From Candidatus Desulfobulbus rimicarensis (GTDB lineage Bacteria > Desulfobacterota > Desulfobulbia > Desulfobulbales > Desulfobulbaceae), in NCBI GenBank assembly GCA_008633435.1, contig RKSL01000007.1:1-41345 (forward strand): a DNA stretch of 41,345 nucleotides, written 5' to 3'. Below the pieces are notes generated by a model. That model made no database searches. It was not told where the DNA came from and saw only the letters and a list, made by a program, of their open reading frames with translations. Below, in pieces: positions 1 to 41,345 of this stretch. Position 1 is the first letter of the stretch; every line of letters begins with the position of its first letter. Both the position numbers and the translations under genes were made by a program.

Positions 1-2
1 GC

Positions 3-1933
3 ATTCTCAACCCCATGGGAGATCAGCTTCCAGAAGATGTCAACGGCCTGGGAGCAGCTGATGCAAATGGCCGTAACTGGGTTGTTGCCAGAGAGTATTT
101 CTATAAGGCTCTTACAGAATCAGCCCCCCAGCAGAGAGAGGTCTATTTTGCCGAAACCTTCCACACTCTGGGCTATGTACTTCATCTCATCGAAGATATG
201 GCAGTTCCCGCCCACACCAGAAATGATTTCTTCCCAGGCCATACTCACTTTATTGGCTGCCCTTCCGGTGGTTGCGAACACTTTATAGAGCGGTTTGGTA
301 ATCCCTCTGAAGGATATGTGAGAGATCATTTTGATGCAATATATTTATCTATCCCCTTGAACAATCGAAGTGTTCCGTTCACCGGAGAAAAGAAATTGAC
401 CAATTTTTGGGATAGTGAGTCCTACGATCAGTACGATTCATCAACGGGGCCATCAACCAGTACAACCCAGGGTCTTGCCGAATACACCAACCTTAACTTT
501 TTCAGTTGTTCAACCATTTTTTCAGAAAACGAGGAGTACACATATCCATATCCTTCCAAATCAAGTATGATTACAAATCAAAATATTCGTTTGAGTCTTT
601 TTGTAGATGAAGCATCGGACGCTCACCTTGATAGAGGCCTTTATATATCCAAAATTGGAGAGGGGGAAAGTATAAATCATTTTCTTAAGCCACGTTATCT
701 GGCTATTGATGAGGATGGCGAATTGCCTCCTTGGAGATGGGAATTATCATTCTATCTGGACAATCAGTGTTTCAAGGAGTACGCCACCAAACTCCTCCCC
801 CGCGCTATCGGCTATGCCGCAGGCTTACTCGATTATTTTTTCCGTGGCAGTATAGAAATTAGCCAGCCTGGCTTGTTGGCGGTAAAGGTGGCGGGGTGTA
901 TGCCGTGGCATCAAATCCGGTGTCAGAAGGCTTTAAGAAGATAGTTCTCAATGCCAGAAATACCAGCCCTGATAATGAAGAAATGGTTGCCAGTGAATCC
1001 GGATCCATTGATTTGGTTGTGAAATATCGGGTAGCCCGGGTAGACCCTTTTGTCCAGACCGAAGGAGTCGACATCCTTGTATCAGAGTTTAGATATAGTG
1101 TTGGCAGAGAAAAAAACAAGAGAAAAACTCTGCCCCGTGATACACCGGTACGTCTTGAGTTTGACTTGAATCCGGCTATTCCCCTGTGGGCCACTGATGT
1201 GACTGTCACCCTGGTATTTAGAGGTAGCCTGGGAGCGGAAAAAGATGTTGCTGTTGTTGCTGCCACCAAGGATATCAGCGAACCTACTCCCATTCAAATA
1301 TTGAATAATATGGATAAACTCTGCCTTGGCGATGGCCCTGCTGATAACAATATTTATGATGCAGGAGCAACTGGATATCCACTTGATTGGGCAGATACTG
1401 ATAATAATGGAGTTATTGGGCCTGATGAGCAGGATATATTTGCCCACGATCTTTTCAGCTTTTATGGCAGTTTCATGGCAACCGGTGCAGTAGAACCAGA
1501 TCCATATTTTACTCATTATGACCTGGCATTTTCGGGAATGGCTGCGGGGGAATGGCAGACAGCCGCTTATGTGCTTACAGAACCTGACTATCAGGCGGCT
1601 CAATCTGCTACTCAACTGGTTTTAGGGCCGGTTAACATAATCAAGACAGATGATCTTGATAATCAACACGTAGCTGGATATTATGGAAAATTAGTTCATC
1701 ATATTTGGGGAGTAGTCAACCAGGTGTATCCAACAGACGATCAGGCATATTGCCAAGCCGCCCATGGACAGGATGCTCCCTGCCTCCTTCCAAGATATCG
1801 TAGGGGGTTTATTAGAATAAGGGAGATGGATACATGGTCTGCCATGATTTATCCTGCTTATATATTTAATAATTCATGGACATGGGGAACCCGTGGATAT
1901 ACAACCGGGTTTTGTTATTATGATGATATATAG
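3..1933 (+). pseudogene. Zn-dependent phospholipase C-like protein, 5'-partial and frameshifted
   Basis: Two reading frames make one gene. The first is open from base 3 through 944, with a possible internal ATG at 15. The second is open from 863 to 1933. The first carries a histidine/aspartate pattern (HTLGYVLHLIEDMAVPAH) like the metal site of zinc-dependent phospholipase C / S1-P1 nuclease-fold proteins, then FFRG just before the break. The second starts with a beta-rich continuation (KKIVLNARNTSP) and ends with a Trp/Tyr-rich tail. The frame changes between about 863 and 896. The 5' end lies outside the window, because the frame is open up to its edge and no signal peptide is seen. An EF-hand-like loop (DTDNNGVIGPDE) lies in the second half. 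The family call rests on motif pattern only. The break could be a real mutation or an assembly error. Confidence 0.6.
1394..1429 (+). other. EF-hand/dockerin-type calcium loop within the frameshifted gene
   Basis: The encoded twelve residues DTDNNGVIGPDE match the canonical calcium loop, with D at 1, D at 3, N at 5, G at 6, I at 8 and E at 12. The loop sits between a beta-rich middle part and the C-terminal domain of the phospholipase-like protein. Calcium binding is inferred from the pattern only. Confidence 0.5.
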
Positions 1934-2181
1934 ACCGCCATGCCCCGGCGGTACAACACAGCATGAAAATCAATAGGTTGCGCCAAAAACAATGCGTAAC
2001 ACGATTTTCAGATAAACAAAAAATTCCCCGAATAACAAGAGGTTCCATTATTTGGCTGCCAACAGAAAAATTGTTGATGTTTTGCTGCCCTTCCGGTGGT
2101 TATCCCGCTAAGTGGTAGCTGTATAGCGTTGTGGTCTCTCGTTGCCACCAGGCGTGTCATTCCCTCTATGTAGGAGATTTT

Positions 2182-3126
2182 ATGAAAAAATTTGTCCTTG
2201 TCTTCTGTGCTTTTTTGCTTGTGACGATTATTGTATTGCTGGTCAGTAATTCTGCATTGAGATTTCATAAACCCGCTTTCCATGGGCAAATAATTGACCA
2301 TGAAACCCGGCAGCCGATTGAGTATGTGGTTGTGGTGGCGGTCTACCGAGTACGTAATATCTTTGGTGGGGTGCTTGGACCTGTGTTCCGTGATATCGGT
2401 TTTAAGAAGATGGTGACGGATAAAAAAGGCATGTTTACCATTCCTGAGTTTACTGCCTGGAGTAAACTCTTTGCCCGGCCATATAGAACGCGATTTATTA
2501 TTTATCGGGCGCGCTATTCGAACTTTGGGATTCCTGAAAAAATATTTCCGGCAGCAAAATGCTGGCATGAAAATCCTGCGTATTTTTTCCCTGAATGCTT
2601 CCCAGAAGCGCTGTTTAGTAAAGAAATCGGCAGTAAAGAGCAGATCGTGAAAAATGAGGATACGGGAGAGACTCTCACTATTACCAACGGTATTATTGAG
2701 TTGGTACGCACGAAATCCAGCACTGAGATAAATCGAACCAGGGCAATTATAGCACCAGAAACAGATTCTCAGTTTGTCTGGAAGATGGTCAAAGAAGAAG
2801 ATGAAAGATACAGGAGAACGTTCAGAAGGCCGTGGTCGTTGCCAGCTCCCCCTCCGGAATCGGCAACACTTATGCTGAAAAAAATCCCGGCGCGACAGCC
2901 TGCCGGAGCAACCACGAAATCCAGCACTGAGATAAATCGAACCAGGGCAATTATAGCACCAGAAACAGATTCTCAGTTTGTCTCGAAGATGGTCAAAGAA
3001 GAAGATGAAAGATACAGGAGAACGTTCAGAAGGCCGTGGTCGTTGCCAGCTCCCCCTCCGGAATCGGCAACACTTATGCTGAAAAAAATCCCGGCGCGAC
3101 AGCCTGCCGGAGCAACAATCCGGTAG
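2182..3126 (+). CDS. Secreted or membrane-anchored protein with carboxypeptidase-regulatory-like domain and duplicated C-terminus
   Basis: The 314-residue protein starts at ATG 2182, behind a clear AGGAG at 2172-2176. Earlier in-frame starts lack this. Residues about 3-22 are hydrophobic after two lysines and act as a signal anchor or signal peptide. The next part (FHGQIIDHETRQPIEYVVVV, later TDKKGMFTIPEF) has the pattern of the CarboxypepD_reg/transthyretin-like beta-sandwich found in many surface proteins. The C-terminal 136 residues are two consecutive copies of a 68-residue block rich in Lys, Glu, Arg and Pro, nearly identical at DNA level. Function is not known. The neighbours (a broken phospholipase-like gene upstream, repeats downstream) suggest a labile accessory patch. 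Confidence 0.7.
   Translation: MKKFVLVFCAFLLVTIIVLLVSNSALRFHKPAFHGQIIDHETRQPIEYVVVVAVYRVRNIFGGVLGPVFRDIGFKKMVTDKKGMFTIPEFTAWSKLFARPYRTRFIIYRARYSNFGIPEKIFPAAKCWHENPAYFFPECFPEALFSKEIGSKEQIVKNEDTGETLTITNGIIELVRTKSSTEINRTRAIIAPETDSQFVWKMVKEEDERYRRTFRRPWSLPAPPPESATLMLKKIPARQPAGATTKSSTEINRTRAIIAPETDSQFVSKMVKEEDERYRRTFRRPWSLPAPPPESATLMLKKIPARQPAGATIR
2711..3118 (+). repeat. Perfectly in-frame 2 x 204-bp tandem duplication
   Basis: Copy one spans 2711-2914 and copy two 2915-3118, each starting with CGAAATCCAGCACTGAG. I see one base difference (TGTCTGGAAG against TGTCTCGAAG, changing Trp to Ser). The unit is 68 codons long, so the frame is kept. Confidence 0.95.
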
Positions 3127-3563
3127 GCAGGATGTTCGTTTGCCAGCGACAACAGAGCCCAAAGGCTTTAGGCCACCTTGAAAAATTGCCTTCCGAAGTC
3201 TCGTAACCTCGGTTATCTCGCCAGATCTTTGGGTCACAGGAAAATGAAAAATGCTCACATCTGACTAATATGCTGCGCTTTTTAATTTTCCTGTTCCTCG
3301 GAGTCTCCCGGTGGTCGCTTACCTGACCTCGAACGAAAATTCTAATTTTTCAAGGCACCCTTTAAACAACATAATCTGCATCTTGCAGTTAGTGCCGGTG
3401 CAGAAATGGTTCTTTCGTCCAGATTTTGCGTCATGTTCTCCTGTTTTGAGGGGAGCTATAATCATCCGTCTCTGGGAATACCTGTGTTTATCCTTGTTTA
3501 TCCGTGATTTCATCAAAAAATGTTTTGCTGTTCCTGTAAACGTGCACGCCACAATGCCTGACT
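3127..3563. other. Gene-poor gap with dispersed repeat sequence
   Basis: I find no convincing gene in this 437-bp gap between two convergent genes. It holds one copy of the CTCGGAGTCTC repeat (about 3276-3356). It also holds a stretch near 3480-3515 with repeated TTTATCC words (CCTGTGTTTATCCTTG), which resembles low-complexity dispersed sequence. The short open frames here show no domain or ribosome binding site. Confidence 0.6.
3276..3356 (+). repeat. CTCGGAGTCTC-type dispersed repeat, copy 1
   Basis: The core CTCGGAGTCTCCCG, then GCTTACCTGACCTCGAAC, is shared with 7996-8072, and in shorter form with 8233-8270. An inverted partial copy lies at 7955-7975. The flanks on both sides of the core are T-rich or A-rich in both long copies. 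Confidence 0.6.
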
Positions 3564-4169
3564 TCATGGTTTCCCGTGAAACTTTGTGAGTTTTGGGATC
3601 AGCATCGGCACCTCTTTGCAGTATTGGCGGTAGGGTGTGCCGAGCAGTCGGTTGAGTTTACGCTCTTCCAGCAGTGTTCCGACTATCAGGTAGAGGCTCA
3701 GTATGATGCGAACCAACAGGGTGACATCGGTGAGTGAACCCATTCCCCAGAGGAGGGTAAAACTGCCGCTATACCAGGGGTGCCGAACGTGGCCAAGAAT
3801 GCCCTTGCTGGTAAAGGGCAGCTCTGTGGCCTTGGTGTTTTTACGGTAATCCTGCCATTGCCTGATTCCCAGGAAGAAGCTGGTATCGTAGACCTGTTTG
3901 CCGCCATAAAACATGATTGCGCTGTAGAGAAGCAAAACAGCCTGGACTATCCGCCAGGGGCCATGCCAGGAAAAGATAAGGTGTTGTTCAAGGCTCAACT
4001 GGTACCGGAGAACCGGGGCGAGGCTGAGAAAAGCAAATAATACATACAACAGGCGGTACGCTCCCTGCAGAAAACCACCTTTCTGCTGCACCAGCCTGGT
4101 TGCGGCATCGGTAATCAGCAGGCTGTGCAGGGAGCACCAGCAGAGCCACAGTGTTGCAAGCAGTATCAC
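3564..4169 (-). CDS. Isoprenylcysteine-carboxyl-methyltransferase-like (ICMT/NnrU-type) membrane protein
   Basis: A 201-residue multi-pass membrane protein. The C-terminal half has the family pattern of phospholipid/isoprenylcysteine methyltransferases: GHVRHPWYSG followed by a hydrophobic segment, then EERKLNRLLGTPYRQYCKEVP. In this superfamily these parts bind S-adenosylmethionine and the substrate. The start is GTG at 4169, overlapping the stop of the upstream cytochrome gene as GTGA, so translation is probably coupled. It is the third gene of the bd-like/octaheme operon. Whether it modifies a lipid, a quinone-like molecule or a partner protein cannot be read from the sequence. The family call is good; the substrate is unknown. 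Confidence 0.75.
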   Translation of the reverse strand: MILLATLWLCWCSLHSLLITDAATRLVQQKGGFLQGAYRLLYVLFAFLSLAPVLRYQLSLEQHLIFSWHGPWRIVQAVLLLYSAIMFYGGKQVYDTSFFLGIRQWQDYRKNTKATELPFTSKGILGHVRHPWYSGSFTLLWGMGSLTDVTLLVRIILSLYLIVGTLLEERKLNRLLGTPYRQYCKEVPMLIPKLTKFHGKP

Positions 4170-6802
4170 TTATTTCTAAATGTTCTAAGCATATTGGGAT
4201 GATGCATTTCTTCCTCCATGGCCACAGTATGACACAGAGCACAGTTTTTATCTGCCCCCAGGGGAAGAGTATTTCCCTGGTATTGCCGTGGCTGGATAAC
4301 GTCTAAATCCTGATTATAGATATTGGTGGTCGGATACACGGCATGGGCGCTGTTATGGCAACCCGCGCAATAGAGCTGGCCTGATTCATCGGTGCGATTT
4401 CTAAACAGTTCATCTTCATCCGTTGTCCATCTGTTGAAACTGGTATCATCTTCGGGAGCCTGAAAATCAACATGACAGAACAGGCAGTCCGGTTCATTGA
4501 CCCAGGGGGAACGGCCACGGATTTCGGCTACACTTTCAACGGATTGTGGCTGCAGTCTGGCGATTAACACCCCGGCCCTGGCCTTGCCTTTTTCCTGTTC
4601 GCCTTTGAGCAGGGCAAGGGCATGATCTGCGAGCTCACCGTGGCAGTTTGTGCAATCCATTTCCAGGCTGTGATGGATTCCTCTGAAGGCACGGGTGGCA
4701 CCATTTTCTGCAGCAGGATGACATGTTGTACACGCTGCTGCTCCTTGATTTCTGAGAAAATTTGCATGAAAGCCGTGGATGGCAGCAGACATATTCAACT
4801 GACTGGTCTTGCCCGGGTGGTCACCGTTGCTGTCACTGTGACAGGACTGGCAGAGCACTGGTTTGCCGGATGCACTCTGCGCGACCAGATCTGTTCCCGA
4901 AAGTCTGTCATGACCGCTCAATACATTTTGGGCGATTATGCCAGAGATTCCGGCCACGCCCTGTACCCGCCATGGGCCAGCGTGGCAGTTGCGGCAGCCA
5001 AGTTCGGTGGCAATGGGGGCAACCACAGTGGTTTGAGCCAGCTGGTAACCATCGGCATCTCGAGCCACAATGGTAACGGTTGGATATGGCTGATATTTTC
5101 CAGAAACCGTATAGGGAACCAATGGGAGAAGCCGGGCTGTAAATGAGGATGCTCCAGCTTCCATGATCCCGTGTAATGCGGCACCGTCAAGACCCGTATT
5201 GACGGCAATGTTCCGGCCGTAAAGGGCAGCGGCGTTGTCCCAGAATGCGACCTGGTCGGCCGGTTGGCTGAATTCCTGAGCTGCAGCGTATTCGAGGGTG
5301 ACTTCTTCTGTAATGACTTCGGGGAGTTCAGCGCGCAGGATAAGGCTTGCGTGGATGGTTTCTCCGGGGGGAAGCATGAGCCAGTCCCCGGAACTGTCTG
5401 TCATGGAACGTATGCCCATCTCACTCCAGGCAAGCAGTACATAAGGATCTTTTTTCTGGTCAAACGCGGGAATCGTTACCGAAACCGGATCAGGTTTTCT
5501 CGGTGTTGTTGAGGTTTGCTTTCCATTGAGTGAAGAGGTGATAAAATGTGCCAGAGCCTTTCGCTCCTCGGGTGTTCCGGCAAAGGGCGGCATGTAAGGA
5601 TGACTTTTTTCTACTCCGGAGAGCAGGGCATCAAGACCCTGCTCCGAGAAGATCGAAGAGAGTTGCCTGATATCATTGAGCGGGCCGTCAATGGAATGGC
5701 AGGGCAGGCAGAGGATGGTGTAGAGTTCCTTTCCGGCAGCAAGAGAGTTTTCCGGGGTGATGACTGTATGTTGTACCCATTTTGCCTCTTTGAGTACGCC
5801 ATTTTGCCGGACACGATCCAGGTCTTTTTGCAAAATGGAATTGGAATACATGAAGTTTCGTAAAATAAAGGGGCGTCTTCCTCCTTCGCGGATAAATTCA
5901 AAACAGCCCATATAGGCAAGCCCGATGATGAGCATGATCACGGCAATCGATCGGGAAACACAGGCTGGCAACCGGATAATAAAAAGTAATCCGCCAATAA
6001 TCAGGATTGGTGAGAGCAGAATAAAACCGGAAATAAACCGATCCATCTCCGGCATGCCCTCGAAAATGAGTTGTTGCACATCCGGTGGCAATGCCCCTTT
6101 GTACCACCATGCTGAACCCAGAAGCACCGCAAAGGGGATGAGCAGGTATCTGGCACAGTAGCCAACCATGGTGTCACGGAGTTTTTTGTCTTTGATCCAG
6201 GTGGCCGTCATAAAACCAAACAGCCCGGCAATAATGATGCAGAGTGCAGTTCGAAAGAAGAGCGCCGGCCAGAAGGTCGGGTTGAAAAAACCATCCCAGA
6301 AATTATGGGTCTGAATCCAGGCACCGGGGGTCAGCATGAAGTCAATAATGCCGTTAATAATGAAGAGCGACATCCAGGCTGCGCCAAAATAGATCCAGCC
6401 AATCATCAGATGATGACGCTGATCCATGCGTTTGTAGGTATAATAATAGATGAGCAGGGCAATGATTTCGATGGTGAAAAAGACCCATTCTGCGGCCCAG
6501 CCAAAAACAAAATTATGGATAAGAACAGAGGTGGCTCCAGGATTGAGCAGGGCGATTGTAAACCATATCCCCACTCCGGTGATACCTCCGGCCACCATGG
6601 TGATGAGGAGAAAAACACGGGTATGGGCAATGGCATAATCACGGATTCCCTGGTTGTTCTCCCGGATGCTTTTCAGCTCGGTAAGTACCAGGAAAAGTCC
6701 GCCTCCCACTGCAAAGTGCGAGAGATACACATGAAAAACAGCCATCATGGCGATCATCAGACCGCCACCGAATGCATCGAGCTGCCATACAGGATAATTC
6801 AT
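4166..6802 (-). CDS. Cytochrome bd-type (CydA-like) membrane subunit fused to octaheme cytochrome c domain
   Basis: An 878-residue protein. Residues 1-330 form about nine membrane helices related to CydA. H24 in the first helix fits the heme b595 ligand position, and E105/E112 lie in the third helix. The position expected for the CydA b558 histidine appears to be R184 (LFFRT). From about residue 365 a periplasmic part carries eight CXXCH heme sites: CLPCH (365), CRNCH (602), CQSCH (651), CTTCH (690), CTNCH (716), CLFCH (772), CAGCH (812) and CALCH (854). A beta-rich region lies between the first and second hemes. The ATG at 6802 overlaps the upstream stop as ATGA, behind GGGAGG. It likely passes electrons between the quinone pool and periplasmic carriers. 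The related c-heme-bearing branch of the bd superfamily (often called OR-C) is known; the direction of electron flow here is inference. Confidence 0.8.
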   Translation of the reverse strand: MNYPVWQLDAFGGGLMIAMMAVFHVYLSHFAVGGGLFLVLTELKSIRENNQGIRDYAIAHTRVFLLITMVAGGITGVGIWFTIALLNPGATSVLIHNFVFGWAAEWVFFTIEIIALLIYYYTYKRMDQRHHLMIGWIYFGAAWMSLFIINGIIDFMLTPGAWIQTHNFWDGFFNPTFWPALFFRTALCIIIAGLFGFMTATWIKDKKLRDTMVGYCARYLLIPFAVLLGSAWWYKGALPPDVQQLIFEGMPEMDRFISGFILLSPILIIGGLLFIIRLPACVSRSIAVIMLIIGLAYMGCFEFIREGGRRPFILRNFMYSNSILQKDLDRVRQNGVLKEAKWVQHTVITPENSLAAGKELYTILCLPCHSIDGPLNDIRQLSSIFSEQGLDALLSGVEKSHPYMPPFAGTPEERKALAHFITSSLNGKQTSTTPRKPDPVSVTIPAFDQKKDPYVLLAWSEMGIRSMTDSSGDWLMLPPGETIHASLILRAELPEVITEEVTLEYAAAQEFSQPADQVAFWDNAAALYGRNIAVNTGLDGAALHGIMEAGASSFTARLLPLVPYTVSGKYQPYPTVTIVARDADGYQLAQTTVVAPIATELGCRNCHAGPWRVQGVAGISGIIAQNVLSGHDRLSGTDLVAQSASGKPVLCQSCHSDSNGDHPGKTSQLNMSAAIHGFHANFLRNQGAAACTTCHPAAENGATRAFRGIHHSLEMDCTNCHGELADHALALLKGEQEKGKARAGVLIARLQPQSVESVAEIRGRSPWVNEPDCLFCHVDFQAPEDDTSFNRWTTDEDELFRNRTDESGQLYCAGCHNSAHAVYPTTNIYNQDLDVIQPRQYQGNTLPLGADKNCALCHTVAMEEEMHHPNMLRTFRNK

Positions 6803-7878
6803 GATTGTACCTCCCTGTTCTGGTCGATTTGCCAGGCGATTTTTAGCATCCAGAATATGAGCAGAACGCCGCCGCCAAAAAAGAGGAGAAACAGGAACAG
6901 GGGGGAATAGCTTGAAGCGACCTGAAGATCGGAAAGCGAAAACCAGGGCTTAAGATAGGCCTCCCGCAAAAATTCGCGGGTGAGGATCATGAAAAACAGT
7001 GCACCAAGCAGATAATACAGCGCGGGCATGACCCGTTGTCGCAGGCCATAAATTGCTGCGATTATAGCTGAAACAGCACCAAGAATCATGCAGATGGAGA
7101 GCATGGCTCCCGGAAAACTCCCTGTTTGGATAACACGTACGGGAAGCGTGCCGTAAAACCAGAAACCAACGCCAAAGTTGGCAAAGGTGGCATAGCCGAA
7201 CCATTGGCATCCATGTTGAATCCATTGTTCTGCCTCTGGATTGCCCTGGATTTGTTGTCTGCGGTAATAGAGGGCTATGGCCAACCCGCCCACAGCCAGC
7301 GAAGATATCATAAAATGGAGATACCGGGGGATGAGGGTCGGATCATCCAGGTTAAGCAACAGCCCCTTGGGATGGTCAAAATAGCGGTTCCATGATTCAG
7401 GATGTAGCATCAGAGTAAAATTATTACAGAAAAGAAAAGCGATAAGCAACAGCGTAATACTGATGAAACCGGTGAGCAGCATCTTGCTGTCAGCCATTTT
7501 GGTATATTTGTATTTATAGAGGTAGGCACCGTAATAGCCGGCAATGAGAATGCCGACGATTGAAAGCCAGAGTGGTGCCATCAGGATTGAACTGGCGTAA
7601 GTAAAATGACCGTAGAGTACCTGGACAAAAAGGAGAGGAGCAACACCGAAATTAACAGCCAGTGCAATGGAGAAGGGAAGGTTGTCGGCAATATCCCGGC
7701 AGAGCAGGGGCTGTTCCAGTGGTTTGCGGAGATGTCGCAGACAGGCAATCATAATGGTCCCGATCATAATATTCATGAGCAGGATATGGATAAAAAAAGT
7801 GAGCAGAAGCAGGAGTTGAAACCAGCCCCAGTGAACAGGGATAGCATCCGGGGTGGGGATCAGGGTTACAGGGACCAT
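6799..7878 (-). CDS. CydA-like membrane partner subunit of the bd-type/octaheme complex
   Basis: A 359-residue protein of about nine membrane helices. I chose ATG 7878 because AAGGAGG lies six bases upstream; the open frame extends further but without such a site. H31 in the first helix (FFIHILLMN) and H188 (PRYLHFMISS) fall where CydA has its b595 and b558 heme histidines. The part before H188 (FCNNFTLMLHPESWNRYF) recalls the conserved NGWMQNPVG region of CydA. It is the first gene of the operon, coupled by ATGA to the octaheme fusion. Together the two would form a two-subunit integral membrane oxidoreductase. It could be confused with a CydB-type subunit, but the helix-one histidine argues for CydA ancestry. 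Confidence 0.65.
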   Translation of the reverse strand: MVPVTLIPTPDAIPVHWGWFQLLLLLTFFIHILLMNIMIGTIMIACLRHLRKPLEQPLLCRDIADNLPFSIALAVNFGVAPLLFVQVLYGHFTYASSILMAPLWLSIVGILIAGYYGAYLYKYKYTKMADSKMLLTGFISITLLLIAFLFCNNFTLMLHPESWNRYFDHPKGLLLNLDDPTLIPRYLHFMISSLAVGGLAIALYYRRQQIQGNPEAEQWIQHGCQWFGYATFANFGVGFWFYGTLPVRVIQTGSFPGAMLSICMILGAVSAIIAAIYGLRQRVMPALYYLLGALFFMILTREFLREAYLKPWFSLSDLQVASSYSPLFLFLLFFGGGVLLIFWMLKIAWQIDQNREVQS

Positions 7879-7954
7879 GCATACCTCCTTGCCAGTGTCT
7901 GGCCAAAATAGTCTTTTTGCCAAATCTCTGCGTCACGCTCAAAAAATAATGTTT

Positions 7955-8072
7955 GGAGGTAAGCGAAGACTCCGATATTACTTATATGCCTGTGCTTATT
8001 TTTCTTGCAATCCTCGGAGTCTCCCGCTGCTTGCGTACCTGACCTCGAGCAAAAAATTCATTTTTGGACAGA
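7955..8072. repeat. CTCGGAGTCTC-type dispersed repeat, inverted pair
   Basis: GGAGGTAAGCGAAGACTCCG at 7955-7974 is the inverted counterpart of the motif at 8013-8050 (CTCGGAGTCTCCCG, then GCGTACCTGACCTCGAGC). The right arm plus its T-rich left flank resembles the copy at 3276-3356 over about 75 bp. Together the arms could form a long hairpin with an A/T-rich loop, as MITE-like or REP-like elements do. Confidence 0.6.
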
Positions 8073-8168
8073 CGCTCGCTAAAGATAATAAAAATTCTTT
8101 ATACCACAAATATATACACGGAAAGATTGGAATTGGGAAGACACAGATCAAAAAAGCAAAGAAAAGAA

Positions 8169-8300
8169 GTAACTGTTCAGCTGTACCCAATCTTCAGGCG
8201 ATCATGACGCCTCACATAGACGGGTTATAGCTCGTTGGCCTGCTCGGAGTCTCGCGGGCTCGCTTACCTACCTGAATCTCGGGCACATCTGATCAGTTAC
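8169..8300. repeat. MITE-like element with 30-bp terminal inverted repeats
   Basis: Left end 8169-8198 (GTAACTGTTCAGCTGTACCC...) and the reverse complement of 8271-8300 (GTAACTGATCAGATGTGCCC...) agree at 24 of 30 positions. The interior carries CATAGACGG, GTTATAGCTCGT and a CTCGGAGTCTC core (8233 on). Read on the minus strand it aligns with the sequence at the very end of the window (41264-41345), so this is a dispersed family. There is no transposase inside, so any movement would need one supplied from elsewhere. Confidence 0.65.
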
Positions 8301-8431
8301 ACTCAGGGGTTGTGCAAGTTTTTTGCACCCACCTGAAGAGTTACGAAAAGAATACCCTTCCCCTGGGCACTGAAATGATTACCCGATAGTGGGGAAACCC
8401 AACCTGAAGCCACTCCTCGTGGGGGCAAGGG

Positions 8432-8623
8432 TTATTCAATGATGGTGATACATTTTTCAGGACAATACGCTGCGGCCTGATAGACATCGTCGGTGATGAC
8501 GGGAGTGCTGGTGACCAGGTCGGCCTTTTCCAGAATTTCATCCATGCAGAAGACCTCCGGGCAGAGTTCAACGCAGGTTTCACAGCCACTGCATAAATAG
8601 GTATCAATGAGTATTTCAGCCAT
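8432..8623 (-). CDS. Single-cluster [4Fe-4S] ferredoxin
   Basis: A 63-residue protein resembling the Desulfovibrio-type ferredoxins. The cluster motif is CSGCETCVELCPEVF near the N-terminus, and a distal CPEKC motif supplies the last ligand. The part between is too short for a second cluster. It would be a soluble cytoplasmic low-potential electron carrier. It starts at ATG 8623, eight bases after the purF stop, so the two are probably co-transcribed. What reaction it serves next to purF is unclear. The family call is firm. Confidence 0.9.
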   Translation of the reverse strand: MAEILIDTYLCSGCETCVELCPEVFCMDEILEKADLVTSTPVITDDVYQAAAYCPEKCITIIE

Positions 8624-8631
8624 TGCAACAC

Positions 8632-10062
8632 CTATTTAAGGCAGGGATCAAGGGCATCTTTTGTAAACGTTTTATCCGGCGTAATCGGATAGTTGCCGTT
8701 GAAACAGGCCAGGCAGAAGTTATTGTTGGGGATGCCTGTTGCCTCGACAAGTCCGTCCAGGCTCAGGTAGGTCAGTGAGTCAAGATTCATGTACTCCCGG
8801 ATGTCATCAACGGTTTTTGCGGCGGCAATAAGCTGGGTGGAAGAAGGGAAATCAATACCGTAGTAACAAGCATTAACCGTTGGCGGGCAGGAGACCAGCA
8901 TGTGAATTTCTTTTGCCCCGACATCCCGTAGCGCCTGCACTCTGCTCTTGCCGGTTGTGCCTCGGATGATGGAGTCTTCAACAATAATAACGCGTTTATT
9001 TTTTAACAGCGAACGTACCGGGTTGAGCTTCACCCGCACAGAAAAATCACGCATGGCCTGGGAGGGCTGAATAAAAGTGCGACCGACATAATGGTTGCGG
9101 ATCATTCCCATTTCCAGTGGGATCCCTGACGCCTGGGAATAGCCTATGGCCGCATAATTTCCCGAATCGGGAAAAGGCATGACAAAATCAGCTTCAATGG
9201 GAGCTTCTCTGGCAAGGATTTCTCCCATTTTTTTTCGGGTGGCATAGACATTGGTGCCAAAAATATCAGAGTCTGGTCGGGCAAAATAGACCTGTTCAAA
9301 AATACAAAAACTTTTTTGCCGGGATGGCCATGGGAAAATGGATTCGATTCCGTCTTTGTTGATAATGAGCACTTCGCCAGGTTCAACATCCCGAATATAC
9401 TGCGCATTAATTAGATCGAGGGCGCAGGTCTCCGAGGCCACCACATGGCCGCCGTTTTCCAGTTTTCCGAGACAGAGCGGACGAAAACCATTGGGGTCAC
9501 GAACGGCGATCATGGTGTCGGGGGTCATTAACAACAACGAGTACGCACCGCGTATACAGGCAAAGGATTCTTTTATTGCCTTGGCAAGTCCCATGTCGAG
9601 AGTTCTGGCCATGAGATGGACAACAATTTCACTGTCCATGGTGGTTTGAAAAATTGACCCTTTGGCTTCAAGATGTTTACGCAGATCAAGAGTATTGACC
9701 AGGTTGCCGTTATGGGCAACAGCCAGGGGCAGGCCCTTATGGGTGACCATGAAAGGCTGGGTATTGGTGATGGATGATTCTCCAGTGGTTGAATAACGCA
9801 CATGACCAACCGCAAGGTGGCCGGAAAGGCGTTGCAGATTGCTCTCGGTAAAGACCTCTGGTACCAGCCCCATATCTTTGTGCAGCACCATACATCTGCC
9901 GTTACCGGCTACAATACCAGCACTTTCCTGTCCCCGGTGCTGCAGGGCGTAAAGGCCAAAATAAGCAAGCTTTGCCGCATCTTCGTGGCCGAAAATACCG
10001 CAGATGCCACATTCGTGTGAGGGCTTGGTCTGTGTGTTGAGATCAGGAGTGTGCTGATTCAT
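8632..10062 (-). CDS. purF: Amidophosphoribosyltransferase (glutamine PRPP amidotransferase)
   Basis: The first committed enzyme of purine synthesis, forming phosphoribosylamine from PRPP and glutamine. The 476-residue protein has a short leader and then C18 in ECGICGIFGHEDAAK, the expected N-terminal nucleophile after propeptide removal. The LQHRGQESAG motif of the glutaminase domain follows. The PRPP loop appears as VIIVEDSIIRGTTG. Cysteines in SFCIFEQ, VNACYYGIDFP and NNFCLACFNG correspond to the four [4Fe-4S] ligands of Bacillus-type PurF, so this is the iron-sulfur, oxygen-sensitive type. It starts at ATG 10062; no strong ribosome binding site is seen. A ferredoxin gene follows closely. 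Confidence 0.95.
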   Translation of the reverse strand: MNQHTPDLNTQTKPSHECGICGIFGHEDAAKLAYFGLYALQHRGQESAGIVAGNGRCMVLHKDMGLVPEVFTESNLQRLSGHLAVGHVRYSTTGESSITNTQPFMVTHKGLPLAVAHNGNLVNTLDLRKHLEAKGSIFQTTMDSEIVVHLMARTLDMGLAKAIKESFACIRGAYSLLLMTPDTMIAVRDPNGFRPLCLGKLENGGHVVASETCALDLINAQYIRDVEPGEVLIINKDGIESIFPWPSRQKSFCIFEQVYFARPDSDIFGTNVYATRKKMGEILAREAPIEADFVMPFPDSGNYAAIGYSQASGIPLEMGMIRNHYVGRTFIQPSQAMRDFSVRVKLNPVRSLLKNKRVIIVEDSIIRGTTGKSRVQALRDVGAKEIHMLVSCPPTVNACYYGIDFPSSTQLIAAAKTVDDIREYMNLDSLTYLSLDGLVEATGIPNNNFCLACFNGNYPITPDKTFTKDALDPCLK

Positions 10063-10169
10063 AAGAGTGTGGAGGAAGAATGAAGGATGATGATAAAAAA
10101 CATCGAGTAAATTTACCTTTTCGAAGGTATTTCGTATTTTGTTATCATTTGACCATAAAAAAACGTTCT

Positions 10170-10273
10170 AACCTAAATCCTGCTGATGTAGCTGTCTCGA
10201 CGTTCGAATGCCGGACGACTGCAGGGCTTAGGTTTAAAGCAACAAGGCACAAAGAACGCCTCTTTGTGCCTTG
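10170..10273. other. Two strong hairpins between purF and selD
   Basis: In the 352-bp divergent gap, AACCTAAATCCTGC (10170-10183) pairs with GCAGGGCTTAGGTT (10221-10234), leaving a 2x2 internal loop. CAAGGCACAAAGA (10243-10255) pairs perfectly with TCTTTGTGCCTTG (10261-10273) around a 5-base loop. Neither is followed by a run of T on either strand, so neither is a standard terminator. It could be a leader RNA of either gene or a small palindromic repeat. The rest of the gap (10063-10169, 10274-10414) shows only A/T-rich sequence that may contain the promoters. Confidence 0.5.
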
Positions 10274-10414
10274 GATTATCAGGTGCATTTTTTAATTGGT
10301 CTATTCTTCAAAACAGATAACAAAATATTTTTCAACAAAATATGTAGAGATTTGGTAGAATACAAAGAAAAAAATAGTGTTGAGCTGTTTACCAATCAAT
10401 TCCCACGTTACATT

Positions 10415-11470
10415 ATGAAGGTTGAGTTAACACGGACTGTAAAAGCTGCCGGTTGAGCGGCAAAAATTGGCCCAGGGGACCTGAGCCAGATATTATGTGG
10501 TCTGGAACTGCCCAGTCATCCTGATCTGCTCGTTGGTTCAGAAACCTGCGATGATGCCGGGGTGTACCGTCTTAACGAGACAACCGCCCTTATCCAGACC
10601 GTTGATTTTTTTACTCCCATTGTGGATGATCCTTATGCCTTTGGTATGATTACCGCTGCCAATGCCTTGTCCGATGTTTATGCCATGGGGGGAAAGCCCC
10701 TGTTATGTATGAATCTTCTGGCCTGCCCGATCAAGGCCATGGAAAAGCAGGTTTTTCGTGACATCATCGAAGGCGGACTTGCCAAAATCAAAGAGGCAGG
10801 TGCCCTGCTGGTTGGTGGACATTCCATTGAAGATGCTGAACTCAAGTATGGTTTGTCTGTGACCGGTATTGTCCATCCGGATCGGCTTTTGCTCAATTCA
10901 GGTGCCTGCCCGGGAGATGTGCTGGTGTTAACGAAACCGCTTGGAACCGGAATCTTGTCTACAGCCATCAAGGGAGGGCTTGCAGATAACAGTGTGGAAG
11001 AGCTGATAGTCGAGGTTATGGCAACGCTTAACAGCACGCCTGCGGCCGTTGTTGGTGAATCCGGCTTTGCGGAAAATCTGGATTTATGCCCCCATAGCTG
11101 TACTGATATTACCGGATTTGGCCTGCTTGGCCATCTCCATGAAATGGCTGCAGCATCTGGAGCGGCAATGCGGATCTCTGCCGGGTCTGTTCCGGTGCTG
11201 CCCGGTGTGCTTGACTATATCAACATGGGAATAATTCCGGAAGGTGCGTATACCAACCAGAAATTTTACAGGAAATGGCTCAACTCCCCATTGGATGAAG
11301 ACGATCCTTTTCGTCTGCTCGGTTTTGACCCCCAGACCTCGGGGGGGTTACTCTATGCAATGCCACGCCTGGGTGCAGAGCAGCTTCTGGACACTCTTGG
11401 CAAGGGCCAGGTATGGATAATCGGTGAAGTTCTGGCCGAAAAAAGTGGTATGCTATATCTGGAGCAATGA
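10415..11470 (+). CDS. selD: Selenide, water dikinase (selenophosphate synthetase), itself a selenoprotein
   Basis: Makes selenophosphate from selenide and ATP for Sec-tRNA and other selenium uses. Read through one UGA (10454-10456) the frame gives 351 residues, the usual family length, starting MKVELTRTVKAAG-U-AAKIGPGDL. Sec14 and K17 match the catalytic Cys17 and Lys20 of the E. coli enzyme in spacing and context. The rest is standard: DDAGVY, DFFTPIVDDPYAFG, ANALSDVYAMGG, LVGGHSIED, TDITGFGLLGH, DPQTSGGLL. A hairpin that could be the bacterial SECIS lies 12 bases after the UGA. Annotation software would start the gene at 10562 and lose the active site. The gene end overlaps the next frame. 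I see no strong ribosome binding site before ATG 10415. Confidence 0.93.
10454..10488 (+). promoter_or_regulatory. Sec UGA codon and putative bacterial SECIS hairpin of selD
   Basis: The UGA at 10454-10456 is followed by a hairpin at 10468-10488: TGGC pairs with GCCA, one C.A mismatch, then CAG with CTG around a GGGAC loop. The apical loop sits about 20 bases after the UGA, as expected for SelB recruitment in bacterial selenoprotein mRNAs. The stem is short and was judged by eye. Confidence 0.65.
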
Positions 11471-13570
11471 GCCTGGTTACCGGATTGCAGCGATATCTCT
11501 TTGCCTCTACCCTCTGATACTTCTCTGTCTTAGTCTGCCTGCAGCTGCATTTGCGCAAGCTCATCCCCTGCCCCGTATTTTCATTGCTCTCAGCTATGAT
11601 GCTGAGAACCTCATCAGCCAGCCACAGGAAGAAGGGCTGATCGCAGGTCTGGAAGACGCAGGTTTTGTCGACGGTAAAACCGTTAGGGTTAAACGGTTTT
11701 ATATGGATACCCAGCGAACATATACCCGGCCCGATCAAATAACCTCCCGTGGCAGCCAGGCACTGGAAGCTCTACAGCAATTTCACCCGGATCTTGTCAT
11801 CACTGTAGATGATAATGCGGCTCGCACAGTGATGCTTTCCCTTATAGATACCCAGATTCCCGTTGTTTTTACCGGGATAAATACCTTGCCTGAACACTAT
11901 AATGTCAACCATAGATTCATGGAAAACCGGTTGAGTCCCGGCCAGAATGTGACCGGGGTGTATGAAAAGCTCTATATTGACAAGTCCATGCAACTGATGG
12001 AAGAAATTATTCCTGATCTGCGTAAAGTTGTGTTTATTGTTGATGGTTCACCCACTGGCAATGCCATTAAGACCCAGATGGAGACAGAACTTTTTTTGTA
12101 TGGAAGTCCTCCCCTCTACACGATCCGCCAGGTCAGTACTTTTGCAGAGTATAAATAATTCGCTATATCAATGCAGAACAGGAGGTCGGCGCTTACTATC
12201 CGGCAGCAGTTCGCCTGCGTACTGAATCCGGTGATTTTATAACAGCCAGAGAAATATTTAACTGGACACTTTCCCATGCACAGAAACCGGAGTTTGTCGG
12301 CATTACAGCGTTGTGCCGGGAGGGTGCTTTTGGCGGAGTGATGGTGAATTTCGTCGACATGGGCCGACAGGCCGCCCGTAAAGCTGTCCAGATTATCAAG
12401 GGGCGGAAGGCGGGAATGATCAGTATTGAGGATGCGCTGGACTATGTACTGGCGTTTAATATAGCCAGGGTCAGACAACTCAATCTGACTCTTTCTCCTG
12501 AGCTTTTGGCCGCGGCGGCCGAGCTTTATGAATCCATAGGAGCAGAAATTTCTTCGCAAAAATTTCATCTGCTCATGGTGCAGAGTCAGGCACCAGGGAT
12601 TGGCCCCGGGGCTGATGTTGAAAACGGGCTGCTGGCAAAACTTGCAGATAATGAGTTTTTTGAAGGCAGTGAGTTGAGGGTGAGCAGGCTGTACATGCAG
12701 GATGCAACCTTAAAAGGCTCAGATGCAGAGTTGCGTCAACAGGGAAGAGTTGTACTTCAGGAAATATACAGCCAGAATCCTGATTTAGTTGTTATCCTTG
12801 GTGATGCTGCAGCTCGTGAAGTCATGCTTCCTCTTGTGGATAGCGGCTACCCGTTTTTATTCGGAGCGACGATACTCCCGCCGGGATGGTACAATAAACA
12901 GCGCAATTTTATGGAGAGCCGTTCCAGCCCCGGCCATAATGTAAGTGGGGTGAGTGGCGAGTTGCATTACGAGAAAACCCTGGAGTTTGCCCGGATTGTT
13001 TTTCCGGAGGCACGCAAAGTTGTGGTGATTACTCCTGGCATCTTTCCCTGGAAAGATAATGTATCGATGCTTTTTAAAAGAGCATTGGGGAGGTGTCCTT
13101 CTTTTTGTGATTTTGATTCTGTGGAATACAGGCAGGTGACAACGTTTAATGAACTTAAGGAACGCATTCTCCACTATAATGATGATGCAACAGTGGATAT
13201 TGTCAGTGTTATTTATCCTGTCGGCTTGCTTCGTGGAGATGGGATGGTGTCTTCACCTGTTGAAATCAGGCATTGGCTGAATGAACATCAATTAAAACCT
13301 GATTTTGCCTTTTCAGACAGGTGGGTAAAGTCTGGTTATCTCATGGCTGCGGCAATCAATTATACTGAAACAGGTCTGCAGTTGGGGGCGCAGGCGCTGG
13401 CTGTTCTCAAGGGATGCAACCCCGGGGAAATGGCTATTGAAAAGCCAGCCTCCTCTCACCTGGCTATCAATCTTGCCCGTGCCGAGTATCTGGATGTGGA
13501 TATTCCCGTGGATATTCTTGAAGCTGCTGACAAAATTTATCAGGTGATGGAGCCGGACATAACGCAGTAA
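11424..13570 (+). pseudogene. Double ABC_sub_bind-type periplasmic binding protein, frameshifted
   Basis: One gene appears split over two frames: 11424-12158, and one open from 12155 to 13570. The first frame gives a signal-peptide-like hydrophobic stretch (LILLCLSLPAAAFAQA) and most of a periplasmic binding domain (FHPDLVITVDDNAARTVMLS, MENRLSPGQNVTGV). The second frame finishes that domain (GVMVNFVDMGRQAARKAVQI) and adds a second, related domain (NPDLVVILGDAAAREVMLPL, MESRSSPGHNVSGV). The pattern matches ABC_sub_bind/TrpX-like proteins. The N-terminus may be shifted too: an ATG at 11467, overlapping the selD stop and preceded by GGAG, reads 16 residues in a third frame before a stop. The protein may once have fed a ligand signal to the kinase encoded next. 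Real decay or assembly errors are both possible. Confidence 0.65.
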
Positions 13571-13583
13571 TCATTAAATATTT

Positions 13584-16328
13584 ATGGCAAAGGACAAACC
13601 GTACATCTCTGGTTCTCATCTCATCTATTCGCTGAGAACCCGTCTCATGCTCTCAAGCTTTATCCTGATTCTGGTGCCTCTGGCTCTGGCCGGATGGTTG
13701 ATTTTTTATCTGATCCAGGATCATCTCCGTGAAGATGCCGCTGCCCAGCTGCAGTCAAATCTTGCAGCAGTATCACTTTATTTTAACAATCAGGTAGAAA
13801 GAACACACTCCGCTGTTTTGGCCGCAGCACGAGATAACGTTGTCAAAACAACGCTCAGGCTGGGTATTACAGGTCAGCTCAAGAAACATCTTGCCGAGTT
13901 ACGCCGTCAGAATGGTCTTGATTTTCTCTTTATTATTGCCCCTGATGGACATGTTCCGCTTGCGTATCTGAATGAAGAGATTTCCAGGGCAAGTATTGGT
14001 GCAGTAGATTTTTCTGAGCATCCGGTATTTTCTGCTGTCAACAATAGACAGGGGGTGGCCTGTACCGTGCTTGAGGAGTCGTCATTTTTACTACAACTAC
14101 TTGAAATACAAGGGAAAGGTATAGACTTCAGACCTGTCGTGTTGGTTGAATCCGCTGCTATGATTGTATTGCGGGATACCTTTATAGGGACAGTATTCGG
14201 TGGTTTCATGGTCACTGATAATGATGATTTGATCGATGAAATTGAAAGTGCTGTGGGGGGGAGTCATGTCGAGTTTGTGGCTGCAGATCGTATGGTTGCA
14301 GGAACTGATAATATACATCCTCTAACCGGGGAACGGCGAACATTTTTCCCGGTAAAACTTGATTATACTCAACATGTTTTTTCCGGGGTTGATCATCCTG
14401 TCAGATCCCCGGAAGATGGTGTGATGATGGTTTTTGATTATTTACCCTTATCTGCACCAGGGCAGGAGCCGGAACTGGCTCTTGTTGTAGGCAGACCTTT
14501 ATCTGACTTTCTTGAAGTGCTGTACAAAATTGGCAAGGTGTTGTTCCTGGTTTTTACTGCGGCAGTGATTGTGGCACTGGCCGGGGCTGCCGTTATGTCG
14601 GGCTCTCTGGCTCGTCCTTTGCAGGACGTTGTGGCCTCCATGCGACGAATACGTTCAGGTGGGCAGTTTATCCCTCTTGAATGTCAACGGGACGATGAAA
14701 TCGGTGAGTTGATTTCCGGGTATAATGAGATGGCTCTTGCTCTTGATAATCGTATCAGGGAGCTGGGAGAGGAAATCAACTACCGCGAGGAAGCAGAGAT
14801 TAAGCTGGCAATGGAGTCCGAGCGGTTAAGAGTTACCCTGCAATCCCTTGATGACGCCGTAGTCGCAACGGATACTGCGGGGGACGTTGTGTTGATGAAC
14901 CGGGTGGCAGAGCAGTGGACAGGGTGGCAGCGGGAGGACGGAGCGGGACGGCCGGTTAAGGAACTCTTTAAAATGACCGGCAGTGATGGCACCATTCTTG
15001 TAGATCCTTTGCAGCTACTCCATGCCCGACAAACCCCTCCGCACTCATCGGTTGATTTGCAAATGATGGATGTTCAAGGGAAACAGCGTGTTGTTACGAT
15101 CAGTGGCTCGCAGCTTATTAACCGTGATGGGGAGATTTTAGGCTCAGTGCTTGTCTTGCGAGATGTTACCGACAGGCGCAGAATAGATGCTGAAATAGCA
15201 CGCGGTCAGAAATTGGAATCAGTGGGTGTACTCGCTGGCGGTATTGCCCATGATTTTAATAATTTGCTTACTGCAATTTTGGGAAATCTTTCTCTTGCCA
15301 GAATGGTTTCTTCTCCGGAGTCTCCTCATTATAAAAATATAGAGGATGCAGAAAAAGCCAGTCTGCGTGCCCGCGAGTTGACCCAACAGCTCCTGACTTT
15401 TTCCAGGGGAGGCAGTCCTGTAAAAGGGAATGTGGATTTGAAAGAACTGGTAAGGGACTCTGCGGAATTTGTGGTGCGGGGTGCAAATGTCCAGTTAAGA
15501 TTTGCCATGGATGAAGATCTCTGGCTGGTCACTGTGGATCGTGGACAGATTGGCCAGGTAATTGATAATCTGGTTATTAATGCCATGCAGGCTATGCCGA
15601 AAGGGGGCTTTATAGATATCAGTCTGTCGAATTTTCTGGCTGGAGAAAGTCGTCTGCTTCCTTTAAAAGAGAGTCATTATGTACAACTTGTTGTTCAGGA
15701 TCATGGAGCCGGGATACATGATGAACATCTGGGGCAGATTTTTGACCCCTATTTTACCACCAAAAAAGAGGGCAACGGCCTGGGGCTTTCTATTTGTTTT
15801 TCCATTATCAGAAAACATGGCGGCTATGTGACTGTTGATTCCAAGCCAGGTGAGGGAAGTCGGTTTAGTGTGTATCTTCCTGCAATATCCGGGGAGGTCT
15901 TCGCAAAGAAAGAGCCGGAAAGTGTGGTTGTGAATCCCCGGTCTGGAGGCGGGAAACGGATACTGGTCATGGATGATGACGAGCTGGTCTGTTCGGTTGT
16001 CGCCAGTATTCTTGAACATTTTGGGTATGACGCCGATTTTGCAGCAGACGGGGCTGAGGCTTTGGCAATGTATGGGCGGGCAAGAGATCAGGACAGGAAA
16101 TATGATCTGGTTATTATGGATCTTACCATCCCTGCCGGCATGGGTGGGGTTGAAGCCATCAAGAGACTGCTCGAACTTGACCCTACGGCTCAAGCCATTG
16201 TCTCAAGTGGCTATTCAAGCCATGAAGTCATGGCTAATTACACTGAGTACGGCTTTGTCGGAGTGGTGGTCAAGCCCTTTAAGATTGATGATCTGGGCCG
16301 CATTCTTCAAGAAACCCTTGGCGGGTAA
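13584..16328 (+). CDS. Membrane-bound hybrid sensor histidine kinase with receiver domain
   Basis: A 914-residue signalling protein. Order: membrane helix (about 20-45), a large periplasmic sensor part of the double-CACHE size (about 46-310), second helix (about 312-337), HAMP, a PAS-like domain (about 410-535, LDDAVVATDTAGDVVLMNRV), dimerisation/phosphoacceptor domain with H556 in AGGIAHDFNNLL, ATPase domain with DHGAGI and GNGLGLSI, then a receiver domain starting ILVMDDDELV with D846 as phosphoacceptor and VVKPF near the end. It autophosphorylates on H556 and probably relays to D846. No DNA-binding output is attached. It follows the periplasmic binding-protein gene by 13 bases, suggesting a sensor/binding-protein pair. 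The start at ATG 13584 lacks a good ribosome binding site. Confidence 0.9.
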   Translation: MAKDKPYISGSHLIYSLRTRLMLSSFILILVPLALAGWLIFYLIQDHLREDAAAQLQSNLAAVSLYFNNQVERTHSAVLAAARDNVVKTTLRLGITGQLKKHLAELRRQNGLDFLFIIAPDGHVPLAYLNEEISRASIGAVDFSEHPVFSAVNNRQGVACTVLEESSFLLQLLEIQGKGIDFRPVVLVESAAMIVLRDTFIGTVFGGFMVTDNDDLIDEIESAVGGSHVEFVAADRMVAGTDNIHPLTGERRTFFPVKLDYTQHVFSGVDHPVRSPEDGVMMVFDYLPLSAPGQEPELALVVGRPLSDFLEVLYKIGKVLFLVFTAAVIVALAGAAVMSGSLARPLQDVVASMRRIRSGGQFIPLECQRDDEIGELISGYNEMALALDNRIRELGEEINYREEAEIKLAMESERLRVTLQSLDDAVVATDTAGDVVLMNRVAEQWTGWQREDGAGRPVKELFKMTGSDGTILVDPLQLLHARQTPPHSSVDLQMMDVQGKQRVVTISGSQLINRDGEILGSVLVLRDVTDRRRIDAEIARGQKLESVGVLAGGIAHDFNNLLTAILGNLSLARMVSSPESPHYKNIEDAEKASLRARELTQQLLTFSRGGSPVKGNVDLKELVRDSAEFVVRGANVQLRFAMDEDLWLVTVDRGQIGQVIDNLVINAMQAMPKGGFIDISLSNFLAGESRLLPLKESHYVQLVVQDHGAGIHDEHLGQIFDPYFTTKKEGNGLGLSICFSIIRKHGGYVTVDSKPGEGSRFSVYLPAISGEVFAKKEPESVVVNPRSGGGKRILVMDDDELVCSVVASILEHFGYDADFAADGAEALAMYGRARDQDRKYDLVIMDLTIPAGMGGVEAIKRLLELDPTAQAIVSSGYSSHEVMANYTEYGFVGVVVKPFKIDDLGRILQETLGG

Positions 16329-16352
16329 ATGGTCTGTTTTTTTGCTGTACCC

Positions 16353-17483
16353 CTATGTCATTAAGGCCAGCAGCAGACGGGTGAGGTCAGTCATGTCCTG
16401 CAGGGTTACCTGTTCATCGGTGGAGTGGATGTGGGTCATTCCGGTGGCAATGATTGCGGTTTGCAGGCCGTTTCCATTAAAGATATTGGCATCGCTGCCG
16501 CCTCCGGCTATTTCGAATTGCAATTCCATGTTCATGTCATGGGCAGCCTTTCTTACCGTCTGGATGACCGGATCGTTATTACTCAGGCGCATGGCTGGAA
16601 AATCTGGTCGGATCTGAAAATCCAGCTCTGGTATCCCCCTGGCCTCTCCTGCCGGATCCCGCCATTGACTGATTGTTTCTGTAAAAATGGTTTCAATCTG
16701 TGCTGTCAGCTTTTGGAGCTTTTCAGGGGAGTGACTGCGTACTTCACCGATAATGCGCACCTGTTCCGCGACGATGTTTGAGGCAGCCCCTCCCTGGATG
16801 GTACCAAAGTTGACAGTCGTTTCCTGGTCAATCCTGCCGGAGGGCACCCTGGCAAGAGCCTGTGCAGCCAGGGTTATGGCATTGATTCCCCATTCTGGAT
16901 GCAGTCCGGCATGGGCGGCCATGCCTTTCAGGGTAATGGTCAGCAGATTGGCTGCAGGCGCTCCTGTAATGACCCGGCCAAAACCGCTGGAATCAAGAGC
17001 ATATCCCTGCTTTGCAGTAATGTGTTCCGGATTAAGAGCTTTAGAGCCAAGCAGACCTATTTCTTCGCAGGTGGTAAAGACGTATTCCATGGAAATGTGG
17101 GGCAGGTTGTTTTCCCTGATGATTGCCAGAGCCTCGATAAGGGCTGCAATGCCCGATTTATCATCACTGCCAAGTATAGTCTCGCCAAGGCTTGTAAAAA
17201 GATCATCTTTGCGAACGACTTTTACCCCGGTTCCGGGTTCCACTGTGTCGAGGTGGCAGTTGAAAAACAAAGGCTCACGTTCAAGCTCTCCTGAAAAACG
17301 AAAGAAAAGGTTGCCACATTCTGAACCGGTTTGTGAGGCAGAATCGTCTTCAAAGCGGGAGTCTGGAGACAGGGGCGCAAGGAGTTCATCGACCAGGGCG
17401 GCCATGCGGCCTTCATGGCGTGAAGGGCTGTCAGTTTCACAGAGACGGATAAATGTTCTTGCCAGGCGTTCTTTATTAATCAT
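16353..17483 (-). CDS. M20-family metallopeptidase, peptidase T-like
   Basis: A 376-residue cytosolic zinc aminopeptidase-type enzyme. Metal and catalytic motifs are in order: CHLDTVEP (H77, D79), ILGSDDKSG (bridging Asp 107/108), TCEEIG (E140 general base, E141), ALDSSG and near the C-terminus THIHSTDEQV. The middle part, with AAHAGLHPEWGINAI, is the dimerisation lid domain. Length and motifs fit the PepT-like subgroup (peptidase T2), which cleaves small peptides. It is the last gene of the minus-strand run behind ispDF, with a 41-base gap, and it converges on the histidine kinase gene with 24 bases between stops. Confidence 0.88.
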   Translation of the reverse strand: MINKERLARTFIRLCETDSPSRHEGRMAALVDELLAPLSPDSRFEDDSASQTGSECGNLFFRFSGELEREPLFFNCHLDTVEPGTGVKVVRKDDLFTSLGETILGSDDKSGIAALIEALAIIRENNLPHISMEYVFTTCEEIGLLGSKALNPEHITAKQGYALDSSGFGRVITGAPAANLLTITLKGMAAHAGLHPEWGINAITLAAQALARVPSGRIDQETTVNFGTIQGGAASNIVAEQVRIIGEVRSHSPEKLQKLTAQIETIFTETISQWRDPAGEARGIPELDFQIRPDFPAMRLSNNDPVIQTVRKAAHDMNMELQFEIAGGGSDANIFNGNGLQTAIIATGMTHIHSTDEQVTLQDMTDLTRLLLALMT

Positions 17484-17524
17484 GGGTCGAGTTGTTGGTG
17501 AGAGTGAGTTTTCTGAGTGGGAGA

Positions 17525-18730
17525 TTAGACCTGCTGGTTAAGGAGGACAACGGCATGGGCACTGATGCCTTCACCGCGTCCGGTAAATCCCATTTTTTCT
17601 GTGGTGGTTGCCTTGATATTTATGCTTTTTTCCGTCGTTTTGCAGGCAAGAGCCAGGCGAGATTGCATTTTGTCAAGAAAGGGTGCAAGTTTTGGGTGCT
17701 GGCAGACCACTGTTATATCGGCATTACCCAGGTACATGTTGTGTTCCTGCATAAGCTCTGTAACGCGTTTGAGCAGTTTGAGGCTGTCAATGTTTTTGTA
17801 GTTGGCATCGGTGTCAGGGAAATGTCTGCCAATATCACCCTCCCCCAATGCGCCCAGCATGGCATCAATCAGCGCATGGGTCAGGACATCTGCATCAGAA
17901 TGGCCGTCAAGGCCGAGCTCGCCGGGTATTTCAACTCCGCCGAGGATAAGTTTTCGTCCTTTAACCAGGCGGTGCGCATCAAAGCCATGACCAATTTTCA
18001 CTGCTGTTTTCTCCGTTGTGAGCAGAGCCTCGGCTAAAGTCAGATCGCCGGGTCTGGTTATTTTAATATTCTGTTCACTTCCCGGTACCACAGCCACTGA
18101 AATATTTGCATGTTCAAGCAGCGAAGACTCATCGGTGCCCGGAAACCGGGTCTGTCGGGCATGGGCATAGGCCTGCTCCAGCAGCTGGCGTTGCATGGCC
18201 TGCGGTGTTTGAGCCTGCCAGAGATCGTCCCGGCTGATGGTGGAGGTGATGGTCTCTGTGGAAACCCGCTTGAGAGTATCTTTAACCGGAACAGCGGCAA
18301 CAACAGCCCCGTGATTGGCGATTCCCTGAAGACAGCGGTCAATAACCGCTTGACTGATGAGCGGCCTGGCCCCGTCATGAACCAGGATGTTTTGTACCTT
18401 ATCCGGTAAAGCCTGCAAGCCATTATACACAGATTGCTGACGGGTGTTGCCACCGGCAGTAAACAGAAGATGGCGGTTAAGTGGTGACGGTAAAAAAGAG
18501 TGTATTTCCTGTCTGGCCGAATGAAGATACTTTGGCGGAAGCACGACAACGACTGTCATGTGGGTGGAATATCTAAGGAAAGCGGTGATGGTGTGGACAA
18601 GAACAGGTTTCCCTGCCAGTTCAAGAAACTGCTTTGGCCGAGTTGTCCCCATGCGGCGGCCCGAGCCTGCCGCAGGAATGATAACCCCGACCTTGCCGGG
18701 CAGCAGTGTAGCCTGTGTTCCAGTATCCAT
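17525..18730 (-). CDS. ispDF: Bifunctional IspD/IspF (MEP cytidylyltransferase and MECDP synthase)
   Basis: Performs two steps of the non-mevalonate isoprenoid pathway. Residues about 10-235 are IspD: IIPAAGSGRRMGTTRPKQF is the CTP-binding loop and VLVHDGARPL the central motif. Residues about 242-401 are IspF: GHGFDAHRL, LGGVEIPGELGLDGHSDADV for zinc and substrate binding, and KATTTEKMGFTGRGEGI at the end. The fused form is known in several proteobacterial groups. I prefer ATG 18730; a TTG just upstream is also in frame. The sequence in front of it (GAGAGACGCTTG) lies inside the 3' arm of the extended RNase P RNA helix, so translation may depend on processing of that helix. Confidence 0.95.
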   Translation of the reverse strand: MDTGTQATLLPGKVGVIIPAAGSGRRMGTTRPKQFLELAGKPVLVHTITAFLRYSTHMTVVVVLPPKYLHSARQEIHSFLPSPLNRHLLFTAGGNTRQQSVYNGLQALPDKVQNILVHDGARPLISQAVIDRCLQGIANHGAVVAAVPVKDTLKRVSTETITSTISRDDLWQAQTPQAMQRQLLEQAYAHARQTRFPGTDESSLLEHANISVAVVPGSEQNIKITRPGDLTLAEALLTTEKTAVKIGHGFDAHRLVKGRKLILGGVEIPGELGLDGHSDADVLTHALIDAMLGALGEGDIGRHFPDTDANYKNIDSLKLLKRVTELMQEHNMYLGNADITVVCQHPKLAPFLDKMQSRLALACKTTEKSINIKATTTEKMGFTGRGEGISAHAVVLLNQQV

Positions 18731-18733
18731 CAA

Positions 18734-19142
18734 GCGTCTCTCTTCTTCTTGAAAAATGGGGCGGACTGTAAGCCGAATCCTGTACCTGCATAACAGGCCC
18801 TGATCATTTGACTGGGATGCCGGTCACCCGGCACCTCTTGCAACCTACCCGGAGACTTCAGGCGGGCAGCCCTCAGGCGTCTCTCTATTTGGTCTTGCAC
18901 CGGGTGGGGTTTACCCTGCCTTCCGTGTCACCACGGAAGCGGTGAGCTCTTACCTCGCCATTTCAACCTTACCTGTGAATGCATGCATTCCATCGGCGGT
19001 GTATTTTCTGTGGCACTTTCCTCCGGTTACCCGAAGTTCGCGTTACGAACCACCATGCCCTGCGGTGTTCGGACTTTCCTCTCCGGCATGATGCCGGAGC
19101 GACCAGGCGTCCGCCCCATTTTTCAAAAAGAAGAGAGGACGC
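18734..19142 (-). other. Long terminal inverted repeat extending the RNase P RNA P1 stem
   Basis: Bases 18734-18765 and 19110-19142 are reverse complements over about 32 positions, with one bulged base and one G.U wobble. The helix contains the canonical P1 and continues through about 23 more pairs beyond the mature ends. The distal part of the 3' arm is the sequence just in front of the ispDF start codon. Confidence 0.85.
18757..19118 (-). ncRNA. rnpB: RNase P RNA
   Basis: The catalytic RNA that trims tRNA 5' leaders. On the minus strand it starts GGGGCGGACGCCTGGTCGC and continues with the hallmark GAGGAAAGTCCGAACACCGC. It ends with GATTCGGCTTACAGTCCGCC, whose final part pairs with the first nine bases to form P1. 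The length, about 362 nt, fits bacterial type A. It sits between the zinc-ribbon gene and ispDF on the same strand, so processing from a common transcript is possible. I see no convincing own promoter in the 100 bp before it. Confidence 0.95.
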
Positions 19143-19218
19143 TCACTTTCTGGTATTTATCCCCAGGTTGGGCAATTCAGCTGCCTGCTGCAGATAACCT
19201 TCCTGGCAAGGGACGGGG

Positions 19219-19956
19219 TTACTCCTCTGGGGCTTCAGGGCTGGTATAATACAGTATACGCTGGCAGGTGGGGCATGAATGTAATTGTTCACCTTTGCGG
19301 ATTTCATTGAACTGCTGGGGTGGAATAGCCATGAAACATCCCTGGCAGACACCGTCAACAACAGCAACTACGGCAAGACCATCACGCTTTTTCAACAGTT
19401 TTTCATAGCGCTTCATCCGCGAGGATTGCATTGTTTTTGCCAGTTTGCCATGCTTATTGTAGACAGTTTTTCGACGGGTGTTGAGTTTTTTTACTTCTGC
19501 CTCGACCTTTGTTGTCTCTTCGGCAAGCAGCTCTTTTTCACCGGTACAGATGTTTTCAAGCTCTGTGGCTTCGGCTTCCGCTTTTTCAGCTTGCTCCATG
19601 GCCTGTAAAAGCTGTTCTTCGGTGTCTTTGATTACTCTTTTAGCGTCCTCAATCTCCTTGAGCAATGCCTGGTGTTCACGGCTGGTCTGCACCTGCATCA
19701 TTTTGTTTTGTCGTTCTTTGATGCGCACGCCGGCGTCTTCATGGGCGGCTTTGATTTCCCGCTGGTTTTGAATAAACTGTTGCGCATTTTCTCTGAATTC
19801 GTTGACTGCAGCCTCTTTTTCTTCTATCGATTGCTCCCGCTCTTTGAGTGTCTGCATTTTTTCAGCAATATGCTGGTCAAATTGGGACATCTCTGTGTTC
19901 AGCTCCTGCAGGGCAATGAGCTTTTCAATCTCTTCCTTCAATGGTGCGCTCCTCAT
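19219..19956 (-). CDS. Coiled-coil protein with C-terminal C4 zinc ribbon (CdsZ/DUF-type)
   Basis: Up to 245 residues. The N-terminal 180 are a long charged coiled coil (Glu/Lys/Gln rich). The C-terminus carries four cysteines as CQGC and, after a loop, CPTC, a zinc ribbon found in a widespread bacterial family usually encoded beside DUF34/NIF3 genes. The ATG at 19956 may not be the start: AGGAG lies inside its first codons, seven bases ahead of TTG 19941, which would give MKEEIEKLIALQ. The family is often proposed to act on RNA or DNA, but no defined reaction can be named here. It lies between the NIF3-like gene and rnpB on the same strand. Confidence 0.85.
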   Translation of the reverse strand: MRSAPLKEEIEKLIALQELNTEMSQFDQHIAEKMQTLKEREQSIEEKEAAVNEFRENAQQFIQNQREIKAAHEDAGVRIKERQNKMMQVQTSREHQALLKEIEDAKRVIKDTEEQLLQAMEQAEKAEAEATELENICTGEKELLAEETTKVEAEVKKLNTRRKTVYNKHGKLAKTMQSSRMKRYEKLLKKRDGLAVVAVVDGVCQGCFMAIPPQQFNEIRKGEQLHSCPTCQRILYYTSPEAPEE

Positions 19957-20007
19957 GTATCTGTTTGGCCGAAGGGTATTCGGCAGGTTATAAAAATAAT
20001 AGCCAAA

Positions 20008-20817
20008 TTAGTCTATGTTCACGAGTTTCAAGGGAGGTTCCTGTGGGGCAAGATGGACATTTATGTCCATTGCCTCCTCTTGCAACCTGGTTGTAAGCAT
20101 CTGTTGTAATGCTGCCATGGCCGGGGCTTCTGTGGCAAAATGACCGGCATCAATTATCCATAGACCCACCTCTTCTGCCCAGCGGGCAGTTGCATGTTTG
20201 ATCTCTGCGCTTATAAACACATCGGCCTGTTGCAGCAGGGCTGTTTCGGCAAAATCTGAACAGGAGCCTCCGCAGACAGCGATCCGGGAAATTTTTTCTG
20301 GTCTTGGGCCTGCTTCAAGCAGCCATGGCGGTTGTAAGGATCTGGTCAGCGTGGAGATGAAGTCGGCAGGAGTAAGGGGCGTTGTCAACTCACCTATGCG
20401 GCCAAGGCCGCAGGATGATTCGCAGGATTTTGCCGGGACAAGTGGTCGCGCGCTGTTGACTCCAAGAGCTCGGGCCAGGACGTCGCTCACCCCTCCAGCT
20501 GTTGCATCAAAATTGGTGTGGCAGCCGATAATATGTACATGTTGCAAAATTGCCTGACTGACAAGACTTCCAGATGGTTGATCCTGTCGCACGGCTTTTA
20601 AAGGGTGAAAAATGATCGGATGATGGGTGATGATCAGTTCGGATTTATGCTGTGCTGCCTGGGTAAGGAGTTCGCTTGTGGGGTCCAGAGCGAGTAGAAT
20701 ACTTGTGACCGGTTCATGGGGAGAGCCGATCAGCAAACCGACATTATCCCATGGCTCTGCCAGAGAATCGGCTGCAATATCTGTAAGGATGTTAAGGATA
20801 TCTTGAACTGTTGTCAC
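20008..20817 (-). CDS. DUF34/NIF3-family metal-binding protein (YbgI/YqfO-like)
   Basis: A 269-residue protein if started at GTG 20817 (MTTVQDILNILTDIA). The open frame reaches ATG 20847, but that codon lies inside the terminator hairpin of the upstream tRNA gene, so I reject it. Family motifs: EPWDNVGLLIG near the start, ITHHPIIF (two metal-binding histidines), GCHTNFDATAGGV, and DAGHFATEAPAM near the end for a two-metal centre. Members are often labelled GTP cyclohydrolase I type 2, but that activity is not generally established. The usual YqfO insert domain seems absent or short. It heads the run to the zinc-ribbon gene, rnpB and ispDF. Confidence 0.88.
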   Translation of the reverse strand: MTTVQDILNILTDIAADSLAEPWDNVGLLIGSPHEPVTSILLALDPTSELLTQAAQHKSELIITHHPIIFHPLKAVRQDQPSGSLVSQAILQHVHIIGCHTNFDATAGGVSDVLARALGVNSARPLVPAKSCESSCGLGRIGELTTPLTPADFISTLTRSLQPPWLLEAGPRPEKISRIAVCGGSCSDFAETALLQQADVFISAEIKHATARWAEEVGLWIIDAGHFATEAPAMAALQQMLTTRLQEEAMDINVHLAPQEPPLKLVNID

Positions 20818-20831
20818 GATTACCAGAGACC

Positions 20832-20868
20832 AAAGAAAAAGAGGCACAGCCCTTAAGGGATGTACCTC
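20832..20868 (-). terminator. Intrinsic terminator of the tRNA transcription unit
   Basis: On the minus strand GAGGTACATCCCTTAAGGG...CCTC forms a nearly perfect hairpin (20841-20868, three paired blocks with single mismatches) followed by TTTTTCTTT (20832-20840). It lies 130 bp after the tRNA and just before the NIF3-like gene. Confidence 0.75.
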
Positions 20869-20999
20869 TTCTTTTGACTTTTCGTCTGTGTTCTATTGTG
20901 TTTGGCAAATAGAACTGTATGTGGAGCTATGATTTGCTTCAAAAGCCTGCTATGTATGTAAGGAACAGTGGAACGTGTCCAGCTGTCCGGTTCTTTATC

Positions 21000-21076
21000 T
21001 GGTGGGCCTACCTGGATTCGAACCAGGGACCGACCGGTTATGAGCCGGTGGCTCTAGCCAACTGAGCTATAGGCCC
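21000..21076 (-). tRNA. tRNA with CAU anticodon, probably tRNA-Ile2 (lysidine-modified)
   Basis: A 77-nt cloverleaf with encoded CCA. The acceptor arm starts GGGCCTA and the anticodon loop reads CTCATAA with a CCGG/CCGG stem. The T arm is CCTGGTTCGAATCCAGG. CAU can be elongator Met, initiator or Ile2. The acceptor pairs C4-G69 and C5-G68 are those known to be required by TilS in E. coli tRNA-Ile2, whereas elongator Met has A/U pairs there. That favours Ile2 for AUA codons. tRNA call firm, identity likely. Confidence 0.92.
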
Positions 21077-21098
21077 GTTCAGTTGAATAAAATATTTT

Positions 21099-21126
21099 AT
21101 AATACCATCATTATGGTTAAGGTCAA
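21099..21126 (-). promoter_or_regulatory. Sigma70-type promoter of the tRNA gene
   Basis: On the minus strand TTGACC (21126-21121), a 16-base spacer and TATTAT (21104-21099). The predicted start is near 21092, about 16 bases before the tRNA 5' end. Confidence 0.65.
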
Positions 21127-21304
21127 TAAAAAAACAGTAAAATGGGTAAAAATGGCTGGAAAGTGTTCCCAAACAGGTTCTTTTGGCATTGCTGCCATTC
21201 TGATGGGATTGTTTCTCTCTGTTTTTATTGTGCTGCTCATGTGCATCGCCAGGGAAAAGGACAAACAGGAGCACCCTGAATTCTCGCTTGGTATACATCT
21301 ATGA
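21113..21304 (+). CDS. Possible small membrane protein upstream of the M48 peptidase
   Basis: A 63-residue open frame with a single hydrophobic segment (GIAAILMGLFLSVFIVLLMCI) between basic ends. Its stop overlaps the next gene as ATGA at 21301-21304, and that gene has no ribosome binding site of its own, which hints at translational coupling. Against it: the N-terminal part overlaps the tRNA promoter on the other strand and the start has no clear ribosome binding site. I do not recognise the family. Confidence 0.35.
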   Translation: MVKVNKKTVKWVKMAGKCSQTGSFGIAAILMGLFLSVFIVLLMCIAREKDKQEHPEFSLGIHL

Positions 21305-23133
21305 TGTATAACAATCTTCTCTATTTTCTGGTTGCTATTGTTCTGTTTTCCAGTGCTCCGATCCCGCAGTCCCCATGGCTTTCGGCCGGAGTGGCTCTGC
21401 CGCTGGCGGGAGTGCTCCTGTTTGTGTTCTACTTGATGGCCGGCAGAGTTTTTTCGAGATGTCAACCCGGCTCGGCAAGCTATTTCCGGTCGGAAAAAAA
21501 ACTCTCTATCCTCGCCTTACTGTTTTTCTGTATCATCCTGTTTTTCTTTGACGCAAAGTATTATCTGCATCCACTTTCCCTGAACGATTCTCTGCCCGTA
21601 CTCGAAAATCTTGGCGGGCTGGTCATCTTTTTTCTGCTGCTGTCGCTCATCTGGCTCCAGGGGAGGCGGTTGTATGGACGCCTGTTTCAAAAGAAATACA
21701 GTGCTGCCGGGTTTGTCCTGAATCAATGCAGGATTAACCTGCCCATAGTGCTGCCCTGGTTGTTGTTATCTGTTGTTTTTGATCTGCTTGCTCTGTTGCC
21801 ATTTCCCATGTTTCAGGATTTTTTGTTCTCGTTTTGGGGAGATTTGTTCTTTTTTCTGGTCTTTGTTGCTTTGCTTATTCTGGTTTTTCCGCCAATCATT
21901 CGCTGGCTCTGGAACTGCCGTCCCCTCGAAAATGGGCAGTTGCGAAGAGAAATTGAAACGTTCTGCGCCCAGCTTGATTTTTCTGCAGATATTCTTTATT
22001 GGCCGGTTTTTGAGGGGCAGGCAATCACTGCTGCTGTTATGGGCATTATTCCCCGGCTGCGTTATCTGCTGGTGACAAAAGCATTGCTGTTCACACTTGA
22101 TCGTGATGAACTTGCCTCGGTGGTTGCCCATGAGGTCGGCCATGTGAAGAAATTGCATATTGTTCTATATGCCCTGTTGTTTCTGGGCTTCAGTCTGCTT
22201 GTCGGAGCTGCGGCAGAACCGATGGGCAGATTTATGCTGGGCAGTGGCTGGTTCTACCGGCTCAACAACTGGCTTCAGCTCTCCCCGGAAGGGACATTTA
22301 TCCTTATGAGCGCTGTCCCGGTACTTATCTTGATGATTGTCTATTTTCGCTATGTTTTCGGCTTTTTTTTACGGAACTTTGAACGTCAGGCAGATCTTTA
22401 TGTGTTCAAGGCGCAGGGAACTGCCAGGTACCTGATCAGTTCCTTTGAAAAAATTGCAAGGCAGGGGGGCAATATCCGCGATAAAAAGAACTGGCATCAT
22501 TTTGGTATTGGTGAGCGGATTGACTATCTTGAGCGTTGCGAAGCAGATCGTCGGCTGATTAAACACCATGACCGCAAACTGTATACCTTTCTTGGCCTCT
22601 ATGTTATGACCACCATTATGCTGGTTCTGGCATTAAGCCACATGGGCGCTCATGCGCTTTCACCTGATCTGTATGAGAAGTATACGCTCAGCGTGCTTGA
22701 ATATCGGCTTAAAAATATGCCGGAAAGTGAGCAAGGTTTGCAGATGCTTGGCCGCTTTTTCCTTGATAAGGGGCTGGAAAAAAAGGCTATTGCTGTTTAC
22801 AACCGGGCGCATACCCTGTTACCCGGAGAACCGGAAGTGGCGAATAATCTGGCCTGGCTGTTGCTGACCGCCCGTGACCGTTCACTGCGGGATGGCAAAC
22901 GAGCCCTTGCACTTGCCAGGGAAGCTGTGAACAGTGGTGGTGGTCAGGGGTTTGTGCTTGATACGCTTGCCACGGCATTATGGGCCAACGGATTGCTTGA
23001 TGAAGCCCTGGCAGTGGAACAGAAAGCAGCTCGTCATGACCCGGAAAAACAGCTGTATTACCAGCGGCAGATGAAACGATTTTCCCGGAACAAATGGAAA
23101 CCTACGGCTCGGTCAGAGGGGATAATGCAATGA
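21301..23133 (+). CDS. Integral membrane M48-family metallopeptidase with C-terminal TPR part
   Basis: A 610-residue protein. The N-terminal 200 residues form several membrane helices. The zinc site is H277-E278-V-G-H281 in VVAHEVGHVKKLH, followed by two hydrophobic segments and FERQADLYVFKAQG supplying the third ligand. This layout is that of Ste24/HtpX-like peptidases. After another membrane helix, the C-terminal 150 residues look like tetratricopeptide repeats (PEVANNLAWLLLTARD, ALAVEQKAARHDPEKQL). It likely degrades or processes membrane or envelope proteins. The stop overlaps the next start as ATGA at 23130-23133. Confidence 0.88.
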   Translation: MMYNNLLYFLVAIVLFSSAPIPQSPWLSAGVALPLAGVLLFVFYLMAGRVFSRCQPGSASYFRSEKKLSILALLFFCIILFFFDAKYYLHPLSLNDSLPVLENLGGLVIFFLLLSLIWLQGRRLYGRLFQKKYSAAGFVLNQCRINLPIVLPWLLLSVVFDLLALLPFPMFQDFLFSFWGDLFFFLVFVALLILVFPPIIRWLWNCRPLENGQLRREIETFCAQLDFSADILYWPVFEGQAITAAVMGIIPRLRYLLVTKALLFTLDRDELASVVAHEVGHVKKLHIVLYALLFLGFSLLVGAAAEPMGRFMLGSGWFYRLNNWLQLSPEGTFILMSAVPVLILMIVYFRYVFGFFLRNFERQADLYVFKAQGTARYLISSFEKIARQGGNIRDKKNWHHFGIGERIDYLERCEADRRLIKHHDRKLYTFLGLYVMTTIMLVLALSHMGAHALSPDLYEKYTLSVLEYRLKNMPESEQGLQMLGRFFLDKGLEKKAIAVYNRAHTLLPGEPEVANNLAWLLLTARDRSLRDGKRALALAREAVNSGGGQGFVLDTLATALWANGLLDEALAVEQKAARHDPEKQLYYQRQMKRFSRNKWKPTARSEGIMQ

Positions 23134-24116
23134 AGCCTTTACAGAAAATATATACCTTTCCGGCCAGGAATCTGCGTTTTGTCATTCCCTGTGTTATCCT
23201 GATTGCGCTTGCTGTCGGCTTGTATATTGACACTTCGGCGTTGAAAAAATGTATTCTGCCAGTGGCCATGGCAACGATTTTTCCGGCAATGATCGGCTTT
23301 CGGCCAAGCGAGTTGTTGTCCTTTAAGGATCTTCGTCTGCTCCTGGTGAACCTGTTGTGTAATTTTCTGGTGCTGCCGCTTCTCGCCCTGCTCATCGGCA
23401 GAATCTTTCTTGGCCAATGGCCGGAGTTGCGTATGGGATTGTTGATTCTCAGCGTCATTCCAGGTGGCAATATGGTGGTTGCTTTTACCATGCTGTTTGA
23501 CGGTAACGTGCCAGCCTCACTCAAGTTGAGTGTCACCAATCTGGTGCTGGGCTCCCTGCTTGCACCAATCTATCTCTACCTGCTGGCCGGACGATTTGTT
23601 GCCATTGACATCACTCATATCGGTAAGACAATAGGTCTGGTGGTTTTTGTTCCGCTTTGCCTGGGCATATTTACCTATTGGCTTCTGTTGAAAAAATATA
23701 CGCAGCAGCAGTTTAAAAAAGAGATCAAACCGCTGCTGCCTGCGGCAAGTGCCTGGGGACTGATTTATCTGGTATTTACCAGTATCAGTATGAAATCGCA
23801 GACATTTTTCAGCTATCCTGCCCTGGTGGTGCAGTCGCTGTTCAGCCTTATGCTCTGGTACGGGATGATTGTAATGCTCTGTGTGGCTGTCGGTCGTTTC
23901 GTGTTCAAGCGCAGAGATGGGATAACTTTGCTTGTTAATGTGTCGCTTCGCAACCTGCCCATTGCCATTGGTGTGGCTGTAACAGCTTTTGGTTCGCAAA
24001 CAGCCGTCATCGTTGCTCTGGCTTTTCTCTTTCAGCAACAACTTGTGCTCTGGTTTAACGAGCTGGATAAAAAATACCACTGGCTCGATGGCGGAGGCAG
24101 GTCATTTTCCGCTTAA
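23130..24116 (+). CDS. Bile acid:sodium symporter / ACR3-like family membrane carrier
   Basis: A 328-residue protein of about nine or ten membrane helices. I chose ATG 23130, preceded by GAGGGG and overlapping the peptidase stop. The segment SVIPGGNMVVAFTMLFDGN resembles the broken-helix region of the bile acid/arsenite symporter superfamily, and VNVSLRNLPIAIGVAVTAFG is its second, inverted-repeat counterpart. Substrate cannot be told: the arsenite carriers have a conserved Cys in the first of these motifs, which is absent here. It is coupled to the M48 peptidase gene, and ends 36 bp from a convergent gene. Confidence 0.75.
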   Translation: MKPLQKIYTFPARNLRFVIPCVILIALAVGLYIDTSALKKCILPVAMATIFPAMIGFRPSELLSFKDLRLLLVNLLCNFLVLPLLALLIGRIFLGQWPELRMGLLILSVIPGGNMVVAFTMLFDGNVPASLKLSVTNLVLGSLLAPIYLYLLAGRFVAIDITHIGKTIGLVVFVPLCLGIFTYWLLLKKYTQQQFKKEIKPLLPAASAWGLIYLVFTSISMKSQTFFSYPALVVQSLFSLMLWYGMIVMLCVAVGRFVFKRRDGITLLVNVSLRNLPIAIGVAVTAFGSQTAVIVALAFLFQQQLVLWFNELDKKYHWLDGGGRSFSA

Positions 24117-24152
24117 TCCTTTGGGTTGGCGTGTTGTTGGGATACTGGTGCG

Positions 24153-25325
24153 CTATTCTATGAGGAATGGATAGAGAAATTGTTCAAGATGGCGTTCAAC
24201 AATTTCCTCAATAATGATATCGGGTTTATAGATTTCCAGAAGTCGAGCCATGGTACTGGCGGTGAAATAATAGAGGGTAGCATCATTATAATGGGTCCAG
24301 ATAAAGAGCGTGTCGCCATATTTTTCTGAGACAAAAGGTTTCAACGGGTTAAAAAACGAATCATGAAGTATCAGCACCCTGAGTCGCCCATTGGGGTTGT
24401 GGTAATATTCAGGTTGGAGCTCTGGCAGGGTAAGCAGTTCTTTGATTGACCGGGCAAGTGGTCGTTTCTGCGAAGTGAAATGGTCTTTTACAAGTATGGG
24501 CCTGGCCTCGGTTGTGGTGGCAGTTCTGCCGCTCATCAAGGCAAGATCACCTCCGGGTAGGAAATCCCACCCCCCGGCGAATTGAAAAGTTGGCGAGTGG
24601 GTATACCAGGAAAAGAAATTTTGGCTCAGGGCAGTGATGCCCTGGTAGGCAATATAGGCACCACGGTAGTTCCAATGGGTGTCGGTGATATCGTAGAGCC
24701 GATAGTGTTTTTTTGCTGCCAGCAACTGGGGCCTGACGTCAAGAATGGTGTCTTCAGACCATTGGGGTTGGGTTTTAAGTAAGGTGTCAAGCCGGGTTGG
24801 TGCCGCATTATCCTGTAGCGGATGCGGCAGGAATTCAGGGTAAATACTCTGTTTGTTGGGGGCAACCAGTAGCATGTATTTTGCGTTATGGGACTGGTAC
24901 CACTGTTTTCTTCGCTGCAGTTCTGTCCAGAAATGACGTTGTTCTGCCGGGGTAAATCGAGCCTGGCCTTTGAAATCATCAGGCAGGCCGTCAAGGGCAA
25001 AAAAAAGCCAGTTGTCCTGCCCTTCTAGAACGCTTGCGGTGCCGGTTGTGCCGAACCGTTTGGTCATTTCCCGCTGATAGCGATGAATCATCCAGTCACG
25101 CAGGCCAAAATGATCCTGGAAATATTGATCAAAGCCGTGGGTGATGTTGGTAACTGCGCCTTGTTTCAGTACATCGCTTAAGGGGTATAAATACCGTTTT
25201 TCTGTTTTGGAGTACGTTGTATCATGCTGACTTATCCAGAGAACCAGGGGGGTTGTCAGGGCAAAGAGAAAGATCAGGATAAGCGCATACTCGGTGACCC
25301 GGTCATATAGTGTTCTTTTTTGCAT
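24153..25325 (-). CDS. AlgJ/AlgX-like SGNH-fold protein for polysaccharide O-acetylation
   Basis: A 390-residue protein with one N-terminal membrane anchor (about residues 14-32) and an extracytoplasmic SGNH-hydrolase-like domain. The catalytic triad candidates are D215 and H217 in DITDTHWNYRG and S323 in LHDSFF. This is the arrangement of AlgJ/AlgX, which take acetyl groups delivered by an MBOAT protein and put them on a polysaccharide. The gene follows the MBOAT gene by five bases. No polysaccharide synthesis genes are in the window, so the acceptor is unknown. Confidence 0.85.
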   Translation of the reverse strand: MQKRTLYDRVTEYALILIFLFALTTPLVLWISQHDTTYSKTEKRYLYPLSDVLKQGAVTNITHGFDQYFQDHFGLRDWMIHRYQREMTKRFGTTGTASVLEGQDNWLFFALDGLPDDFKGQARFTPAEQRHFWTELQRRKQWYQSHNAKYMLLVAPNKQSIYPEFLPHPLQDNAAPTRLDTLLKTQPQWSEDTILDVRPQLLAAKKHYRLYDITDTHWNYRGAYIAYQGITALSQNFFSWYTHSPTFQFAGGWDFLPGGDLALMSGRTATTTEARPILVKDHFTSQKRPLARSIKELLTLPELQPEYYHNPNGRLRVLILHDSFFNPLKPFVSEKYGDTLFIWTHYNDATLYYFTASTMARLLEIYKPDIIIEEIVERHLEQFLYPFLIE

Positions 25326-25330
25326 GGCCG

Positions 25331-26785
25331 TTAAAACTGAAAATAGAGAAAAGGTCTGAACGCCTGTGCGGCAAGGGTAATGAATACAATATAGAGTAAT
25401 GTGGCAAAAAGAGCTATCCGACCCAGGGAGCAGATTGTGGTGGTGGTATGAAAAAGCAGTGCTGACCGGGTTGCCCTGAATTTTGCAGCGCGTTGCTTGA
25501 GGAGCCCGTAGACAGGCATGGACAGCAGGATGGCTGTGGTGGTTTCCGTCAGAAAAAGACGTTGCGTCGGAGAAAATATGTCTGCCGGAAGCGTGTTGAG
25601 AGTTCTGTGCAGGCCGAGCATGACTGTCATGAATTGTCTGGCAGTTTCCAGACCCGGGCTTCTAAACAGCACCCAGCCGAAGAGGACTACAGCCGTTGTG
25701 TAGAACCAGGAGAGTAGTGCAGTCGTCTTTTTTGGGAGTTGCAGGTTGACTCCCCGCTCAAGCATTAAAAACATCCCGTGCCATATTCCCCAGCAGACAA
25801 AAGTCCAGTTGGCACCGTGCCATAATCCACAGAGCAGAAACACGATGAACAGGTTAGCCAGTGTTCGTGGTGTTCCCTTGCGATTCCCGCCCAGTGGAAT
25901 ATAGAGATAATCTCTGAGCCAGGTCGAGAGCGAAATATGCCACCTTCGCCAGAATTCACGCATGGAGCGGGAAATATAGGGGTAGTTGAAGTTTTCCGGC
26001 AGTTCAAAACCAAACATCTTGCCCAGGCCAATGGCCATGTCCGAGTATCCGGAAAAATCGTAATAGATTTGCAGGGAAAAACATAGTGCCCCCAGCCAGC
26101 TGTTACTAACGCTTAAATTATGTACAGGCAGGTTGAAAATTGCGTCTGCCCGTACTCCGAGCGGGTCAGCCAGTAAGGTTTTTTTGGCAAGACCGAACAT
26201 AAATCGTTCTGCCCCCTCGGCAAATTGTCTGACATGAACCCGGCGGTCTTGCAGTTGTTTTGCGATCTCATGATAGCGGACAATGGGGCCGGCAATGAGT
26301 TGGGGGAACATGGAGATATATAAACCGCAGCCCAGCAGGTTCGGTTCGGCCGGAGTGATACCGCGATGGACATCAATGAGGTAGGAGATCGCCTGAAAGG
26401 TAAAAAAGGAAATCCCGGCGGGTAGATGGAGGGGAATGTCTGATGAGAACGGGGGGAAACCAAGCAGTGCACAGAGTGGAGTTATGGCATCGAGAAAGAA
26501 ATGAAGATATTTTAAGATAAGCAGCGGGATAAGATTGACGCCAATTCCCAAAGTTAACAAAAAAGTATGTGCATGGCCTTTGCTTGATTCTATCAGACGC
26601 CCGGTTATGAAAGTCGCAAAAATTGAAAACAGCAGCAAAAGAACAAAAACACCTTCTCCCCAGAAGTAGAAGAGCAGGCTTGCAGCAAAAAAGATATGGT
26701 TACGGAACCTTTTGCCCGCCGCAAAGGTGGCTAAGAGCACCAGGGGTAAAAAGAGAAAGAGAAAGGTTGTCGAGCTGAAGATCAT
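25331..26785 (-). CDS. MBOAT-family O-acyltransferase (AlgI-like)
   Basis: A 484-residue polytopic membrane protein starting MIFSSTTFLFLFLPL, the typical AlgI start. The active-site histidine is H323 in CGLWHGANWTFVCWGIWHG; the second conserved histidine region follows. The helical part REFWRRWHISLSTWLRDYLYIPLGGN is a signature of the AlgI/DltB/PatA branch. It moves acetyl groups across the inner membrane and hands them to the SGNH protein encoded directly downstream. Confidence 0.93.
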   Translation of the reverse strand: MIFSSTTFLFLFLPLVLLATFAAGKRFRNHIFFAASLLFYFWGEGVFVLLLLFSIFATFITGRLIESSKGHAHTFLLTLGIGVNLIPLLILKYLHFFLDAITPLCALLGFPPFSSDIPLHLPAGISFFTFQAISYLIDVHRGITPAEPNLLGCGLYISMFPQLIAGPIVRYHEIAKQLQDRRVHVRQFAEGAERFMFGLAKKTLLADPLGVRADAIFNLPVHNLSVSNSWLGALCFSLQIYYDFSGYSDMAIGLGKMFGFELPENFNYPYISRSMREFWRRWHISLSTWLRDYLYIPLGGNRKGTPRTLANLFIVFLLCGLWHGANWTFVCWGIWHGMFLMLERGVNLQLPKKTTALLSWFYTTAVVLFGWVLFRSPGLETARQFMTVMLGLHRTLNTLPADIFSPTQRLFLTETTTAILLSMPVYGLLKQRAAKFRATRSALLFHTTTTICSLGRIALFATLLYIVFITLAAQAFRPFLYFQF

Positions 26786-27286
26786 TGGGGCGATAATTGG
26801 TTATTAAACAATGTGAGCATAGCGTCTGTGGCTCTATTGGTCTGTGGTCTTGACACTGGTAAAGGGGTGCTGAGGAGGTTGTGTCTATTTCTTTATCCGT
26901 AACAGAAGACAGAAACCAGAGGACAGAAGACAGAGTTAGTTTCCGCCTGCGGCTTTATCACTGCAAATCTACATTCCGGCCTTCTGTTTCATCCTTTGTT
27001 GTGCCCGGCGCGCCGGGAATGCTGGTTTATCCGAAATTTGCAGCACCTGCGAACGTGCCATGCCGCAGTGACCGACTTTCACAGTTTTTTGTGGCTGGCG
27101 ATTATGGTCCAGCCATGCTGGTTTATCGCACATCAGATGTACCAAAAAAAGACAAAGTATACAAAAGACAGAGAGAAAATCACTTATTATATCAACAGTG
27201 CCGGGAGAATGTAGTCTTTGTTCGTTGTGCGCATGCGCGAATATCGTAGACTATATGCTCCCATGGGGGCAACTGGTGGTGAGTCC
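26786..27286. other. 500-bp gap upstream of the cobalamin promoter, with dispersed repeat
   Basis: No convincing gene. The left part (26886-26940) has repeated CAGAAGACAG words. A perfect 14-bp palindrome CCCGGCGCGCCGGG lies at 27004-27017 and borders the 96-bp dispersed repeat. A TGCGCATGCGCG palindrome lies near 27228. The 122-codon frame at 26881-27249 is translated repeat and is not supported. Confidence 0.6.
27019..27128 (-). repeat. 96-bp dispersed repeat, copy 3 (inverted)
   Basis: Read on the minus strand, this matches the tandem units inside cbiET (36242-36436) at about 90 percent by eye. It begins with GATAAACCAGCATGGCTGG and contains CACTGCGGCATGGCACG. A second GATAAACCAGCAT follows at the other end, as in the tandem array, so more than one unit boundary is retained. 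Confidence 0.85.
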
Positions 27287-27315
27287 TTGACTTGTCATGA
27301 GGACTTGGGTAAACT
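27287..27315 (+). promoter_or_regulatory. Sigma70-type promoter of the cobalamin operon
   Basis: TTGACT (27287-27292), a 17-base spacer and TAAACT (27310-27315). The predicted start, about 27322, coincides with the beginning of the riboswitch aptamer, which supports the call. Confidence 0.7.
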
Positions 27316-27321
27316 GTGTGC

Positions 27322-27490
27322 CGTTTTCAGGTGTCCGTAATATCGGATGAAAAGGGAACCCGGTGTAAATCCGGGACGGGCCCGCCGCTGTAACCGGGGA
27401 CGATCTCTGCATTATGTCACTGTTGGCGCAACCAATGGGAAGACGCAGTGGGAGGATGATCCGGAAGTCAGAAGACCTGCCTGAAGAGTA
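27322..27490 (+). ncRNA. Cobalamin riboswitch
   Basis: The leader carries the conserved core GATGAAAAGGGAA, CGGTGTAAATCCG, CCGCCGCTGTAACCGG and the B12-box AAGTCAGAAGACCTGCC (27466-27482). The outer stem pairs TTTTCAGG (27324-27331) with CCTGAAG (27480-27486). It senses adenosylcobalamin or a related corrinoid and sits in front of a terminator hairpin and cbiK, so it probably shuts the cobalamin operon when the vitamin is plentiful. Confidence 0.95.
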
Positions 27491-27548
27491 TCTGTGTCAC
27501 CCAGGCAAGGGGGCGTGGAAAGCGGTATTATCTGGGAGAAGAAGGGGC

Positions 27549-27588
27549 ATCCCGGATCAATTTTTAATTGGTCCGGGATCTTTTGTTT
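27549..27588 (+). terminator. Intrinsic terminator, expression platform of the riboswitch
   Basis: ATCCCGGATCAATT and AATTGGTCCGGGAT form a 14-bp hairpin (one T.G wobble) with a TTT loop, followed by CTTTTGTTT. It lies between the aptamer and the cbiK ribosome binding site, as in transcriptionally acting riboswitches. Confidence 0.85.
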
Positions 27589-27612
27589 CCGGGCCGTGAA
27601 AAGGAGGTTTCC

Positions 27613-28596
27613 ATGAACTGGAAAATACTTGTTTTTGCGGTGGTTGCGATGTCCATTGCTGTTAATCAGTCCGTTGTTGCGGGGGAGCATGAGGTGGAGC
27701 ATAACAATGCGATTGTTCTTGCCATGTTTGGTACCACGGTTGAGCCTGCCCTGGCGGGACTTTTGAACATCAAGGAGAAAATAGAAAAAAGTTACCCGGA
27801 CACTGCGGTGCGCATCGCCTTTACCTCAAATATCATTCGCCACATCTGGCAGAAGCGTGCAGCTGACAGCGCCTATCTCAAAGAACATCCCGGCGTGCCT
27901 TTTGAAATTCTCCACGCCCAGGGGCCATTGGCCACTATTGCCAACCTCCAGGATGCCGGATATGACTCCATTGTTGTTCAGCCAACCCATATCGCGCCTG
28001 CCGAAGAATTTCTGGATCTGTCCTCTTATGTTCATGCTCTTTCTTCCATTGAGACTATCAAGGCCAAGTTTAAACCCTTTCATAAACTGGTTATCGGCCG
28101 TCCCATGTTGGGAACCTTTGGTACTGCCCATCCCCATGGGGATGATATTACAACAGCTGTTGCCGCCATGAAAGAAGACGCAGACAGGGCCGGAAAAGCA
28201 GGCGCAGCACTGGTGTACATGGGGCATGGCAATGATTATTTTCCCTCTGGGGGGTCGTACCTGCAGTTCCAGCACGAGATGAATAAGGCGTACCCGGATG
28301 TGCTCACGGTTATCGGTACGGTTGAGGGGTATCCTGCCTTTGATCAGGTTCTTGCTGCTCTGCAGGACGCAGGCGTGAAGAAAGTTGTTATTCGTGCCTT
28401 TATGATTGTTGCCGGAGATCACGCCAAAAATGACATGGCAGGGCCGGACGAAGACTCCTGGAAATCCATGCTGGAAAACGCCGGTATTGAGGTTATTCCT
28501 TACCTGCACGGGTTGGGAGAAAACACGAACGTTGCTGATATCTTTGTGCGCCATGCTGCTGATGCGGCCAAAGATGCAGGCATTGTCCTGAAGTAG
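27613..28596 (+). CDS. cbiK: Sirohydrochlorin cobaltochelatase with signal peptide (periplasmic CbiK type)
   Basis: Inserts Co(II) into sirohydrochlorin. The 327-residue protein starts at ATG 27613 behind AAGGAGG, with a signal peptide ending near VVAGEHEVEH. The mature part fits CbiK: AMFGTTVEPA at the start, and H205 (YMGHGND), E238 (GTVEGYP) and H270 (AGDHAKND). These are spaced like the metal ligands H145, E175 and H207 of the Salmonella enzyme. Desulfovibrio vulgaris is known to have a periplasmic CbiK next to an ABC transporter, besides a cytoplasmic one. Here the gene heads the cobalamin operon under the riboswitch. Whether it makes cobalamin precursor or handles another metal or tetrapyrrole outside the membrane is open. 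Confidence 0.92.
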   Translation: MNWKILVFAVVAMSIAVNQSVVAGEHEVEHNNAIVLAMFGTTVEPALAGLLNIKEKIEKSYPDTAVRIAFTSNIIRHIWQKRAADSAYLKEHPGVPFEILHAQGPLATIANLQDAGYDSIVVQPTHIAPAEEFLDLSSYVHALSSIETIKAKFKPFHKLVIGRPMLGTFGTAHPHGDDITTAVAAMKEDADRAGKAGAALVYMGHGNDYFPSGGSYLQFQHEMNKAYPDVLTVIGTVEGYPAFDQVLAALQDAGVKKVVIRAFMIVAGDHAKNDMAGPDEDSWKSMLENAGIEVIPYLHGLGENTNVADIFVRHAADAAKDAGIVLK

Positions 28597-29637
28597 ATGC
28601 ACAGGCCGGGGCGTTCCTGGACAACAGGGATTTTTCTGCTGCTGCTGTTGTTGCTGCCGTGTGCCATGGTGGTTTCCGCCACCATGGGATTTATGGAAGT
28701 CCCGGCAATTGACGTGCTTCATGCTGTTTTGGCAAGATTTTCCCAGGGGACAGCAATTGATCCGGTGGTTGTGGCTGTTGTCACCGACGTGCGTCTGCCC
28801 CGGATTGCTGCGGCAGTTCTTGTTGGCGGGGCGCTTGCTGTCTGCGGCACAGTGTTTCAGGCTATTTTGCTCAATCCGCTGGCCGATCCCTACACCCTGG
28901 GCATTTCGTCGGGCGCTGCTTTCGGTGCATCGCTTGTGATTGTGCTGCAGCTCTTCGGGCTGGTGCTTCCTGTCTCGTTTTCTGTGCCTGTATTTGCCTT
29001 TGCCGGCAGTGTGGCCACCCTGTTTGCTGTTCTTGGCCTTGCCGGTGGAGACCGTCGTCTATCTTCAACAAATCTTATCCTGTCCGGCGTTATTGTGGCC
29101 GCAATCCTTTCTGCAGCCATTGGTTTGTTAAAGTTTCTGGCCGATGAACAGGTGGGTATCATAATTTTCTGGCTCATGGGCTCCCTGGCCGGAGTCTCCT
29201 GGGCAGATATCGCGTTGCTTGTTCCGGTGACCTTTATGGGGTTGCTGGTCTGCCTGGTCTTTGGCCGCGAATTAAACATCATGGCTACAGGAGAGCGAGA
29301 AGCGGCAACCCTTGGGGTCAATACTGTACGGCTGCGCTGGATTCTTCTTGTCACCTGTTCGCTGATGAGCGCCCTTTGTGTCGCTGTTTCAGGGATTATC
29401 GGTTTTGTCGGACTGATTGTTCCCCATTTTCTCAGATACCTGGTGGGGCCGGAGAATCGCTGGCTGCTGGTGTTGTCGTTTTTGGGAGGCGGGTTGTTGT
29501 TGCTCTTTGCTGATACCCTGACTCGCGCTGTCTTACCTGCCGAAGTGCCCATCGGGGTATTGACCGCGTTGCTTGGCGGCCCGGTTTTCTGTGTCATTTT
29601 TACCAGGAGGCAGCGTGATGGCGGCAACGGGTTCTGA
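28597..29637 (+). CDS. btuC: FecCD/BtuC-type ABC transporter permease
   Basis: A 346-residue membrane protein starting directly after the cbiK stop. It shows the family pattern: LPRIAAAVLVGGALAVCGTVFQAILLNPLADP near the second helix, then GISSGAAFGASL, and the coupling region GFVGLIVPHFLRYLVG towards the end. It forms the channel of a vitamin B12, heme or siderophore importer. The riboswitch and cobalamin neighbours argue for a corrinoid. Gene symbol by context. Confidence 0.88.
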   Translation: MHRPGRSWTTGIFLLLLLLLPCAMVVSATMGFMEVPAIDVLHAVLARFSQGTAIDPVVVAVVTDVRLPRIAAAVLVGGALAVCGTVFQAILLNPLADPYTLGISSGAAFGASLVIVLQLFGLVLPVSFSVPVFAFAGSVATLFAVLGLAGGDRRLSSTNLILSGVIVAAILSAAIGLLKFLADEQVGIIIFWLMGSLAGVSWADIALLVPVTFMGLLVCLVFGRELNIMATGEREAATLGVNTVRLRWILLVTCSLMSALCVAVSGIIGFVGLIVPHFLRYLVGPENRWLLVLSFLGGGLLLLFADTLTRAVLPAEVPIGVLTALLGGPVFCVIFTRRQRDGGNGF

Positions 29638-30418
29638 CATACTCTGGCAACTTGACGGCGTGCGTTTCGGCTACGCGGATAAGCCGGTGCTGCAAGGAGT
29701 TGACCTTGCCCTTGAACCGGGATGCTGCCACGGTGTGCTGGGGCCAAACGGCAGTGGTAAAACCACATTGTTAGATCTGCTCTGCGGCCTGATTGCGCCT
29801 GATGCTGGAGCTATCACCTTTGCCGGCAAGCCTCTGTCCCGTTGGAGCAGGCGTCGGCTGGCCATGAGACTTGCCCTTGTCCCCCAGGATTTTTCTGTCC
29901 GCTTTGGTTTTTCAGTGCGCGAAGTGGTGGAGATGGGCAGGCATCCCCATCTGCCGCGTTTTGGTCATCTTGAGCAGGAAGATCACCAGCTGGTGGATGA
30001 GGTTATGGAAGAGCTTGATATAGTCGCCCTTGGCAACCGGTCTGTCACCCAACTTTCCGGGGGCGAAAAACAGCGGGTGGCTGTGGCGCGTGCCCTGGCA
30101 CAGAATCCGGAAGTGCTGGTGTTGGATGAGGCGACATCCAGTCTTGATATTTATCATTCACTGGCCATTCTTGAGGCAATCCGCAGCCGGGTGCGCAGTG
30201 GCAGACTTACAGTGGTTGCTGCTCTGCATGACTTGAATCTTGCCGGTTTTTTTTGTGATAAGCTGTTATTTTTACGAAAGGGAAAGCTCCTGTACCACGG
30301 GCGGGTAGATGATATGCTTGATGCAACAATAATTCACGATATCTATGGAGTAGAAGCAAGGGTGCATCAGGACGCATTTTCTGGCTGTAATCAGGTAAGT
30401 TTCAGGTTGTCACGTTGA
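29618..30418 (+). CDS. btuD: ABC transporter ATP-binding protein, BtuD/FepC type
   Basis: A 266-residue ATPase. I chose ATG 29618, with AGGAGG eight bases upstream, giving a 20-bp overlap with the permease gene. Walker A is GPNGSGKTT, the Q-loop lies in LALVPQDF, the signature is LSGGEKQR, and Walker B is VLVLDEATSSLD, with the switch histidine in ALHDLNLA. The start ILWQLDGVRFGYADKPVL is normal for the iron-chelate/B12 importer branch. It works with the permease and binding protein encoded on either side. Confidence 0.93.
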   Translation: MAATGSDILWQLDGVRFGYADKPVLQGVDLALEPGCCHGVLGPNGSGKTTLLDLLCGLIAPDAGAITFAGKPLSRWSRRRLAMRLALVPQDFSVRFGFSVREVVEMGRHPHLPRFGHLEQEDHQLVDEVMEELDIVALGNRSVTQLSGGEKQRVAVARALAQNPEVLVLDEATSSLDIYHSLAILEAIRSRVRSGRLTVVAALHDLNLAGFFCDKLLFLRKGKLLYHGRVDDMLDATIIHDIYGVEARVHQDAFSGCNQVSFRLSR

Positions 30419-30433
30419 AGAGGATGTAAAAGA

Positions 30434-31351
30434 ATGCGTTATATTTTCCGGTATTTTTGCGTAGTGTGCCTGCTGCTGTCTGCAGGGGCTGCTCTTGCCG
30501 TTCCTCTAGTCGATAACGATGGCCGGGTAACGCTTATGGAAAAACCGTTTACCCGGATTATTTCTCTTTATGGGGCGCATACCCGAAATCTCATCGACAT
30601 GGGGGCTGGCTCGCAGATTGTTGCTGTCGGGCGCAGTGATAACCAGCTGCCAGGTCTTCCCCGCATCAGCTTTCGGGATGATCCGGAGCGGTTGCTGGCG
30701 CTGCATCCTGATGTGGTGCTGATTCGTCCCATGATCAGCCGGGGATATCCCCAGCTGGTTGATCGGCTCACCAGCAGCGGGGTGGCGGTGGTGTCGTTAC
30801 AGCCATCATCCATGGACGGCCTGTTTCGTTACTGGGAAGCCCTGGGATCATTATCAGGTCATGGGGAAGGGGCAAAACAGATGATTGCTGCGTTTGGCGC
30901 TCGCCTTGCCGAAATCACCCTGCAGGTCGATCATATTCCTGTGCAGAACCGGAAACTGGTCTATTTTGAGTCAATTCATAAACGGATGAAAACGTTTGCT
31001 CCGGATTCCATGGCTGTGTTTGTACTGGAATCAGCCGGAGGCATCAACGTGGCTGTCGATGCTGTGCAGGTGCGCAAGACAAACATTGCCGCCTATGGTA
31101 AGGAAAAAATTCTTGCCAAAGCCGGCCGGATTGATGTGTTTCTTGCCCAGAAAGGGCGTATGAATCCGGTAACTGTGGATATGATCATCCATGAACCCGG
31201 CTTTCAGGTTATTAAGGCGATTGCTGATAATCAGGTTTTTCTGGTAGACGAAAAACTGGTCTCCCGGCCGACGCTTGGCTTGATAGAGGGGATTGATAAG
31301 GTTTTTAATATACTCTACCCTCTTGTTCTGGACGAGAAAAATGGTCAGTGA
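30434..31351 (+). CDS. btuF: Periplasmic corrinoid/metal-chelate binding protein, BtuF/FecB type
   Basis: A 305-residue protein with a signal peptide (FCVVCLLLSAGAALA). The fold pattern of class III binding proteins is clear: FTRIISLYGAHTRNLIDMG, PDVVLIRPMISRGYPQLVDRL, then a linker helix and VFLAQKGRMNP. It would capture the ligand for the importer. GAGGATG precedes ATG 30434. The end overlaps cbiA by 11 bases. Ligand inferred from the operon only. Confidence 0.83.
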   Translation: MRYIFRYFCVVCLLLSAGAALAVPLVDNDGRVTLMEKPFTRIISLYGAHTRNLIDMGAGSQIVAVGRSDNQLPGLPRISFRDDPERLLALHPDVVLIRPMISRGYPQLVDRLTSSGVAVVSLQPSSMDGLFRYWEALGSLSGHGEGAKQMIAAFGARLAEITLQVDHIPVQNRKLVYFESIHKRMKTFAPDSMAVFVLESAGGINVAVDAVQVRKTNIAAYGKEKILAKAGRIDVFLAQKGRMNPVTVDMIIHEPGFQVIKAIADNQVFLVDEKLVSRPTLGLIEGIDKVFNILYPLVLDEKNGQ

Positions 31352-32693
31352 TTCTTCTGCAGTGATTATTGCTGGAACCCATTCGGGCTGCGGTAAGACC
31401 ACTATAACCCTCGGGGTGATGGCTGCTCTTTGTCATCAGGGGGTCAATGTGCAGCCTTTTAAAAGCGGGCCGGATTTTATCGATCCGACACTGCATCGGT
31501 TGGTTACAGGCAGGGTCTCGCGAAATCTTGACGTACGGATGTGCGGAGCGGATTTTGTCCGGCAGACTTTTTCTGCCCATGCCCCTGATCAGGGAATCGC
31601 TGTTATTGAGGGCGTTATGGGGCTTTTTGACGGCGGCAATGGTTCAGCTGCCCGGCTGGCTGTTCTGCTGGATATTCCAGTGGTGCTGGTGGTGGATGTT
31701 CGTTCTGCTGCTGAAAGTGTGGCTGCTGTGGTCAAGGGGTTTGAGTCTCTTGATCCAGAGGTCAAGGTGGCTGGCGTTATTTTAAACCGATTGGGGAGCG
31801 AACGCCATTACTCTATGATTGCAGATGCCATTGAGCGACATTGTCAGGCAGAGATTTTAGGTGCTATTCCCCGTGACAGTACACTCAGCCTGCCTTCGCG
31901 TCATCTGGGGCTGCATATGGGCAGCGAGGTCGATCTGAACATCACCGGGCTGGTTGAACTGATGCAGGAGCATATCCGGCTTGACCGGCTGCACGAAATT
32001 GCTACCCGGGCCAGTACGCCGGTTGTCAAGCTTGCAAAGAACATGGTTGCAGATGCTCTGCCAAAAGTTCGGCTTGGTGTGGCCTGGGATGAGGCGTTCT
32101 GTTTTTATTATCAGGATAACCTCGACCTGCTCACTACAGCTGGTGCAGAAATTGTGATTTTCAGTCCCCTCCACGATGCTTTCTTACCAGAAAATCTTGA
32201 CGCGCTCTATCTGGGCGGGGGCTATCCTGAGCTGCATGCCGGGGCACTTGCTGCCAATAGCTCCATGCGTAAGGCGGTTCAGGAGTTTTCTCTGGGCAAT
32301 AACCCTGTATACGGAGAGTGTGGGGGGTTCATGTATCTCACGGATTCAATACGGGATACAGCTGGAAATATTCACCCCATGGCAGGAATATTTCCAGTGC
32401 AGTCTTTTATGGAAAAACGTCTTCGTCGTCTGGGGTACAGACAGGTAACAATGCAGCAGCCTACTTTGCTGGGAAATGCCGGGAGTTGTTGTTATGGTCA
32501 TGAGTTTCATTACTCAGCCATTGCAACCATGCCCGATGAAGTTCGGCGGGTGTATGTCCTTGATGACGGCAGAGAGGAGGGGTACCAGATCAATAATACC
32601 CTGGCTGGTTATGTCCACCTGCATTGGGGGAGAACACCTGAAGCAGCCAGCTGTTTTGTCGGCAGGATGGCAACTCCACCTCTGAATTTTTAA
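31341..32693 (+). CDS. cbiA: Cobyrinate a,c-diamide synthase
   Basis: Amidates the a and c side chains of cobyrinate using glutamine and ATP. The 450-residue protein starts at ATG 31341 (an upstream in-frame start would lie deep in btuF). The P-loop is IIAGTHSGCGKTT, followed by FKSGPDFIDPTLH and IEGVMGLFDG, typical for CbiA/CobB. The C-terminal glutaminase domain has the nucleophile C327 in YGECGGFMYL, preceded by LYLGGGYPELHA. The final histidine motif is YVHLHWG. Third functional block of the operon after the importer. Confidence 0.95.
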   Translation: MVSDSSAVIIAGTHSGCGKTTITLGVMAALCHQGVNVQPFKSGPDFIDPTLHRLVTGRVSRNLDVRMCGADFVRQTFSAHAPDQGIAVIEGVMGLFDGGNGSAARLAVLLDIPVVLVVDVRSAAESVAAVVKGFESLDPEVKVAGVILNRLGSERHYSMIADAIERHCQAEILGAIPRDSTLSLPSRHLGLHMGSEVDLNITGLVELMQEHIRLDRLHEIATRASTPVVKLAKNMVADALPKVRLGVAWDEAFCFYYQDNLDLLTTAGAEIVIFSPLHDAFLPENLDALYLGGGYPELHAGALAANSSMRKAVQEFSLGNNPVYGECGGFMYLTDSIRDTAGNIHPMAGIFPVQSFMEKRLRRLGYRQVTMQQPTLLGNAGSCCYGHEFHYSAIATMPDEVRRVYVLDDGREEGYQINNTLAGYVHLHWGRTPEAASCFVGRMATPPLNF

Positions 32694-32702
32694 TCATTAC
32701 CT

Positions 32703-33341
32703 GTGAATTTTTTTATGACCCTTCCCAAAATACAGCAGATAGGTCCCCTGGAAATTGAGGCGGAAAGCTTTCGCATCATAGAGTCAGAACTTGGTGAGAG
32801 CCCTTTTCCCACAGAGGAATTTGCAGTGGTTCGCCGCTGCATTCATGCCACTGGAGATTTTTCGTTTGCCGAAAACATGCGCTTTAGCCCCGGTGCTGTC
32901 CATGCCGGGATTGAGGCGATCAGGACAGGCAAAAACATCCTGGTTGATGTCAATATGGCTACTGCGGGAATATCAAGGGGATTGCTGGAAAAATTTGGCG
33001 GAAAAGTGATCTGCCGGGTGGCGGAAAAACAGACTGCTCAGCTTGCCCGCGACAAGAATGCAACCCGCTCCGAGATAGCCATGGAGCTTGCCCGGAACGA
33101 TAATGTTGGCATAGTGGCCATTGGCAACGCTCCGACAGCGTTGCTTAAGGTCATGACCATGATTGCGGAGGGCCGGTTTTCTCCGGATCTGGTGATCGGG
33201 GTGCCGGTGGGGTTTGTCAATGCGGCAGAATCAAAAGAGATTCTACACCATCAGGAGTTTGCGTCTATTACCGCCCTTGGCAGAAAGGGTGGAACTCCGG
33301 TGGCAGTTGCTGCGGTCAATGCGCTGCTCAGGTTGGCATAA
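32703..33341 (+). CDS. cbiC: Cobalt-precorrin-8 methylmutase
   Basis: Moves the C11 methyl group to C12 to form cobyrinate. The 212-residue protein (208 if started at ATG 32715 rather than GTG 32703) has the catalytic histidine at 48 in RRCIHATGDF. Other family motifs are DVNMATAGI, AIGNAPTAL and GVPVGFVNAAESKE. It begins nine bases after cbiA. No clear ribosome binding site distinguishes the two starts. Confidence 0.95.
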   Translation: MNFFMTLPKIQQIGPLEIEAESFRIIESELGESPFPTEEFAVVRRCIHATGDFSFAENMRFSPGAVHAGIEAIRTGKNILVDVNMATAGISRGLLEKFGGKVICRVAEKQTAQLARDKNATRSEIAMELARNDNVGIVAIGNAPTALLKVMTMIAEGRFSPDLVIGVPVGFVNAAESKEILHHQEFASITALGRKGGTPVAVAAVNALLRLA

Positions 33342-33343
33342 CC

Positions 33344-33949
33344 ATGAGCACCAAGAGGAACAGGGAGCATCAGGCGTATGTAAGCGTATCCGAGTGCATT
33401 GACTGGCAGCATCCTTCTGTGCGGAATAAGGCAGGAGAACTGGCCAGGGGAGCGACAGATCAGCTAGATGTAATCAGGGCCTGTTTCAGGTTTGTCCGTG
33501 ACGAAATAGCACATAGTAGTGATTATCAATTAAACCCTGTCACCTGTAAAGCCTCAGAAGTTTTGCAATATGGTACAGGTTTTTGTTATGCAAAAAGCCA
33601 TCTTTTGGCGGCTCTGTTGCGGGCCAACAGCATTCCGGCAGGGTTGTGCTATCAGCGATTACGAGTGATTGATGATCAACCAAGATTATCTCTGCATGGC
33701 TTAAATGCTGTATTTTTGCCCGATTCCGGGTGGTTAAGGATTGATGCCAGGGGCAATAAGGCCGGGGTAAATGCCCGGTTTATCCCGCCGGAGGAACATC
33801 TTGCCTTTGCCGTTCGCTTTCCCGGTGAGGCGGATTTACCGGAAATCTGGCCTGAACCGTTGCCGCTAATAACCAGAATGCTGGGGGCCTGCGATACCTT
33901 TGCTGAGGTGTTAGCGCATCTGCCCGATATTGAACTGGTCAACTGCTGA
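33344..33949 (+). CDS. Transglutaminase-like protein inside the cobalamin operon
   Basis: A 201-residue cytosolic protein of the transglutaminase/arylamine-acetyltransferase-like fold. The triad candidates are C81 (GTGFCYAKSHLL), H118 (LSLHGLNAVF) and D134 (LRIDARGN), in the order and spacing of the superfamily. There is no signal peptide. It starts three bases after cbiC and stops 17 bases before cbiD, so it is an integral member of the operon. No standard cobalamin step needs such an enzyme; it could be a peptidase or amidase, or an amide-forming side activity, but nothing in the sequence decides this. Confidence 0.85.
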   Translation: MSTKRNREHQAYVSVSECIDWQHPSVRNKAGELARGATDQLDVIRACFRFVRDEIAHSSDYQLNPVTCKASEVLQYGTGFCYAKSHLLAALLRANSIPAGLCYQRLRVIDDQPRLSLHGLNAVFLPDSGWLRIDARGNKAGVNARFIPPEEHLAFAVRFPGEADLPEIWPEPLPLITRMLGACDTFAEVLAHLPDIELVNC

Positions 33950-33966
33950 GGGCACAGGTGGATGAG

Positions 33967-35067
33967 ATGACATCAAAACAAGCAAAGAAGAATACAAGTC
34001 TTCGCTCCGGTTTTACCACCGGGGCATGTGCGGCAGCAGCGGCAAAGGCTGCGGCATTGCTGCTGTTGTCCGGCAAAAAGGTGAGTCATGTTGACATCCC
34101 TTTTCCCACTGGAGACCGTCATGCTTTTGCGCTGCACTCCTGTGTTTTGCGCTGTGACAGGGGCGCGGCCTCGGTCATAAAAGATGCCGGGGATGACCCT
34201 GATGTCACCAATGGCGCAGAAATTATTGCTGTTGTTGAACGTAGTGGAGGTGAAGAGGGTGAGCGCAATGAAAATATCATCCTTCGGGGTGGGGCAGGAG
34301 TTGGTCGGGTAACCAAACCGGGGTTGCCTGTGGCTGTCGGCCAGCCGGCCATTAATCCGGTACCGCGCCAGATGATTTGTGAGGCTGTGACAGAGGCCAT
34401 TGCGGAGACTGGGACTGCCACGTCTTTGCAGGTGACAATTTCTGTGGCCAGTGGTCAGGAACTGGCCGAAAAAACTCTGAACAGCAGGCTTGGTATTGTC
34501 GGCGGTCTCTCGATTCTTGGAACCACGGGTATTGTCCGGCCGGTGTCAGCCAAGGCTTGGACTGATACCATTGATGCCTCCATGAGTGTTGCCCGTGCGT
34601 CCGGTCTGCGCGAAGTGATTGTGTCCACCGGGCGGACATCAGAGGCTGCAGCACAGCAGTTGCTCACCATGCCCGAAGAGGCACAGGTCATGATGGGGGA
34701 TTATCTTGCCCACGCGCTTCATTCGGCCAGGGAACATGGTTTTGAAAAGATTCATCTTGCTGGAATGTGGGCGAAAATTCTTAAATGCGCCCTGGAGATC
34801 CCCCAGACCCATGTCCGGCACGGAGCCTTGGAGGTTCGGCACGCCGTTACGCTGCTGACAAGGCTTGGCCTGGAAGAGGACGTTGCCCACAGTATGATAA
34901 CGGCCAATACTGCCCGGGAGATTTTATACCGTTTAATCAAAATGGGAAGAGAAGATATTGTCCGGAGAGTTTGTCTTAAGGCCAAAGTTTTTGCCATGAA
35001 AGAATCGGGTCTGCCTGTGGAAGTGTATCTGGTGACGTCTGAGGATGGAGTGGTGGTTCATGTCTGA
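33967..35067 (+). CDS. cbiD: Cobalt-precorrin-5B (C1)-methyltransferase
   Basis: Methylates C1 of the corrin ring in the anaerobic pathway. ATG 33967 is preferred to GTG 33958. The N-terminal RSGFTTGACAAAAAKAA is diagnostic, followed by DAGDDPDVTNGAEI and GVGRVTKPGLPVAVGQPAIN. The length of 366 residues is normal. The stop overlaps the start of cbiET by eight bases. Confidence 0.95.
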   Translation: MTSKQAKKNTSLRSGFTTGACAAAAAKAAALLLLSGKKVSHVDIPFPTGDRHAFALHSCVLRCDRGAASVIKDAGDDPDVTNGAEIIAVVERSGGEEGERNENIILRGGAGVGRVTKPGLPVAVGQPAINPVPRQMICEAVTEAIAETGTATSLQVTISVASGQELAEKTLNSRLGIVGGLSILGTTGIVRPVSAKAWTDTIDASMSVARASGLREVIVSTGRTSEAAAQQLLTMPEEAQVMMGDYLAHALHSAREHGFEKIHLAGMWAKILKCALEIPQTHVRHGALEVRHAVTLLTRLGLEEDVAHSMITANTAREILYRLIKMGREDIVRRVCLKAKVFAMKESGLPVEVYLVTSEDGVVVHV

Positions 35068-36478
35068 CATATCTGAAATATATGTCTTTGGTGTGTCTGG
35101 CACAGCCCTTGTTCCCGACCATGAACAGCTTCTGCGCACATGTCACGCTGTGGTTACTTCAAAGAGATTTTCTTCTTTGGTAACAAAGTATTGCGATACT
35201 GTCATCCCGGTTACTCCGCTTAAAAAAATGGTCGGGCAGCTCAGGGCGGCATTGTCATCGGGTAACGTGGCCGTGCTTGCTTCGGGTGATCCGCTGTTTT
35301 ACGGTATTGGCCGTACCCTGCTGAACAACTTTGCCAGTGAGCAGTTGCGGTTTTATCCGGCATTGTCTGCCATGCAGCTTGCCTGCGCCCGCTTTAAAAT
35401 GCCCTGGGATGATCTTTTTCTGCTCTCGCTCCATGGCCGTCAGCCTGGGGACGCTGTAGCACAGATTCTTTCCCGGCAACGGGTGATGTTGTTTACCGAT
35501 GGCAACAACTCCCCGGATATAATTGCGGCAACTCTGCAATCCCGGCTTAACAGCATGGGGCTTGCCGGCCAGGCCGGCGATATTCGGGTCGGGGTGGCCG
35601 AAAATCTTGGTCTGCCGGATGAACAGTTGACCAGGGGTACCCTTGCTGACATTGCCGCCAGAAAATTTGCTCCGCTCAATATGATGCTTGTTGAGCAACC
35701 GGCTGTGGTCGGCAAAGGCTCCGGGCTGGTTTTTGGCTTGCATGAAGATGAAATCAGCCATTCCAGGGGCTTGATTACCAAGGCTGAAGTACGGGCGGTT
35801 ATTCTGCATTGTCTTCGTCTGCCGGGCAGGGGCGTATTCTGGGACGTGGGTGGTGGCTCCGGTTCAGTTTCTGTGGAAGCAGCCCGACTCTGTGCTGATC
35901 TCCAGGTGTTTACTGTTGAGCAGAAGCTGGAAGGGCAGGAAAATATCAGCAAAAATATTTGCGATTTCCGTCTCTACAACATGCAGCTCGTCCGTGGGCG
36001 TGCCCCTGAAGCGTTGGTCGAACTGCCAGATCCCGATCGAATTTTCATCGGGGGCAGTGGCGGTGCGCTTGCATCAATAATTAAAGACTGTGCTGAACGG
36101 TTGCAAGCAGGTGGCAGAATGGTTGCCAGTGCAGTGCTGGCTGAAACGGCTGAAAAAGCCCCTGAACTCATGCGGAGCCAAGGGCTTCATGTTGAAGTGT
36201 GTCGTGTGGCCGTGACCCGTTATCACCCACAGCCGTCCCAAAAACCAGCATGGCTGGACCATAATCGCCAGCCACAACAAGCTCTGAAAGTTGGTCGCTG
36301 CGGCATGGCACGATCACAGGTACTGCAACTTTCAGATAAACCAGCATGGCTGGACCATATTCGCCAGCCACAACAAGCTCTGAAAGTTGGTCACTGCGGC
36401 ATGGCACGATCACAGGAGCAGCGACTTTCAGAGAAACAACGATTAAATCCCATTACCATAATTACCGGAAAGAAATGA
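35060..36478 (+). CDS. cbiET: Fused cobalt-precorrin-7 C5-methyltransferase / C15-methyltransferase (decarboxylating), with repeat-derived insert
   Basis: A 472-residue fusion. Residues 1-about 210 are CbiE (LASGDPLFYGIGRTL, FYPALSAMQLACARF). Residues about 225-395 are CbiT (TKAEVRAVILHCLRLPGRG, FWDVGGGSGSVSVEAARL, IFIGGSGG). The last 12 residues, RLNPITIITGKK, form the usual final strand of CbiT. Between VTRYHPQPSQ and this strand sit 64 extra residues encoded by two tandem 96-bp copies of a dispersed repeat (KPAWLDH...GMARSQ twice). The insert keeps frame and has no stop. It lies in a loop near the end, so activity could survive. Start ATG 35060 lies within the cbiD end; the stop overlaps the next start as ATGA. 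Confidence 0.93.
   Translation: MSDISEIYVFGVSGTALVPDHEQLLRTCHAVVTSKRFSSLVTKYCDTVIPVTPLKKMVGQLRAALSSGNVAVLASGDPLFYGIGRTLLNNFASEQLRFYPALSAMQLACARFKMPWDDLFLLSLHGRQPGDAVAQILSRQRVMLFTDGNNSPDIIAATLQSRLNSMGLAGQAGDIRVGVAENLGLPDEQLTRGTLADIAARKFAPLNMMLVEQPAVVGKGSGLVFGLHEDEISHSRGLITKAEVRAVILHCLRLPGRGVFWDVGGGSGSVSVEAARLCADLQVFTVEQKLEGQENISKNICDFRLYNMQLVRGRAPEALVELPDPDRIFIGGSGGALASIIKDCAERLQAGGRMVASAVLAETAEKAPELMRSQGLHVEVCRVAVTRYHPQPSQKPAWLDHNRQPQQALKVGRCGMARSQVLQLSDKPAWLDHIRQPQQALKVGHCGMARSQEQRLSEKQRLNPITIITGKK
36242..36436 (+). repeat. Two tandem copies of the 96-bp dispersed repeat inside cbiET
   Basis: Unit 1 is about 36242-36337 and unit 2 about 36338-36436. AAACCAGCATGGCTGGACCAT opens unit 1 shortly after its start, and the same word recurs 96 bp later. 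Both have GGCATGGCACGATCACAGG. The two differ at only a few positions in the first 75 bases. Ninety-six is a multiple of three, so each copy adds 32 residues. Confidence 0.95.
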
Positions 36479-37221
36479 TAAGAGAGAAGCAACAGGGCAC
36501 CCTTTACCTTGTGGGTATCGGCCCCGGAGACCCGGAGCTGATGACCTGCAAGGCAGTTCGCGTGCTGGAACAGACCAGAGTGCTGGTTGGGCCAAAGGCG
36601 AAAGCAGACGGGGCAAGTAATGCCGTGCAGATAGCGGCATCCCAGGTCGATATGACGGGGAAAACCGTACTCGAACTCCGGTTTCCCATGAAAAAAATAC
36701 GTCTGGGCTGTGACCATGACCCAGAGGTTGTTTCGGCATGGCGGCAGGCAGCAGAAGTTGTGTTGGGCTATCTTGAAAAGGGCGAGGATGTGGCTTTTCC
36801 CACCCTTGGCGATCCGGCTCTGTATTCAACAGCCTTTTATCTGCTCAATACCCTGCAGGAATTACGGGGACAGATCAGGGTGTCAGTCATTCCCGGCATT
36901 ACCGCCATGGCTGCCTGTTCGGCCAGAGTATGCATGCCCATCGGGCTTGGAGACGATGTGGTTTCCATTGTTCCGGCAGCCTTTGACGACAATCGACTGC
37001 GGTCGATTCTTGAATCGTTTGATGCCGTGGTGCTGATGAAAGTTTTCCGCCGGATGACAACACTTGTTGCCCTGCTCGAAGAGCTGAAGCTTGTTGACCA
37101 GGCCGTACTTATTGAGCGGTGCGGTATGGATGATCAGAAAATTTATACCGATGTTCGGCAAACCGTTGGCCGTAAGCTCCATTATTTTTCCACCCTGCTG
37201 ATTCGTAAAAAAGAGGTGTAG
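36475..37221 (+). CDS. cbiL: Cobalt-precorrin-2 C20-methyltransferase
   Basis: Methylates C20 of cobalt-factor II using S-adenosylmethionine. The start is ATG 36475 (MIREKQQGTLYLVGIGPGDP), overlapping the cbiET stop as ATGA; the frame is open further upstream, but that part is antisense-free repeat sequence and not a real N-terminus. Motifs: LVGIGPGDPELMTCKA, FPTLGDPALYSTAFYLL, VIPGITAMAACSA. The 248-residue length is normal. Confidence 0.95.
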   Translation: MIREKQQGTLYLVGIGPGDPELMTCKAVRVLEQTRVLVGPKAKADGASNAVQIAASQVDMTGKTVLELRFPMKKIRLGCDHDPEVVSAWRQAAEVVLGYLEKGEDVAFPTLGDPALYSTAFYLLNTLQELRGQIRVSVIPGITAMAACSARVCMPIGLGDDVVSIVPAAFDDNRLRSILESFDAVVLMKVFRRMTTLVALLEELKLVDQAVLIERCGMDDQKIYTDVRQTVGRKLHYFSTLLIRKKEV

Positions 37222-37226
37222 CCTGT

Positions 37227-37985
37227 ATGCATATTCCTGTGCAGTTTGTTGGTGCCGGGCCTGGTGACCCGGATTTGATCACCCTGAAAGGACGAAGGAT
37301 TCTTGATGAGGCCGAACTCATTGTGTATGCCGGTAGCCTGGTCAACCCGGCACTTGTTGAGGGGGTGCAGGCACGGGTTTATGATTCTGCGCGTATGAAC
37401 CTTGACGAGATTATCGAGCTGATCGCAACGGGCTATGGTCAAGGGAAAAAAGTGGTGCGTCTCCATACGGGTGATCCGGCAATTTATGGCGCAATCCGGG
37501 AGCAGATGCAGCGGCTTGATGAGCTGGATATCCCTTATAATGTCATTCCGGGAGTCAGTTCAGCCCTGGCCTCAGCAGCAGCCCTCAAGGTGGAACTGAC
37601 TGTTCCCGAAGTTACCCAGACCGTTATTTTCACCCGTCAGGCTGGTCGTACTCCGGTTCCTGAAGCAGAGTCATTACGAAAAATTGCAGCCATTGGCGCC
37701 TCGTTATGTATTTTTCTCTCTGTCTCCATGATAGAAAAGGTGGTTGCCGAATTAACAGCAGGTGGCTACCCTGACGATACCCCCATTGCTGTGGTGGAAA
37801 AAGCCTCATGGCCGGATCAGCAGGTTGTACGGGGCAGGTTAGTGGATATAGCAGAAAAAATCAGAAACTCTGCCATTCGTAAGACTGCGATGATCCTTGT
37901 GGGCAGGGCGCTTGCCGACGACAAAACGGCTGAATCAAAGCTCTATGATGCCGGATTCAGTCATGAATACAGGAGGATAACATGA
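37227..37985 (+). CDS. cbiF: Cobalt-precorrin-4 C11-methyltransferase
   Basis: A 252-residue tetrapyrrole methylase. FVGAGPGDPDLITLKG is the N-terminal glycine-rich motif; YAGSLVNPALVE is characteristic of CbiF/CobM. LHTGDPAIYGAI and VIPGVSSALASAAAL follow, then FTRQAGRTPVPE, again CbiF-specific. It begins five bases after cbiL and overlaps the next gene as ATGA at 37982. Confidence 0.96.
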   Translation: MHIPVQFVGAGPGDPDLITLKGRRILDEAELIVYAGSLVNPALVEGVQARVYDSARMNLDEIIELIATGYGQGKKVVRLHTGDPAIYGAIREQMQRLDELDIPYNVIPGVSSALASAAALKVELTVPEVTQTVIFTRQAGRTPVPEAESLRKIAAIGASLCIFLSVSMIEKVVAELTAGGYPDDTPIAVVEKASWPDQQVVRGRLVDIAEKIRNSAIRKTAMILVGRALADDKTAESKLYDAGFSHEYRRIT

Positions 37986-38554
37986 ACCGAAAATTGATCA
38001 TCTCTGCAGCTCTTTCCGTCCTGCTGCTCTGCACGGTTTCCCTGGGAGCTGCCCGGGAAATTGGCGGGGTGCAAATGGCAGATAGCATGACTGTAGCCGG
38101 CAAAAATCTGGTGCTTAACGGTGTGGGGTTACGAACAAAACTGTTTTTTAAGATATATGCCGGTGGCCTGTATCTTGCAACGCCTTCATCTGATGCCGGA
38201 GCAATTATTGATGCTGACGCACCAATGGTTGTGCGGATGCATTTTATCTATGACGGGGTGAGTTCGGCTAAACTGCAAAACGGCTGGAAAGAAGGCTTTG
38301 CCCTGACTGCGCCTTCTCCAGAAAAACCTTTGCGGCAGGCCATTGCCTCATTTATTGCCATGTTTGCCGATGAGGCTGTGGAAAATGATGTCTATGATAT
38401 TTCCTGGCGTCCCGGACACGGGGTGGACGTGATCCGCAATAAGGCACTTCTTGGTACCATCAGCGGGTTGGATTTCAAAAAAGCCCTTTTTGCTATCTGG
38501 CTGGGTAATGAACCGGTGGATGATGACCTGAAAGAGGGGATGCTTGGTCAATAA
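37982..38554 (+). CDS. Secreted chalcone-isomerase-like protein
   Basis: A 190-residue protein with a signal peptide (LIISAALSVLLLCTVSLGAA). The mature part REIGGVQMADSMTVAGKNLVLNGVGLRTKLFFKIYAGGLYL is the typical start of bacterial chalcone_3/CHI-like proteins, and the end (GVDVIRNKALLGTISGLDFKKALFAIWLG) is the usual closing part. Bacterial members of this fold are mostly non-catalytic in flavonoid terms; some may bind fatty acids or hemes. It is translationally coupled to cbiF by ATGA and precedes cbiG by 20 bases. A periplasmic protein in the middle of a corrin-ring operon is unexpected. Confidence 0.85.
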   Translation: MNRKLIISAALSVLLLCTVSLGAAREIGGVQMADSMTVAGKNLVLNGVGLRTKLFFKIYAGGLYLATPSSDAGAIIDADAPMVVRMHFIYDGVSSAKLQNGWKEGFALTAPSPEKPLRQAIASFIAMFADEAVENDVYDISWRPGHGVDVIRNKALLGTISGLDFKKALFAIWLGNEPVDDDLKEGMLGQ

Positions 38555-38574
38555 GTATTTTCAGGGACACTCTT

Positions 38575-39591
38575 GTGATAGAACAGAAAAACGAGCAGCG
38601 AACAGCGATTCTGCATCTCACTGCAGGGGGGGCTGAACTGGCTTGCCGCCTGGGGGAGATCGTGGACGCTCCAGAGATTTTTCCCTGCCGGGGCAGTCTG
38701 CGCCAGACCATGACCACCTGCTGGCAGAACTTTGATCATCTGGTCTGTATAATGGCCTCGGGTATCGTGGTACGGATGATTGCGCCACTGCTTGCCGATA
38801 AACGGATGGATCCCTCGGTTATTGTCTGTGATGAACAGGGGCGGTTTGCCATTTCTCTGCTCTCCGGTCATATTGGCGGCGGTAATGCGCTTGCCAAAAA
38901 AATTGCCGAAGGGCTGGGGGGAGAAGCGGTTATCACCACAGCCTCGGATGTGCTGGGGCACACGGCTCTTGATCTCTGGGCAGAAGGTCTTGAGCTGGTG
39001 GTGGCCGATAAAGCAGCGTTTACCCGGGTCATGGGGAAGCTGGTCAACCAGGGCAGGATTGCCTTGTATTCTGAATATCCTTTGCCCTCTGTGCCCGGCG
39101 ATATTTTTATCCGGGAAGATCCGGGCAAAGCAGATATTGTTATCAGCTGCCGAACCGGAATATGCCCTGACGCGGTTCTGCTTCATCCCGGGGCTCTGGT
39201 CGCGGGTATGGGCTGTAACCGGAATACCCCTGCCCATGAAATGGCACAAGCCCTGGCAGAGGCCTGCGCAGAACATGGTCTTGCTCTGCAGTCGGTACGG
39301 AGTCTGGCCTCAATTGATTTGAAGCGTGACGAAGCCGGTCTGCTTGAATTTGCGGAAACACACGGCTATCCCCTTGATTTTTTTCACCGTGATCAGCTCA
39401 ATGGGGTAAGCGGGGTGTCAACTTCTGCTGCGGTGCTGAAGGCCACCGGGGCTAAAGGCGTGGCCGAGCCTGCTGCTGTCTTGGCTTCAGGTGGGGGCAG
39501 ATTGCTTGTTCACAAGATGAAATGGAAGAATGTGACAGTTGCCATTGCAGAGTGCAGTAATCCCTGGCGTAATTCATCACAGGGGTTGTAA
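38575..39591 (+). CDS. cbiG: Cobalt-precorrin-5A hydrolase
   Basis: Opens the delta-lactone and releases acetaldehyde in the anaerobic route. The 338-residue protein starts at GTG 38575 behind AGGGA. It contains the CbiG N-terminal pattern (VCIMASGIVVRMIAPLLADKRMDPSVIVCDE, SLLSGHIGGGNALAKKIAE), a middle part, and the C-terminal domain (LVAGMGCNRNTPAHEMAQAL, SLASIDLKRDEAGLLEFAE, GVSTSAAVLKATGAKGVAEPAA). It stands alone, not fused to cbiH. Confidence 0.95.
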   Translation: MIEQKNEQRTAILHLTAGGAELACRLGEIVDAPEIFPCRGSLRQTMTTCWQNFDHLVCIMASGIVVRMIAPLLADKRMDPSVIVCDEQGRFAISLLSGHIGGGNALAKKIAEGLGGEAVITTASDVLGHTALDLWAEGLELVVADKAAFTRVMGKLVNQGRIALYSEYPLPSVPGDIFIREDPGKADIVISCRTGICPDAVLLHPGALVAGMGCNRNTPAHEMAQALAEACAEHGLALQSVRSLASIDLKRDEAGLLEFAETHGYPLDFFHRDQLNGVSGVSTSAAVLKATGAKGVAEPAAVLASGGGRLLVHKMKWKNVTVAIAECSNPWRNSSQGL

Positions 39592-39816
39592 CTATCTGAT
39601 TTCATCTGCCAAAAATGTGTAAGTGGTCAGGGGAGTTGCAATTCGTGCAGGTGCGATTTATCGCTATCCCCCCTTTCTGCGCAAGTCGCGACCGTGCGAA
39701 TATGCGGTGCCCCTGATCACCTGTTCCCTGGCAGGCAAGCCATGGCTCAACAGCAATGCCGGGGTACCATTTTTCTCCCGATTGCCGTCGTGGTTTGTCT
39801 TTTTTTGATTTTTTAA
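39592..39816. other. Gap between cbiG and cbiH with an imperfect palindrome
   Basis: In a run of otherwise tightly packed genes this 225-bp gap stands out. Its left arm (39628-39670, AGTGGTCAGGGGAGTTGC...) and the reverse complement of 39680-39725 (GGTGATCAGGGGCACCGC...) are related over about 40 positions. This looks like a small palindromic repeat element. A T-rich stretch precedes cbiH. No gene is seen. Confidence 0.5.
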
Positions 39817-40599
39817 ATGGTAGCCAATATGACAAAGAGAACAACACAGCAGCCTGCAGTACTGAGTGTCGTCGGCACTGGCCCGGGCGCTTTAGATTTG
39901 ATTACTCCCCGTGCGCGTCTGGCGATAGAAGATGCAGATGTCGTGGTGGGGTACCGCACCTACCTTGATCTGATCACTGCATTTATCAGCCCGGAACAGG
40001 AGGTGATATCTTCGCAGATGATGCAGGAAATAGACCGTTGCCGCAAGGCGCTTGCTTTGGCTGATTCCGGCAGGAGGGTAGCTCTGGTCTGTGGTGGTGA
40101 TCCCGGTATTTACGCCATGGCCGGGTTGGTGTACGAGCTGGTTCAAGAGAGCGGCAGCAGTACCCGCATCGAGATTATTCCAGGAATTGCCGCCTTGAAT
40201 AGCTGTGCCGCAATTCTGGGGGCGCCGCTGATGCACGATTTTGCAGCCATCAGCCTTTCTGATCTCATGACCCCGTGGCAGGTGATTGAAAAACGCCTGC
40301 AGGCGGCAGCCATGGCGGATTTTGTCACGGTTATTTATAATCCCAGGTCAAAAAAACGACAGACTCAGATCATTCGCGCCCGTGAGATAATGCTCGAACA
40401 CCGTGCCGGTCAAACCCCGGTGGGGATTGTTTCCGGCGCGACCAGGCCACACGAAACCGTCGAGCTGACAAGCCTTGAGAAGATGCTCACCCGGGAAATC
40501 GGTATGCAGTCCACAGTGATTATTGGCAATTGTGCCACTTTTGTTTATGCTGACAAAATGATAACTCCACGGGGCTACAAAAATAAATATGGTTTGTAA
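39817..40599 (+). CDS. cbiH: Cobalt-precorrin-3 C17-methyltransferase (ring contraction)
   Basis: A 260-residue tetrapyrrole methylase that methylates C17 and contracts the ring. Motifs: VVGTGPGALDLITPRAR, VVVGYRTYLDLI (CbiH/CobJ type), VCGGDPGIYAMAGLV, IPGIAALNSCAAILGAPLMHDFAAISLSDLMTPW, FVTVIYNPRSKKR. The start may be ATG 39817 or 39829; neither has a clear ribosome binding site. The end overlaps surE by 11 bases. Confidence 0.96.
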   Translation: MVANMTKRTTQQPAVLSVVGTGPGALDLITPRARLAIEDADVVVGYRTYLDLITAFISPEQEVISSQMMQEIDRCRKALALADSGRRVALVCGGDPGIYAMAGLVYELVQESGSSTRIEIIPGIAALNSCAAILGAPLMHDFAAISLSDLMTPWQVIEKRLQAAAMADFVTVIYNPRSKKRQTQIIRAREIMLEHRAGQTPVGIVSGATRPHETVELTSLEKMLTREIGMQSTVIIGNCATFVYADKMITPRGYKNKYGL

Positions 40600-41275
40600 A
40601 GAGGACGTTTCCGGAGAACACCATACACCGCTTATCCTGGTAACCAATGATGACGGTGTTAATGCGCCCGGTTTGCGGGCGTTATTTGGTCGAATGCAGC
40701 AACTGGGCCGGGCGGTTATTGTTGCCCCGGAACGGGACAAGAGTGCGGTCAGTCATTCGCTCACCATGAATCGCCCTTTGCGGGTGCGCCGACTGGAGCC
40801 GGATGTCTTTACCCTGGACGGCACGCCCACAGACTGTGTTTCCATTGGTATAAACAAGGTTCTTGAGCGTAAACCGGATCTGCTGGTCTCGGGCATTAAT
40901 CCCGGGGTTAATCTTGGCGATGATATAAGCTATTCCGGTACAGTGTCAGCCGCCATTGAAGGAACCATGTATGCGATTCCCTCTCTTGCCTTTTCCCTTG
41001 GCGGTGAGTCGCCTTTTGATTTTACCGGAGCCGCAGCAGTGGCCGGGAAGCTGGCCGCGCGAGCCCTTGCCGATGGTCTGCCGGAAAATACGCTCCTCAA
41101 TGTCAATGTCCCGGCCCTGTCGGAAGAGGCAGTTAAGGGGGTACGTTTTACCCGCCAGGGGAGACGGGTCTATAAAAATGCCATTCAGGAAACCTTTGAT
41201 CCCTGGGGACGCAAACATGTAACCGTTCACCAAGGGAGCTGTAGTCTTGACATTACACCAATCTGTAACCGTTGA
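40589..41275 (+). CDS. surE: SurE 5'/3'-nucleotidase, C-terminally shortened
   Basis: A 228-residue survival-protein E homologue that removes phosphate from nucleoside monophosphates. Active-site motifs: VTNDDGVNAPG with the metal-binding aspartates, VVAPERDKSAVSHSLTM-like VIVAPERDKSAVSHS, LDGTPTDCV, VSGINPGVNLGDDISYSGTV. The frame runs normally to GRRVYKNAIQETFDPWGRK and then diverges: the last glycine-rich stretch and the closing TDxxAVxxGYVSITPL-type part are missing, and the gene ends just as a dispersed repeat begins. The missing part includes the tail used for dimer exchange in known structures, so function may be affected. Confidence 0.88.
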   Translation: MVCKEDVSGEHHTPLILVTNDDGVNAPGLRALFGRMQQLGRAVIVAPERDKSAVSHSLTMNRPLRVRRLEPDVFTLDGTPTDCVSIGINKVLERKPDLLVSGINPGVNLGDDISYSGTVSAAIEGTMYAIPSLAFSLGGESPFDFTGAAAVAGKLAARALADGLPENTLLNVNVPALSEEAVKGVRFTRQGRRVYKNAIQETFDPWGRKHVTVHQGSCSLDITPICNR

Positions 41276-41345
41276 CCAGTGCCCCTGATTCGTTCAAGCA
41301 GGGCGACGAGCTATAACAGCGAAGCGGTGTCACCGCCTATGCGAG
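41264..41345 (+). repeat. Dispersed repeat at the window end, family of the 8.2-kb element
   Basis: TGTAACCGTTGACCAGTGCCC, then GATTC, GCAGGGCGACGAGCTATAAC and CGCCTATGCGAG align in order with the minus strand of 8211-8300. A 15-base near-copy of its start (TGTAACCGTTCACCA) lies 45 bp earlier, inside surE. GCGGTGTCACCGC is a small palindrome within it. The element runs past the window edge. Confidence 0.65.

Follow-up and report, generated by a model that had tools for sequence, protein, structure and literature searches.

The window, the whole stretch of 41,345 nt that was analysed, carries a gene for CbiET whose reading frame continues through two copies of a repeat, which raises the question of what this repeat is and how it came to be read as protein. 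In the reading preferred here, two copies of a dispersed repeat of the Desulfobulbales, mobile-like and structured, make up this segment. As a whole explanation, including the insertion steps that it would involve, this reading is given a probability of about 0.78.

The CbiET insert and the dispersal of its repeat

CbiET, a fused cobalt-precorrin C5- and C15-methyltransferase, is encoded at 35060..36478 (+) and was identified by matches to TIGR02467 (E 2e-46) and TIGR02469 (E 3e-34); the CbiE and CbiT equivalog models cover residues 17–210 and 239–359 respectively, and alignments to the CbiT relatives 3e05, 3njr and 1f38 in the PDB reach residue 384–387. Repeat unit 1 (AAACCAGC...TTTCAGAT; 36242..36337, +) and repeat unit 2 (36338..36433, +) lie head to tail inside this ORF and are read as KPAWLDHNRQPQQALKVGRCGMARSQVLQLSD and KPAWLDHIRQPQQALKVGHCGMARSQEQRLSE. 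The units are direct, tandem, 96 nt each and 93% identical, and the ORF runs without stop or frameshift to 36478. As the original prediction had stated, the repeat is thus present twice in frame and adds 64 residues, which begin at residue 395, in the variable linker preceding the last strand. Alignment with 29 insert-free orthologues placed the resumed CbiT coding sequence (KQRLNPITIITGKK, with the last strand NPITIITGKK) at 36434..36478 (+). The insert is most likely translated, surface-exposed and near-neutral, translation being judged solely from the openness of the frame, and is probably disordered.

A third 96-nt copy, likewise predicted to lie outside genes, was placed at 27029..27124 (-), between divergent genes. 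A cobalamin riboswitch (27312–27498; Rfam RF00174, E 1.5e-31) lies about 190 nt from this copy, upstream of the cobalamin gene cluster.

When the unit was searched genome-wide, its left end (16 nt, up to two mismatches) was found at 123 places in the 2.92-Mb source genome, against 0 for a reversed-pattern control, and BLAST of the unit gave at least 61 matches, from 40 scored candidates; chance would give far fewer. Within approximately 440 kb around the copies, 119 units were mapped; they form 95 arrays, of which 75 are single, 17 double, 2 triple and 1 quadruple. The source genome is a 295-contig assembly, in which repeats at contig ends are undercounted. A covariance model, with up to 28 candidates scored per genome, detected divergent copies in at least 41 of 146 Desulfobulbales genomes, and BLAST against 57 genomes from the family and order detected them in at least 19. 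A single-contig relative gave 69 matches with E<=1, and 34 of these had E<=0.001. A strict pattern applied to about 85,000 species genomes matched 60 contigs, all labelled Desulfobulbaceae, Desulfocapsaceae, Desulfoarculaceae, Desulfobulbus or unplaced Deltaproteobacteria. The repeat is therefore present in high copy number and recurs across the order. No copy was found in the phages, plasmids and viral contigs searched, and a literature search for a described Desulfobulbales repeat found none in the papers covered, beyond which a description may exist.

Element structure, target preference and arrays

The consensus unit, AAACCAGCATGGCTGGACCATAATCGCCAGCC-ACAAAAAGCT-ATGAAAGT...ACTTTCAGAT, is 96 nt long, starts with AAACC and ends with GAT. 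Each unit has two stem-loops with CACAACAAA between them (CACAACAAG/CACAAAAAG in the CbiET units). RNAalifold, run on the whole alignment, returned nothing beyond a short invariant CCAGC/GCTGG hairpin, so both stems were specified manually (stem 1, GGCTGG/CCRGCC; stem 2, TGAAAGTY/RACTTTCA) and counted against controls. Over 47 diverse copies stem 2 had 35 cells with two-sided compensatory change, a count reached by 0 of 500 shuffles, and slid versions gave 2–12 cells. Terminal inverted repeats were sought and none were found; the consensus ends AAACCAGCAT and TTTCAGAT do not pair.

The third copy abuts, head to tail, a 134-nt sister element of family II (26895..27028, -) with left end AAACCAGCAT, central CACAACAAA, right end GAT and other stems. 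Like family I, sister families II and III have AAACC at the left end, GAT at the right end and the CACAACAAA box; their stems are different, with CCCGGCGCGCCGGG and ATGAAACAGAAG...CTTCTGTTACGGAT in family II and TGCCTTGATGGCA and ATGAAAATC...GATTTTCAGAT in family III. Both abut family I units head to tail at the same junction. The single-contig genome G009 has the same element plan, with extra hairpin modules in the loops.

A second dispersed repeat is present in the window at 3295–3349 and 8011–8065 (82% identical). Read as the reverse complement, it includes GGTAAGCGACC..GGGAGACTCCG, a module also located inside main-repeat stem-loops of G009 (L321, L325, L327, L329, L330), which suggests nested or modular repeats. 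At L233:3056–3363 a unit is split by about 200 nt between stems 1 and 2; it may be another member of the family or the result of a nested insertion.

The flanks of 49 arrays were compared at the junctions. The 5' flank ended in AT in 34/49 and in GAT in 21/49, and the 3' flank began with AAA in 29/49, a preference that could partly be due to decay or to errors of a few bases in placing the ends. Permutation tests on the junction bases of these arrays gave no left–right correlation and hence no sign of target duplication. The preferred target, GAT^AAA, is the element's own end-to-start junction (CAGAT|AAACC), from which head-to-tail arrays of exact period are predicted. In agreement with this prediction, 24 head-to-tail junctions were counted and no inverted neighbours were found within 35 nt, so that the relative orientation of neighbours is fixed. 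Adjacent units were as little as 78% identical, where random pairs average 81%; neighbours this divergent, or of different families, indicate that insertion, and not duplication alone, contributed to the growth of at least some arrays.

For the CbiET pair itself, the chances are only slightly below even that one insertion was followed by local duplication, through slippage or unequal exchange. Its two units are mutual nearest neighbours (89/96), and some other arrays, such as L171, hold adjacent units that are 98% identical and have the appearance of local duplicates, not of repeated insertions. However, the next-nearest unit matches at 88/96, an excess of one base, which makes a second insertion and a local duplication indistinguishable here, and other arrays mix families at one junction or hold units 78–79% identical.

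Under the preferred reading of a mobile-like repeat, a putative structure-recognising recombinase acting in trans would read the stem-loops and ends and place copies at GAT^AAA in one orientation. An old copy would be a good target because the element's end and start recreate GAT|AAAC, and new copies landing at its edge would build exact 96-nt head-to-tail arrays.

It is unlikely that the repeat instead derives from REP/RAYT or IS200/IS605 elements and was mobilised as single-stranded DNA by a Y1 (HUH) transposase. REP/BIME sequences with RAYT and short elements derived from IS200/IS605 have hairpins, high copy number, clustering and no target duplication, as here, and the end-near hairpins, fixed 5' target and absent target duplication of the repeat resemble IS200/IS605. 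In addition, the source genome has four Y1_Tnp matches, GTGG is located at the foot of stem 1 on the reverse strand, and the strong copies of G009 are opposite to the leading strand in 16/20 cases (p 0.012, in a partly post hoc test). The source genome has no such strand bias (49/93), however, and the bias was therefore left unused. Y1_Tnp alone was searched for as a transposase-bearing relative, and the 30 Y1_Tnp loci examined in nine genomes (89 kb) had no repeat within about 1.5 kb; G008 (97% completeness) has 13 repeat matches and no Y1_Tnp. The 3' flank of the repeat is conserved as well, which IS200/IS605 transposition is not known to require. Finally, REPs are 20–40 nt (PMC3733652), whereas the Desulfobulbales repeat is 96 nt and did not flank the Y1_Tnp gene at any of these 30 loci.

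Distinctly less probable still is a functional role, in which the repeat would be kept as a conserved structured RNA or regulatory DNA element and spread by recombination, its in-gene copies being accidental. Order-wide stem-loop covariation and the mostly intergenic location of the copies would be consistent with such a role. Against it, Rfam families gave no match at the repeats of the window and four array loci at gathering or permissive thresholds, and orientation to genes is not fixed (49 same, 46 opposite). Divergent, convergent and co-directional gaps are all occupied alike, and a fixed insertion target combined with head-to-tail arrays is better fitted by mobility.

In-gene copies, reading frame and empty sites

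Genes were called by a simple codon-usage method with 82% coverage, so the calls are approximate. Eight well-supported arrays lie inside genes and 17 others are at the ends of contigs or of the retrieved sequences. The in-gene share of 8/78 arrays, compared with 82% coding sequence, indicates depletion from genes. Seven of the host genes were identified by Pfam/NCBIfam: CbiET (two units, 36242–36433), an ABC-transporter ATPase (two units, L213), a BtrH-related acyltransferase DarH (L216), an HI0933-like FAD enzyme (L223), an acyl-ACP ligase/acyltransferase in which the array adjoins or lies within the phosphopantetheine domain (L226), the EF-P lysine ligase EpmA (L227) and a DUF2868 protein (L242). 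The eighth, at L202, encodes an unnamed protein and contains a partial unit. In-frame insertion therefore affects CbiET and at least seven more genes of the source genome. Repeat-spanning ORFs in L174, L190, L210, L197, L132, L135 and L172 were left out of the count, being without Pfam support or with a weak or absent gene call.

All eight in-gene arrays are in the sense orientation (p 0.004) and in frame 0, and the nine full units found in genes all measure exactly 96 nt and are open in that frame. Frame 0 is open in only 22/54 units outside genes (Fisher p 8.5e-4), which demonstrates selection on the frame. Undisturbed GATAAA sites in the same sequence numbered 171 sense phase 0, 46 sense phase 2, 198 antisense and 101 intergenic; the surviving in-gene arrays are all on the sole phase and strand that remain open. 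Only one of the six frames (KPAWLDH) is reliably open, which limits in-gene survival to sense phase-0 insertions. Survivors in genes would thus be sense insertions at codon phase 0, often at GAT AAA (Asp-Lys), in loops that tolerate 32 extra residues, and all other in-gene insertions would have been purged. One unit with this frame is also contained in a YdbH-like protein encoded by a second Desulfobulbaceae genome (HyVt-474, L150).

Relatives were then compared at the sites of insertion. A CbiET match was present in 36/57 genomes of the family and order, the source genome counted, and in nearly all relatives it ended at query residue 387–402. Translation of 29 orthologues through their stops gave a short and variable linker from ...VTR to NPITII, with the 64 residues present in 0/29. 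In the nearest orthologue (G004, 69% identity) the linker reads VTRFPGEQEKEQHFNPITIITGKK. The G009 linker is longer but unrelated to the repeat. This other expansion (L050) reads EQECVEDRQCVVDRRQPRQ and contains an internal near-repeat, indicating that the CbiT linker is a recurrent expansion site. The target in CbiET would accordingly have been a hypervariable linker before the last strand. For the HI0933-like flavoprotein, the orthologues in G001 and G004 have their two halves directly joined exactly where a 32-residue block (residues 140–171) is present here, placing the insert, judging from the sequence, at a turn between two strand-like segments. The EpmA insert is within a linker whose length varies among relatives.

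Removal of the insert at the RNA or protein level, in the manner of a mini-intron or intein, would leave the enzyme unchanged and render insertions harmless, and a hairpin structure is present, but this is very improbable. Copies that are removed need not stay open, yet 9/9 in genes are open against 22/54 outside; intron or ribozyme matches are absent at the repeats of the window and four array loci, and 32 residues are too short for an intein. Least credible of all, to a degree that is practically negligible, is that the open, stop-free segment is an ordinary conserved part of CbiET, since where the original prediction would have expected such a part to be conserved in relatives without further genomic copies, the alignment gave 29/29 inspected orthologues without the insert and the genome gave more than 100 copies, with the peptide recurring in seven unrelated proteins.

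A different kind of in-frame event is present at 2709–3116, where two identical (100%) 204-bp tandem copies of 68 codons lie in frame near the 3' end of the ORF 2131–3126 (+). This is a recent in-frame duplication.

Comparison with known repeats

The original prediction had likened the repeat to the Rickettsia palindromic elements (RPEs). RPEs are approximately 100–150 nt, occur in many copies with one open frame, and insert in frame and in sense into unrelated genes as well as into spacers (PMC2229807, PMC10969869; Ogata et al. 2000). In this mode of action the likeness holds: the Desulfobulbales repeat is also in frame, in sense and in one frame, in unrelated protein genes and in spacers. 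Membership of the RPEs does not hold. RPE ends pair through a 12-bp terminal inverted repeat to form one long hairpin (PMC2229807, PMC10969869), whereas the repeat described here has no terminal inverted repeats, two separate, side-by-side stems, a GAT^AAA target and head-to-tail arrays. Only 8/78 arrays are in genes here, compared with nearly half reported for RPEs, and the lineage is Desulfobulbales, of another phylum, not Rickettsia and relatives. The repeat is set apart from RPEs by this description.

Small non-autonomous repeats with open frames and in-frame gene fusions also include ERIC/RU-1, YPAL/RU-2, RU-3 and the Neisseria NEMIS/Correia elements (Delihas, PMC2759123, PMC2229807). ERIC, RU-2 and NEMIS duplicate their target, and terminal inverted repeats are present in most; neither feature was detected for the Desulfobulbales repeat, which in both respects also departs from the usual description of a MITE. 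In the Caulobacter CIR, the 5' and 3' parts form separate stem-loops, stops occur in all frames and no copies are found in genes (PMC2229807). The Desulfobulbales repeat resembles CIR in its separate stem-loops but has an open frame and occurs inside genes. Its arrays resemble those of integron cassettes in that different interiors have one shared head-to-tail junction. In contrast to cassettes, the units are without genes and are dispersed genome-wide. The core of integron attC sites is GTTRRRY, which the junction does not resemble by eye.

Taken more broadly, and with a somewhat less than even chance, the repeat may belong to an order-wide superfamily of structured mini-elements with at least three interior types in one genome and with only the ends and central box in common, for which a junction-like target without duplication, mixed head-to-tail arrays, recurrent donation of 32 residues to proteins and a putative recombinase would be characteristic.

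High-frequency in-frame insertion of selfish repeats is best documented in Rickettsia, whose obligate intracellular life makes relaxed selection an easy explanation. In the present case a selfish repeat probably supplies new protein sequence far from that group, in Desulfobulbales genomes of about 3 Mb and in housekeeping proteins such as EpmA, the B12 methyltransferase and an acyl-carrier-type domain. One genome offers several natural insertion experiments with inferable empty sites, and the repeat family has an explicit, testable self-targeting rule. For annotation, the peptide KPAWLDHNRQPQ should be regarded as a repeat and not as a domain. Elsewhere in the window, a class A RNase P RNA was located at 18753–19118 (-) by a full-length model match.
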